In this document: positions 1-44,636 of the stretch, piece by piece
Layout: the number at the start of each line of letters is the position of its first letter
How positions within the stretch are numbered: position 1 is the first letter of the stretch
NCBI GenBank assembly: GCA_024398665.1
Contig: JAKSIS010000015.1
Coordinates: 1-44,636, forward strand
From: Bacteroidaceae bacterium
GTDB lineage: Bacteria; Bacteroidota; Bacteroidia; Bacteroidales; Bacteroidaceae
Length of the DNA: 44,636 bases
Reading direction: 5' to 3'
Position numbers and translations under genes: made by a program
Notes under the pieces: generated by a model
The model's database searches: none
What the model saw: only the letters and a program-made list of their open reading frames with translations
What the model was told of the DNA's origin: nothing

Positions 1-434
1 AGATAGTTGTAGGGCACATTGATGCAACGGTCACGAAATAGTGCGGAAAACAGGACAGGACCGTCAAAGACTGCGCGGAACACGTAGACAAGTTCCTTTT
101 CGACATTGCTTTCAAAAACGTAGCGCCCAAGCGGTTCGGGCAATTTGACGGATATGCCCAACTCTTCACGCACTTCACGCTCAAAGGCCTGCCCGACGGT
201 TTCGCCGAATCCTATGTGGCCGCCGCATGATGTGTCCCATTTGCCCGGCTGTATGGGTTTCCATTCCGGACGGCGCTGCAGGTACAGTTCTCCCTTCGGG
301 TTGAAAAGATGCAGGTGGATGACAGGGTGCAGAACCTTCCGGCCGTCGTGTGCCTGACCGCGCAGAATGCTGCCCTTCACATTCCCGTTTTCATCGACCA
401 CGGGAAAAAGTTCGTTTTCGTTGTCCTTCATCAT
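1..434 (-). CDS. NUDIX hydrolase, 3' end beyond window
   Basis: Partial gene reading leftwards off the window edge; 144 codons plus two bases are visible. NUDIX enzymes hydrolyse nucleoside diphosphates linked to another moiety. The signature is complete: GHIGFGE at residues 72-78 followed by REVREELGI at 86-94, matching G-x5-E-x7-REUxEExGU. The N-terminal half, with its HPVIHLHLFN strand and LYLQRRP, resembles the isopentenyl-diphosphate-isomerase-like NUDIX group common in Bacteroidota; the substrate cannot be told. Two ATGs in tandem (434 and 431) are possible starts; I chose the outer one. It begins 12 nt after the stop of the nitrilase gene, so the two are probably co-transcribed. After residue 126 the sequence no longer resembles what I expect of the family (usually a GRFW-type segment), so a frameshift, assembly-end artefact or unusual C-terminus is possible. 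Confidence 0.85.
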   Translation of the reverse strand, partial: MMKDNENELFPVVDENGNVKGSILRGQAHDGRKVLHPVIHLHLFNPKGELYLQRRPEWKPIQPGKWDTSCGGHIGFGETVGQAFEREVREELGISVKLPEPLGRYVFESNVEKELVYVFRAVFDGPVLFSALFRDRCINVPYNY

Positions 435-446
435 TGCATTGCTATT

Positions 447-1190
447 TCAGTCGGCATCCTCAAGCACGGGGAATTTCTGGCGGAAACGTACCAGCCGGTC
501 CAGATCCAGGTCGCTGAATACCATCTGCGGCTTTTCATCGGTCTCAGCAAGAGTGTCTCCGTAAGGTCCGATTATGGCGCTGTGACCGGGGTAGAAGCCG
601 AACTGGTCCGTGCCGCAACGGTTTACGCCAATGGCAAAGCACTGGTTCTCAAGGGCGCGCGCACGCAGAAGAGTGTCCCATGCGAAAATGCGCTTTTCCG
701 GCCAGGCTGCAATGTATATTACAGCATCATAGTCGTCACGGTTGCGGCTGAATACCGGGAACCGCAGGTCATAGCATATCTGCAGCAGGATTCTCAGCCC
801 GCGGAAAGTGACTGTGACGCGGTCCTGTCCGCGTGTGAAGTGCTGGCTTTCACCCGCGTACGTGAAAAGGTGGCGCTTGTCATAACTTGTCACACTGCCG
901 TCCGGCATGACAAAGCAAAGCCGGTTCCGGTATCTGCCGCCTTCCAGGACCGGAAGGCTTCCAACTACGGCGGCGTCAAGCATGCGCGCCTTGTCCTTCA
1001 TCCATGCAACGACCTTGCCGTCCATATGTTCGGCAATTTCTGCCGGATCGTTGTCCTGTCCGGTTGCAAACATCTCAGGCATGACATATATATCCGCAGT
1101 GCATCCGCTGCCAATCAGTGCGTCCAGCTGCAGCAGGTTCTCATCGGACTTTCCCAACTCCGGGGCATTCTGTACCAATGCTATTCTCAT
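447..1190 (-). CDS. yafV: Nitrilase-superfamily omega-amidase (YafV type)
   Basis: 247-residue carbon-nitrogen hydrolase. YafV-type enzymes hydrolyse 2-oxoglutaramate and related 2-oxoacid amides to the acid and ammonia, salvaging products of glutamine transaminase side reactions in the cytoplasm. The Glu-Lys-Cys triad is visible: Glu39 in MPEMF, Lys105 in YDKRHLF and Cys139 in LQICYDLRFP, which is close to the YafV pattern. An open frame extends upstream to 1289, but those residues come from the inverted repeat and the xylanase 3' end. The ATG at 1190 gives the usual N-terminus (MRIALVQ) and has a -7-like box TAACTTTG only a few bases upstream. The NUDIX gene follows after 12 nt. The family is certain; the exact substrate is inferred from motif similarity. 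Confidence 0.88.
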   Translation of the reverse strand: MRIALVQNAPELGKSDENLLQLDALIGSGCTADIYVMPEMFATGQDNDPAEIAEHMDGKVVAWMKDKARMLDAAVVGSLPVLEGGRYRNRLCFVMPDGSVTSYDKRHLFTYAGESQHFTRGQDRVTVTFRGLRILLQICYDLRFPVFSRNRDDYDAVIYIAAWPEKRIFAWDTLLRARALENQCFAIGVNRCGTDQFGFYPGHSAIIGPYGDTLAETDEKPQMVFSDLDLDRLVRFRQKFPVLEDAD

Positions 1191-1198
1191 ACTGGCCG

Positions 1199-1206
1199 CA
1201 AAGTTA
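1199..1206 (-). promoter_or_regulatory. Putative -7 box of the nitrilase gene
   Basis: The minus strand reads TAACTTTG, an exact match to the Bacteroidota -7 consensus TAnnTTTG. It lies 8 nt before the ATG at 1190, so the leader would be only a few bases. No TTTG -33 element is evident at the usual spacing. Confidence 0.5.
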
Positions 1207-1215
1207 CACTTTTTT

Positions 1216-1260
1216 GCACAATGGGGACAGTCCCTATTGAACAGGGACTGTCCCTGTTGA
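1216..1260. repeat. Inverted pair of REP-like elements (copy A)
   Basis: GGGACAGTCCCT at 1224-1235 and its exact reverse complement AGGGACTGTCCC at 1243-1254 form a 12-bp stem, extended outwards by wobble and A-T pairs to about 17 bp around a 7-nt loop. Each arm is itself nearly palindromic (GGGAC-A-GTCCC). The element ends on the base next to the xylanase stop codon at 1261. It could act as a terminator or mRNA 3'-end stabiliser for the minus-strand xylanase transcript; the minus strand has a T-rich run just beyond. Its relation to copy B and to the tandem array near 28000 suggests a mobile REP-like family. Confidence 0.8.
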
Positions 1261-2391
1261 TCACTCGGGGATGGCGAGCAGGGCTTCAAACGCCGGTTTT
1301 GGCGTGCGGTCGCGGTTGTACAGCAGCGGGTAGTTTATTCGGTGCGGGATGGGGTAGTCGTTCTTCCATGACATACCGTCATGCAGCCCCCAGATTGTCA
1401 CGCGGTCAATTCTGTCGCGGCGGTTGTAGAAAAGCTGCATCAGTTCCTTCCAGCGGGTGGTCACCTGCGCCTGCACGTCATCGGGCAGACCGTCACGGTA
1501 CGGATCCAGATAGGTTTTGAATTCTTCCAGCTGGAACTGCGGATCGCTCATTGTCTGGCCTATGATCTGGCCTTCACGTGTCAGCGGCAGCACATCGACA
1601 TCAAGTTCGGTAATCATGACCTTGACGCCAAGGCTGGCAAATGTGTCAATGGCAGCTGTAATGTATTCGTTCTTAGGGTAGTTCAGGCCCCAGTGCGCCT
1701 GAATGCCCACGCCGTCTATCCTGATGCCGTTTTTCTGCAGCATGCGCACCATGCGTGCTATGCCGTCACGCTTTTCGGGACGCCATGCGTTGAAGTCGTT
1801 GTAGTACAGTTCCGCGCCCGGATCGGACTCCTGCGCGAATTTGAACGCCAGCCGTACCACCTCATCGCCGTCGCCGTCGAATGCGTTGGTCCATAGCGTC
1901 TTACGGTATGAACCGTCATTGTCTATGATTTCATTAACGACATCCCATGCATCAATTTTACCGGCAAAATGCTTCATGACCGTATCAATGTACGAGTGCA
2001 TGGTCTCCACCATTTCATCATGGCTCTTTGGAGTGCCATCGGACCTGTTGAAAAAGAATGACGGGGTCTGGTTGTGCCAAACCAGCGTATGCCCCAGTGC
2101 CCAAAGTCCGTTGTTCTTTGCGTAATTGACGTACTGGTCACCCGCACGGAAATTCCAGGTGTCGGGGCGCGGGTGGATGACTTCAGGCTTGAGGTCGTTT
2201 TCCGGTGAAACGGCGTTGAACTGTTTCAGGATGAGGTCCGATGAACGGCCGTCACGACCTGCGGCAATCTGTGAGTTCACGGCGCATCCCATTCTGAATG
2301 CGTCAGCATATGCGTCTTTGAGCGTTTTCTGCGCGTGGCAGAAGGTCAGGGATACCAAAATCCCCGCCATAAGAAGGGCAATTCTTTTCAT
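1261..2391 (-). CDS. Secreted GH10 endo-1,4-beta-xylanase
   Basis: 376-residue glycoside hydrolase family 10 enzyme that cleaves internal beta-1,4 bonds of xylan. Residues 1-20 form a signal peptide (Lys-Arg start, hydrophobic core, CHA-Q cleavage site). GH10 hallmarks follow in order: the HTLVWHNQTP substrate-binding segment (101-110), the acid/base Glu154 in WDVVNEI, and the nucleophile Glu262 in ITELDVD. The fold is complete, with no carbohydrate-binding module. The open frame runs on upstream to 3066, but that part is a shadow of the PTS gene; the ATG at 2391 followed by a signal peptide is the real start. No SusC/SusD or other hydrolase is adjacent, which is unusual for Bacteroidota xylan loci. 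The neighbour upstream is a PTS IIC-like permease, and REP-like hairpins flank the gene on both sides. Confidence 0.95.
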   Translation of the reverse strand: MKRIALLMAGILVSLTFCHAQKTLKDAYADAFRMGCAVNSQIAAGRDGRSSDLILKQFNAVSPENDLKPEVIHPRPDTWNFRAGDQYVNYAKNNGLWALGHTLVWHNQTPSFFFNRSDGTPKSHDEMVETMHSYIDTVMKHFAGKIDAWDVVNEIIDNDGSYRKTLWTNAFDGDGDEVVRLAFKFAQESDPGAELYYNDFNAWRPEKRDGIARMVRMLQKNGIRIDGVGIQAHWGLNYPKNEYITAAIDTFASLGVKVMITELDVDVLPLTREGQIIGQTMSDPQFQLEEFKTYLDPYRDGLPDDVQAQVTTRWKELMQLFYNRRDRIDRVTIWGLHDGMSWKNDYPIPHRINYPLLYNRDRTPKPAFEALLAIPE

Positions 2392-2399
2392 AGCGGGGG

Positions 2400-2407
2400 T
2401 AAAGATA
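2400..2407 (-). promoter_or_regulatory. Possible -7 box of the xylanase gene
   Basis: The minus strand reads TATCTTTA, one base off TAnnTTTG, 8 nt before the ATG at 2391. The same TATCTTTG/A string precedes several other starts in this window. No convincing -33 element is seen. Confidence 0.4.
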
Positions 2408-2419
2408 CATAATTTTATT

Positions 2420-2468
2420 TGCACAACAGGGACAGTCCCTGCGCAGCGGGGACTGTCCCTGTTGTGCA
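2420..2468. repeat. Perfect 20-bp inverted repeat, REP-like (copy B)
   Basis: Arms 2420-2439 and 2449-2468 are exact reverse complements of each other over 20 bp, with a 9-nt loop. The core of each arm is the near-palindrome GGGACAGTCCC. The right arm ends exactly next to the stop codon of the PTS-like gene (2469). As minus-strand RNA this would be a very stable hairpin directly after the stop codon, so it may terminate or protect that transcript. The core is the same as copy A at 1216-1260. Confidence 0.9.
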
Positions 2469-3500
2469 CTATTCCAGCGTCAGGTCGCCGGGGCGGATCC
2501 AGCCTGCCTTGCGCAGGAAATGGCCGGCAACCGGGGTGAGGACTGCGGGAAGTACAATGCATACCATTGCAAGGCCGATCCAGTCCGATACCGCAGGAGC
2601 ATCCCAGCCGGTGATTACGCCGATAGGGCCTACCAGACCGCAGGTGCCCATGCCGGATGCTATTGCGGGACCGTTCATTTCCAGATGGAACATGCAGGTG
2701 GCTATGGGGCCGGTGATGGCCGATACAAGGGTGGGGGCAATCCATATTTTGGGGTTCCTTACAATATTGCCCATTTGCAGCATGCTGGTGCCAAGTCCCT
2801 GTGAGACAATGCCGTTCCATCGGTTTTCGGGGAAACTGAGCACGGCGAATCCTATCATCTGAGCACAGCATCCGGCCACGGCAGCACCTCCTGCAAGTCC
2901 GGTAAGCCCCAGCGCAGCGCAGATTGCGGCGGAACTGATGGGCAGGGTCAGGGCCATGCCCACAATCACTGAAACCACAATGCCCATAAGGAAGGGCTGT
3001 TTCGTTGTGGCCCACATGATGATTTCGCCAACCCAGCTCGCTGCAGCGCCTATACCCGGCGCCCACCAGTATGCAAGTCCTATTCCTGCGCCTATCGTGA
3101 CAAGCGGAGTCACAAGGATGTCTATCTTTGTCTCCTTTGATACGGCCTTGCCGAATTCTGATGCAAATATCGAAACCACGTAAACGGCCAGAGGACCGCC
3201 TGCCCCGCCAAGCTGGTTTGCCGCTGCGCCCACAGCCAGCATTGAAAACAGCACCAGATTGGGAGTCCTGAGGGCGTATGCTACCGATGCTGCCATTGCC
3301 GGTCCGGCCATGCTCATGGCAAAACCGCCTATTTCGACCAGAATGCCAATTCCGGCCTGTTCGCCCACAGTTTTGATTATGGTGCCTATGAGCAGTGAAG
3401 CGAACAGGCCCTGGGCCATTGCTCCAAGTGCGTCAACACCATATCTTCTGGCTGAAACCACTATGTCCTTTCTCTCGAGAAATGCCTTGAACTTTCCCAT
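2469..3500 (-). CDS. PTS IIC-like membrane protein (PfoR/PTS_EIIC_2 type)
   Basis: 343-residue, strongly hydrophobic protein with roughly nine or ten membrane segments and many Gly/Ala/Pro-rich stretches (e.g. GPAMAASVAYALRTPN, MNGPAIASGMGTCGLVGP). The sequence resembles the PF13303 group annotated as PTS transporter subunit IIC and formerly as the PfoR regulator. No IIA, IIB, HPr or EI gene is nearby, and most Bacteroidota lack a full PTS, so phosphotransfer-coupled uptake is doubtful; it may act as a facilitator or secondary carrier. The ATG at 3500 follows the rpsP terminator by only about 18 nt, leaving little room for a separate promoter, so it may depend on read-through from rpsP. The xylanase lies downstream, so a link to xylo-oligosaccharide use is possible but unproven. 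Confidence 0.7.
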   Translation of the reverse strand: MGKFKAFLERKDIVVSARRYGVDALGAMAQGLFASLLIGTIIKTVGEQAGIGILVEIGGFAMSMAGPAMAASVAYALRTPNLVLFSMLAVGAAANQLGGAGGPLAVYVVSIFASEFGKAVSKETKIDILVTPLVTIGAGIGLAYWWAPGIGAAASWVGEIIMWATTKQPFLMGIVVSVIVGMALTLPISSAAICAALGLTGLAGGAAVAGCCAQMIGFAVLSFPENRWNGIVSQGLGTSMLQMGNIVRNPKIWIAPTLVSAITGPIATCMFHLEMNGPAIASGMGTCGLVGPIGVITGWDAPAVSDWIGLAMVCIVLPAVLTPVAGHFLRKAGWIRPGDLTLE

Positions 3501-3518
3501 GACGGTTGTATTTTAATG

Positions 3519-3546
3519 AAAAAGACTCCGGGTGTGGCCCGAAGTC
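3519..3546 (-). terminator. Intrinsic terminator after rpsP
   Basis: On the minus strand a 9-bp stem (GACTTCGGG with CCCGGAGTC, one G-U pair) is followed by TTTTT. It lies 30 nt after the rpsP stop and just before the PTS-like gene. Confidence 0.75.
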
Positions 3547-3575
3547 CTTTCATGAATGTTGTCTTTTTCCAGAAC

Positions 3576-4136
3576 TCAAGCTTCTGCGGGAGCTTCAGCT
3601 TCAGCGGCGGGAGCCTCCTGAGCTGCTTTCTCCTGAGCTGCTTCTTCAGCTGCAGCGGCCTCGGCTGCTGCCTTGGCTTCAGCCTTCTTGGCTGCAACCT
3701 TCTCAGCGATAGCCTCGTTGACCTTCTTTTCAGCTTCAAGCTTAGCCTTGCCAAGTTCGCGCTTTGCCTGTTCGTCCTTGACAGAGATTGACTTCAGCGC
3801 GCTTTCCTTAGCCTGCTTCCAGGCATCGAACTTTGCCTGAGCGGCTGCTTCGTCAAAAGCACCCTTCTTTACGCCACCCTGAAGATGCTTCATCATGTAA
3901 ACGCCTTCTCTTGAAAGGATGTTGCGTGCGGTGTCAGTGGGCTGTGCGCCTACGTTTACCCAGTACAGTGCTCTTTCGAAATTCAAATCTACTGTAGCAG
4001 GATTGGTGTTGGGATTGTAGGTACCAATCTTCTCAATAAACTTTCCATCACGTGGAGCTCTGGTGTCTGCAATTACGATTGAATAGAATGCATAAGCCTT
4101 GTGGCCATGTCTCTGCAATCTGATTTTTGCTGCCAT
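3576..4136 (-). CDS. rpsP: 30S ribosomal protein S16 with long C-terminal tail
   Basis: 186 residues. The first ~85 are a canonical S16 ([13 protein letters not shown] start, [21 protein letters not shown]), a small-subunit protein that binds 16S rRNA and aids 30S assembly. The remaining ~100 residues are a low-complexity Ala/Glu/Lys helix-like tail that more than doubles the usual ~80-90 residue length. Such tails are common in S16 of Bacteroidota and are not sequence errors, since the frame stays open with biased but normal codons. The gene stands alone: in many bacteria rpsP is followed by rimM-trmD, but here the terminator and an unrelated permease follow. It is divergent from the rseC-rnf operon. 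The leader holds a small hairpin that could be regulatory. Confidence 0.98.
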
Positions 4137-4176
4137 AAGTTTTTGTTTTTATTGAATTTATAAATGATTTGAATGA

Positions 4177-4193
4177 CCGTTAACCCGTAACGG
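4177..4193 (-). promoter_or_regulatory. Small hairpin in the rpsP leader
   Basis: CCGTTA at 4177-4182 pairs with TAACGG at 4188-4193 around a 5-nt loop. It falls between the predicted transcription start (about 4190) and the rpsP ATG, so most of it would be at the 5' end of the mRNA. Ribosomal protein genes often have autoregulatory leaders, but this one is short and unproven. Confidence 0.25.
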
Positions 4194-4198
4194 CGCCG

Positions 4199-4206
4199 CA
4201 AAATTA
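4199..4206 (-). promoter_or_regulatory. Putative -7 box of rpsP
   Basis: The minus strand reads TAATTTTG, an exact TAnnTTTG match, about 63 nt before the rpsP ATG. The intergenic stretch 4137-4342 is otherwise AT-rich and holds the divergent rseC promoter. Confidence 0.5.
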
Positions 4207-4325
4207 GACAAAATACTGATAGAACGTCTCTTTTCTTATGGATTTTTTCTGGAGTCCGATGCGCACAATGCAAAATAATGCAGAAAATTTCCTATATCAA
4301 AGATGCTGGTTCAAGGAATTTGTGC

Positions 4326-4333
4326 TAATTTTG
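4326..4333 (+). promoter_or_regulatory. Putative -7 box of the rseC-rnf operon
   Basis: TAATTTTG matches TAnnTTTG exactly and ends 9 nt before the ATG at 4343, predicting a nearly leaderless transcript for the whole operon. No clear TTTG is found 19-21 nt upstream. Confidence 0.5.
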
Positions 4334-4342
4334 GGGTTTGAT

Positions 4343-4756
4343 ATGGCTTGTGAGATTCGACATAGCGGAACTGTCAGCGCTGTCAACGGCAATGTGGTCA
4401 CTGTGACCTTTTTACAGCAGTCGGCATGTGCAGGCTGTCAGGCCGCAAAACTGTGCCGCATATCGGAATCAAAGGAAAAAAGCGTACAGGTCCGGACATC
4501 GGACCCGCAAAGTTATCAGGCGGGCCAGCCTGTCATCGTGGCCGGAACAACAGGCCAGAGCTGGAGAGCCGTCATCCTTTCTTTCGGCGTTCCACTTGTT
4601 CTGCTCATGACCGTTCTGGTCATTGTCATTGCCGTTACGCACAATGAAGGTCTTGCCGCCGGGCTGTCGCTTGTGGCGCTTGTTCTTTATTATATGATAC
4701 TGTTCGTGTGCCGTGACAGGATCAGGAGAAAATTCGAATTCAAATTAATACAATAA
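4343..4756 (+). CDS. rseC: RseC/MucC-family membrane protein (SoxR-reducing system)
   Basis: 137-residue protein of the RseC family, which accompanies Rnf/Rsx operons and is linked in Escherichia coli to keeping SoxR reduced. The N-terminal ~75 residues form a small beta domain with the cysteine cluster SACAGCQAAKLC (four-Cys pattern, perhaps metal- or Fe-S-binding). Two membrane helices follow (about residues 77-97 and 102-122) and then a basic tail. The frame extends further upstream, but the ATG at 4343 gives the family N-terminus (MACEIRHSG) and sits right behind a -7 box. rnfB starts 12 nt after its stop. The family call is firm; the role in a Bacteroidota cell is inferred from the constant association with rnf. 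Confidence 0.88.
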   Translation: MACEIRHSGTVSAVNGNVVTVTFLQQSACAGCQAAKLCRISESKEKSVQVRTSDPQSYQAGQPVIVAGTTGQSWRAVILSFGVPLVLLMTVLVIVIAVTHNEGLAAGLSLVALVLYYMILFVCRDRIRRKFEFKLIQ

Positions 4757-4768
4757 AAGAAAGCGTTT

Positions 4769-5677
4769 ATGTCGCCAATTTTGACAGCAGTTCTTGTTTT
4801 GGGCATTACGGGACTTGTTCTGGGTATAGTCCTGTTTGTCGTCGCAAGGAAATTTGCAGTGGAAGAGGATCCCAGAATCGGGCAGATAACCGGACTGCTG
4901 CCCGGAGCCAACTGCGGAGGCTGCGGCTTCCCGGGCTGTGCCGCCTTTGCCGAGGCATGTGTGAAGCGTGACTCGATGGACGGAATGAAGTGTTCGGTAT
5001 GCAAGAGTGAGGTGATGCAGCAGATTGCAGCCATAACCGGTCATGAAGTTGAGGCCGGCGCTGCAAAGGTTGCTGTGGTGAGGTGCGACGGCTCATGTGA
5101 GAACCGTCCGCGCGTGAATTTCTATGACGGGGCGTCAAGCTGTGCTGTGGCCGCCATGCAGACCGGAGGTGAAACAGGCTGTTTCTACGGCTGTCTGGGC
5201 TGCGGCGACTGCGTGGGCGCCTGCAAGTTCGGTGCCATTGAAATGGATCCCGAAACCGGGCTGCCGGTGGTGGACCAGGAAAAATGTACCGCATGCGGAG
5301 CCTGTGCAAAGGCGTGTCCGCGCGGAATCATCGAACTGCGCAACCGCAACAAACTGGACCGCCGCATCTATGTATGCTGCGTGAACAGAGACAAGGGGCC
5401 TGTAGCCAAAAAGGCATGCGCTGTGGCATGCATAGGCTGCGGAAAGTGCGTCAAGGCCTGTCAGTTTGAAGCCATAACGCTTGAGAACAACCTGGCTTAT
5501 ATAGACTTTGAAAAGTGCCGCCTGTGCCGCAAGTGCGTTGACGAATGTCCGCAGCACACCATTCACGCCGTGAATTTCCCGCCGCGCAAGCCCGCTGCTG
5601 TGGCTCCGGAGACTGAACAGTCAGCCGTGGCCCCTAAGGCTGAAGCCGCTCCGAATCCCGTTGAACAAAACAGCTGA
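4769..5677 (+). CDS. rnfB: Rnf complex subunit B (ferredoxin-interacting Fe-S protein)
   Basis: 302 residues. RnfB accepts electrons from reduced ferredoxin on the cytoplasmic side of the Rnf complex. A membrane helix at 4-26 is followed by the Fe-S motif with Cys49, Cys52, Cys57 and Cys75 (ANCGGCGFPGC). Two double-[4Fe-4S] ferredoxin modules follow, with CxxCxxCxxxC motifs such as CLGCGDCVGAC, CTACGACAKAC, CIGCGKCVKAC and CRLCRKCVDEC. This gives about five clusters, the longer RnfB form seen in anaerobes, not the short E. coli type. The C-terminal ~30 residues are an Ala/Pro/Glu-rich tail. rnfC begins 5 nt after the stop. Confidence 0.97.
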   Translation: MSPILTAVLVLGITGLVLGIVLFVVARKFAVEEDPRIGQITGLLPGANCGGCGFPGCAAFAEACVKRDSMDGMKCSVCKSEVMQQIAAITGHEVEAGAAKVAVVRCDGSCENRPRVNFYDGASSCAVAAMQTGGETGCFYGCLGCGDCVGACKFGAIEMDPETGLPVVDQEKCTACGACAKACPRGIIELRNRNKLDRRIYVCCVNRDKGPVAKKACAVACIGCGKCVKACQFEAITLENNLAYIDFEKCRLCRKCVDECPQHTIHAVNFPPRKPAAVAPETEQSAVAPKAEAAPNPVEQNS

Positions 5678-5682
5678 CAGAT

Positions 5683-7023
5683 ATGGCCAATACATTCAGA
5701 ATGGGTGGAGTTCACCCGGAACCAAACAAACTGACGGCCGGAATGAAAATTGAACCGGCCGCACTTCCCAAACAGGCTGTCTTTCCACTGTCGCAGCATA
5801 TCGGTGCACCTGCAGTACCATGTGTCCAGAAAGGTGACAGAGTGCTTGTAGGTACAAAAATTGCTGAACCCGGCGGCTTCATGTCGGCCTTCATACATTC
5901 TTCCGTATCGGGGAAGGTCGCTAAGATTGACACTATAGTCGATGCCAGCGGACAGCGCAAGCCCGCCATTTTCATTGATGTCGAAGGTGATGAATGGGAA
6001 CCTTCCATAGACCGTTCGGACAAGGTGGCGCTCCAGTGCGACATGGCCGCATCGGACATAATCGACAAGATAAGGAATGCCGGCGTGGTGGGAATGGGCG
6101 GTGCCTGCTTCCCGACTCACGTCAAACTGTGCCCGCCTAAGGACTGCAAGATTGACACGCTGATAATCAATGCGGTGGAATGTGAACCATATCTCACTGC
6201 TGACCACAGGCTGATGCTTGAATATTCTGACCAGATCATAGTCGGAATAAGAATCATACTGCGTGCTCTGGGCATTGACCGTGCGGTGATAGGAATAGAG
6301 GAGAACAAGCCCGATGCCATTGAACTTATGAAGATGAAGACTGCAATGGTCAGCGGGATTGAAGTCATGCCTTTGAAGATGCGCTATCCGCAGGGCGGTG
6401 AAAAGCAGCTCATTGAAGCTGTCACCGGCCGTCAGGTCCCGCCTCCTCCCGCACTGCCTGCCAACGTGGGCTGCGTGGTGCAGAATGTGGGAACCGTATT
6501 CGCCATTTATGAGGCTGTGCAGAAGAACAAGCCTCTCTTTGAAAGGATTGTGACTGTAACCGGCAAGAGCGTGAGCAACCCCTGCAACCTGAAGGTCCGC
6601 ATGGGTACGCCTGTCAGCCAGCTGATAGAACAGGCCGGCGGCATGCCGCAGGATACCGGCAAACTGATTTCCGGAGGTCCCATGATGGGACGTCCGCTGC
6701 TGGGTACTGAGGCTCCCGTGGTCAAGGGTACGTCAGGCATACTGATGCTGCCGGAAAAGGATGCTGTCCGCCGTGAGGAGCGCAACTGCATACGCTGTGC
6801 AAAGTGCGTGCAGGCATGTCCCATGGGGCTGGAACCCTATCTGCTTGGCACTGCCAGCGAGAACGCTGACTGGGAGACAGCCGAGGAAAACTGGATTACC
6901 AGCTGCATTGAATGCGGCTGCTGCCAGTCTACATGCCCTTCGCGCAGACCGCTGCTCGATTGGGTCCGTCTGGGTAAGAACAAGGTGAACGGAATAATCC
7001 GTGCCCGTAACGCAAAGAAGTGA
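5683..7023 (+). CDS. rnfC: Rnf complex subunit C
   Basis: 446-residue cytoplasmic subunit that carries the NADH/FMN site and two [4Fe-4S] clusters, at the NAD(H) end of the Rnf ferredoxin:NAD+ oxidoreductase. The N-terminal barrel-sandwich hybrid domain is recognisable (GGVHP, LPLSQHIG-like and VSGKVAKI segments). The flavin/NADH domain includes GVVGMGGACFPTHVK and NAVECEPYLTADHR. Two ferredoxin motifs lie near the C-terminus: CIRCAKCVQACP and CIECGCCQSTCP. The usual GGAGFPTH is GGACFPTH here, a small oddity. The protein lacks the long repetitive tail of E. coli RsxC. rnfD follows after 3 nt. Confidence 0.97.
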   Translation: MANTFRMGGVHPEPNKLTAGMKIEPAALPKQAVFPLSQHIGAPAVPCVQKGDRVLVGTKIAEPGGFMSAFIHSSVSGKVAKIDTIVDASGQRKPAIFIDVEGDEWEPSIDRSDKVALQCDMAASDIIDKIRNAGVVGMGGACFPTHVKLCPPKDCKIDTLIINAVECEPYLTADHRLMLEYSDQIIVGIRIILRALGIDRAVIGIEENKPDAIELMKMKTAMVSGIEVMPLKMRYPQGGEKQLIEAVTGRQVPPPPALPANVGCVVQNVGTVFAIYEAVQKNKPLFERIVTVTGKSVSNPCNLKVRMGTPVSQLIEQAGGMPQDTGKLISGGPMMGRPLLGTEAPVVKGTSGILMLPEKDAVRREERNCIRCAKCVQACPMGLEPYLLGTASENADWETAEENWITSCIECGCCQSTCPSRRPLLDWVRLGKNKVNGIIRARNAKK

Positions 7024-7026
7024 CAT

Positions 7027-7989
7027 ATGGCTGAAAAACTGTACATATCGACCTCACCGCATGTGCATTGCGGTGACACCATTGAAAAGAACATGCACTG
7101 GGTCATCACGGCTCTCATGCCGGCAATGGTCGCATCGTTCATCATATTCGGTCTGGGAGCATTCATCGTGACTGCCACATCGGTGGCTTCATGCCTGCTG
7201 TCCGAATGGCTTATCAACAGGTATCTGCTCCATCGTGACCGCTCTACACTGGGCGACGGCAGCGCAGTCATCACCGGACTGCTGCTGGCTTTCAACCTGC
7301 CCTCTAACCTGCCTGTGTTCGCAGTTGTCATGGGCGCTCTGGTTGCCATAGGAATAGGAAAGATGGCTTTCGGCGGACTTGGAAACAATCCTTTCAACCC
7401 CGCTCTTGTGGGCCGCGTGTTCCTGCTCATCTCATTCCCTTCCAGAATGACTTCGTGGCCGGTGCCGCACCAGATGACAGCCTACAGCGATGCCGTGACC
7501 GGTGCAACCCCGCTCAGCCAGTTCGGATATGCCAATGACAGCATACCCGGTTACTGGGACCTGTTCATCGGCAATACCGGCGGCAGCCTTGGAGAGGTCT
7601 GTGCGCTGGCTCTGCTCATAGGTTTTGCAATACTGCTGTGGCGCAAGGTGATCACATGGCACATTCCTGTCACCATCATGCTGACAGTGGCTGCCCTGAC
7701 AGGAATCATGTGGCTGGTGAACCCCGTCACATACGTTGACCCGCTTACACACCTGCTTTCCGGCGGTCTCATGCTGGGTTCAATCTTCATGGCAACGGAC
7801 TATGTGACATCACCAATGACTGTGAAAGGACAGGTATGGTACGGTGTGGGAATTGGATTCCTGACCGTCGTGATAAGACTCTTCGGATCATATCCTGAAG
7901 GCATGTCATTCGCAATTCTCATCATGAACGCCATTGTTCCGCTTATCAACAACTGGTGCAAACCAAAACATTTCGGGGAGGCTGCATAA
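7027..7989 (+). CDS. rnfD: Rnf complex subunit D, flavinylated membrane subunit
   Basis: 320-residue integral membrane subunit with about eight to ten helices; RnfD holds a covalently bound FMN and takes part in ion translocation. The flavinylation motif TGATPLS is present, placing the modified Thr at residue 161 by analogy with RnfD/NqrB. FGGLGNNPFNPALVGR is also a family signature. The stop codon overlaps the rnfG start by one base (TAATG), showing translational coupling. Covalent attachment needs an ApbE flavin transferase, which is not encoded in this window. Confidence 0.97.
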   Translation: MAEKLYISTSPHVHCGDTIEKNMHWVITALMPAMVASFIIFGLGAFIVTATSVASCLLSEWLINRYLLHRDRSTLGDGSAVITGLLLAFNLPSNLPVFAVVMGALVAIGIGKMAFGGLGNNPFNPALVGRVFLLISFPSRMTSWPVPHQMTAYSDAVTGATPLSQFGYANDSIPGYWDLFIGNTGGSLGEVCALALLIGFAILLWRKVITWHIPVTIMLTVAALTGIMWLVNPVTYVDPLTHLLSGGLMLGSIFMATDYVTSPMTVKGQVWYGVGIGFLTVVIRLFGSYPEGMSFAILIMNAIVPLINNWCKPKHFGEAA

Positions 7990-8660
7990 TGAAGAAACTT
8001 GAATCGAACTTAAAGAACATGGCAGTCGTGCTCACCGTCATTTCGGTTGTGGCAGCCGGACTGCTGGCTTGGGTCAACGGCGTGACAAAGACGGCCATTG
8101 ACAGGATAAACGAACAGACCGTGGCTGACGGAATAAAGAGCGTGACCATAGGTGACAGTGATGTGGAATTCACTGTCGCAGCACCTCAGGAGAAGAACGG
8201 ATTCATTTTCCACAAGGTGTCCGATGCCGCCGGAAACACCATAGGCACGGCTGTCGAATCAACTGACCACAACGGATTCGGCGGTGATCTGAAGGTGATG
8301 GTAGGTTTCGGACCTGAAGGTGAAATCCTGGGCTACAAGGTTCTGCAGCACAGTGAGACTCCGGGTCTCGGTGCTCAGGCCGATGACTGGTTCCGCCAGG
8401 CTTCAACTGATCAGGCCGCCCAGTCGGGATTTGCCAGCTTCCTGCTTGGCGCACCTGCAAAGGCCGGAAACCACAACATCATTGGAATGAATCCCGGCGA
8501 TGACATGCTGACTGTCAGCAAGGACGGCGGAGAAGTTGACGCCATCACAGCATCGACAATAACGTCAAAGGCTTTCCTGCGTGCTGTCAATGCGGCATAC
8601 AAGGAACTATTCGGGTACACTGCCGCCGACGGCGTGAGCGGTGCCTCATCACAGAACTAA
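7989..8660 (+). CDS. rnfG: Rnf complex subunit G, flavinylated periplasmic subunit
   Basis: 223 residues: one N-terminal membrane helix (about 9-29) and an FMN_bind domain outside the inner membrane. The covalent-FMN motif reads DAITASTITS, with the predicted flavinylated Thr at residue 190; the form TAST in place of SGAT is a variant of the motif. RnfG receives electrons on the outer side of the membrane, making it the natural donor for the flavin lipoprotein encoded at the end of this operon. The frame is open from 7956, but the ATG at 7989, overlapping the rnfD stop, gives the family start MKKLESNLKN. Confidence 0.96.
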   Translation: MKKLESNLKNMAVVLTVISVVAAGLLAWVNGVTKTAIDRINEQTVADGIKSVTIGDSDVEFTVAAPQEKNGFIFHKVSDAAGNTIGTAVESTDHNGFGGDLKVMVGFGPEGEILGYKVLQHSETPGLGAQADDWFRQASTDQAAQSGFASFLLGAPAKAGNHNIIGMNPGDDMLTVSKDGGEVDAITASTITSKAFLRAVNAAYKELFGYTAADGVSGASSQN

Positions 8661-8673
8661 ACACTGATTACCG

Positions 8674-9267
8674 ATGAACTGCTTCAAGACATTAGTAAAC
8701 GGAATAGTGAAGGAGAACCCGACATTCGTTCTTCTTCTGGGCATGTGCCCCACGCTGGCCACAACATCATCGGCCCTGAACGGCATGGGTATGGGTGTGG
8801 CTACAATGTTCGTGCTCATCTGCTCGAACGTTTTCATTTCACTGCTCAAGAACGTCATTCCCGACGGCGTGAGAATACCCTGCTACATTGTGGTCATAGC
8901 ATCATTCGTGACCATACTTCAGATGCTCATGCAGGCCTATGTGCCAAGCCTTTACCAGACATTGGGCATATTCATACCGCTCATTGTGGTGAACTGCATA
9001 ATTCTGGGACGTGCCGAGGCCTTTGCCGCCAAGAACAACGTGCTGCAGTCACTCTGTGACGGTATAGGAATAGGACTGGGATTCACCATAGCCCTGACGC
9101 TTTTAGGCATGGTGCGCGAACTGCTTGGCAAGGGCGCATTCTTCGGACATCAGGTTCTGCCCGAATCAATGAACATGCTGGTGTTCGTGCTGGCTCCGGG
9201 CGCATTCATCACCCTGGGCCTGCTCATAGCTCTCGTAAACTCAATCAAGAACAGAAAAGCTGAATAA
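8674..9267 (+). CDS. rnfE: Rnf complex subunit E
   Basis: 197-residue, six-helix membrane subunit of the Rnf/Nqr E-D family. The signature LLGMCPTLATTSSALNG is near the N-terminus (about 24-40) and VNCIILGRAEAFA is in the middle. RnfE and RnfA are inverted homologues that together hold a membrane Fe-S centre and form the electron and ion path. It starts 13 nt after rnfG, and rnfA follows 2 nt after its stop. Confidence 0.97.
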   Translation: MNCFKTLVNGIVKENPTFVLLLGMCPTLATTSSALNGMGMGVATMFVLICSNVFISLLKNVIPDGVRIPCYIVVIASFVTILQMLMQAYVPSLYQTLGIFIPLIVVNCIILGRAEAFAAKNNVLQSLCDGIGIGLGFTIALTLLGMVRELLGKGAFFGHQVLPESMNMLVFVLAPGAFITLGLLIALVNSIKNRKAE

Positions 9268-9269
9268 TC

Positions 9270-9890
9270 ATGGCATACTTCCTTATTTTCATTTCGGCTA
9301 TCTTCGTAAACAACATTGTCCTGTCACAGTTCCTGGGCATCTGTCCGTTCCTTGGCGTGTCCAAGAAAGTGTCAACTGCCGCAGGAATGGGCATAGCCGT
9401 GACATTCGTGCTGACCGTAGCCGTGATTGTCACATACGCGCTTCAGCACTGGGTACTCGATCCTCTGGGACTGGGCTATCTACAGACCATCCTGTTCATT
9501 CTGGTGATTGCCGGTCTGGTGCAGATGCTTGAGACAATCCTGAAGAAGGTGTCTCCGTCGCTCTATCAGGCTCTCGGCATATTCCTGCCGCTTATCACCA
9601 CCAACTGCTGCATTCTGGGCGTATCGATCCTGGTGGCAAACGGCACCTATAACGCACAGGGTCTGGAACCGACACTGCTGGTAGGCGTCCTGTACGCCTT
9701 CTCGACCGCTATAGGATTCGCTCTGGCACTGATAATATTCGCCGGCATACGCCAGCAGCTTGCCACTGTCCGCATCCCCAAGGGCATGCAGGGCATGGCG
9801 ATAGCACTCATAACAGCCGGTCTGCTTGCCATGGCCTTCATGGGATTCAGCGGCGTGGATCACGGAATAGCAACATTGGCAGGTATCTGA
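9270..9890 (+). CDS. rnfA: Rnf complex subunit A
   Basis: 206 residues, six predicted membrane helices. The family signatures are visible: FVNNIVLSQFLGICPFLGVSK at the N-terminus and LPLITTNCCILG in the middle; the conserved cysteines in these half-helices coordinate the membrane Fe-S cluster with RnfE. It closes the BCDGEA gene order typical of Bacteroidota and clostridial Rnf operons. The next gene, a flavin lipoprotein reductase, starts only one base after the stop, so the operon clearly continues. Confidence 0.97.
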   Translation: MAYFLIFISAIFVNNIVLSQFLGICPFLGVSKKVSTAAGMGIAVTFVLTVAVIVTYALQHWVLDPLGLGYLQTILFILVIAGLVQMLETILKKVSPSLYQALGIFLPLITTNCCILGVSILVANGTYNAQGLEPTLLVGVLYAFSTAIGFALALIIFAGIRQQLATVRIPKGMQGMAIALITAGLLAMAFMGFSGVDHGIATLAGI

Positions 9891-9891
9891 T

Positions 9892-12426
9892 ATGAAAAAA
9901 ACATCATTTTGTTTTCCTGTGCTGGCACTCCTGCTGGCAGCATGTTCCGGCGGCGTGTCAGAAGACGGCCTGAAGAACGGCAAGTACAGTGCGACCGGAC
10001 TGAATTTCAACGGTACGGCCGATGTGAGCGTTTCTGTAAAGAAGGGGCGCATAGCTTCAATTGATGTCAGGGATGACGGCCATACTTATGCCCAGTACCA
10101 GTCTCCTTTAAAGATTGTACCCGAAAGGATAATTGAAGCCCAGAACACCGGGGTCGATGGAGTCACTGGCGCCACATTCACGGCCGATGCGGTGAAGATG
10201 GCCGTTGACGATGCTCTCGCACAGGCCCGTGGCGAAAGACCTGTTGAAAGGAAGAATGCCGCGCTGTCATTCACGCCCGGTACCTATACCGGTACAGGCA
10301 AGGGTTACGGCGGCAGCCTGCAGGCCAGAGTCACATTTACTGAAAACGCGGTCAGTGACATACAGGTCACCTCACAGCGTGAGACGGCACATGTCGGCGA
10401 TGTGTCATTCCCTATAATGACAAAGCGCATATTGGCCGCAAACGGTCTGGCTGTCGATGCCGTGTCAGGCGCCACTTTCTCAAGCCATGCACTCAAGGCC
10501 GCTGTCCTTGACGCCGCAGTCCAGGCCGGCGTAAGTTCCAGACAGGCTTTCATACGAAACAATGTTGCGCCCGAGGAAGTGTTTGAGACAATTGAGGATA
10601 CGTGGGACGTTGTAATCATAGGCGGTGGCGGTGCCGGACTGTGCGCTGCAGCACAGGCCGCCCAGGACGGCAATACCGTTCTCATCATTGAGAAGAATGC
10701 AGAATTGGGAGGCAACACCCTGATTTCAGGCGGCACATACCAGGCTACGGACCACAGTCTGGTATGGGAGATGGACCGTCCTGAGGCAACCACAGCCATC
10801 GGCTTTGACGGCAGACAGCACAACAAGGTGCGTTCCACTGTGGGCTGCGTGAATGATCTGAAGACAATTCTGGGGTGGAACGAAGAACCGTTTGACGAGC
10901 AGTACTACAAAACCCATGAGTTCGTTGCCGGTGACATTAAGGAACAGTCAAAGCACGGCGTGCATCAGGAATTCCTGCCTACACTCCGACAGCTCAAGAA
11001 GGAGATATCGGCCTATCTGGCTTATGCTGAACCGAAACTGGCCAATGGCACTCCTGAAAACCAGCTCATCCAGTTCTCAACCACAAGTCTGCACATTTTC
11101 CAGACATATTACGGCGGTCTCCGCCAGAGTGTGGACCGCAATGAATGGATACACGGTGACTTTGAACTTATCAGACAGTTTGTAGAAGAGGGCGAACTGC
11201 TCAAACCGTGGCTCATGGAGATGGGCGTAGGTTTCACTGACGCGCAGTCAACGCTTATCGGAGCACTCTGGTACCGCGGCAATTCGATGACCGGATGCAC
11301 GGCCGATGCTGACGGCGACGGACGTGCAGAACGTTACCAGGGCAACTGGGGGTCATATTTCATGGCTCCTCTCGCAGTGGTTACGGGAGCATCGGAAAAG
11401 AACCGTGTCATGCGCTCCACCACAGCTGGTGAACTGATTGTTGAAAACGGCCGTGTGACCGGCGTCAAGGCAAAGGTTGAAGACGGGGCCGATGTCATTG
11501 CACACGCCCGCAAGGGTGTCATCATCGCTACCGGAGGCTATGCTGCAAATATCCAGAAGGTGCTCAAGACCAACAGGTACTGGTCACGCCAGTATCTGTC
11601 TCCGACAATAGGTACCACCAACCGTTCATCGCTTCGCGGCGACGGTATTGATATGGCGACGGCAATAGGCGCTGCCACTGTAGGCGAGGGTTGGACACAG
11701 CTCATGCCGCTTGGCAATGTGGCTGACGGTTCAATATCATACGGAGGCGTGGAGAATGCGGTGTTCATCAGTCCTCAGGACGGCAAGCGTTATGTCGACG
11801 AATGTTCTGAACGTGATGTGCTGTCACTTAACGGCTTCAAGCACGGCATTGAATGGAACGGCGCCCGCGGCGTGTTCCTGTATTTCACACCGGGTTTCGG
11901 CGGTTTCGGCGGCGGATTCGGCGGCTTTGGCGGTTTTGGTGGCGGTGCTGCCAAAAATACCCCCAAGTCAGCCAGCTGCAAGGGCAGCGAACTTGAGAAC
12001 CTGTTCCAGGAACTGGGTATTGAGGCCGATGCAGCAGCAATCCGGCAGACAATACGCGAATATGACATGGCTGTCATGGAGGGCCGCCAGCCTGCAGGCG
12101 TAGGCAAGAGCCATGCCACGGGTCTCATAGGCAGTGCCCGCCGCGGTGCTGACGGAAAGTATGATCCGTCAACCTACACCATTGACGACGCCAACCTTTC
12201 CATGCGTATCATGGCTCCTTCAACACATCACACCATGGGCGGCCTGAAGGTCGATCTGGACCGTCATGTGCTTGATGAAAGCGGCAACGCCATTCCGGGA
12301 CTGTACGCAGCCGGTGAGGTTACGGGCGGATTCTTCGGCGGCAACCGTCTGGGCGGCAACGCTCTGACTGAGGTGATGGCATCCGGACGTATTGCAGCAA
12401 GGGCTGTCAACGCTGACAACAGGTAA
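9892..12426 (+). CDS. Lipoprotein flavin reductase: two FMN_bind domains plus fumarate/urocanate-reductase FAD domain
   Basis: 844-residue exported lipoprotein (signal peptide, lipobox LLAAC with Cys18). Two FMN_bind domains follow with covalent-FMN motifs VTGAT (Thr95) and VSGAT (Thr195), then an FAD_binding_2 domain from about residue 239 (nucleotide-binding GGGGAG at 244-249, ELGGNT). Family members reduce enoates such as fumarate, urocanate or acrylates. Compared from memory with flavocytochrome c fumarate reductase, the catalytic Arg (Arg641 in SERD), HHTMGG (779-784) and Arg819 in GGNRLGGN are kept. The His of QxHP that contacts the second carboxylate is Met605 (QLMP), so fumarate is an unlikely substrate. 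Residues 668-685 are a Gly/Phe-only stretch. The gene lies one base behind rnfA, implying that Rnf feeds it electrons via RnfG. No heme motif (CxxCH) is present: flavins replace the cytochrome. The exact substrate is unknown. Confidence 0.9.
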   Translation: MKKTSFCFPVLALLLAACSGGVSEDGLKNGKYSATGLNFNGTADVSVSVKKGRIASIDVRDDGHTYAQYQSPLKIVPERIIEAQNTGVDGVTGATFTADAVKMAVDDALAQARGERPVERKNAALSFTPGTYTGTGKGYGGSLQARVTFTENAVSDIQVTSQRETAHVGDVSFPIMTKRILAANGLAVDAVSGATFSSHALKAAVLDAAVQAGVSSRQAFIRNNVAPEEVFETIEDTWDVVIIGGGGAGLCAAAQAAQDGNTVLIIEKNAELGGNTLISGGTYQATDHSLVWEMDRPEATTAIGFDGRQHNKVRSTVGCVNDLKTILGWNEEPFDEQYYKTHEFVAGDIKEQSKHGVHQEFLPTLRQLKKEISAYLAYAEPKLANGTPENQLIQFSTTSLHIFQTYYGGLRQSVDRNEWIHGDFELIRQFVEEGELLKPWLMEMGVGFTDAQSTLIGALWYRGNSMTGCTADADGDGRAERYQGNWGSYFMAPLAVVTGASEKNRVMRSTTAGELIVENGRVTGVKAKVEDGADVIAHARKGVIIATGGYAANIQKVLKTNRYWSRQYLSPTIGTTNRSSLRGDGIDMATAIGAATVGEGWTQLMPLGNVADGSISYGGVENAVFISPQDGKRYVDECSERDVLSLNGFKHGIEWNGARGVFLYFTPGFGGFGGGFGGFGGFGGGAAKNTPKSASCKGSELENLFQELGIEADAAAIRQTIREYDMAVMEGRQPAGVGKSHATGLIGSARRGADGKYDPSTYTIDDANLSMRIMAPSTHHTMGGLKVDLDRHVLDESGNAIPGLYAAGEVTGGFFGGNRLGGNALTEVMASGRIAARAVNADNR
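11893..11946 (+). repeat. In-gene Gly/Phe-coding short tandem repeat
   Basis: Imperfect 9-12 bp units of the type GGTTTCGGC encode residues 668-685 of the flavin reductase, made only of Gly and Phe. Because units are multiples of three, slippage would change loop length without breaking the frame. Confidence 0.8.
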
Positions 12427-12432
12427 TGCCGT

Positions 12433-13353
12433 ATGATATCATTCCCGAACGCGAAGATCAACATAGGACTGCATGTCGTGGGCAAAAGGCCTGACGGCTA
12501 CCATGACATTGAAACCGTATTCTATCCGGTCAATCTGCAGGATGCGCTTGAGGTGACGCTCATGAAGCCACTTGACAGCGGTGAACTGCGCCGCCGCATA
12601 AGCGCCGGCAAACTGGTACGCCCTGAAGAGACCCCTCTGTTGAGCCGCATGCGCCGCAAGGCCGATGACCTTCCGTGCTGCTCGCTTGAAATGACAGGTC
12701 TGGACATTGAAGGGCCGGCACAGGACAATCTGGTCGTGAAGGCATACCTGATGCTGGCACATGACTTTGATCTGCCCGCCATTGACATACGCCTTCACAA
12801 GCACATCCCCACCGGTGCAGGGATGGGCGGCGGATCATCGGACGGCGCTTCCATGATATCGCTTCTGAACAGGCGTTTCGGCCTTCGCATGAAAGACGGT
12901 CTCATGGAGCAGTATGCCGCCCGGCTGGGTTCGGACTGCGCCTTCTTCATACAGAACACTCCGGTCATTGCAACCGGCAGGGGCGAGATAATGAATCCGG
13001 TGAACCTTAACCTGCACGGCTGGTACATAGTTCTTGTCAAGCCCGATGTCCATATCAGTACCGCCATGGCCTATGCCGGTGTGGTGCCGCAGGAGCCGCC
13101 GCTTCCGCTTCAGGAAGCTGTCCGCCGTCCTGTCACCCAGTGGAGGGACATTATTGTGAATGACTTTGAACAGAGCGTCTTCAAACAGTATCCGGTCCTG
13201 TCCGAAATAAAGGAGAAACTTTATGCCATGGGTGCCGGATATGCATCAATGACCGGTTCCGGGGCTACAGTCTACGGTCTTTTCAAAAAACCGGCTGACA
13301 ACCCGGCCGCCATGTTCCCCGGCATGTTCTGCGCTCAGCGCGAACTTCTCTGA
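12433..13353 (+). CDS. ispE: 4-diphosphocytidyl-2-C-methyl-D-erythritol kinase
   Basis: 306-residue GHMP kinase of the MEP isoprenoid pathway; it phosphorylates CDP-methylerythritol with ATP. N-terminal FPNAKINIGL and RPDGYHDIETVFYP, the ATP-binding glycine loop PTGAGMGGGSSDGAS (126-140) and C-terminal ASMTGSGATVYGLF are diagnostic. About 30 residues (roughly 45-80, basic, with LRRRISAGK and LLSRMRRK) are inserted between the first strands and the DNLVVKAY segment, so the protein is longer than the ~270-285 residues usual for the family. It starts 6 nt after the flavin reductase and ends at a strong terminator, so it appears to be the last gene of the rnf operon; the link is probably positional. 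Confidence 0.96.
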   Translation: MISFPNAKINIGLHVVGKRPDGYHDIETVFYPVNLQDALEVTLMKPLDSGELRRRISAGKLVRPEETPLLSRMRRKADDLPCCSLEMTGLDIEGPAQDNLVVKAYLMLAHDFDLPAIDIRLHKHIPTGAGMGGGSSDGASMISLLNRRFGLRMKDGLMEQYAARLGSDCAFFIQNTPVIATGRGEIMNPVNLNLHGWYIVLVKPDVHISTAMAYAGVVPQEPPLPLQEAVRRPVTQWRDIIVNDFEQSVFKQYPVLSEIKEKLYAMGAGYASMTGSGATVYGLFKKPADNPAAMFPGMFCAQRELL

Positions 13354-13359
13354 TCTGAG

Positions 13360-13386
13360 AATCCCGGTTTTCCAGCCGGGATTTTT
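13360..13386 (+). terminator. Intrinsic terminator of the rnf-ispE operon
   Basis: AATCCCGG (13360-13367) pairs with CCGGGATT (13376-13383) around an 8-nt loop, followed by a T tract. It lies 6 nt after the ispE stop. Confidence 0.9.
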
Positions 13387-13417
13387 CATGTCATAATGGG
13401 CGGCTGCATGTCTTTTG

Positions 13418-13439
13418 TTGAAAAGTGGGTTGAAAAGTG
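13418..13439 (+). repeat. Short direct repeat upstream of dnaB
   Basis: TTGAAAAGTG occurs at 13418-13427 and again at 13430-13439, a 12-base period, between the ispE terminator and the dnaB -7 box. It could be an operator; nothing else in 13387-13475 stands out. Confidence 0.4.
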
Positions 13440-13475
13440 ATTTGCCATAAATGGGGCGTCGCAACGGCAATGCCT

Positions 13476-13483
13476 TACCTTTG
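13476..13483 (+). promoter_or_regulatory. Putative -7 box of dnaB
   Basis: TACCTTTG matches TAnnTTTG exactly, 18 nt before the dnaB ATG. No clear -33 element at the standard spacing. Confidence 0.55.
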
Positions 13484-13501
13484 CATCAAACTAGAAACAG
13501 C

Positions 13502-15010
13502 ATGGCAGAATCAGGAGTCAGAACCCGCAGAAGGTCCGCCGGGCAGGACGGAATAGTGATAAACCATCTTCAGCCCCAGGCGCTTGAACTTGAGGAGGCG
13601 GTTGTGGGCGCTCTCATGATTGAACAGGACGCTTTCCCCAAGGTCAGTGACATACTCAAGCCTGAATCGTTCTATGACCACCGCCACCAGCTTATATATC
13701 AGGCTGTGGCCAACCTTTCACTGAACCAGCGTCCGGTCGATATACTTACAGTCACCGAACAGCTCAGACATGACGGCGTTCTTGAGGAGGCCGGCGGAGC
13801 GCTGTATGTGACCCAACTTGCAGGCAAGGTTTCATCATCGGCCCATATAGAGTACCATTCACGCATCATAGCCCAGAAAGCCATGGCACGCGAACTCATA
13901 TCGTTCACCAGCGAAATCCAGACCCAGGCTTTCGATGACACGACCGATATAAACGAATTGCTGGGGACGGCTGAAAACGAACTGTTCCAGATATCACATC
14001 AGAACGTGAAGAAGGATTTCGAATGCATTGATGTGGTACTTCAGGAGTCAGTCGAGCGCATACGTACAGCGTCCAAGCGCGCTGAGGGCATGAGCGGCCT
14101 GGCAAGCGGATTCCATGACCTGGACAAGATAACTTCAGGCTGGCAGAAATCGGACCTGATCATTCTGGCGGCACGTCCGGCCATGGGCAAGACCGCATTC
14201 GCTCTTTCAATGGCGAAGAACATAGCTGTCAACAACGGCCATCCGGTTGCGCTGTTCTCGCTGGAAATGAGCAATGTGCAGCTTGTTAACCGCCTTATTT
14301 CAAGCGTGTGTGAAATCCAGGGCGGCAAACTTCGTGACGGACGTCTGGCTCCGTACGAATGGAAGGTGCTGGACAGCAAGATAAACGCCCTGCAACATGC
14401 GCCCATCTATCTGGATGATACGCCGTCGTTGTCAATTACGGAATTCCGGACCAAGGCCATACGCCTGAAACGTGAGCATGATGTGCAGCTTATAATCATT
14501 GACTATCTGCAGCTTATGAATGCCAGCGGCATACGTTTCGGAAACCGCCAGGAGGAAATAAGCACCATTTCACGCAATCTGAAAGGCATAGCCAAGGAAC
14601 TGGACATACCCATCATAGCACTTTCGCAGCTGAACCGTGGCGTTGAAGGCCGTGACGGCTATGAAGGCAAGAGACCCATGCTGAGTGACCTGCGTGAATC
14701 CGGTGCCATTGAACAGGATGCCGATATAGTGTGTTTCATTCACCGTCCCGAGTACTACAAGATTTATGAGGACAATAACCACAATGACCTTCGCGGCATA
14801 GCGGAAATCATCATTGCAAAGCACCGTAACGGAGGCGTGGGTGATGTGCGCCTTTCGTTCCGCAGCGAACTGGCCCTGTTCGACAACATAGGCGGTGGCG
14901 ATGACGGAGCCTCGAAGGGCAGCGTGCGCCAGTCCAGAATGAATGACGACATGCCTCTGCCCCCTGACCCGCTGGAAGGCGGCGCTCCTGCAGGTGACTG
15001 CCCGTTCTGA
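13502..15010 (+). CDS. dnaB: Replicative DNA helicase DnaB
   Basis: 502-residue hexameric helicase that unwinds DNA at the replication fork. The N-terminal domain (about 22-125, QPQALELEEAVVGALM) and the RecA-like C-terminal ATPase are both complete. Walker A is ARPAMGKT (224-231), and IIIDYLQLM is the Walker B region, followed by the IALSQLNRGVEGR helicase motif. No intein is present at the usual sites. The open frame starts at 13451, but the ATG at 13502 gives the expected short basic N-terminus and follows a -7 box. The C-terminal ~40 residues are a Gly/Ser/Pro/Asp-rich tail. It is flanked by terminators on both sides, so it is monocistronic. Confidence 0.97.
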   Translation: MAESGVRTRRRSAGQDGIVINHLQPQALELEEAVVGALMIEQDAFPKVSDILKPESFYDHRHQLIYQAVANLSLNQRPVDILTVTEQLRHDGVLEEAGGALYVTQLAGKVSSSAHIEYHSRIIAQKAMARELISFTSEIQTQAFDDTTDINELLGTAENELFQISHQNVKKDFECIDVVLQESVERIRTASKRAEGMSGLASGFHDLDKITSGWQKSDLIILAARPAMGKTAFALSMAKNIAVNNGHPVALFSLEMSNVQLVNRLISSVCEIQGGKLRDGRLAPYEWKVLDSKINALQHAPIYLDDTPSLSITEFRTKAIRLKREHDVQLIIIDYLQLMNASGIRFGNRQEEISTISRNLKGIAKELDIPIIALSQLNRGVEGRDGYEGKRPMLSDLRESGAIEQDADIVCFIHRPEYYKIYEDNNHNDLRGIAEIIIAKHRNGGVGDVRLSFRSELALFDNIGGGDDGASKGSVRQSRMNDDMPLPPDPLEGGAPAGDCPF

Positions 15011-15032
15011 ACCCAAAGTGGAGAAGTTCCTG

Positions 15033-15061
15033 AATGCCGGCCGGAAAGGACCGGCATTTTT
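15033..15061 (+). terminator. Intrinsic terminator after dnaB
   Basis: AATGCCGG (15033-15040) pairs with CCGGCATT (15051-15058) around a 10-nt loop, then a T tract. Confidence 0.9.
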
Positions 15062-15095
15062 CGTAATCAAATATGGTGGTAAGGCAAAAAAACTG

Positions 15096-15103
15096 TAAAT
15101 TTG
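15096..15103 (+). promoter_or_regulatory. Putative -7 box of pheT
   Basis: TAAATTTG matches TAnnTTTG exactly, 31 nt before the pheT ATG and just after the dnaB terminator. Confidence 0.55.
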
Positions 15104-15134
15104 CGGTTCGTAACAAACTGGCATATTTTTCACT

Positions 15135-17627
15135 ATGAACGTATCATATAAATGGCTCAAGGAGTATGTCGACTTTGAACTGAATGCCGATGAAGTGGCT
15201 GCAGCGCTCACTTCCATCGGACTTGAAGTTGACGGTGTTGAGGAAGTGCAGTCCGTGAAAGGCGGTCTGAAAGATATTGTCGTCGGTGAGGTGCTTACCT
15301 GTGTGGAGCATCCCAATTCAGACCATCTGCATGTGACCACTGTCAATCAGGGCAGCGGCGAACCCGTGCAGATTGTCTGCGGCGCGCCGAATGTGGCAGC
15401 CGGACAGAAGGTGGTCGTGGCCACTCTGGGGGCAAAGATTTATGAAGGTGAGGAATGCTTCACCATCAAACCTTCAAAACTTCGCGGCGTGGAATCGTCG
15501 GGCATGCTGTGCTCGCAGAAGGAACTTGGCCTGGGAAATGACCATTCGGGAATAATGGTCCTGCCCGATGACGCCGTTCCCGGCACTCCTGCCGCTGAAT
15601 ATTTCCATCTCGAATCGGACTACGTGATAGAAGTGGACATAACCCCCAACCATTCGGACGCATGTTCGCACTGGGGTGTTGCCCGTGACTTCTATGCATG
15701 GCTCAAACAGAACGGTTACAAAACATCACTGCACCGTCCTGATGACAGCGCTTTCAAGGTTGACAGCTGCGGCCTGGAAATTCCCGTAGAGGTTGTGAAC
15801 ACTGAAGCCTGCCCGCGCTATGCCGGTGTCAGCATAAAGGGTGTGACTGTCAGGGAAAGTCCTGAATGGCTCAAGAACAGGCTTGCAACCATCGGCCTGC
15901 ATCCGATAAACAACATAGTTGATGTCACCAACTACATACTGTTCGCATACGGACAGCCCCTTCACAGTTTTGACGCCGATAAGATAAAGGGCGGCAAGGT
16001 AGTTGTGAAGACCATGCCGGAAGGTACACCTTTCACCACCCTTGACGGTGTGGAACGCAAACTTTCCGACCGTGACCTCATGATCTGCAACGCGCAGGAG
16101 CCCATGTGTCTGGCAGGCGTGTTCGGAGGTCTTGATTCCGGCATTCAGGACACGACTGTGAACGTGTTCCTTGAAAGCGCATATTTCCATCCCACATGGA
16201 TACGCAAGAGCGCACGCCGCCATCAGCTCAGCACTGACGCATCATTCCGTTTCGAGCGCGGCATAGACCCCAACGGAGTCATATACGCACTCAAGCAGGC
16301 TGCAATGCTCATAAAGGAACTGGCCGGAGGTGAGATTGCAATGGAAATAACAGACAACTATCCTGTTCCGATGAATGACTTTGAGGTCGGTTTCAGCTTT
16401 GACTACGCTGACAGTCTGATAGGAAAGAAACTGGACCGTCAGGTGATGAAGAGCATTGTTGAAGACCTTGGCATCAGGGTAGACAGCTTTGACGAAAACG
16501 GCATGAAGCTTTCCGTGCCTCCGTTCCGTGTCGATGTGCAGCGTCCATGTGATATAGTTGAGGAGATACTCAGAATTTACGGTTACAACAATATCGATTT
16601 CGGCAAGTCCGTACAGTCCAGCCTGACCGTACAGGGTGAGGTTGACCGTTCGCACAAGCTGCAGGATCTTGTTTCCGAACAGCTTGTAGGCTGCGGATTC
16701 AATGAAATACTGAACAATTCGCTTACACGTGCAGCCTATTATGACGGTCTGGACTGCTGTCCGTCAGAAAAGCTGGTGCGCCTTATGAATCCGCTCAGCG
16801 CTGATCTCAATGTCATGCGTGAGACACTGCTGTTCGGCGGTCTGGAAAGCCTGTCGCACAACATACGCCGCCAGAACTCCGATCTCAGATTCTTCGAATT
16901 CGGCAAGTGCTATTACTTTGACGCTGAAAAGCGCGCGTCACTGGGACAGCCCAGGGAGGACGGCACAGTCCAGAACCCCATCAGGGCTTACAGCGAGGAT
17001 TATCATCTGGGACTGTGGATTACCGGAAACCGTGTGTCAGCATCATGGGCTCATGCCGATGAAAAGAGTTCGGTGTTTGAACTGAAGGCATACGTGCAGA
17101 ACATATTCCAGCGCCTGGGACTTTCCAAGGGCAACCTTCAGCTTGAAGAGTTTGACAATGCCGTATTTGCCGGCGGACTGCGTTACAAGCTCCGTTCGGG
17201 AAAGACCGTATGCGAACTGGGTATGGTAAGCCGTACGCTTCTCAAGATGACTGATGTGGACCAGCCGGTCTGCTACGCAGACATAAACTGGGACGAACTG
17301 CTCAAGGCAACGCGCAAGAACAGGGTGAGTTATGCGGAACTGCCCAAGTATCCGGCTGTACGCCGTGATCTGGCACTGCTCATAGACAAGTCAGTAAGGT
17401 TCCAGGACATTGAGCGCCTTGCATATCAGACTGAAGGCAAGCTGCTCAAGGAGGTCACCCTGTTTGACGTTTATGAAGGCAGGAACCTTGAAGCCGGCAA
17501 GAAGAGCTATGCTGTAAGCTTCCTGCTCCAGGATGAATCGCAGACCCTGAATGACGTACAGATAGAAAAGGTGATGAACAAGCTTGTTGCGGCATTGCAG
17601 AACAAGCTTGATGCAAAACTGAGATAA
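15135..17627 (+). CDS. pheT: Phenylalanyl-tRNA synthetase beta subunit
   Basis: 830-residue beta chain of the (alpha-beta)2 enzyme that charges tRNA-Phe. The domain order is standard: an N-terminal helical start (MNVSYKWLKEYVDFEL), an EMAP/OB tRNA-binding domain (about 40-155, QIVCGAPNV), the B3/B4 editing domain (about 215-390, RYAGVSIKGV, NNIVDVTNYI), the B5 domain (about 410-480), the catalytic-like core (RMNPLSADLNVMRETLL-type segment) and the C-terminal ferredoxin-fold anticodon-binding domain (KYPAVRRDLALLID to the end). Full length. pheS is not adjacent, as is usual in Bacteroidota. yebC follows after 25 nt. Confidence 0.97.
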   Translation: MNVSYKWLKEYVDFELNADEVAAALTSIGLEVDGVEEVQSVKGGLKDIVVGEVLTCVEHPNSDHLHVTTVNQGSGEPVQIVCGAPNVAAGQKVVVATLGAKIYEGEECFTIKPSKLRGVESSGMLCSQKELGLGNDHSGIMVLPDDAVPGTPAAEYFHLESDYVIEVDITPNHSDACSHWGVARDFYAWLKQNGYKTSLHRPDDSAFKVDSCGLEIPVEVVNTEACPRYAGVSIKGVTVRESPEWLKNRLATIGLHPINNIVDVTNYILFAYGQPLHSFDADKIKGGKVVVKTMPEGTPFTTLDGVERKLSDRDLMICNAQEPMCLAGVFGGLDSGIQDTTVNVFLESAYFHPTWIRKSARRHQLSTDASFRFERGIDPNGVIYALKQAAMLIKELAGGEIAMEITDNYPVPMNDFEVGFSFDYADSLIGKKLDRQVMKSIVEDLGIRVDSFDENGMKLSVPPFRVDVQRPCDIVEEILRIYGYNNIDFGKSVQSSLTVQGEVDRSHKLQDLVSEQLVGCGFNEILNNSLTRAAYYDGLDCCPSEKLVRLMNPLSADLNVMRETLLFGGLESLSHNIRRQNSDLRFFEFGKCYYFDAEKRASLGQPREDGTVQNPIRAYSEDYHLGLWITGNRVSASWAHADEKSSVFELKAYVQNIFQRLGLSKGNLQLEEFDNAVFAGGLRYKLRSGKTVCELGMVSRTLLKMTDVDQPVCYADINWDELLKATRKNRVSYAELPKYPAVRRDLALLIDKSVRFQDIERLAYQTEGKLLKEVTLFDVYEGRNLEAGKKSYAVSFLLQDESQTLNDVQIEKVMNKLVAALQNKLDAKLR

Positions 17628-17652
17628 CAGACAACAATAAAAATACAAACCA

Positions 17653-18387
17653 ATGGGAAGAGCATTTGAATTCAGAAAGGCCCGCAAGCTGAAACGCTGG
17701 GGCAACATGGCAAAGACATTCACTCGTATAGGCAAGCAGATTGCCATTGCAGTCAAGGCTGGCGGTCCGGATCCGGACAACAACGCCGCCCTGCGTGCCA
17801 TCATCGCTACTGCAAAGCATGAGAACATGCCTAAGGACAACGTCGAGCGCGCCATAAAGAACGCCATGGGCAAGGACACCAAGGATTACAAGGAAATGAA
17901 CTATGAAGGTTACGGTCCTCACGGAATTGCCATTTACGTTGAAACTCTTACAGACAACACCACACGCACCGTTGCAAACGTACGTTCGGTATTCACCAAG
18001 TTTGGAGGCACACTGGGTACCAGCGGAAGTCTGGACTTCATGTTCAGCCACAAGGCAATGTTCACCATCAGGCAGAAGGACGGTGTCGATATGGATGATC
18101 TGATTCTGGAACTCATTGACCTGGGTATTGAAGAGGATTATGATATCGATGAGGAAGAGGGCGAAGTCACTCTTTACGGCGACCCCAAGTCATTTGCTGC
18201 CATACAGAAGTATTTTGAAGAGAACGGTTTTGAAGTCAAGGCCGCAGAATTCACACGCATACCGAATGACCTCAAGGATGTCACTCCGGAACAGCGTGAG
18301 ACCATTGACAAGATTGTCGAGCGCCTTGATGAGGACGATGATGTCCAGAACGTCTACACGAACATGCGTCCTCTGGATGAGGAATAA
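17653..18387 (+). CDS. YebC/PmpR-family protein
   Basis: 244-residue YebC-family protein. Members were first described as transcriptional regulators and more recently linked to translation of proline-rich stretches. The N-terminus MGRAFEFRKARKLKRWGNMAK, the helical block with NAALRAIIATAKHENMPKDN, and the acidic domains with GYGPHGIAIYVE are diagnostic. The start and full length match the family. It lies 25 nt behind pheT and is probably co-transcribed. Since both neighbours and lepA are translation genes, a translational role is plausible here. Confidence 0.94.
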   Translation: MGRAFEFRKARKLKRWGNMAKTFTRIGKQIAIAVKAGGPDPDNNAALRAIIATAKHENMPKDNVERAIKNAMGKDTKDYKEMNYEGYGPHGIAIYVETLTDNTTRTVANVRSVFTKFGGTLGTSGSLDFMFSHKAMFTIRQKDGVDMDDLILELIDLGIEEDYDIDEEEGEVTLYGDPKSFAAIQKYFEENGFEVKAAEFTRIPNDLKDVTPEQRETIDKIVERLDEDDDVQNVYTNMRPLDEE

Positions 18388-18455
18388 TCCTCACAAATTA
18401 AGTTAATCTTGTTAATTTCATGTTGTCTGAGATTACATTCAATATCAATTATTTG

Positions 18456-18463
18456 TAATTTCG
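18456..18463 (+). promoter_or_regulatory. Possible -7 box of the winged-helix gene
   Basis: TAATTTCG differs by one base from TAnnTTTG and lies 29 nt before the ATG at 18492. The 18388-18455 stretch is AT-rich with no clear yebC terminator. Confidence 0.35.
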
Positions 18464-18491
18464 CGCCGTTTTAAGAAAAACCTATTGCAAC

Positions 18492-18689
18492 ATGAATCAG
18501 ACAGTTGGAGAATACGCCGGTATGATATGGCGTGCGCTGGAAGGCAGGAATGCCCTTTCACAGAAGGAAATCAAGAAGGCTGCAAAGCTCAAGGACAAGG
18601 AATTCTATCTTGGTCTGGGCTGGCTGCTCCGTGAAGACAAGATTAACGTGACAGAAGGAGAAGAGGAAAACTATTACGCACTCAAGTAA
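18492..18689 (+). CDS. Small winged helix-turn-helix protein (DUF2582-like)
   Basis: 65-residue protein resembling the PF10771 winged-helix family of Bacteroidota and archaea. Visible elements are a first helix (VGEYAGMIWRALE), an LSQKEIKKAAKLKDKEFYLGLGWLLREDK segment typical of a helix-turn-helix and wing, and an acidic end (EGEEENYYALK). It is probably nucleic-acid-binding; its target is unknown. It has its own possible promoter and a strong terminator directly after, so it is monocistronic. It has the same codon usage as its neighbours. Confidence 0.85.
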   Translation: MNQTVGEYAGMIWRALEGRNALSQKEIKKAAKLKDKEFYLGLGWLLREDKINVTEGEEENYYALK

Positions 18690-18711
18690 GAAATCCCTTT
18701 TCCAGAAGATA

Positions 18712-18752
18712 AAGAGTCCGCCGGTCATCAGCGGACTCTTTTCTTTTTTTTT
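18712..18752 (+). terminator. Intrinsic terminator after the winged-helix gene
   Basis: A perfect 10-bp stem (AAGAGTCCGC at 18712-18721 with GCGGACTCTT at 18731-18740) is followed by a long T tract interrupted by one C. Confidence 0.95.
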
Positions 18753-18755
18753 GAT

Positions 18756-18763
18756 TAAATTTG
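18756..18763 (+). promoter_or_regulatory. Putative -7 box of lepA
   Basis: TAAATTTG matches TAnnTTTG exactly. It places transcription start near 18770, which is the left foot of the long inverted repeat that fills the lepA leader. Confidence 0.55.
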
Positions 18764-18766
18764 CAG

Positions 18767-18950
18767 CATAATACTGAGAAGCTGTTTTGAAATGTTCCAA
18801 TTAATCTTTTATAAAATCTTTCCGGCTGAAAAATCCGTTTCTTTTCAGTCACAATGGAGCCCCATTGCTCCTTCAAATAACCGGATTTTCATCTCGAAAA
18901 TCTTTCATAAAATTTTTAATCGAACATTTCAAATCAGCTTCTGAGTTATG
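18767..18950 (+). repeat. Long imperfect inverted repeat forming the whole lepA leader
   Basis: The two halves of this ~184-nt stretch are imperfect reverse complements. AGAAGCTG (18777-18784) pairs with CAGCTTCT (18935-18942). TTTGAAATGTTC (18786-18797) pairs perfectly with GAACATTTCAAA (18922-18933). A weaker middle section follows, then AAAATCCG (18830-18837) pairs with CGGATTTT (18882-18889). The apex contains a further small hairpin (GGAGC 18856-18860, GCTCC 18867-18871). The outermost pairs reach CATAA on the left and TTATG, which contains the lepA start codon, on the right. It is either a regulatory RNA leader or a MITE-like insertion. No protein is encoded here. Confidence 0.8.
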
Positions 18951-20729
18951 GAGAAAATACGCAATTTCTGCATCATTGCGCACATTGACCACGGCAAGTC
19001 AACGCTGGCGGACCGTCTTCTGGAGTATACGCACACCATTAATGTGACTGAAGGCCAGATGCTTGACGACATGGATCTGGAAAAGGAGCGCGGCATTACA
19101 ATCAAGAGCCACGCCATCCAGATGGAATATGAATACGGAGGTGAAAAGTACATACTGAACCTGATTGACACTCCGGGACATGTTGACTTCTCCTATGAGG
19201 TGTCACGTTCCATAGCCGCCTGTGAGGGAGCTCTGCTGGTGGTCGATGCTACCCAGGGAGTGCAGGCGCAGACAATTAGCAACCTGTACATGGCCATAGA
19301 CCATGACCTGGAAATAATTCCGGTCATAAACAAGTGTGACATGCAGAGCGCCATGCCCGATGAAGTTGAGGACGAAATCGTGGAACTTCTCGGGTGCAGG
19401 CGTGACGAGATAATCCGCGCATCGGCCCGTACCGGCATGGGCGTGGAACAGATTCTGGACGCCATTGTGGAACGCATTCCGCATCCCGTAGGTGATCCTG
19501 ACGCTCCTCTGCAGGCTCTCATTTTCGATTCGGTCTTCAATTCGTTCCGCGGAATAATAGCCTATTTCAAGATTGAGAACGGCAGCATACGCAAGGGTGA
19601 CAAGGTCAAGTTCTTCAATACGGGCAAGGAATATGATGCCGATGAGGTTGGCGTACTGAAAATGGACATGGTCCCGCGTGATGTAATGACCACCGGTGAT
19701 GTGGGATACATCATATCAGGCATCAAGACGTCGACTGAAGTTAAGGTGGGCGATACTATAACACATGTGGCACGTCCTTGCGCCAAGGCCATTGACGGCT
19801 TTGAGGAATCCAAGCCTATGGTCTTTGCCGGCGTATATCCCATTGATCCTGAAGAGTATGAGGACCTGCGTGCATCACTGGAAAAGCTGCAGCTCAATGA
19901 CGCTTCTATCAGTTTCTTCCCCGAATCGTCAGCCGCTCTGGGTTTTGGATTCCGATGCGGGTTCCTGGGCCTTCTTCACATGGAGATAGTGCAGGAGCGT
20001 CTGGACAGGGAATTCGACATGAGCGTAATCACAACCGTTCCCAACGTTTCGTACATGGTTTATGACAAGCAGGGAAACGGAATTGAAGTGCACAATCCCA
20101 GCGGCATGCCTGACCTGACACTCATAGACCACATTGAGGAGCCGTACATTGACGCTTCGATCATTACCACCACTGAATACATAGGTCCCATAATGACGCT
20201 GTGCCTTGACAAGCGCGGCGAACTGGTCAAGCAGCAGTTCATTGCCGGCAACCGCGTGGAGATTTTCTTCCGTCTGCCGCTGGGCGAGATAGTGATAGAC
20301 TTCTATGACAAGCTCAAGAGCATATCCAAGGGCTATGCGTCATTTGACTACCATCCTTCAGGCTACCGTCCTTCAAAGCTGATAAAGCTTGACATACTGC
20401 TGAACGGCGAACCTGTTGACGCCCTGTCAACGCTGACTCATGTTGACAACGCCTATGATCTGGGCCGGCGCATGTGCGAGAAACTGAAGGAACTCATTCC
20501 TCGCCAGCAGTTCGACATTGCCATCCAGGCTGCCATAGGGTCAAAGATCATTGCCCGCGAGACCATCAAGCAGGTGCGCAAGGATGTGACTGCAAAGTGT
20601 TACGGCGGAGACGTGTCCCGCAAGCGCAAGCTTCTGGAAAAGCAGAAGAAGGGCAAGAAACGCATGAAGCAGATAGGAAACGTGGAAGTTCCGCAGAAAG
20701 CCTTCCTGGCTGTGCTCAAACTGGATTGA
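18948..20729 (+). CDS. lepA: Elongation factor 4 (LepA)
   Basis: 593-residue translational GTPase that acts on the ribosome, with roles in back-translocation and/or 30S biogenesis. GTPase motifs: AHIDHGKST (G1), the RGITI switch region, DTPGHVDF (G3) and NKCD (G4). The EF-G-like domains and the LepA-specific C-terminal domain ([22 protein letters not shown]) are complete, ending with the basic [20 protein letters not shown] segment. The start matches family length. The start codon lies in the right foot of a long inverted repeat, so translation may be controlled by RNA structure. A bidirectional terminator follows. Confidence 0.98.
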
Positions 20730-20764
20730 AAAAAACGGCTCCGGAAAACGGGGCCGCTTTTTTT
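20730..20764. terminator. Bidirectional terminator between lepA and the acyl-CoA ligase
   Basis: CGGCTCC (20736-20742) pairs with GGGGCCG (20750-20756), including a wobble pair. It is preceded by a run of A and followed by a run of T, so it can serve both convergent genes; the T run touches the ligase stop codon. Confidence 0.85.
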
Positions 20765-22449
20765 CAGTCTTTCTGATAGAGGAAACGCTTTATGCTCTTT
20801 TTGGGCGTCTTTTCGAATTCCTCGTGATATATGCGGATTTGTGATATCTGTTCGTAGGCGGGCAGGGTGGCGTTCAGTTCAATGCGGTTCTGCTCCATTG
20901 CTGCTGCTATCTGCTCTTCAGTCATGTTCTGTTTCATGGCCTCGTCAAAGTCCGGGTAAACCAGGGCGATGAGCTTTTCGTTTTCAGAAATGACGACTGA
21001 TTCGTTCACCAGTGCCATGTTGTTGAGAGAGTCCTCAATCTCTTCGGGGTAGATGTTCTGGCCGGATGGACCCAGAATGAGACTCTTTGAACGGCCCTTG
21101 ATGAAAATGTTTCCGTCCTTGTCCATTATGCCAAGGTCACCGGTGTACATCCAGCCGTCCTTGTCAATGGTCTCTTCAGTCAGCTTTTCATTCCTGTAAT
21201 AGCCCAGCATGACATTCGGTCCGCGGCATATTATCTCACCCGGTACATGTTCGGGGTCATTGCTCAGAATCCTGACCTCCATGTTCGGGGCTGCCTTGCC
21301 GCATGAACCGGGGACGAAACTGTCACGGTCTTCATACGCAATTATCGGACCGCATTCAGTGGCGCCGTATCCTACTGTGTAGGGGAAACGTATTGATGAA
21401 AGGAACTGCTCGACTTCATGGTTGAACGCTGCTCCTCCTATTATTACTTCAAAGAACTGTCCGCCGAACGCCTGCACCATTTCGTCACGTACCTTCTTCT
21501 TGATCTGGTCGTTGAGAATGGGCAGCTTGAGCATGAGTTTCATTGACGGCGTTTCCAGCTTGGGAAGAATGTTCTTCTTGATTATCTTCTCAATTACCAG
21601 AGGAACGGATACGATAAGTACCGGCTTCACTTCACCCAGTGCCTGGAAAATGATCTTCGGACTGGGCAGGCGGGTCAGGAAAAAAATGTGGAGGCCTTCA
21701 AGAAATTCGTGGAAGAATTCGAATGAGAAACCGTACATGTGGGCCATGGGAAGCATGGATATGACACTGTCGCCGGCCTTCATCGGATAAATGGCTCTGC
21801 CTGCAAACAGATGGTTGCTTATGAGCGAACGGTATGGCAGCATCACGCCCTTTGAGAAGCCTGTCGACCCTGATGTGTAGTTGATCATGGCCAGGTCGTC
21901 GAATGCGGTGTCAGGATAGTTCACGTCATTCGCGGTGAAGTCTTTCGGATATTTGCGTCCGAACAGCTCGTTAAGGTGCTCACGTGCCTGTGTGAGCTTT
22001 TCGTTGCGCGATATTGCAACATTGAAACCGCCCAGGACTATTATTCCCTCAACGCCCGGCATTGACGCCTCATTCAGGTTCTCCCATACCTGGTCACCTA
22101 CAAAGAAAATACGCGCCTCACAGTGGTTTATGATATGATGTATGTTGTCGGCCTTGAATTCATGAAGTATGGGAACCACGACAGCACCGTATGAGAGTGC
22201 TGCAAGGCATGCAGTCGCCCAGTTGGAACTGTTCTTGCCGCATATGGCAATGCGGTCGCCCCTGTTTATTCCGGCTTCATCAAAAAGGATGTGCAGTTTT
22301 GCTATGGTGAGAGCTACATCGCGGTATTGCATGGTGGCACCGCGGTAGTCGGTGAATGCTTCACGGTCCCAGTTCTTTCTGAGGCTGTTGCGGATCAGTG
22401 CTGCCAGACTTTTCTCCGTGAATTCATTAGGTCTGTTGTCGTATCCCAT
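20764..22449 (-). CDS. AMP-forming long-chain acyl-CoA ligase
   Basis: 561-residue adenylate-forming enzyme that activates a fatty acid to acyl-AMP and then acyl-CoA. The AMP-binding P-loop YTSGSTGFSKG lies at 191-201, followed by GYGATECGP and the hinge region GWMYTGDLG with GRSKSLI. The catalytic C-terminal lysine is probably in KTPKKSIKRF. The FNVAISRNE and MLPMAHMYGF segments fit the long-chain (FadD-like) group. It lies 24 nt behind the YggS gene on the minus strand, so co-transcription is likely, though a weak -7-like box sits in the gap. Chain length cannot be told. Confidence 0.9.
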   Translation of the reverse strand: MGYDNRPNEFTEKSLAALIRNSLRKNWDREAFTDYRGATMQYRDVALTIAKLHILFDEAGINRGDRIAICGKNSSNWATACLAALSYGAVVVPILHEFKADNIHHIINHCEARIFFVGDQVWENLNEASMPGVEGIIVLGGFNVAISRNEKLTQAREHLNELFGRKYPKDFTANDVNYPDTAFDDLAMINYTSGSTGFSKGVMLPYRSLISNHLFAGRAIYPMKAGDSVISMLPMAHMYGFSFEFFHEFLEGLHIFFLTRLPSPKIIFQALGEVKPVLIVSVPLVIEKIIKKNILPKLETPSMKLMLKLPILNDQIKKKVRDEMVQAFGGQFFEVIIGGAAFNHEVEQFLSSIRFPYTVGYGATECGPIIAYEDRDSFVPGSCGKAAPNMEVRILSNDPEHVPGEIICRGPNVMLGYYRNEKLTEETIDKDGWMYTGDLGIMDKDGNIFIKGRSKSLILGPSGQNIYPEEIEDSLNNMALVNESVVISENEKLIALVYPDFDEAMKQNMTEEQIAAAMEQNRIELNATLPAYEQISQIRIYHEEFEKTPKKSIKRFLYQKD

Positions 22450-22458
22450 ATCGGGGTG

Positions 22459-22466
22459 TAAAGATA
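22459..22466 (-). promoter_or_regulatory. Possible -7 box of the acyl-CoA ligase gene
   Basis: The minus strand reads TATCTTTA, 9 nt before the ATG at 22449, inside the short gap after the YggS gene. Confidence 0.35.
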
Positions 22467-22473
22467 ATGCTTT

Positions 22474-23154
22474 TTAGTGTTGGTTCGAGTAGTCGCGGGC
22501 TCCGAATATGGAACTTCCTATGCGGACCATGGTGCTGCCGGCCCTGATAGCCAGTCCGTAGTCCCCGCTCATTCCGGCTGAAACGGTCCTGAAGTCCTCG
22601 CTGCCGCTGAAGAAACGCTCCCTGTATTCATCGAAACACTGTTTCAGGTACTGGAATTCACGCATCACCTGTGCGCTGTCATCGGTGTTTGTGGCCATTC
22701 CCATGACGCCGCCTATCCTTATGTTGCCCAACCCGCGCCAACGTCCTTCCTCAAGCATGGTGCGGCACTGGTCAGGGGTGAATCCGAACTTGGTGTCCTC
22801 CTGCGCTATGTGCAGCTGCAGATAACATGTGATACAGCGGCCGAAACGTGCGGCCTGACGGTCAATTTCAGCCAGCACTTCAAACGAACCCACTCCCTGG
22901 ATGACGGAAACGTAGGGTGCCATAAGGTGTATCTTGTTCCTTTGCACATGGCCTATGAAATGCCATTCTATGTCATCGGGCAGTTCCCTGCTCTTCAAGG
23001 TCATTTCCTGGACCTTGTTCTCACCGAATATGCGCTGTCCGGCGTCATAGGCTTCCTTCAAAGCTTCGACAGGGTGGGTCTTGGATACTGCCACCAGAGT
23101 GACGCCGGCAGGCAGTGTGGCCCTGACTTTTTCAAGATTGTCCCGTATTTCCAT
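22474..23154 (-). CDS. YggS/PROSC-family PLP-binding protein
   Basis: 226-residue single-domain fold-type III PLP protein (alanine-racemase-like barrel) involved in pyridoxal phosphate homeostasis and in amino- and keto-acid balance. The PLP lysine is Lys25 in LVAVSKTHP. FGENKVQE, WHFIGHVQRNK and LSMGMSGD-type segments (here SAGMSGDY) confirm the family. The frame is open far upstream into the permease region, but the ATG at 23154 gives the normal N-terminus and is 23 nt behind a perfect -7 box. Divergent from the permease gene. Confidence 0.95.
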   Translation of the reverse strand: MEIRDNLEKVRATLPAGVTLVAVSKTHPVEALKEAYDAGQRIFGENKVQEMTLKSRELPDDIEWHFIGHVQRNKIHLMAPYVSVIQGVGSFEVLAEIDRQAARFGRCITCYLQLHIAQEDTKFGFTPDQCRTMLEEGRWRGLGNIRIGGVMGMATNTDDSAQVMREFQYLKQCFDEYRERFFSGSEDFRTVSAGMSGDYGLAIRAGSTMVRIGSSIFGARDYSNQH

Positions 23155-23176
23155 AACAAAATGCTGAAACGACATG

Positions 23177-23184
23177 CAAAGATA
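23177..23184 (-). promoter_or_regulatory. Putative -7 box of the YggS-type gene
   Basis: The minus strand reads TATCTTTG, an exact TAnnTTTG match, 23 nt before the ATG at 23154. Confidence 0.55.
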
Positions 23185-23219
23185 CCTATAAATACCGTAG
23201 TCCGATGGCATATTTGAAC

Positions 23220-23227
23220 TATCTTCG
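23220..23227 (+). promoter_or_regulatory. Possible -7 box of the permease gene
   Basis: TATCTTCG, one base off TAnnTTTG, ends 10 nt before the ATG at 23237. Confidence 0.35.
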
Positions 23228-23236
23228 CGGTGGATT

Positions 23237-24472
23237 ATGGACAGATTCATTGCCAGACGTTTGTACGGACAGGATGAGGGCGTGAAAGGCGGCTCGCGTC
23301 CCGCCATAATCATTGCGACCGCAGGCATTGCCCTGGGACTGGCCGTAATGATTGTGACGCTTGCTGTGACACGCGGTTTCAAACAGCAGATCCGTGACAA
23401 GGTGGTGGGCTTTTCGCAGCACATGCAGATCACCAATTACCGTCTGGGCAGCAATCCGGTTGAGGATCCTGTAACTTGCCCCGATTCGGTCGTGATGCGC
23501 ATTCTGTCATCGGACCTGGTCAGCCGCGTCCAGCCTTACGTGAGCAATCCGTGCATTGTGCGCACGGACAGCGCGTTCTTCGGATTCATGCTGAAGGGCG
23601 TGGGGCAGGATTATGACCGTTCCTTCCTTGAGCAGTACATGCTGTGCGGAGGTTTCCCTCAACCGCAGGATTCTGTTCCGAACTGGATACTGCTGTCAGC
23701 CACCATTGCATCGAAACTGGGACTTGAGACGGGTGACCGTGCCGATGTGTATTTCATGCAGGACCAGGTGCGCATGCGCCGCCTGACTGTTACCGGAATA
23801 TTCCAGACCAATTTTTCCGAGTATGACCAGTCGTTCGGCATAACAGACCTGGACATACTGCAGCGCCTGAACGGGTGGGAGAAGGATGAATACAGCGGGG
23901 TGGAGATTCGCCTGGTCAGTACCGATGCAATGGATAAGGCATACGCGCACGTACGTGACGTCATGGACATATGGGGCAAGGAGTCCGATGAGCAGTATCT
24001 GCTGCAGACAATGGATGACATAAACGCGGGTCTGTTCGCATGGCTTGATGTCCTTGATATGAACGTCTGGATCATCCTTGCGCTGATGATGGGCATAGCA
24101 GGCTTCACCATGATATCCGGTCTGCTCATAATCATATTCGAGCGTACAGCCACAATTGGCATACTCAAGGCGATGGGTGCATCGGACAGTATGGTGCGCA
24201 GGGTATTCCTGCGTCTGGCATCGTACATCATACTTAAGGGAATGGCTATAGGAAACATTGCCGGAGTCCTGATATGCGTTCTGCAGCAGTGGCTGCACAT
24301 TGTGCCGCTTGATCCGGCCAACTATTACCTTGACTGTGTGCCCATGTCGCTCGAGATTGGCTGGTGGTGCATTCTGAACGTTGTCATGTTCTGCCTCTCG
24401 CTGCTCATGATGCTCATTCCGTCATCGGTCATTTCAAAAATACTTCCTTCCAGATCAATCCGTTTCGAATGA
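23237..24472 (+). CDS. LolC/LolE-type ABC transporter permease (FtsX domain)
   Basis: 411-residue inner-membrane permease of the lipoprotein-release type. The layout is classic: MDRFIARRLY start, a first membrane helix (about 25-46), a large periplasmic domain (about 47-270), then three helices (about 272-300, 325-350, 372-395) in the FtsX domain. The signatures TAGIALGLAVMIVTLAVTRG and TIGILKAMGASDSMVRRVFL are typical. In Bacteroidota such single-type permeases are thought to work with a LolD ATPase to move lipoproteins to the outer membrane; no ATPase is adjacent. It shares a divergent intergenic region with the YggS gene, and the SPFH operon downstream has its own promoter. Confidence 0.88.
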   Translation: MDRFIARRLYGQDEGVKGGSRPAIIIATAGIALGLAVMIVTLAVTRGFKQQIRDKVVGFSQHMQITNYRLGSNPVEDPVTCPDSVVMRILSSDLVSRVQPYVSNPCIVRTDSAFFGFMLKGVGQDYDRSFLEQYMLCGGFPQPQDSVPNWILLSATIASKLGLETGDRADVYFMQDQVRMRRLTVTGIFQTNFSEYDQSFGITDLDILQRLNGWEKDEYSGVEIRLVSTDAMDKAYAHVRDVMDIWGKESDEQYLLQTMDDINAGLFAWLDVLDMNVWIILALMMGIAGFTMISGLLIIIFERTATIGILKAMGASDSMVRRVFLRLASYIILKGMAIGNIAGVLICVLQQWLHIVPLDPANYYLDCVPMSLEIGWWCILNVVMFCLSLLMMLIPSSVISKILPSRSIRFE

Positions 24473-24493
24473 TATGAAAATGCTGCCGTAATA

Positions 24494-24525
24494 TTTGGCA
24501 GTGTGGAAACCGATGCGTATATTTG
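24494..24525 (+). promoter_or_regulatory. Complete Bacteroidota-type promoter of the SPFH operon
   Basis: TTTG (24494-24497), a 20-nt spacer, and TATATTTG (24518-24525) match the -33/-7 consensus TTTG-N19-21-TAnnTTTG. This is the best complete promoter in the window. Confidence 0.7.
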
Positions 24526-24526
24526 C

Positions 24527-24546
24527 GATATCAAAATGATATCAAA
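24527..24546 (+). promoter_or_regulatory. Tandem GATATCAAA pair, candidate operator
   Basis: GATATCAAA at 24527-24535 is repeated exactly at 24538-24546, spaced 11 bp (one helical turn), directly downstream of the -7 box and over the predicted start of transcription. Ribbon-helix-helix repressors bind such tandem sites, and one is encoded in this operon; autoregulation is inferred. Confidence 0.45.
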
Positions 24547-24557
24547 CTAAAATTATT

Positions 24558-25490
24558 ATGAATATGGAAACGAAAGAATTTGAATTCAAAGGGTTTAAAA
24601 TGAGCGGTTTCATTTCTCTGCTCTTTGTCCTGGTGCTGATAGGAATCATAGTCTGGAGCTCGGTCACAGACACCTGCCAGACAGTCGCTGTCCCGGTGAA
24701 TCTGATACTCATATTCCTGCTGATACCCGGATTCGTGCAGTTGGAACCTAATGAAGCCCGTGCCATGCTGTTCTTCGGCAAGTACCGCGGCACATTCCGT
24801 GAGAACGGATTCTGGTGGGTCAACCCCTTCCTTACCAAGAAGAAAATAAGCCTGCGTGCACGCAACCTGAACGCCGATGCCATCAAGGTCAACGACAAGA
24901 GCGGCAATCCCATCATGATAGGCCTTGTCATGGTGTGGAAGGTGAGTGATACGTACAAGGCCCTTTTTGAAATCGATTCACAGACAATAGGCAAGGGGGC
25001 GGCAGGCCAGGCCAGCCTGGGTTCAACCATGAAGGCGTTTGAAAACTTCGTTTCTGTACAGTCCGATGCGGCACTCCGCCAGGTTGCCGGCTGTTACAGC
25101 TATGATGAGAACGGCGGTGAAGCTGCTGCCCTGACACTGCGTTCCGGAGCTGATGAAATAAACGAGGAACTAAAGCGGACCCTGAACGAGAGGCTCTCAA
25201 TTGCCGGCATAGAAGCTGTCGAGGCGCGCATAAACTATCTGGCATATGCTCCTGAGATTGCAGCAGTGATGCTTCGCCGCCAGCAGGCCGATGCAATCAT
25301 TTCAGCACGTGAGAAGATAGTGGAAGGAGCCGTTTCAATGGTCAAGATGGCACTTGACAGCCTGAAGAAGGACGGAGTGGTGGAACTTGATGAGGAACGC
25401 AAGGCCGCAATGGTCAGCAACCTGCTTGTGGTTCTGTGCGGTGACGAACCTGCACAGCCGGTAGTCAACACCGGTACACTTTACAACTGA
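24558..25490 (+). CDS. SPFH/band 7 domain membrane protein
   Basis: 310-residue member of the SPFH (stomatin/prohibitin/flotillin) group. Two hydrophobic segments near the N-terminus (about 16-35 and 44-60) anchor it. The SPFH domain follows (QLEPNEARAMLFFGKYRG, GLVMVWKVSDTYKALFEI, LNERLSIAGIEAVEARINYLAYAPEIAAVMLRRQQADAI), then a helical region and a short Pro/Thr tail. Such proteins oligomerise and organise membrane microdomains or guard proteases. ATG codons at 24558 and 24564 are both possible. The small ribbon-helix-helix gene starts 2 nt after its stop, and RmuC follows, so the three are probably one operon. Confidence 0.93.
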   Translation: MNMETKEFEFKGFKMSGFISLLFVLVLIGIIVWSSVTDTCQTVAVPVNLILIFLLIPGFVQLEPNEARAMLFFGKYRGTFRENGFWWVNPFLTKKKISLRARNLNADAIKVNDKSGNPIMIGLVMVWKVSDTYKALFEIDSQTIGKGAAGQASLGSTMKAFENFVSVQSDAALRQVAGCYSYDENGGEAAALTLRSGADEINEELKRTLNERLSIAGIEAVEARINYLAYAPEIAAVMLRRQQADAIISAREKIVEGAVSMVKMALDSLKKDGVVELDEERKAAMVSNLLVVLCGDEPAQPVVNTGTLYN

Positions 25491-25492
25491 TA

Positions 25493-25663
25493 ATGGCTAA
25501 GGATACGGATAACCGGAATTTCCTGCTCAGGGTTGATTCTGCAACCATGGATGCCCTGGAACGCTGGGCCCAGGCGGAATTCCGCAGTGTGAACGGCCAG
25601 ATGCAGTGGATTATAGCCGATGCCCTGCGCCGTGCCGGGCGTATGCCTGAAAGAAAGGAGTGA
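25493..25663 (+). CDS. Arc/MetJ-like ribbon-helix-helix protein
   Basis: 56-residue protein (MAKDTDNRNFLLRVD...). The short strand RNFLLRVDSATMDALERWAQ and the helix pair with FRSVNGQMQWIIADALRRAGR give the ribbon-helix-helix layout: a strand carrying alternating polar residues, then two helices with a turn at SVNGQ. It probably binds DNA as a dimer. It starts 2 nt after the SPFH stop codon and its last codons form a Shine-Dalgarno-like AAAGGAG ahead of rmuC, so the three genes are coupled. Small genes of this type often follow SPFH genes in Bacteroidota. The tandem GATATCAAA pair at the operon start is a plausible target. It could also be half of an antitoxin-like pair, but no toxin is visible. 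Confidence 0.85.
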   Translation: MAKDTDNRNFLLRVDSATMDALERWAQAEFRSVNGQMQWIIADALRRAGRMPERKE

Positions 25664-25669
25664 CTTGAA

Positions 25670-27043
25670 ATGACAATTGAAATCATTACAGCTGCGGCAG
25701 GTCTTGTGACGGGGGCGGTCATCGGATTCTTGATAGGCCGCAACAGGAAGAAGGAACGTGAACTTGCCGCCCAGGTGCAGGTGCTCATGGCTCAGGCCGA
25801 TGCCCTGCGGGAGCAGATGGCCGTATCAAAGGAAGAGTGGGAAAGGCATTCCGGCCAGCTGCTGGAAGCCAAGGACAAGGCGTGCGCTGATTCCATGGCA
25901 GCCCAGGACAGGCGTTACACCGATGCTCTGGCTGCACAGCAGGCCAAATTCGATGAGACCATAGCCAAGGTGACGGCCCAGATGAAGTCCGCTACTGAGG
26001 AGATGCTGAAGCGGCGTCAGGACGAGTTCGCGGCATCCAGCAGCACCAGTATAGGGCAGATTGTGAATCCTCTCCGTGAAACGATAGGAAAAATGGAAGA
26101 GGCGCTGGCCCAGAATGCAAGGTCGCAGACCGCAATGAGCAGTGAGATGAAGGCCCAGCTTGAAAACATGATGCGCACCAGCCAGGCAGCCAAGGACAGT
26201 GCGGACGAACTCTCACGCGTATTCCGGCATGCAGGCCGGGTGCAGGGCGACTGGGGGGAAATCATTCTTGATGAACTGCTGGAATCACAGGGGTTCACCC
26301 GTGGCGTGCATTATGACACCCAGTCTTCAATACGTGATGCGGCCGGCGGCGTGGTACGTTCCGTTGAAGACCGCAGCATGCGTCCTGACGTGATCCTGCA
26401 TCTGGACCATAGGCGTGAGGTCATTGTAGACTCGAAAGTATCCCTGACCGCATATATGGACTATGTGAATGCTGAAGACGAATCTTTGAAGCAGAAATAC
26501 CTGAAGTCCCATGTTGACAGTATACGCAATCATGTAAGGGAACTTGCCGCAAAGGACTATTCGTCATACATAAAGCCCCCTAAGGTCAGAATGGACTATG
26601 TGATCATGTTCGTTCCGAATGCAGGTGCTCTGTGGAGCGCATTGAACGCTCAGCCTGATTTGTGGCGCAAGTCCATGGACCGTAACGTCTTCATAGCCGA
26701 TGAACAGACGCTGTTTGCCGCACTGCGCATAATCAACCTTACATGGACCCAGATAGCGCAGGCGCAGAACCATGAGAAGGTCTATGCCCTGGCATCGGAA
26801 ATGCTTGACAGGGTGGGGCAGTTCATGAAACGCTATGAAGCCATGGGAAAGGCTCTTGAGAATGCCCAGAAGGCATACAATGAGGGCCGTGACAAACTGA
26901 CTCCGGGCGGTCAGAGCATAATACAGACCTGTGCCAAGCTGCAGAAACTGGGCGCCCGCCAGAGCACATCCAATCCGCTGCCGCAACTTCAGGACATAGA
27001 TGACATACCGCAGACAGAGCAACTTTCCGGTCCTGAAGGGTGA
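25670..27043 (+). CDS. rmuC: DNA recombination protein RmuC
   Basis: 457 residues. RmuC limits recombination at inverted repeats in E. coli and carries a PD-(D/E)XK nuclease-like domain. An N-terminal membrane helix (about 4-24, GAVIGFLIGRNRKKE) and a long coiled coil (about 25-185) precede the conserved domain: GDWGEIILDELLESQGF, RPDVILHLDHRREVIVDSKVSLTAY, HVRELAAKDYSSY and FVPNAGALWSAL. The C-terminus is a short, polar, Pro/Gln-rich tail. The start follows an AAGGAG at 25655-25660, an unusually good Shine-Dalgarno for this phylum, which supports the ATG at 25670. Confidence 0.95.
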   Translation: MTIEIITAAAGLVTGAVIGFLIGRNRKKERELAAQVQVLMAQADALREQMAVSKEEWERHSGQLLEAKDKACADSMAAQDRRYTDALAAQQAKFDETIAKVTAQMKSATEEMLKRRQDEFAASSSTSIGQIVNPLRETIGKMEEALAQNARSQTAMSSEMKAQLENMMRTSQAAKDSADELSRVFRHAGRVQGDWGEIILDELLESQGFTRGVHYDTQSSIRDAAGGVVRSVEDRSMRPDVILHLDHRREVIVDSKVSLTAYMDYVNAEDESLKQKYLKSHVDSIRNHVRELAAKDYSSYIKPPKVRMDYVIMFVPNAGALWSALNAQPDLWRKSMDRNVFIADEQTLFAALRIINLTWTQIAQAQNHEKVYALASEMLDRVGQFMKRYEAMGKALENAQKAYNEGRDKLTPGGQSIIQTCAKLQKLGARQSTSNPLPQLQDIDDIPQTEQLSGPEG

Positions 27044-27083
27044 AAATTATATCTGAAAGTATACTTTCTTCAATAATTTAACT

Positions 27084-27091
27084 ACATTTGC
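27084..27091 (+). promoter_or_regulatory. Putative -7 box of the exported Ala/Lys-rich protein gene
   Basis: TACATTTG matches TAnnTTTG exactly, 40 nt before the ATG at 27132. Confidence 0.55.
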
Positions 27092-27131
27092 CATCCTGTA
27101 TATAAATAAAGTACACATAAATATTCAAGAA

Positions 27132-27881
27132 ATGAAAAGGTCAATTATCGTATTGCTTGCGGCTGCACTGTCTGCAGCCCCCGCTAACGCACAACTTCTG
27201 AACAAACTGGCTGACAAGGCACTGAATACCGCAGGAAAGTCAGTTGAAAGAACTATTGAAAAGCGTATTGACAAAGCCGCCGAGAAGGCTACCGACAAGT
27301 TGTTCGATTCAGCTGAAAAGGCATTGGACAAGCAGGTTGACAAAGCAGCCGCTGCCGTAGGTGAGGCTACAACGAACGCCACACAGGCATATACCGATGC
27401 CGTGGTCCAGTCAGCCAATGAACTGAACCAGGCAGCCGCCGAATTGAACCAGGCCAATGCCGAGAGCGCAGCTGCCATGGGCGAGGCTGCCGCAGCCGTC
27501 AATGCAGCCGGCGGGCTTGGAGCACTTTACGGAGCAGCCATGTCTGCTATGGGCGTTGGTGCACCGGTCTATACGGACAAGGGCAGTGAAGTGAACCTGA
27601 ACTGGAAGTACATCTCCTTCACACTTGACTGGACATGCAAGTTCAGCGGCGAGAAGTGCACAAGTTCTGTAATGAGCTACGTCTTCCCCACTGAAGAACT
27701 GGCCATACAGTACTACCGTGAGCAGATTGACGGTCTTGAAAAGAATGAGGCCAAGAAGTTCTCACAGAAGGGCACTTCAGTAATGGAGGATACCACTGCT
27801 GAATACAGCGACAAGGACAAGATTGCAGTAAAGGCTGCAATGCAGCAGGTGGTCCTTGCCATGGGCGGCAAACTGGAATAA
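27132..27881 (+). CDS. Exported Ala/Lys-rich coiled-coil protein, function unknown
   Basis: 249 residues; I do not recognise a named family. A clear signal peptide (MKRSIIVLLAAALSAAPANAQ, cleaved after ANA) is followed by about 110 residues of heptad-like Ala/Lys/Asp/Glu repeats (e.g. DKAAEKATDKLFDSAEKALD, ELNQAAAELNQANAES), resembling amphipathic helices. A compact C-terminal part (about 150-249) has two Cys (in TCKFSGEKCTSS), which may form a disulfide, and strands around VNLNWKYISFTLDW. It is probably periplasmic or outer-membrane-associated. Monocistronic: own -7 box, strong terminator. Convergent with the lysA-side operon. Confidence 0.85.
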   Translation: MKRSIIVLLAAALSAAPANAQLLNKLADKALNTAGKSVERTIEKRIDKAAEKATDKLFDSAEKALDKQVDKAAAAVGEATTNATQAYTDAVVQSANELNQAAAELNQANAESAAAMGEAAAAVNAAGGLGALYGAAMSAMGVGAPVYTDKGSEVNLNWKYISFTLDWTCKFSGEKCTSSVMSYVFPTEELAIQYYREQIDGLEKNEAKKFSQKGTSVMEDTTAEYSDKDKIAVKAAMQQVVLAMGGKLE

Positions 27882-27899
27882 GATCCGCACCCCATCATG

Positions 27900-27934
27900 A
27901 AAAAAGTCTCCGGTCAGACCAGGAGACTTTTTTT
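27900..27934 (+). terminator. Intrinsic terminator after the exported protein gene
   Basis: GTCTCC (27906-27911) pairs with GGAGAC (27922-27927), with an inner GGT/ACC helix, preceded by AAAAAA and followed by seven T. Confidence 0.93.
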
Positions 27935-27940
27935 GTTCTT

Positions 27941-28034
27941 CAGGGCCAGACCCTGCACACCGGGGCCAGACCCTGCACACCGGGGCCAGACCCTGCACAC
28001 CGGGGCCAGACACTGCACACCGGGGCCAGACCCT
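27941..28034. repeat. Tandem array of 20-bp REP-like units (copy C)
   Basis: Four and a half units of CGGGGCCAGACCCTGCACAC with a 20-bp period: 27941-27960 (one change), 27961-27980, 27981-28000, 28001-28020 (one change) and a partial 28021-28034. The last unit overlaps the stop codon of the minus-strand lipoprotein gene. The unit (GCACACCGGGGCCAGACCCTG) matches the arm of copy B (GCACAACAGGGACAGTCCCTG) at 17 of 21 positions, so the three repeats appear related. Confidence 0.9.
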
Positions 28035-29115
28035 AACGGGAGAAAATAAGTTCGTAATCGCTGCGGGCATCATTCTCATTGGCATAGCTGCCGCTGCGGA
28101 CAATGTTACCTGTGGAGCAGAAGAATTCTATGATGAGCCTTGCGTTGTAGTCCTTGGGATTGGCGTCGCAGTATTCCAGTGACGCAGCGTATGCTCGGTT
28201 TTTCGTTTCGTTGTACAGCTGGTCCGCTATCCGGCTGTCGCGTGACAGTCCGTAGAATATGTACTGGACGGAACTGCGCCAGCCCAGCCACATGACAAAC
28301 TGGTAACGGCTGTACCGGCCGCTTTCCAGCAGCTGTTTCATGAGCGTGACGGAAACTTCGAACGGAATTCTTCCGACCGATGCCAGAGCCAGCTGGCACT
28401 GCCGTTCAAACGAACCGGCTGCGCCAACCGCATCAAGAAAGGCCACGGTGCGCCGTGTGTTGTCGGAGATGCTGTCAATGGCCTGAAATTCATCGGACTG
28501 GAGTATGTCTGCCCAGTCATTCTGTAAGTCAATACAGCGGAACAGGGCTGTCGTGTCAGAAAAGTCTGCGAACGGATTGTTGTCAAGCAGGCTGAACGCT
28601 TCCTGGAAATACGGCCCGGGACCTTCATCCTCAACGCTGCCGAAAGCGGCTGAACCGATGTAGGAACAAAGCTTGTTCTTGAGTGCGGCTGTCGCTGCGG
28701 CCACATCGTCCTCATTTCCGCTGCTGTAGCCCATGATGGTTTCCATCATCATCACCCAGTCATAGTCGTACTGCATTTCGCTCAGGTACTGGAACAGTTC
28801 GTACTGGCTGTACAGGTTGTGAAGGACAATGTAGCTGTTGTAGCGGTTTACGGCTTCATGCAGTCCGCGGCTGCGCAGATGGAACGTGTCAGGCAGAATG
28901 TAGTCCGATGTGTCCGACTGTATTCCGTACAGCGACATGGTCAGAATTTCGTCCTGGGAGAGGAGCTCCTCTTCTCCGCTTTCAAGAATGGTCCTGAAGC
29001 GGCTGACAGTCCGGCTCAGATCAGCCGGCTGGGAATTCCAGCTGTTGTAACTGTCATCGGCGGCCGAGCAGGCTGCCAGCAGCAGTGTTGCGAAAATGGC
29101 GGTCAGGTGTTTCAT
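28033..29115 (-). CDS. Predicted lipoprotein, function unknown
   Basis: 360 residues, no family recognised. The signal peptide ends in a lipobox (LLLAAC, Cys16), so it should be lipid-anchored in a membrane facing the periplasm or outside. The rest is mostly helical, with many aromatic and acidic residues (YNSYIVLHNLYSQYELFQYL, YDYDWVMMMETIMGY), suggesting a soluble alpha-helical domain. Its ATG overlaps the lysA stop (ATGA), so it is translationally coupled as the last gene of the his-lys operon, although its content suggests nothing about amino acid synthesis. Its stop codon overlaps the tandem repeat array. The frame is open to 29157, but the ATG at 29115 gives the signal peptide. Confidence 0.85.
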   Translation of the reverse strand: MKHLTAIFATLLLAACSAADDSYNSWNSQPADLSRTVSRFRTILESGEEELLSQDEILTMSLYGIQSDTSDYILPDTFHLRSRGLHEAVNRYNSYIVLHNLYSQYELFQYLSEMQYDYDWVMMMETIMGYSSGNEDDVAAATAALKNKLCSYIGSAAFGSVEDEGPGPYFQEAFSLLDNNPFADFSDTTALFRCIDLQNDWADILQSDEFQAIDSISDNTRRTVAFLDAVGAAGSFERQCQLALASVGRIPFEVSVTLMKQLLESGRYSRYQFVMWLGWRSSVQYIFYGLSRDSRIADQLYNETKNRAYAASLEYCDANPKDYNARLIIEFFCSTGNIVRSGSYANENDARSDYELIFSR

Positions 29116-30227
29116 TCCTTCACTTCCGATGGCGGCAGACGGCGCTGGTTGTAGCATGATGCCATGGTTTCGCCATATGCTCCGGCTGTCATGATTGCAA
29201 TAAGGTCACCGCGGCTTGTCCTGGGAAGGACGGCATCCTTTCCGAATACGTCCGATGATTCGCAGATAGGGCCTACGACATCATATTTTTCAGGTTCGCC
29301 GTGTGATGTGAGGTTTACAATGCTGTGGTGCGCCCCGTAGAATGCGGGACGTATCAGGTCGGTGAATCCGGCATCGACAATGGCGAACTTCCTGACAGTA
29401 CCCTGCTTGACATAGAGCACCCGTGTAATGAGCCGTCCGCACTGTGCCACCACGGCGCGCCCCAGTTCAAAGTGCAGCTGCTGTCCCTGACGCAGGTTCA
29501 GGCGGTTCCTGAAAACGTCAAAATACGCTTGGAAATCAGGAATCATGTTCTGCAATGGATTGTCATAGTCAACCCCCAGACCGCCGCCCACATTGATGAT
29601 GTTCAGCCTGATTCCTTCCTCTTCCAGGCTGTCCTGCAACTGGTTGACCTTGTCGCACAGCTGTATGAACGGTCCCATGTCAGTAATCTGTGAACCTATG
29701 TGGAAATGCAGTCCTTCAAACACCAGATACCGGCTTTCCAGAGCCTTCCTGATGATGGGCCGCAGCATGGGTATCTCAATTCCGAACTTGTTTTCAGCCT
29801 TGCCTGTGGTGATTCCGGCCAGTGTGTGGGCATCGACATCGGGGTTTACGCGGAAGGCAATGTGCGCCTTCCTGTCAAGAAGACGGCAACGTTCCTCAAT
29901 CACGTCAAGTTCAGCTTCGGATTCCACGTTGAAGCATGCTATTCCGCTTTCCAGAGCCAGGTCTATCTCCCAGTCGGCTTTACCGACGCCGGCAAAGACT
30001 ATTTGTGAAGCGTCGAATCCGGCGTCAAGCGCCACCTTGATTTCGCCTCCGCTCACGCAGTCAATACCCAGCCCGTGCTGTCTTATGAGCGGCAGCAGCA
30101 GCGGGTTCGCATTGGCCTTTATGGCGTAGTGGACATGCCAGTCCCTTTCACCGGCCACTGCGCGGTCAATGGCAGCCAGGGTGCTTTCCAGAAGCCCCAG
30201 ATCATATTCGTAGTACGGAGTCTGCAT
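29112..30227 (-). CDS. lysA: Diaminopimelate decarboxylase
   Basis: 371-residue PLP enzyme of fold type III; it decarboxylates meso-diaminopimelate to lysine, the last step of lysine synthesis. The PLP lysine is in YAIKANANP (about residue 38), GLHFHIGSQI and NVGGGLGVDY follow, and the active-site CESSDVFG from the partner chain and AGAYGETMAS are near the end. The protein is shorter than the usual ~385-420 residues, starting almost directly at the barrel (MQTPYYEYD), but all key residues are there. lysC ends 5 nt upstream, so the two lysine genes are coupled. Confidence 0.96.
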   Translation of the reverse strand: MQTPYYEYDLGLLESTLAAIDRAVAGERDWHVHYAIKANANPLLLPLIRQHGLGIDCVSGGEIKVALDAGFDASQIVFAGVGKADWEIDLALESGIACFNVESEAELDVIEERCRLLDRKAHIAFRVNPDVDAHTLAGITTGKAENKFGIEIPMLRPIIRKALESRYLVFEGLHFHIGSQITDMGPFIQLCDKVNQLQDSLEEEGIRLNIINVGGGLGVDYDNPLQNMIPDFQAYFDVFRNRLNLRQGQQLHFELGRAVVAQCGRLITRVLYVKQGTVRKFAIVDAGFTDLIRPAFYGAHHSIVNLTSHGEPEKYDVVGPICESSDVFGKDAVLPRTSRGDLIAIMTAGAYGETMASCYNQRRLPPSEVKE

Positions 30228-30232
30228 ATGTT

Positions 30233-31558
30233 TCAGTTCCTGCCGTTGAACAGAACGTCGCTCAGGCGCTGAAGGGCCTTCTTCTTGTCATCCTCCCTGA
30301 TCAGGAATGAAATGTTGTAGTTGCTGCCGCCGTATGAAATCATTCGTACAGGTATGTCGGCAAGAGCATCCAGTGCGCGTGATTCGAATCCCAGATTCTC
30401 CCAGTCCATGTCACCGACCACACATATTATGCACATGCCGCTGTCTACGGTTACAGTGCCGTATTTCTTCAGTTCGCGTACAATCTCGTCAAGGTTGCGC
30501 GTGTTGTCAATTGACATGGATACACCCACTTCCGATGTGCATATCATGTCAATTGAAGTGCGGTAGGTTTCGAAAACTTCGAACACCTTCTTCAGAAAGC
30601 CGTGTGCCAGAAGCATGCGGCTTGACTTGATCTTGATGGCGGTGATGTTCTCCTTGGCCGCTACGGCTGTGATGCGGTTCAGTTCGGAACGGTTGTCTAT
30701 GAGCGTTCCGGGGGCGTCGGGCTGCATGGTGTTCAGCAGACGGACGGGTATGTTTGCCGCCTTTGCAGGCTGTATGCACGTGGGGTGCAGAATCTTGGCT
30801 CCGAAATAAGCAAGCTCGGCAGCCTCTTCAAAGTGCAGGTGGCGTACAGGGCTGGTCTTGTCGACAATGCGCGGGTCATTGTTGTGCATGCCGTCAATGT
30901 CTGTCCATATCTGTATCTCATCGGCCTTTATGGCAGCGCCCAGGATTGATGCGGTGTAGTCGCTGCCGCCGCGCTGCAGGTTGTCAATGTCACCTTCCGC
31001 ATTGCGGCAGATGAATCCCTGCGTAATGTATATCTGCATGCCGGGGGCCGCATCAAGAGCTTTCGCGGCACCTTCCCTGATGAAGTTCATGTCCGGTTCG
31101 CCGTCAGCATCGGTCTTCATGAAGTCAAGTGCAGGCAGCAGTGCGGCTTTGATGCCCAGTTCCTGAAGGTAACATGTCACCATACGGGTCGATATGAGTT
31201 CTCCCTGTGCAAGGATGGCCTTTTCCTGCTTTTCGGTGAAACCTTCCTTGGAAAATGACTGCAGGTATGTGAACTTCTCCTCGAGGAAGTCAAGAATCAC
31301 CTTGCGGTTGCTTTCCTTTGCGTACAGTTCGGGAACGTGTGCGAAATACTTTGCGCGCAGACGGTTTATGACATCGTCAGCACCCGGCTTGTTGCCGCCT
31401 TTCAGGTACTGTGCTATTTCAACCAGTGAATTGGTGGTGCCTGACATGGCCGAAAGGACCACCAGTTTCTGCTGCCCGTCCTGAAGGATGAGCGAGCATA
31501 CGTCTTTCATTCTCTGCGGACTTCCAACTGACGTTCCGCCGAATTTCAATACTTTCAT
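30233..31558 (-). CDS. lysC: Aspartate kinase
   Basis: 441-residue monofunctional aspartokinase: it phosphorylates aspartate, the first step to lysine, threonine and methionine. The N-terminal kinase signature KVLKFGGTSVGS and the substrate motif QRGGSDYTASILGAAI are present. Two ACT-type regulatory modules follow (about 300-441, ITAIKIKSSRMLLAHGFLKK, TVTVDSGMCIICVVGD), implying feedback control by an end product, probably lysine. Not fused to homoserine dehydrogenase, unlike the ThrA type. It starts 24 nt after ftsE ends; no lysine riboswitch fits in that gap. Confidence 0.96.
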   Translation of the reverse strand: MKVLKFGGTSVGSPQRMKDVCSLILQDGQQKLVVLSAMSGTTNSLVEIAQYLKGGNKPGADDVINRLRAKYFAHVPELYAKESNRKVILDFLEEKFTYLQSFSKEGFTEKQEKAILAQGELISTRMVTCYLQELGIKAALLPALDFMKTDADGEPDMNFIREGAAKALDAAPGMQIYITQGFICRNAEGDIDNLQRGGSDYTASILGAAIKADEIQIWTDIDGMHNNDPRIVDKTSPVRHLHFEEAAELAYFGAKILHPTCIQPAKAANIPVRLLNTMQPDAPGTLIDNRSELNRITAVAAKENITAIKIKSSRMLLAHGFLKKVFEVFETYRTSIDMICTSEVGVSMSIDNTRNLDEIVRELKKYGTVTVDSGMCIICVVGDMDWENLGFESRALDALADIPVRMISYGGSNYNISFLIREDDKKKALQRLSDVLFNGRN

Positions 31559-31582
31559 TTTTATGGTAATGTGTTATGGTTA

Positions 31583-32293
31583 TCATTCAGCCGTTTCAGG
31601 TTCGCAGTCCTGAACGGAGGCGTCTGCAATGAGCTTGCGGTCGCTGCACTTGAACACGCGTCCGGGGTACTGCTCAAGCCACTGCAGATTATGGGTTATC
31701 ATGACCACAGTGGTGCCAGAACGGCCAACCTTCTGCAGAATCTCCATTATCTGACAGCCGGTTTCAGGGTCCAGATTGCCCGTGGGTTCATCGGCCAGAA
31801 TCAGTTTGGGGCTGTTCAGCAGGGCGCGTGCTATGCATATGCGCTGCTGTTCGCCGCCGGACAGTTCATGAGGCATCTTGTATCCTTTCGATTCCATGCC
31901 TACCATGTCCAGAACCTGGAATATCTGCTGGTGTATAAGTTTCCTGTCCTTCCAGCCTGTGGACTTGAGAACGAAACTGAGATTGTCAAAAACGCTGCGG
32001 TCTGTGAGCAGCTGGAAATCCTGGAACACAATGCCCATCTGGCGGCGCAGTTTGGGCAGCTGGCGCTTCTTGAGCGTGGTCAGGTCAAAACCCAGCACCC
32101 GCGCGTAACTGTCGGGCATGGGGCAGAGGGCGTCCAGTTCTCCGTAAAGAGTCTTGACCAGACTGCTTTTGCCGGATCCCACCTTGCCTATAAGATAGAC
32201 AAAGTCACCCTCATTGACAGTGAAGGTGACGTCGCCCAGTACGAACATGTCCTCCTGGCGGACCTCAACGTTTCTGTAATCTATTATCTCCAT
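31583..32293 (-). CDS. ftsE: FtsE-type ABC transporter ATPase
   Basis: 236-residue ATPase of the FtsE/LolD/MacB group. Walker A is GKVGSGKSS, the signature is [15 protein letters not shown], Walker B is [12 protein letters not shown], and the switch His is in VMITHN. FtsE works with the membrane protein FtsX to activate cell-wall amidases or transporters at the division site. No ftsX is adjacent: the start is directly next to the hisIE stop and lysC follows after 24 nt. The C-terminal ~30 residues ([17 protein letters not shown] end) are not part of the ATPase core. FtsE is the likeliest identity; a LolD-like partner for the permease at 23237 cannot be ruled out. Confidence 0.85.
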
Positions 32294-32890
32294 TTATTCC
32301 TTGTGGCGTTTGACCAGTTCGGTTGCCAGTTCCTCTATGCGGTGTCCCTTTGACGTGAGCAGTACAATGAGGTGGTATATCAGGTCCGATGCTTCGTATA
32401 TCAGGCGGTCGTCCGTTCCGTTGGTGGCTTCGATGACTGTCTCGACAGCCTCTTCACCCACTTTCTGGGCCATGCGGTTGACTCCGCTCTTGAAAAGCGA
32501 TGTGGTGTATGAACCTTCAGGCATCTCCTTGAAACGGCGGTCTATGAAATCCTGCAGATATGACAGGAAGTTCAGATCGGTGCTGTTCTCTTCACCCCAG
32601 CAGGTGTCGGCGCCTGTATGGCATACGGGACCTTCGGGGCGTGCCTTGATGAGAAGCGTGTCATTGTCGCAGTCAACAAGGATGTCCTTCACGTTGAGAA
32701 AATTGCCGCTTGTCTCACCTTTGGTCCAAAGGCATTTTCTTGTACGGCTGTAGAATGTGACTTTTCCGGTTTCAACGGTCCTGTCATACGCTTCACGGTT
32801 CATGAAACCAAGCATCAGGACCTTGCGTGTGACATTGTCCTGAATGATTGCGGGTACCAGACCGCCCATTTTTTCAAAATCGATTTCCAT
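32294..32890 (-). CDS. hisIE: Bifunctional phosphoribosyl-AMP cyclohydrolase / phosphoribosyl-ATP pyrophosphatase
   Basis: 198-residue fusion performing histidine steps 2 and 3. The HisI domain (1-~105) has the metal site Cys and Asp residues in LVDCDNDTLL and GPVCHTGADTCW, plus SRTRKCLWTKGETSGN. The HisE domain (~110-198) has the MazG-like helices with KVGEEAVETVIEA and EASDLIYHLIVLL. It lies 12 nt behind hisF, and ftsE starts on the next base after the stop, showing tight operon packing. Confidence 0.97.
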   Translation of the reverse strand: MEIDFEKMGGLVPAIIQDNVTRKVLMLGFMNREAYDRTVETGKVTFYSRTRKCLWTKGETSGNFLNVKDILVDCDNDTLLIKARPEGPVCHTGADTCWGEENSTDLNFLSYLQDFIDRRFKEMPEGSYTTSLFKSGVNRMAQKVGEEAVETVIEATNGTDDRLIYEASDLIYHLIVLLTSKGHRIEELATELVKRHKE

Positions 32891-32902
32891 CTTATGGTAT
32901 AT

Positions 32903-33658
32903 TTATAGTCTTACAGATATATTCAATCCGCGAAGATACTGCTTTAATTCGGGAATCGGTATCTCTGCGAAATGAAAAACGCTTGCGGCAAGCGCCGCAT
33001 CGGCTTCGCCCAGGAGAAACGCGTCACGGAAATGCTCCATTTTACCGGCTCCTCCCGATGCTATGACGGGTATGGTGAGTTCCCGGCTCAGCCTGCGCAG
33101 GGCGGGGTTGGCATAGCCTTCCTTCACTCCGTCATGGTCCATGCTGGTGAACAGGATTTCGCCGGCGCCGCGGTCTGCGGCTTCATGTGCCCATTCGAAC
33201 AGCATGCGGTCAGTGGGGACACGACCGCCGTTCAGGAAACAGCGCCAGCCTTCAGGTGTCTGTTTGCCGTCAATGGCCACTACGCATACCTGTGAACCGA
33301 AATTGAGCGCTATCTCATCAATCAGTCCCGGATTCTTCAGCGCGGCTGAATTTATGGAGACCTTGTCTGCTCCGGCTTTCAGCAGGCGCTCCACATCGGA
33401 AAGTTCGTGTATGCCTCCGCCCACTGTGAACGGAATGGATATCTCCGATGCTATGCGGCCAACAAGTTCTGTAAAAGTTTTTCTTCCTTCGAACGATGCT
33501 GTTATGTCCAGGAAGACCAGTTCGTCAGCACCTTGCTGACTGTACAGCTTGCCCAGTTCTACGGGGTCGCCGGCGTCACGGAGATTCACGAAATTGGTAC
33601 CTTTGACTGTCCGTCCGTTGCAGATGTCAAGGCAAGGTATTATTCTTTTTGCCAGCAT
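32903..33658 (-). CDS. hisF: Imidazole glycerol phosphate synthase, cyclase subunit
   Basis: 251-residue (beta-alpha)8 barrel; with HisH it makes imidazole glycerol phosphate and AICAR from PRFAR and glutamine-derived ammonia. The two catalytic aspartates are at the textbook positions, Asp11 ([12 protein letters not shown]) and Asp130 (VAIDGKQ), and the phosphate-binding GGGI and SGGAG loops are present. The frame is open upstream to 33751, but the ATG at 33658 gives [11 protein letters not shown], the family start, 4 nt after the hisA stop. Confidence 0.98.
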
Positions 33659-33662
33659 AGTC

Positions 33663-34385
33663 TTACAGGTTTGCAAGTGCGGAAAGCTGTTCAAGGGTGA
33701 TACGGCCTTCATAATAAGCCTTTCCCACAATTGCTGACGGCAGTCCGGCACGGGACAGGTTCTCCAGGTCCTCTTTACAGCTTACTCCGCCGCTGGCAAT
33801 CAGCAGCAGGTCCGGAAACTGATTGAGAATGTTGCGGTACAGGTCCGTTGCCGGTCCCTGCAGCATGCCGTCGCGGTTTATGTCGGTACAGAGGACACGC
33901 GTGATTCCCTTTGAAGTGTAGTCTTTCAGAAAGTCGTTGAGTGCCAGTGCGCTGTCCTCCTTCCATCCGTTGACTGAAATGAATCCGTCACGGACATCGG
34001 CTCCAAGGATGATGCGGTCAGGGCCGTAGTCCGTTATCCACTGCATCATGAGGTCGGGACAGGTGACTGCGGTACTGCCCACTGTCACCATGGCGGCTCC
34101 GCTGCCAAAGGCCGTGCGCATGTCGTCATCGGACTTTACGCCGCCTCCGAAATCAATTGTCAGATCCGTGTGGGAAGCAATGTCCTCAAGCGTGCGGTAG
34201 TTCACTATATGCCTGCTGCGGGCGCCGTCCAGATCGACCAGGTGCAGCCTTTTCAGGCCTGCGTCCTGAAAACGCAGGGCCATTTCCAGCGGATTGTCGC
34301 AGTACGTCCTGCATGCATCATAGTCACCTTTGGAAAGACGGACGCATTTGCCGTCAATCAGGTCTATTGCGGGTATTATCTCCAT
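33663..34385 (-). CDS. hisA: Phosphoribosylformimino-AICAR ribotide isomerase
   Basis: 240-residue (beta-alpha)8 barrel that isomerises ProFAR to PRFAR, feeding the HisH-HisF synthase. Catalytic Asp8 ([14 protein letters not shown]) and Asp130 (GADVRDG) are visible, with FGGGV and ASGGV phosphate loops. Homologous in fold to HisF next door. It sits 5 nt behind hisH. Confidence 0.98.
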
Positions 34386-34390
34386 TATGG

Positions 34391-34981
34391 TCAGATGTCA
34401 AGAAAATTTTGCAGAACCCTTTCGCCTGTGGCACCGCTCTTCTCGGGGTGGAACTGTGTGGCGTAGAAATTGTCGCGGTGGAGTGACGCGCTGAACGGAA
34501 CTATGTAATCCGTCTGTGCGGCAGTCCAGCTGCAGACCGGGACGTAGAAACTGTGTACAAAATACACGAATTCCGGTTTGTCAAAGCCCTTGAAAAGGAG
34601 CGGGTCTGATGCCTGTATCGTATTCCAGCCCATGTGCGGAACCTTGTCCTCATGCCTTGACGGCTGGAACCGCAGTACCGGAACATCGAATATTCCAAGG
34701 CAGCCGGCACCGCCTTCCTCACTGTGGCTGCACATGAGCTGCTGGCCCAGGCAGATTCCCAGAACCGGCTGCCGGAGATTCCTGATTATCCTGTCAAGAC
34801 CATGCTGTTTCAGGTACTTCATCGTAGTGCTCGCTTCACCCACGCCGGGAAAGATCACCTTGTCGGCAGCACCCAGCTCTTCAGCGCTGTCAGTCAGAGT
34901 GGCCGTAATGCCAAGCCTGTCCAGAGCATGGATTACCGAATGTATGTTTCCGGCATTGTATCGGACTATCGCAACGTTCAT
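34391..34981 (-). CDS. hisH: Imidazole glycerol phosphate synthase, glutamine amidotransferase subunit
   Basis: 196-residue class I glutamine amidotransferase that supplies ammonia to HisF. The triad is Cys77 (LGICLGQQLM), His178 and Glu180 (QFHPEKSG); the oxyanion region PGVGEA is at 45-50. First gene of the minus-strand his-ftsE-lys operon. The other histidine genes (hisG, hisD, hisC, hisB) are not in the window, matching the split arrangement common in Bacteroidota. A possible -7 box lies upstream, in the region divergent to ileS. Confidence 0.98.
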   Translation of the reverse strand: MNVAIVRYNAGNIHSVIHALDRLGITATLTDSAEELGAADKVIFPGVGEASTTMKYLKQHGLDRIIRNLRQPVLGICLGQQLMCSHSEEGGAGCLGIFDVPVLRFQPSRHEDKVPHMGWNTIQASDPLLFKGFDKPEFVYFVHSFYVPVCSWTAAQTDYIVPFSASLHRDNFYATQFHPEKSGATGERVLQNFLDI

Positions 34982-35008
34982 CGTGTCTTCAGTTGTATTT
35001 TCCGGCTG

Positions 35009-35016
35009 CGAAGTTA
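35009..35016 (-). promoter_or_regulatory. Possible -7 box of the his-lys operon
   Basis: The minus strand reads TAACTTCG, one base off TAnnTTTG, 28 nt before the hisH ATG. A TTGG lies 18 nt further upstream as a possible -33 element. Confidence 0.35.
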
Positions 35017-35062
35017 CTCAAAATTGACCGCTTGCCAATATGGTTCTTATTATTAAAATGAG

Positions 35063-35070
35063 TAAATTTG
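35063..35070 (+). promoter_or_regulatory. Putative -7 box of ileS
   Basis: TAAATTTG matches TAnnTTTG exactly; transcription would start near 35077, giving a leader of about 57 nt. Confidence 0.55.
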
Positions 35071-35080
35071 CGCCAAATTA

Positions 35081-35096
35081 AAGGGGAAAGCCCCTT
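35081..35096 (+). promoter_or_regulatory. Hairpin at the 5' end of the ileS leader
   Basis: AAGGGG pairs with CCCCTT around AAAG. It falls within a few bases of the predicted transcription start, a place where hairpins often protect mRNA from decay. It is too small to be a T-box, and no T-box sequence is seen. Confidence 0.4.
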
Positions 35097-35133
35097 GAAT
35101 GCATTGTAAATATTTGAATATCAAATAAATCTG

Positions 35134-38100
35134 ATGAAAAAGTTTGCTGAGCGTGGACAACTTGACCTGTCGCAGGTCGGTAAGGATGTGTTGAATGACT
35201 GGCTTAAGGAAGACCTTTTCGCCCGTAGTGTCAAAGAGCGTGAGGGATGTCCTTCATTCGTATTCTATGAGGGCCCCCCTTCGGCAAACGGCATGCCCGG
35301 CATACATCATGTGATGGCGCGCACCATCAAGGACACGTTCTGCCGCTACAAGACCATGTGCGGCTATCAGGTCAACCGCAAGGCCGGCTGGGACACACAT
35401 GGACTGCCTGTGGAACTGGGCGTTGAAAAGAAACTGGGCATCACCAAGGAGGACATAGGTAAGAAGATTTCGGTCGACGACTACAACATGAACTGCCGCA
35501 CCGAGGTCATGAAATACAAGGAGCACTGGAGCGACCTTACGCAGAAGATCGGCTACTGGGTTGATCTTGACAATCCCTACATAACCTATGACAACCGCTA
35601 CATTGAAACGCTGTGGTGGCTGCTCAAGCAGCTGTACGGCAAGGGATACCTGTACAAGGGCTACACAATACAGCCGTATTCGCCGGCTGCAGGCACCGGC
35701 CTGTCCAGCCATGAGCTGAACCAGCCCGGCTGCTACCGTGACGTAAAGGACACCACGGTGACCGCGCAGTTCGTCATGGCTGACCCCAAGCCTGAAATGA
35801 CAGGGTGGGGCACGCCGTGTTTCGTGGCATGGACCACAACACCGTGGACACTGCCTTCAAACACCGCTCTCTGCGTAGGCAACAGGATTGACTACGTGGC
35901 AGTCCGCACATACAATCCGTACAGCGGAAAGCCGGTGACAATCGTTCTGGCCAAGGAACGCCTGTCAGCTTATCTTGACCCCAAGGGCGCAGACCTGCCG
36001 CTTGACAGCTATACCCAGGGCGACAAGGTCATTCCCTACAGCATAGTTGCCGAATACAAGGGCTCTGATCTTGTAGGAATGCACTACAGCCAGCTCTTCC
36101 CATGGGTGAAGCCCGTCTTCAAGGCCGATGACGGTACAATTCAGACAAGTGACGCCGGTTTCCGCGTCATCCCGGGTGATTATGTCACTACCGAGGACGG
36201 TACCGGAATAGTCCATATAGCACCCACATTCGGTGCCGATGACGCATTCGTTGCAAAGGCCGCCGGCATACCTTCACTGTTTATGGTCAACCGCAAGATG
36301 GAGACCCGTCCCATGGTTGATTTCACCGGAAAGTACTGGCTTGCTGACGAACTTGATCCCGAATTCGTGGAAAAGTGCGTTGACATGGAACTGTACGGCC
36401 AGTATCAGGGCGCATACGTGAAGAACGCATATGACCCCAGGTTCAATGAGGGCGGCAAGTATGATGAGGCCGCCGCATCCAAGGCTGAAGACCTGAACGT
36501 GAACCTGTGCATACGCATGAAACAGGACGGCAGCGCATTCAGGATTGAAAAGCATGTCCACAACTACCCGCACTGCTGGCGTACTGACAAACCGGTGCTG
36601 TACTATCCGCTTGACAGCTGGTTCATCAAGGCATCGGCCGCTAGGGAGAAGATGATGGCCCTGAACGAAACCATCAAGTGGAAACCTGAATCGACAGGTA
36701 CAGGACGTTTCGGAAAGTGGCTTGAAAACCTCAATGACTGGAACCTGAGCCGCAGCCGCTACTGGGGTACTCCGCTGCCGATATGGCGCAATGATGACGG
36801 TGACGAAATGTGCATCGGATCAGTTGAGGAGCTCTTCAGCGAAATAGACAAGTCTGTGAAGGCCGGATTCATGAAGTCCAACCCCTTCCGTGACAAGGGA
36901 TTCGTGCCCGGCGTCTACACTCAGGAGAATTATGACAGGATTGACCTGCACCGTCCTTACGTTGATGACATTGTTCTGGTATCGCAGGCCGGACGTCCCA
37001 TGAAGCGTGAACTTGACCTTATTGACGTGTGGTTTGACAGCGGCGCCATGCCTTTCGCACAGGTGCACTATCCCTTTGAAAACAGGGAACTCATTGACAA
37101 CGGAACGGTCTTCCCCGCTGATTTCATTGCCGAGGGCGTTGACCAGACACGCGGCTGGTTCTACACACTGCATGCCATTGCCACAATGGTTAAGGGCGGT
37201 GTGTCATTCAAGACTGTCATTTCAAACGGCCTTGTACTTGACCGCAACGGCAACAAGATGTCAAAGCGTCTGGGCAATGCCGTGGAACCGTTCCAGGCAA
37301 TTGAAAAGTACGGAAGTGACGCCCTGCGCTGGTACATGATCACCAATTCGCAGCCGTGGGACAATCTGAAATTTGACGAAGAAGGCGTGAAGGACACCAC
37401 CCGCAAGTTCTTCGGAACCCTGCACAACACATACAAGTTCTTTGCCCAGTACGCCAATGTGGACGGTTTCGACAACAGCGCAGAACAGATTCCCGTTGCA
37501 TCCCGTCCGGTCATGGACCGCTGGATTCTGAGCGAACTGAACACACTCGTCAGCGGTGTCCGTGAAAGCCTTGACGACTACGAACCCACACGCGCCGGCC
37601 GTCTCATCACCAATTTCGTGAATGACTTCCTGTCCAACTGGTATGTCCATCTTACACGTGACCGCTACTGGGGCAGTGTGATGAGTGATGACAAGCTGGC
37701 CGCATATCAGACACTTTACACCTGTCTTGAGACCGTTTCAAGGCTGATGTCCCCCATAGCACCGTTCTATGCCGACCGCCTGTTCCGTGACCTGAACGGA
37801 GTCACCGGCATTGACTCATCGGTATCGGTGCACCTTGCTAAGTATCCGGAATGCGACAGCAGTCTTGTGGACAAGGAACTGGAGACACGCATGGAACTTG
37901 CCCAGAAACTGACATCAATGGTTCTGGCCCTGCGCAAGCGTGACGATGTCAGGATCAATGTCCGCAAGCCGCTCCAGAAGATACTCATACCCGTTACCTC
38001 TGAACTGCGTTCACATCTTGAACCTGTCATGGAGCTTATCCGTGACCAGGTCAATGTCAAGGAAGTGGAATTCGTGGAGGGTGCAACAAGCGTGCTGGTG

Positions 38101-38619
38101 AAGAAGGTCAAGTGCAACTTCAAAATCTTGGGCAAGAAGTTCGGACCGCTCATGAAGGGTGTTGCGGCAGCCGTCCAGAACATGTCACAGGCCGATGTGG
38201 CTGAACTGGAACGTAACGGCAGCTTCACATTTGACATAGGCGGCACCCCCGCAACCGTCGATACATCGGAAGTCGAAATATTCAGTGAGGATATTCCGGG
38301 CTGGGTAGTGGCGAACGAAGGCACTCTCACTGTGGCCCTTGACATCCAGCTGACTGACGCCCTGAAGCGTGAGGGAATAGCACGCGAACTGAAGAAACGC
38401 ATACAGGACGAACGCAAGCTTATAGGACTTGACATCACTGACCGCATTGCCGTACGTCTGTCATCCGCTCCTGAGACCGATGCCGCAGTCCGGGAATATG
38501 AGGACTGGATCAAGGCCCAGGTGCTGGCAAATTCAATTGAACTGGTGCCCGGCATGGCTGAAGGATCAGACATATCGTTTGATGAGTATTCATTCAAATT
38601 GCAGATTACCAAACAATAA
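35134..38619 (+). CDS. ileS: Isoleucyl-tRNA synthetase
   Basis: 1161-residue class I synthetase that charges tRNA-Ile. The HIGH-type signature is PGIHHV in the Rossmann fold, GWDTHGLPVE follows, the CP1 editing domain contains TTPWTLPSNTAL, and KMSKR stands for KMSKS. The anticodon-binding domain and a long C-terminal extension complete the chain. GLPVE and KMSKR fit the eukaryote-like type 2 (IleS2) clade, as I recall it, which tends to be less sensitive to mupirocin; that is inference. Very little space separates it from dksA, lspA and the DUF4296 gene, so all four likely share one transcript. It is divergent from hisH. Confidence 0.97.
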   Translation: MKKFAERGQLDLSQVGKDVLNDWLKEDLFARSVKEREGCPSFVFYEGPPSANGMPGIHHVMARTIKDTFCRYKTMCGYQVNRKAGWDTHGLPVELGVEKKLGITKEDIGKKISVDDYNMNCRTEVMKYKEHWSDLTQKIGYWVDLDNPYITYDNRYIETLWWLLKQLYGKGYLYKGYTIQPYSPAAGTGLSSHELNQPGCYRDVKDTTVTAQFVMADPKPEMTGWGTPCFVAWTTTPWTLPSNTALCVGNRIDYVAVRTYNPYSGKPVTIVLAKERLSAYLDPKGADLPLDSYTQGDKVIPYSIVAEYKGSDLVGMHYSQLFPWVKPVFKADDGTIQTSDAGFRVIPGDYVTTEDGTGIVHIAPTFGADDAFVAKAAGIPSLFMVNRKMETRPMVDFTGKYWLADELDPEFVEKCVDMELYGQYQGAYVKNAYDPRFNEGGKYDEAAASKAEDLNVNLCIRMKQDGSAFRIEKHVHNYPHCWRTDKPVLYYPLDSWFIKASAAREKMMALNETIKWKPESTGTGRFGKWLENLNDWNLSRSRYWGTPLPIWRNDDGDEMCIGSVEELFSEIDKSVKAGFMKSNPFRDKGFVPGVYTQENYDRIDLHRPYVDDIVLVSQAGRPMKRELDLIDVWFDSGAMPFAQVHYPFENRELIDNGTVFPADFIAEGVDQTRGWFYTLHAIATMVKGGVSFKTVISNGLVLDRNGNKMSKRLGNAVEPFQAIEKYGSDALRWYMITNSQPWDNLKFDEEGVKDTTRKFFGTLHNTYKFFAQYANVDGFDNSAEQIPVASRPVMDRWILSELNTLVSGVRESLDDYEPTRAGRLITNFVNDFLSNWYVHLTRDRYWGSVMSDDKLAAYQTLYTCLETVSRLMSPIAPFYADRLFRDLNGVTGIDSSVSVHLAKYPECDSSLVDKELETRMELAQKLTSMVLALRKRDDVRINVRKPLQKILIPVTSELRSHLEPVMELIRDQVNVKEVEFVEGATSVLVKKVKCNFKILGKKFGPLMKGVAAAVQNMSQADVAELERNGSFTFDIGGTPATVDTSEVEIFSEDIPGWVVANEGTLTVALDIQLTDALKREGIARELKKRIQDERKLIGLDITDRIAVRLSSAPETDAAVREYEDWIKAQVLANSIELVPGMAEGSDISFDEYSFKLQITKQ

Positions 38620-38645
38620 CCTACAATAACCCAAAACCAATAATT

Positions 38646-39023
38646 ATGGCAGAGAAGAACCGCTATTCGGATGAGGAACTTGAGGAATTCCGCGTTCTCA
38701 TCAATGAAAAACTTGAAATGGCCCAGAGGGATTATGATGCTTTGAAGGCCGCTCTCATGAACACCGACAACAACAGTGCCGATGACACAGCTCCAACATT
38801 CAAGGTCCTTGAGGAAGGTGCCAACACGCTTTCCAAGGAGGAGACAACGCGTCTGGCACAGCGTCAGCTGAAATTCATCCAGTCGCTGCAGGCGGCTCTT
38901 GTCCGCATTGAGAACAAGACATACGGAATATGCCGCGAGACCGGAAAACTTATTCCCAAGGAGCGTCTGCGCGCCGTTCCTCATGCAACGCTCTGCATTG
39001 AGGCAAAGCAGAACAAACGCTGA
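38646..39023 (+). CDS. TraR/DksA-family protein with degenerate zinc finger
   Basis: 125 residues. An N-terminal coiled coil (about 8-90, ELEEFRVLINEKLEMAQRDY) precedes the C-terminal DksA-type finger segment YGICRETGKLIPKERLRAVPHATL. Of the four zinc-binding cysteines only one or two remain (CRET and TLC), so zinc is probably not bound in the classical way; many Bacteroidota homologues look alike. DksA-like proteins bind the RNA polymerase secondary channel. It lies 26 nt behind ileS and 6 nt ahead of lspA. Confidence 0.9.
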   Translation: MAEKNRYSDEELEEFRVLINEKLEMAQRDYDALKAALMNTDNNSADDTAPTFKVLEEGANTLSKEETTRLAQRQLKFIQSLQAALVRIENKTYGICRETGKLIPKERLRAVPHATLCIEAKQNKR

Positions 39024-39029
39024 CAGGGT

Positions 39030-39716
39030 ATGGCGAATGATTCTATGGAGAAGGACGGACGCACACATCAGGGGCGTCTTGCGCTTGCAATAGTGCTGTG
39101 CCTGCTTGTCATTGACCAGGTTATAAAGATCCGGATCAAGACGCATATGGCCATAGGGGACTGCATGGAAATCACCCCGTGGTTCAAGATACTGTTCGTT
39201 GAGAACATAGGCATGGCGTTCGGGTGGCAGTTCATTGGCAAACTGTTCCTTTCCCTGTTCCGGATTGTCGCCATAGGAGCATTCGTCTGGTATCTTGTAA
39301 AAATCATTAACCGGGGGTTCCCCACCGGGTATATAATCACGGTTGCCGTGATAGTGGCCGGTGCGGTGGGCAATCTGCTGGACTGCATGTTCTACGGCCT
39401 GATATTCTCCGAAAGCACTGTCGGTCCCGGCGGAACTGCATCGCTGGTCCCATTCGGTGAAGGCTACGCCCCGTTCCTGTACGGCAAGGTTGTGGACATG
39501 TTCTATTTCCCGCTGTGGACCTGGCCCGACTGGCTGCCCCTGCTGGGAGGAAAAATATTCTTCAGCCCCATTTTCAATTTCGCTGATTCGTGCATTACCT
39601 GCGGTGTGATAGTACTGCTGCTCTTCTACACCAAGGTGGTGAATATGGGACTGGTCTACAAGGAGAAATCCGGTGAGTCCGATGAAAAAGGCACTGCTGA
39701 TGGGAAGGATATGTAA
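39030..39716 (+). CDS. lspA: Lipoprotein signal peptidase II
   Basis: 228-residue inner-membrane aspartyl protease that cleaves prolipoprotein signal peptides. Four membrane helices are visible. The catalytic aspartates are Asp118 (GNLLDCMFYG) and Asp186 (FNFADSCI). About 50 residues between them (about 127-176, Gly/Pro/Trp-rich) enlarge the usual loop, which accounts for most of the extra length over the ~165 residues of E. coli; long loops are usual in Bacteroidota. Several lipoproteins in this window would be its substrates. A second ATG in frame at 39045 could be the start. Its 3' end overlaps the next gene by 35 nt. Confidence 0.95.
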   Translation: MANDSMEKDGRTHQGRLALAIVLCLLVIDQVIKIRIKTHMAIGDCMEITPWFKILFVENIGMAFGWQFIGKLFLSLFRIVAIGAFVWYLVKIINRGFPTGYIITVAVIVAGAVGNLLDCMFYGLIFSESTVGPGGTASLVPFGEGYAPFLYGKVVDMFYFPLWTWPDWLPLLGGKIFFSPIFNFADSCITCGVIVLLLFYTKVVNMGLVYKEKSGESDEKGTADGKDM

Positions 39717-40512
39717 ACTGGCATATGCCGTGCTGCTGTCAGGCGTACTCATGCTGCAGACAGGATGCCGCGTGCACAGACCCGATGACATCATGTCCCC
39801 GAAAATGATGGAGAAGGTCCTCTATGACTACCATCTGGCGCAGGCTGTCATCTCATACCTTCCATCGGAACGCCATTTTGAACGTGACGCGTACCTTAAC
39901 TGGGTGTATGAACACAATGACGTGTCAAAGGAATATTTTGATGAGTCGCTGGTATGGTACACCCGTCATCCAAAGGAACTGTACAAGGTCTACCAGCGCC
40001 TGAATGCCAGGATTGACGTTGACTGGAAAGCCGCCCAGAATGCCGTTTCGGCAGCATCGGGCAAATCTGCCGTTACCGAATCAGGTGACAGCGTGGACTT
40101 GTGGTATCTTGACAGGACCATGCTGCTGAACACATCGGCATTCATGGACCGCGTGACATTCACCGTACCTGAGGACACCACTTTCCACCGCAGCGACACG
40201 GTGAGGTGGGACGCATCACTGCGTTTCACTTCCCTTTCTGACAGCGTGCCGCAGACCGCATATCTGGCCATGAGCGTCTATTACACTGACAGCATATGGA
40301 CGTGCGACACCCTGATGCGTGAATCGGGGCCGGTGTCACTTTCTCTGGTTCTGGATTCTATAAGACCTTTCAAGCAGATACGCGGTTCTATAAATTACAT
40401 TGATACGACTGACACGCGTGGCGCCATTCTGGCTGTGTACGGCAACAGGCTGGAACGCCGTCACAGGATACGTGTTCTGAAATCAGGCCCTGAACCTGCG
40501 CCGGAACTCTGA
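39682..40512 (+). CDS. DUF4296-type lipoprotein
   Basis: 276-residue predicted lipoprotein. The signal peptide ends in the lipobox LQTGC (about residue 29). The first ~95 mature residues fit DUF4296 (MSPKMMEKVLYDYHLAQAV, YLNWVYEHNDVSKEYFDESLVWYTRHPKELYKVYQRL), a Bacteroidota family of unknown role that follows lspA. The rest is beta-rich. A GTG at 39673 is also in frame, but the ATG at 39682 gives a better signal peptide; a later ATG at 39700 is possible. It overlaps lspA by 35 nt and, tail to tail, the RNA methyltransferase gene by 30 nt. Confidence 0.87.
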   Translation: MKKALLMGRICKLAYAVLLSGVLMLQTGCRVHRPDDIMSPKMMEKVLYDYHLAQAVISYLPSERHFERDAYLNWVYEHNDVSKEYFDESLVWYTRHPKELYKVYQRLNARIDVDWKAAQNAVSAASGKSAVTESGDSVDLWYLDRTMLLNTSAFMDRVTFTVPEDTTFHRSDTVRWDASLRFTSLSDSVPQTAYLAMSVYYTDSIWTCDTLMRESGPVSLSLVLDSIRPFKQIRGSINYIDTTDTRGAILAVYGNRLERRHRIRVLKSGPEPAPEL

Positions 40513-41244
40513 ACAGACTATGGCCGTTGCAACGGCCACATTCAGCGATTCGGATGTCTCTGCACCCTGAGGCCAGGAGGGGATGTACAGCTTTTCCGAC
40601 ACTCTGTCCCTGATTCTGCGGCTTATCCCGTTGCCTTCATTGCCCATGACAATCACACCGTTGGCTGTCAGTTCCTTTGTGTACATGTCAGTGCCGTCAA
40701 GCAGGGTTCCGTAGACTGGAATGCTGCACGGCATGCTTTCAAGTTCTGCGGCAAGGTCCATGTAATGCAGTCTGACGCGGGCTATGGCGCCCATGGTGGC
40801 CTGGACGGATTTGGGGTTGTAGATATCGGCCGTTCCGGTGGAACAGAATACGTCCCTTATTCCAAACCAGTCAGCTATCCTTACTATCGTTCCAAGATTG
40901 CCCGGGTCCTGAATGTCGTCAAGAGCCAGCACGAGACCTTCCGATGCGGCTTTGCTGAGAGAAGTTGAATACTGCGGAATCCTGAACAGCGCCAGAACGT
41001 CCTGCGGGTTCTGCATGAGACTGGCCTTGCGCAGTTCGTCCCTGCTCACGCACTCGACCCTGTCGGCCTTTATGTTGCGGTTCTCTGCAATCCATTCGTC
41101 TGTGGCTGCGGCCAGAACGCAGTGGAAATGGCCGAGAAGATCATTCACAAGACGGTGGCCTTCAGCGGCAAACAGTCCTGTTTCAATGCGGAACTTCTTC
41201 TGCTCCAGGCTCTTTATGGTTCTGATGTCGTTCCTGCTCAGCAT
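40483..41244 (-). CDS. SpoU/TrmH-family RNA 2'-O-methyltransferase
   Basis: 253-residue SPOUT methyltransferase that uses S-adenosylmethionine to methylate ribose in rRNA or tRNA. The N-terminal substrate-binding domain (about 1-100, LSRNDIRTIKSLEQKKFR, FAAEGHRLVNDLL) precedes the knotted catalytic domain with motif 1 LDDIQDPGNLGTIVRIADW, motif 2 VIVMGNEGNGIS and motif 3 IPSWPQGAETSESLNVAVA. It resembles RlmB/TsnR relatives; the target nucleotide is unknown. The frame is open upstream to 41526, but the ATG at 41244 matches the family start. Divergent from tamL. Confidence 0.94.
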   Translation of the reverse strand: MLSRNDIRTIKSLEQKKFRIETGLFAAEGHRLVNDLLGHFHCVLAAATDEWIAENRNIKADRVECVSRDELRKASLMQNPQDVLALFRIPQYSTSLSKAASEGLVLALDDIQDPGNLGTIVRIADWFGIRDVFCSTGTADIYNPKSVQATMGAIARVRLHYMDLAAELESMPCSIPVYGTLLDGTDMYTKELTANGVIVMGNEGNGISRRIRDRVSEKLYIPSWPQGAETSESLNVAVATAIVCSEFRRRFRA

Positions 41245-41264
41245 TCTCTTGTTATTTCGTGTCG

Positions 41265-41272
41265 TAAAGATA
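41265..41272 (-). promoter_or_regulatory. Possible -7 box of the RNA methyltransferase gene
   Basis: The minus strand reads TATCTTTA, 21 nt before the ATG at 41244; a TTTG lies 22 nt further upstream as a possible -33 element. Confidence 0.45.
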
Positions 41273-41315
41273 AATAAATTTACCCGGCAAATTTCAAAAG
41301 GCGGTGCTAATTCAG

Positions 41316-41323
41316 TATCTTTG
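41316..41323 (+). promoter_or_regulatory. Putative -7 box of tamL
   Basis: TATCTTTG matches TAnnTTTG exactly, 25 nt before the tamL ATG. Confidence 0.55.
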
Positions 41324-41347
41324 TAGATTAGACAACTGCATAGGAAT

Positions 41348-43663
41348 ATGAACAGGAAATTATCCGGCATTATCTTCTTGGTGGCCTGCATGAGCGTTCT
41401 GGCTTCATGTTCCGTGTACAAATACGTGCCTTCAGGGCAGTATCTGCTGGACCGTGTAGAGATAGTTTCAACTGACAGGAATGCCGATGTGCCCGACTGC
41501 AGCGGGTATTCGTACCAGTACCCCAATTCCCGCTGGCTTGGGCTCTTCCGTCTTCCACTCAGACTTTATTCCCTGTCGGGACGCAATACTGACATCGGAC
41601 TTAACCGTGTCCTGAGGAATCTGGGAGAGGAACCTGTGGTATACGACTCGCTTCTTACCCTTACGTCAGTCAAGGACATGCAGCGCGCCCTTGTCAATGC
41701 CGGATATCTGAAAGCGGGCGTGTCAAGTTCAACCGTTTATTCCAGGAAACCGAAGGCTTCAGTCCGATATCTGCTTGACCCGGGAAAAGTGTACACTGTA
41801 AGCAGTGTTACTTCAACAGTTGAAGACAGCGTGATTTCCATTCTCATCCGCGACAATTCATCACAGTCACTCCTTCATGAGGGCATGAATCTGGATGCCG
41901 GAATACTTGATGACGAACGTGAACGCATAGTCGAACTGGTGCACCGTCACGGCTACTACCGCTTCAACAAGGATTTCGTGACTTTTGTCGCCGACACGGC
42001 AATCAACAGCACTGATGTGGGCCTGCATATGATTGTAGCCGGTGCCGGTACGGGTGAAAACGGAACGTCGCGCCAGCATACCCAGTATACCGTAAGTGAC
42101 ATAAACTACATTTTCACAGACAGCCCGAACTATTCGCAGAGCCGTACTGAGGGGATGAAGACTGACAGCTGTGACGGCTTCAGAATCAGGTATGACTTAC
42201 AGCTTGACTGTCCTGCCATCAGGCCCGAAATACTGGCCAGCCACTCATTCCTGCGTGACGGCATGCTGTACAATTCCGATTCGATATCAAAGACCTATAC
42301 GTCACTCTCGCGTCTGGGACTGCTCAAATATACCAATGTCCTGTTTTCGCCGGTACCTGACACGCACGACAGGCTGCAGGCCGATGTATGGCTGGTGACC
42401 AGGCCCAAGCATTCGTTCAGCTTTGAAGTTGAAGGCACAAACACTGCCGGTGACCTGGGCGCGGCTGCATCGCTGTCATTCGCCAACAGGAACCTGTTCC
42501 GTGGCGCCGAACAGCTGACACTGAAACTGCGCGGGGCATATGAATCAATCAGCAACCTGCCAGGCTATACGGGTGATACATATCTGGAGTACGGTATTGA
42601 GGCTGATCTGGATTTCCCTGAATTCCTGGTGCCGTTCATGACTCAGGAACTTCAGCGCCGCAGTCAGGCCACGTCACAGTTCAGTCTCAGGGCCAACACA
42701 CAGAAACGTCCTGAATTCCAGAAGACCAACTTTTCAGCCGGATGGGCCTATCTGTGGAGTGACGGATGGCGCAGGCAGCACCGCCTTGACGTGGTTGATC
42801 TGAACTACCTTGTCGTGCCATGGATATCGGACCATTTCAGGACAAACTACCTGGATCAGGTCACATCGGCCACATCAATCCTGAAATACAACTACGAGAA
42901 CCTGCTTCTCACCAAGATAGGTTACACATTCTACTATTCGAATGCAAAGTCCAATGCCGTGTCGCCGTTCCAGTATTCCGTACGTGTGGGTGTGGAGACA
43001 TCGGGCAACATGTTCAACTGGGTATCAGGACTGACAGGGGCATCAAAGAATGAAGCCGGTCAGTATGAACTGATGAATATCGCTTTCGCCCAGTATGCCA
43101 AACATGATTTCTCTTTCACCGCCAACTGGCGTCTGGATGCGATAGACAACTTTGTGCTGCATTTCGAATACGGACTTGCCGTACCTTATGGAAATTCGAC
43201 CAGCCTGCCGTTTGAAAAACGCTATTTTTCAGGCGGCGCCAACAGTGTCCGAGGCTGGGCAGTACGTGAACTGGGTCCTGGCACATACAAAGGCACTGAC
43301 AGGAGCATTGACTATATCAAGCAGTCCGGTGACATTAAGCTTGGAGCCAGTCTTGAGTACCGTTCCAAACTGTTCTGGAAACTGAACGGTGCCATATTTG
43401 CCGATGCGGGCAACATATGGACAATAAGGGACTATGCCGAACAGCCGGGCGGCTGTTTCTCATTCGACACGTTCTACAGGCAGATAGCCATTTCCTACGG
43501 TATGGGCCTGAGAATGGATCTGAATTTTCTCATACTGAGGCTTGACGGTGGCATGAAGGCCTTCAATCCTGCAGGTGAGACACTCTATCAGCGTATACCG
43601 TTGGTTCATCCCAACCTTAAACGCGATTTAGCATTCCACCTTGCGGTGGGTTATCCGTTCTGA
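41348..43663 (+). CDS. tamL: TamL-type lipoprotein, Omp85 (BamA/TamA) family
   Basis: 771-residue outer-membrane protein. Unlike TamA of Proteobacteria it has a lipoprotein signal (lipobox LASC, Cys21), the mark of Bacteroidota TamL. POTRA-like domains lie in the N-terminal half (e.g. LTSVKDMQRALVNAGYLKAGV, and SLSRLGLLKYTNV). The C-terminal ~380 residues form the beta-barrel with alternating aromatic strands, the RYFSGGANSVRGW motif (VRGF/VRGW lid-lock signature) and a final phenylalanine. It is thought to help insert outer-membrane proteins together with the inner-membrane protein TamB; no tamB follows here, an MBL-fold gene does. Confidence 0.92.
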   Translation: MNRKLSGIIFLVACMSVLASCSVYKYVPSGQYLLDRVEIVSTDRNADVPDCSGYSYQYPNSRWLGLFRLPLRLYSLSGRNTDIGLNRVLRNLGEEPVVYDSLLTLTSVKDMQRALVNAGYLKAGVSSSTVYSRKPKASVRYLLDPGKVYTVSSVTSTVEDSVISILIRDNSSQSLLHEGMNLDAGILDDERERIVELVHRHGYYRFNKDFVTFVADTAINSTDVGLHMIVAGAGTGENGTSRQHTQYTVSDINYIFTDSPNYSQSRTEGMKTDSCDGFRIRYDLQLDCPAIRPEILASHSFLRDGMLYNSDSISKTYTSLSRLGLLKYTNVLFSPVPDTHDRLQADVWLVTRPKHSFSFEVEGTNTAGDLGAAASLSFANRNLFRGAEQLTLKLRGAYESISNLPGYTGDTYLEYGIEADLDFPEFLVPFMTQELQRRSQATSQFSLRANTQKRPEFQKTNFSAGWAYLWSDGWRRQHRLDVVDLNYLVVPWISDHFRTNYLDQVTSATSILKYNYENLLLTKIGYTFYYSNAKSNAVSPFQYSVRVGVETSGNMFNWVSGLTGASKNEAGQYELMNIAFAQYAKHDFSFTANWRLDAIDNFVLHFEYGLAVPYGNSTSLPFEKRYFSGGANSVRGWAVRELGPGTYKGTDRSIDYIKQSGDIKLGASLEYRSKLFWKLNGAIFADAGNIWTIRDYAEQPGGCFSFDTFYRQIAISYGMGLRMDLNFLILRLDGGMKAFNPAGETLYQRIPLVHPNLKRDLAFHLAVGYPF

Positions 43664-43708
43664 TTCTCATGAAACACTTTGTTATGGAAGAAAATAAACG
43701 ACATAAAA

Positions 43709-44512
43709 ATGAAAACCTATTTTATGAGTCTGTCAAGCGGAAGCAGCGGAAACTGCTACTGTCTTGGCACCGAAGAACATGCGATTCTGATTGATGCAGG
43801 CATACCTGTAAAGCAGATAAAGGGTTATCTCAAGGATGTGGGCATACCCTTTGAACGGATCATGGCAGTTTTCGTGACCCATGACCATGCTGACCATATC
43901 AAGGCACTTGGCCACCTGGGTGAAAAATGCGCCGTACCGGTTTATGCCACGCGTGAAACACATATCGGAATCAACAACAACTACTGCATGACTGAAAAAC
44001 TGTGCAGCAGCGTGCATTATGTGGAAAAGGAAGTTCCGTTCCAGTTCCATGAATTCCGTATCACCCCGTTTGAAGTTCCCCATGACGGAACGGACAACGT
44101 GGGGTACAAGATTGAAGTGGGGGAGAAGGTGTTCTGTTTCGTGACAGACCTTGGGCATATCACCGATACGGTATCATCATACATACTCCAGGCGCAGTAC
44201 CTTGTCATGGAGGCCAATTACGATGAGGAGATGCTCAGAATGGGCAATTATCCCAAGTTCCTGAAAGACCGCATAGTCAGTCCCCTGGGACATCTCAGCA
44301 ACCGTACCACAGCCCGTTTCCTGGTTGAGAACATGACTCCTGAACTCAAATACATATGGCTGTGCCACCTGAGCGGTGAGAATAACCATCCTGAGATAGC
44401 CTACAAGACAGTCGAATACGAACTGCGTTCAGTCGGTATCATCCCCGGCAAGGACGTCCAGCTGTGCGCCCTGAAACGGACTACACCGTCGCAGCTGTAC
44501 GTGTTTGACTGA
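43709..44512 (+). CDS. MBL-fold metallo-hydrolase (YycJ/WalJ-like)
   Basis: 267-residue metallo-beta-lactamase-fold enzyme. The family N-terminus SLSSGSSGNCY and the dinuclear zinc motif THDHADH (57-63) are clear, with further ligands in VPHDGTDN, TDLGH and LCHLSGENN. YycJ/WalJ relatives act as 5'-3' exonucleases or in wall-related signalling in Firmicutes; in Bacteroidota the role is unknown. The open frame starts at a TTG at 43679, but the ATG at 43709 gives MKTYFMSLSSGSS, as in relatives; the ATG at 43724 is a second option. It lies 45 nt after tamL and may be co-transcribed. Confidence 0.9.
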   Translation: MKTYFMSLSSGSSGNCYCLGTEEHAILIDAGIPVKQIKGYLKDVGIPFERIMAVFVTHDHADHIKALGHLGEKCAVPVYATRETHIGINNNYCMTEKLCSSVHYVEKEVPFQFHEFRITPFEVPHDGTDNVGYKIEVGEKVFCFVTDLGHITDTVSSYILQAQYLVMEANYDEEMLRMGNYPKFLKDRIVSPLGHLSNRTTARFLVENMTPELKYIWLCHLSGENNHPEIAYKTVEYELRSVGIIPGKDVQLCALKRTTPSQLYVFD

Positions 44513-44527
44513 CATACCAGATCCGTT

Positions 44528-44585
44528 CCTCCGGTCTCCGCGGTTCGAACCGCCGCCCGGAGGGCGCCTTTTGCGAAGCAAAGGC
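44528..44585. repeat. Cluster of three hairpins at the window edge
   Basis: Downstream of the MBL gene are the palindrome GCGGTTCGAACCGC (44540-44553), a CGCCC-GGA-GGGCG hairpin (44554-44566), and GCCTTTTGC-GAA-GCAAAGGC (44566-44585, one bulged T). An outer pairing of CCTCCGG (44528-44534) with CCGGAGG (44557-44563) is an alternative fold. No T run follows, so it is not a classical terminator. The GGTTCGAACC core resembles a tRNA T-arm, but no acceptor partner is present. Bases 44586-44636 hold no recognisable gene. Confidence 0.6.
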
Positions 44586-44636
44586 TCAGTGGAAATTTAG
44601 TGGGGAGTCATTGAAACGGCTATCTGGAATTGTGTG

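Follow-up and report, generated by a model that had tools for sequence, protein, structure and literature searches.

A two-FMN lipoprotein reductase gene behind rnfA and a C-terminal flavin-tag motif on RnfG in Bacteroidaceae

The window, i.e., the whole stretch of DNA analysed here, covers 44,636 nucleotides of a Bacteroidaceae genome. It contains a run of genes in the order rseC-rnfBCDGEA that leads directly into the gene of an 844-residue lipoprotein, see Table 1. The gaps do not exceed 13 nt: 12 nt between rseC and rnfB, 5 between rnfB and rnfC, 3 between rnfC and rnfD, 13 between rnfG and rnfE, 2 between rnfE and rnfA and 1 between rnfA and the lipoprotein gene, while rnfD and rnfG overlap by 1 nt (TAATG); co-transcription of the run is judged from this spacing. 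The gene order, the coordinates and the tight run into the lipoprotein gene had been given correctly by the first-pass annotation. The run goes on, however, to ispE after another 6 nt. This is an isoprenoid gene with no relation to Rnf or electron transfer; it was seen at 26 orthologue loci, at 24 of them on the same strand and at most 97 nt away.

All six Rnf subunits (RnfA-E and RnfG) are found in the single cluster and pass the NCBIfam subfamily or equivalog cut-offs. RnfG passes TIGR01947 (111 against 102 bits) and fails the lineage-specific RnfG/RsxG models. Covalent-FMN motifs are present in both RnfD and RnfG, as annotated earlier, the one in RnfG departing from the motif consensus (AS instead of GA). 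What that annotation missed is a second ApbE motif at the very end of RnfG, DGVSGAS, with S220 as the predicted acceptor.

Table 1. Positions of the genes, motifs and aligned residues of the rnf run in the window.
Feature	Positions	Strand	Basis
rseC (RseC/MucC family)	4343..4756	+	PF04246, E 6.5e-27; gene 1 of run
rnfB, ferredoxin-accepting Fe-S subunit	4769..5677	+	NF005504, 449 bits; Fer4 domains
rnfC, NAD-side subunit	5683..7023	+	TIGR01945, 548 bits
rnfD, predicted covalent FMN at T161 (DAVTGAT)	7027..7989	+	TIGR01946, 373 bits; motif from translation
rnfG, main FMN site DAITAST (T190) in FMN_bind	7989..8660	+	TIGR01947, 111 bits; PF04205, 69 bits
RnfG main FMN motif DAITAST	8538-8558	+	translation
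RnfG C-terminal flavin-tag motif DGVSGAS (residues 214-220)	8628..8648	+	outside FMN_bind match
rnfE	8674..9267	+	TIGR01948, 274 bits
rnfA	9270..9890	+	TIGR01943, 256 bits
Lipoprotein flavin reductase, 844 aa	9892..12426	+	Pfam, PDB searches, orthologue alignment
Signal peptide to lipobox Cys18	9892..9945	+	lipobox pattern at a possible start in 27/27 orthologues (script favoured start codons followed by such a pattern)
FMN site 1, DGVTGAT (T95)	10156..10176	+	T95 in 27/27
FMN site 2, DAVSGAT (T195)	10456..10476	+	T195 in 27/27
SERDVL, R641 (UrdA Arg411 counterpart)	11806..11823	+	PDB alignment; invariant in 27
HHTMGG, H779 (UrdA His520 counterpart)	12226..12243	+	PDB alignment; invariant in 27
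GNRLGG, R819 (UrdA Arg560 counterpart)	12340..12357	+	PDB alignment; invariant in 27
ispE, next gene in run	12433..13353	+	GHMP kinase domains and context

The lipoprotein consists of a lipobox (LAAC, residues 15-18), two successive FMN_bind domains and an FAD_binding_2 domain (both from Pfam) with a clamp region, which agrees with the earlier description of two FMN domains fused to a fumarate/urocanate-reductase-type FAD domain. The combination of FMN_bind, ApbE motifs, FAD_binding_2 and an export signal is that of the flavinylated fumarate-reductase-like proteins, and R641, H779 and R819 supply the catalytic Arg, the hinge His and the carboxylate-binding Arg of the fumarate-reductase-like family. 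The roles of the UrdA residues are taken from the account in PMC7921117, where Arg411 is the proposed proton donor. No heme domain is found among the Pfam matches of the lipoprotein, and the NCBIfam flavocytochrome c model TIGR01813 is not reached (186 against a cut-off of 285 bits).

The specificity residues of the known enzymes are not matched. In the sequence alignments, M605 stands in place of the His that contacts the distal carboxylate in Fcc3-type fumarate reductases, and the region of the Fcc3-type Glu/Arg proton path is gapped or altered. UrdA Tyr373 also corresponds to M605; at Asp388 (or Asn/Gln) of UrdA the phmmer alignment has a gap, and the profile alignment has one next to it. 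The lipoprotein probably uses an organic acid as its electron sink. Its substrate is probably neither fumarate nor urocanate; an acid with a hydrophobic end, e.g., a hydroxycinnamate, is our guess.

A full-length reductase gene is present in 27 of the 37 genomes of the genus, the window's genome included. All 27 copies follow rnfA in the same orientation at a distance of 1-184 nt, with a gap of at most 40 nt in 18 and of 57-184 nt in nine, and no relocated full-length copy was seen in the 37 genomes. Since the order proposed for comparison in the first-pass annotation is kept in every genome with the full-length gene, placement by chance can be rejected. The distances of the reductase and of Rnf agree (Mantel r 0.82, with 0 of 999 permutations as high); descent is mainly vertical and largely congruent with Rnf. 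The reductase gene was probably acquired in a single event, between rnfA and ispE, which may well have been direct neighbours in the ancestor. The term "hard-wired", used earlier for this arrangement, is too strong given that possible ancestral order, the nine wider gaps and the presence of ispE in the run.

Relatives of the reductase also exist outside such runs. Two-FMN relatives with 51-52% identity are found on two Clostridia-labelled contigs (L041 and L043), which may be mis-binned MAG contigs, and one-FMN relatives with 53-55% identity occur within the same family. No rnf genes were found near either type in the stretches examined, tblastn included; these cover next to nothing behind the gene in L041 and no more than 1.3 kb ahead of it in L043. 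The order-wide reductase search scored only two candidates per genome, and no relative turned up on viral contigs. A two-FMN form special to Rnf operons was considered and rejected on the two Clostridia-labelled contigs. The enzyme is not specific to Rnf, nor is its two-FMN form, contrary to the claim that this is not a free-standing reductase, and the adjacency to rnf is therefore suggestive but not proof.

ApbE is encoded in 35 of the 37 genomes of the genus, including that of the window. All four FMN_bind matches of the 84% complete assembly lie in RnfG, NqrC and the lipoprotein, which makes the first two the evident flavin partners of the third. Some congeners also have small FMN_bind proteins. 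Checked by family, the genome encodes NQR (NqrB-E) and an frdCAB-type set with a cytochrome b558 subunit, so the earlier wording "heme-free" fits the Rnf-reductase branch only. NqrC could also be an electron donor to the reductase.

The new part of this study is the C-terminal tag of RnfG. It is kept in 28/28 reductase-carrying genomes of the genus, once in degenerate form (DAVSSAS), while its synonymous codons vary freely among carriers. It is absent in G154, the sole member of the clade without the reductase, a co-absence that represents one event in a genome that is 82% complete. Among the seven non-carriers of the genus, the strict tag is found in G160 and G088 and a relaxed one in G156 and G050 (DATTSAT in G050). 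Beyond the genus, tails were counted by script at 180 RnfG loci. Ten were dropped for lack of a core-pattern match (G388, G410, G027, G337, G214, G350, G327, G247, G261 and G059), as were two repeat genomes. A further three were left out, G365 and G216 for having a second FMN domain and G290 for being open at a contig end. The remaining 165 comprise 68 from the family, 81 from the order and 16 extra loci of the order picked mostly for length. For the family, 115 genomes had an RnfG match, nine of them in the window's genus; 70 of the other 106 were fetched and 68 were readable.

The strict tag is present on 39 of these 68 RnfGs from other genera of the family. Counting tails of at least 14 residues, 39 of 65 carry it, compared with a shuffle mean of 0.07, and other proteins, 125,060 residues in all, contained no strict motif. 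In other families of the order, it occurs in 5 of 81 sampled RnfGs, a set drawn from the higher-scoring entries of a ranking, for which percentages are not population estimates; up to five copies are found elsewhere in the order. None of 16 RnfGs from outside the order has a strict tag. Our first reading, that the tag belongs to the reductase, was rejected since other genera show it, and the weaker observation on G154 is kept. The RnfG tag did not arise for this reductase, because non-carriers have it, as do many RnfGs elsewhere in the family.

We suggest, with a probability of roughly 55%, that the Rnf pump encoded here has an outward branch for electrons, genetically attached to it and ending on the lipoprotein reductase. 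Electrons would enter from ferredoxin via RnfB and the [2Fe-2S] cluster of RnfA/E, or from NADH if Rnf works in reverse, and arrive at the FMN of RnfG on the periplasmic side, where RnfG is described to receive them (PMC12174285). The usual route would return them via RnfD and RnfC to NAD+. In the branch, they would instead pass from this FMN to a flexible second FMN on the C-terminal tag, then to the two FMN domains of the lipoprotein and its FAD, where an unsaturated carboxylate would be reduced in the periplasm. Ion pumping would survive the diversion if it is coupled at RnfA/E, as in one of the published models. That FMN is attached at these sites, that the carriers act in this sequence, which acid is reduced and that pumping persists are all inferred. 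In favour of the branch are the synteny, the FMN acceptors and the lipobox (each 27/27), ApbE, the UrdA-aligned residues, the Mantel correlation, and the tag of the carriers with its absence in G154; against it are the relatives without rnf nearby, ispE in the run, the nine gaps above 40 nt, tags without a reductase and the encoded NQR. The interpretation of the first-pass annotation stands as to lipobox, FMN acceptors, catalytic residues, ApbE and the position behind rnfA, and falls in the wording discussed above.

The tag might also serve Rnf itself, as a flexible FMN for the handover between RnfA/E, RnfG and RnfD or as an electron buffer, with no special role for the reductase. This has somewhat less than an even chance, as the tag is common in genera of the family where the family search listed no such reductase. 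However, the rarity of strict tags in the other families of the order, even in a high-score-biased sample, and their absence from the 16 RnfGs outside it indicate that Rnf as such does not need the tag, and with up to five copies a role as wire or reservoir is more plausible than one as fixed relay. Alternatively, the reductase could draw on the general respiratory pool (NQR/NqrC or menaquinol), the site between rnfA and ispE being a convenient, well-expressed operon. The encoded NqrB-E, the isoprenoid gene in the run and the relatives without an rnf gene in the stretches examined fit this, and for the flavinylated fumarate and urocanate reductases already published, chain components encoded elsewhere are regarded as the electron source (PMC8238504). 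We consider it rather unlikely, as it leaves unexplained the position directly behind rnfA in all 27 genomes without a relocated copy, the congruent descent and the joint absence of gene and tag in one clade member. It is improbable that the tag is a motif that is not flavinylated in the cell: the acceptor of the carriers is Ser while ApbE prefers Thr, but the seven-residue motif alone suffices and works best at N- or C-termini (both PMC12052999), ApbE is present, and the tail counts far exceed the shuffled ones. Finally, an oxidase or dehydrogenase feeding electrons into Rnf is very improbable; although ketosteroid dehydrogenases and succinate dehydrogenases are also among the matches of the FAD domain, the closest solved relatives in PDB searches are urocanate and fumarate reductases, and the carriers come from animal-gut samples where the source is recorded.

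Returning to the outward branch, it can be speculated more widely that the one to five natural C-terminal flavin tags on RnfGs of Bacteroidaceae and scattered other Bacteroidales are flexible arms acting as a periplasmic electron outlet, which the window's clade pairs with a dedicated two-FMN lipoprotein reductase in the same run. This wider proposal is tentative, with the odds against it. If true, the tags would open the closed ferredoxin:NAD+ loop of Rnf and give the pump an outlet for electrons in the periplasm. A 2025 study describes Bacteroides Rnf as important for redox balance and critical for in vivo fitness, its precise metabolic role not having been defined before (PMC12718326). The presence or absence of a second FMN on RnfG would tell if Rnf is also able to send electrons beyond the membrane. 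The reductase-bearing genus offers a natural test of this among bacteria of the herbivore gut, where sinks of this kind could compete for electrons with the formation of hydrogen and methane.

Among known systems, UrdA of S. oneidensis and FrdA of L. monocytogenes (PF04205 and PF00890) also have an ApbE-type FMN domain fused to FAD_binding_2, and share with the lipoprotein the export signal and the catalytic Arg/His/Arg set. In contrast to them, the lipoprotein has two FMN domains, a lipobox, a longer region between the halves of the FAD domain, no fumarate or urocanate specificity residues and a gene inside an rnf run. That electrons might also leave RnfG outward, by a second path to other acceptors, was already put forward for RNF clusters by Méheust et al. 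2021 (PMC8238504). Their multi-flavinylated RnfG has more than one FMN-binding domain, whereas the RnfG here has a single FMN_bind stretch with a bare C-terminal tag as its extra site, and the extra FMN domains are on a separate reductase. We found no earlier description in the literature of a natural C-terminal flavin tag on RnfG. A natural parallel is found in the FMN_red proteins of Huang et al. 2024 (PMC11334425). These FMN reductases, mostly of Firmicutes, have an unstructured C-terminal extension with one or two ApbE motifs near the site of their non-covalent flavin, and the extension was seen flavinylated on UV gels. The tag described here, known from sequence, belongs to an Rnf subunit of Bacteroidales and is repeated up to five times. 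The engineered flavin-tag of Tong et al. 2021 (via PMC12052999) uses the same C-terminal motif, D-x-x-[S/T]-G-A-[S/T], as a label, while in RnfG it is found on a natural redox subunit.

The genes rseC, rnfB, rnfC, rnfD, rnfG, rnfE and rnfA, the 844-residue lipoprotein reductase and then ispE form a same-direction run. The successive gaps from rseC through the lipoprotein are 12, 5, 3, -1, 13, 2 and 1 nt, ispE begins 6 nt past the lipoprotein gene, and all six Rnf subunits match their respective families. Gene order and domains re-derived from the window show that the first-pass annotation described the run from rnf to the lipoprotein correctly; however, the run extends further, into ispE, and RnfG, noted as flavinylated, has one flavinylation motif more. 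That observation is confirmed, while the interpretation attached to it, an Rnf-fed reductase, is only partly supported. Upstream, a PTS_EIIC_2 membrane protein (PF13303) lies between the GH10 xylanase gene and ribosomal protein S16; some congeners have similar-looking starts upstream of rnf, as judged by eye.

Coordinates of the features discussed (G, genome, with G000 that of the window; C, contig; L, locus compared)
Feature	Location	Strand
GH10 xylanase gene	window 1261-2439 (region)	
PTS_EIIC_2 membrane protein	window 2469-3500	minus
Lipoprotein reductase gene	window 9892-12426	plus
Gly/Phe-rich loop	window 11890-11960 (lipoprotein residues ~667-690)	
C-terminal motif (tag)	RnfG residues 214-220	
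NqrC, from GTG start	G000:C67, L001:1474-2304	minus
One-FMN proteins, ~595 aa	G050:C6 (L091); G088:C7 (L018, L329)	
Small FMN_bind proteins, 130 and 126 aa	G156:C69 (L328); G133:C16 (L330)	

The additional motif is found at the C-terminal end of RnfG, which reads ...FGYTAADGVSGASSQN. Here, outside the FMN_bind domain, DGVSGAS matches the ApbE motif D-x-x-[S/T]-G-A-[S/T], seven residues that are enough as a tag, best at a terminus (PMC12052999). We predict that this tail motif is a second flavin site. In the 28 genus genomes carrying the rnf-linked reductase (27 at full length and G169), the D, V, S, last A and S of the tag are invariant, and the G is present in 27, G070 having DAVSSAS. Different codons are used for D (2), V (3), G (3) and A (3). 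The motif is therefore conserved as protein sequence, rather than as a side effect of the rnfE start site. Among seven non-carriers read, the strict tag occurs in G160 and G088 (two copies in G088) and a relaxed form, [DNE]-x-x-[ST]-[GSA]-[AS]-[ST], in G156 (DGTTSAT) and G050 (DATTSAT), while G154, G158 and G162 have neither.

In other genera of the family, the RnfG tail contains the strict tag in 39/68 and the relaxed one in 59/68; 2000 shuffles of the 65 family tails of at least 14 residues give means of 0.07 and 1.14, respectively. The corresponding numbers for other families of the order are 5/81 and 7/81, where only 14/81 have a tail of at least 14 residues, and further RnfGs picked mostly for length have the strict tag in 7/16. 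Three strict copies are found in G013, G014 and G081, and five in the Ser/Thr-rich tails of G389 (L212) and the contig-end G290 (L208), from two other genera of the order. Outside the order, none of 16 RnfGs has the tag (14 by pattern, 2 by eye). The strict motif is also absent from 125,060 residues of other proteins from the window and 28 long loci, counted in frames of at least 200 residues excluding RnfG, RnfD and reductases. Cys-rich RnfG tails, e.g. CDKANCKK and CGEDCDCNEPC, occur in the family as well (L186, L188, L304, L305, L307, L308) and might bind metal.

Published surveys score multi-flavinylation by FMN-binding domains (PMC8238504, PMC11334425), and a bare tag would therefore be missed. 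The main text of a 2025 Bacteroides Rnf study has no word starting with flavin, FMN or ApbE (PMC12718326), and no such tag was found in passages of two flavinylation papers naming RnfG (PMC4767422, PMC10339131) or in searches of open-access papers for a description of one. For the Bacteroidales, such naturally occurring tags on RnfG would be an unexpected wider feature, and one simple to test.

The genus set comprises 37 genomes, the window's included, that are 62-100% complete (G154 82%), so absences are weak evidence. The reductase is present at full length in 27, of which 26 are 63-73% identical to the window; two have a contig-end piece (G169, behind rnfA, and G177). In G050 and G088 the only relative is located elsewhere, with one FMN and 40-42% identity, and six genomes have no match at E 1e-40. 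The comparison of gene order behind rnfA, proposed in the first-pass annotation, places the reductase directly downstream on the same strand in 27/27, 1-184 nt away (at most 40 nt in 18/27; starts script-chosen). In 24 of the 26 loci where ispE is seen, it follows on the same strand within 97 nt. As ispE shares it, the adjacency to rnf may have arisen by chance from operon structure. In seven reductase-less genomes (G157, with no rnfA found, left out), the gene behind rnfA is ispE on the same strand (2) or in opposite orientation (3), or an inverted dnaB with ispE after it (2).

Since all 28 carriers and G154, the sole non-carrier among them, sit in a single clade (support 0.95) of a FastTree tree of RnfG, RnfE and RnfA from 35 genomes, the reductase was, on this reading, gained once and lost once. 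Reductase and Rnf protein distances agree (Mantel r 0.82, 0/999 permutations as high, n = 27). The ~595-aa proteins of G050 and G088, congeners without the rnf-linked reductase, are fumarate-reductase-like with one FMN motif. The small FMN_bind proteins of G156 and G133 have DVVSGAT and a lipobox-like Cys near the start, and eight further congeners have comparable frames of 126-152 aa.

Among 150 further genomes sampled from the family, five from two other genera have one-FMN-motif relatives at 53-55% identity, and two congeners have an extra such copy at 53%; no rnf genes were found in 14-18 kb around these seven. No match at E 1e-100 was found in 392 other genomes of the order (two candidates scored per genome). 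Nine of 11 matching named records, several apparently the same contigs as in genomes used here, are Bacteroidaceae, Prevotellaceae or Bacteroidales MAGs, and the names of three point to herbivores (reindeer, water buffalo omasum, horse faeces). The remaining two, with Clostridiales and Clostridia labels, are two-FMN relatives (51-52% identity) with no rnf gene within 12.6 and 13.9 kb around. The RnfG tag is more widely spread than the reductase.

The lipoprotein combines a lipobox, LAAC (Cys18), with two FMN_bind stretches and FAD_binding_2. Among solved structures, it best matches the FAD domain of urocanate reductase and flavocytochrome c fumarate reductases. Its FMN acceptors, T95 and T195, are kept in 27/27 orthologues. 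In the S. oneidensis urocanate reductase UrdA, Arg560, Arg411 and His520 serve the carboxylate and protonation (PMC7921117); alignment to solved structures gives R819, R641 and H779 as counterparts, invariant among the 27 orthologues. Judged by this alignment, the lipoprotein has the catalytic set of the fumarate-reductase-like family. However, where fumarate reductases have His and UrdA has Tyr373, the lipoprotein has M605 (Leu in some orthologues), and UrdA Asp388 aligns in or beside a gap. The specificity features of the fumarate and urocanate enzymes are, as far as the alignment tells, absent. Because of this hydrophobic swap and the herbivore-gut setting, hydroxycinnamate can be guessed at as a possible substrate; the GH10 xylanase gene is located ~2 kb upstream. 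A length-variable Gly/Phe-rich loop, FGGFGGGFGGFGGFGGG, breaks into the FAD domain; it is longer in many orthologues and missing from both Clostridia-labelled relatives.

On the periplasmic side, RnfG accepts electrons from the RnfA/E cluster, and RnfD is their usual recipient (PMC12174285). We suggest that an additional, flexible FMN at the RnfG tip would be well placed to let some electrons leave, passing from the tag FMN to the lipoprotein's FMN domains and then to its FAD. Such a branch from RnfG to the lipoprotein probably exists, every transfer step in it being a proposal. Energy would still be conserved if pumping is coupled at RnfA/E, which is one of the published models (PMC12174285). 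The same genome encodes NqrB, C, D and E, all above curated cut-offs, as well as a frdCAB-type set that includes a cytochrome b558 subunit, so NqrC could also be the electron donor, and the earlier description as heme-free may not apply to the organism as a whole. Residues ~14-49 of NqrC match rubrerythrin/rubredoxin-type domains, below cut-offs. Méheust et al. (PMC8238504) have already proposed that multi-flavinylated RnfG gives electrons a second, outward path; the present case differs from that proposal in the tag and in the reductase within the same gene run.
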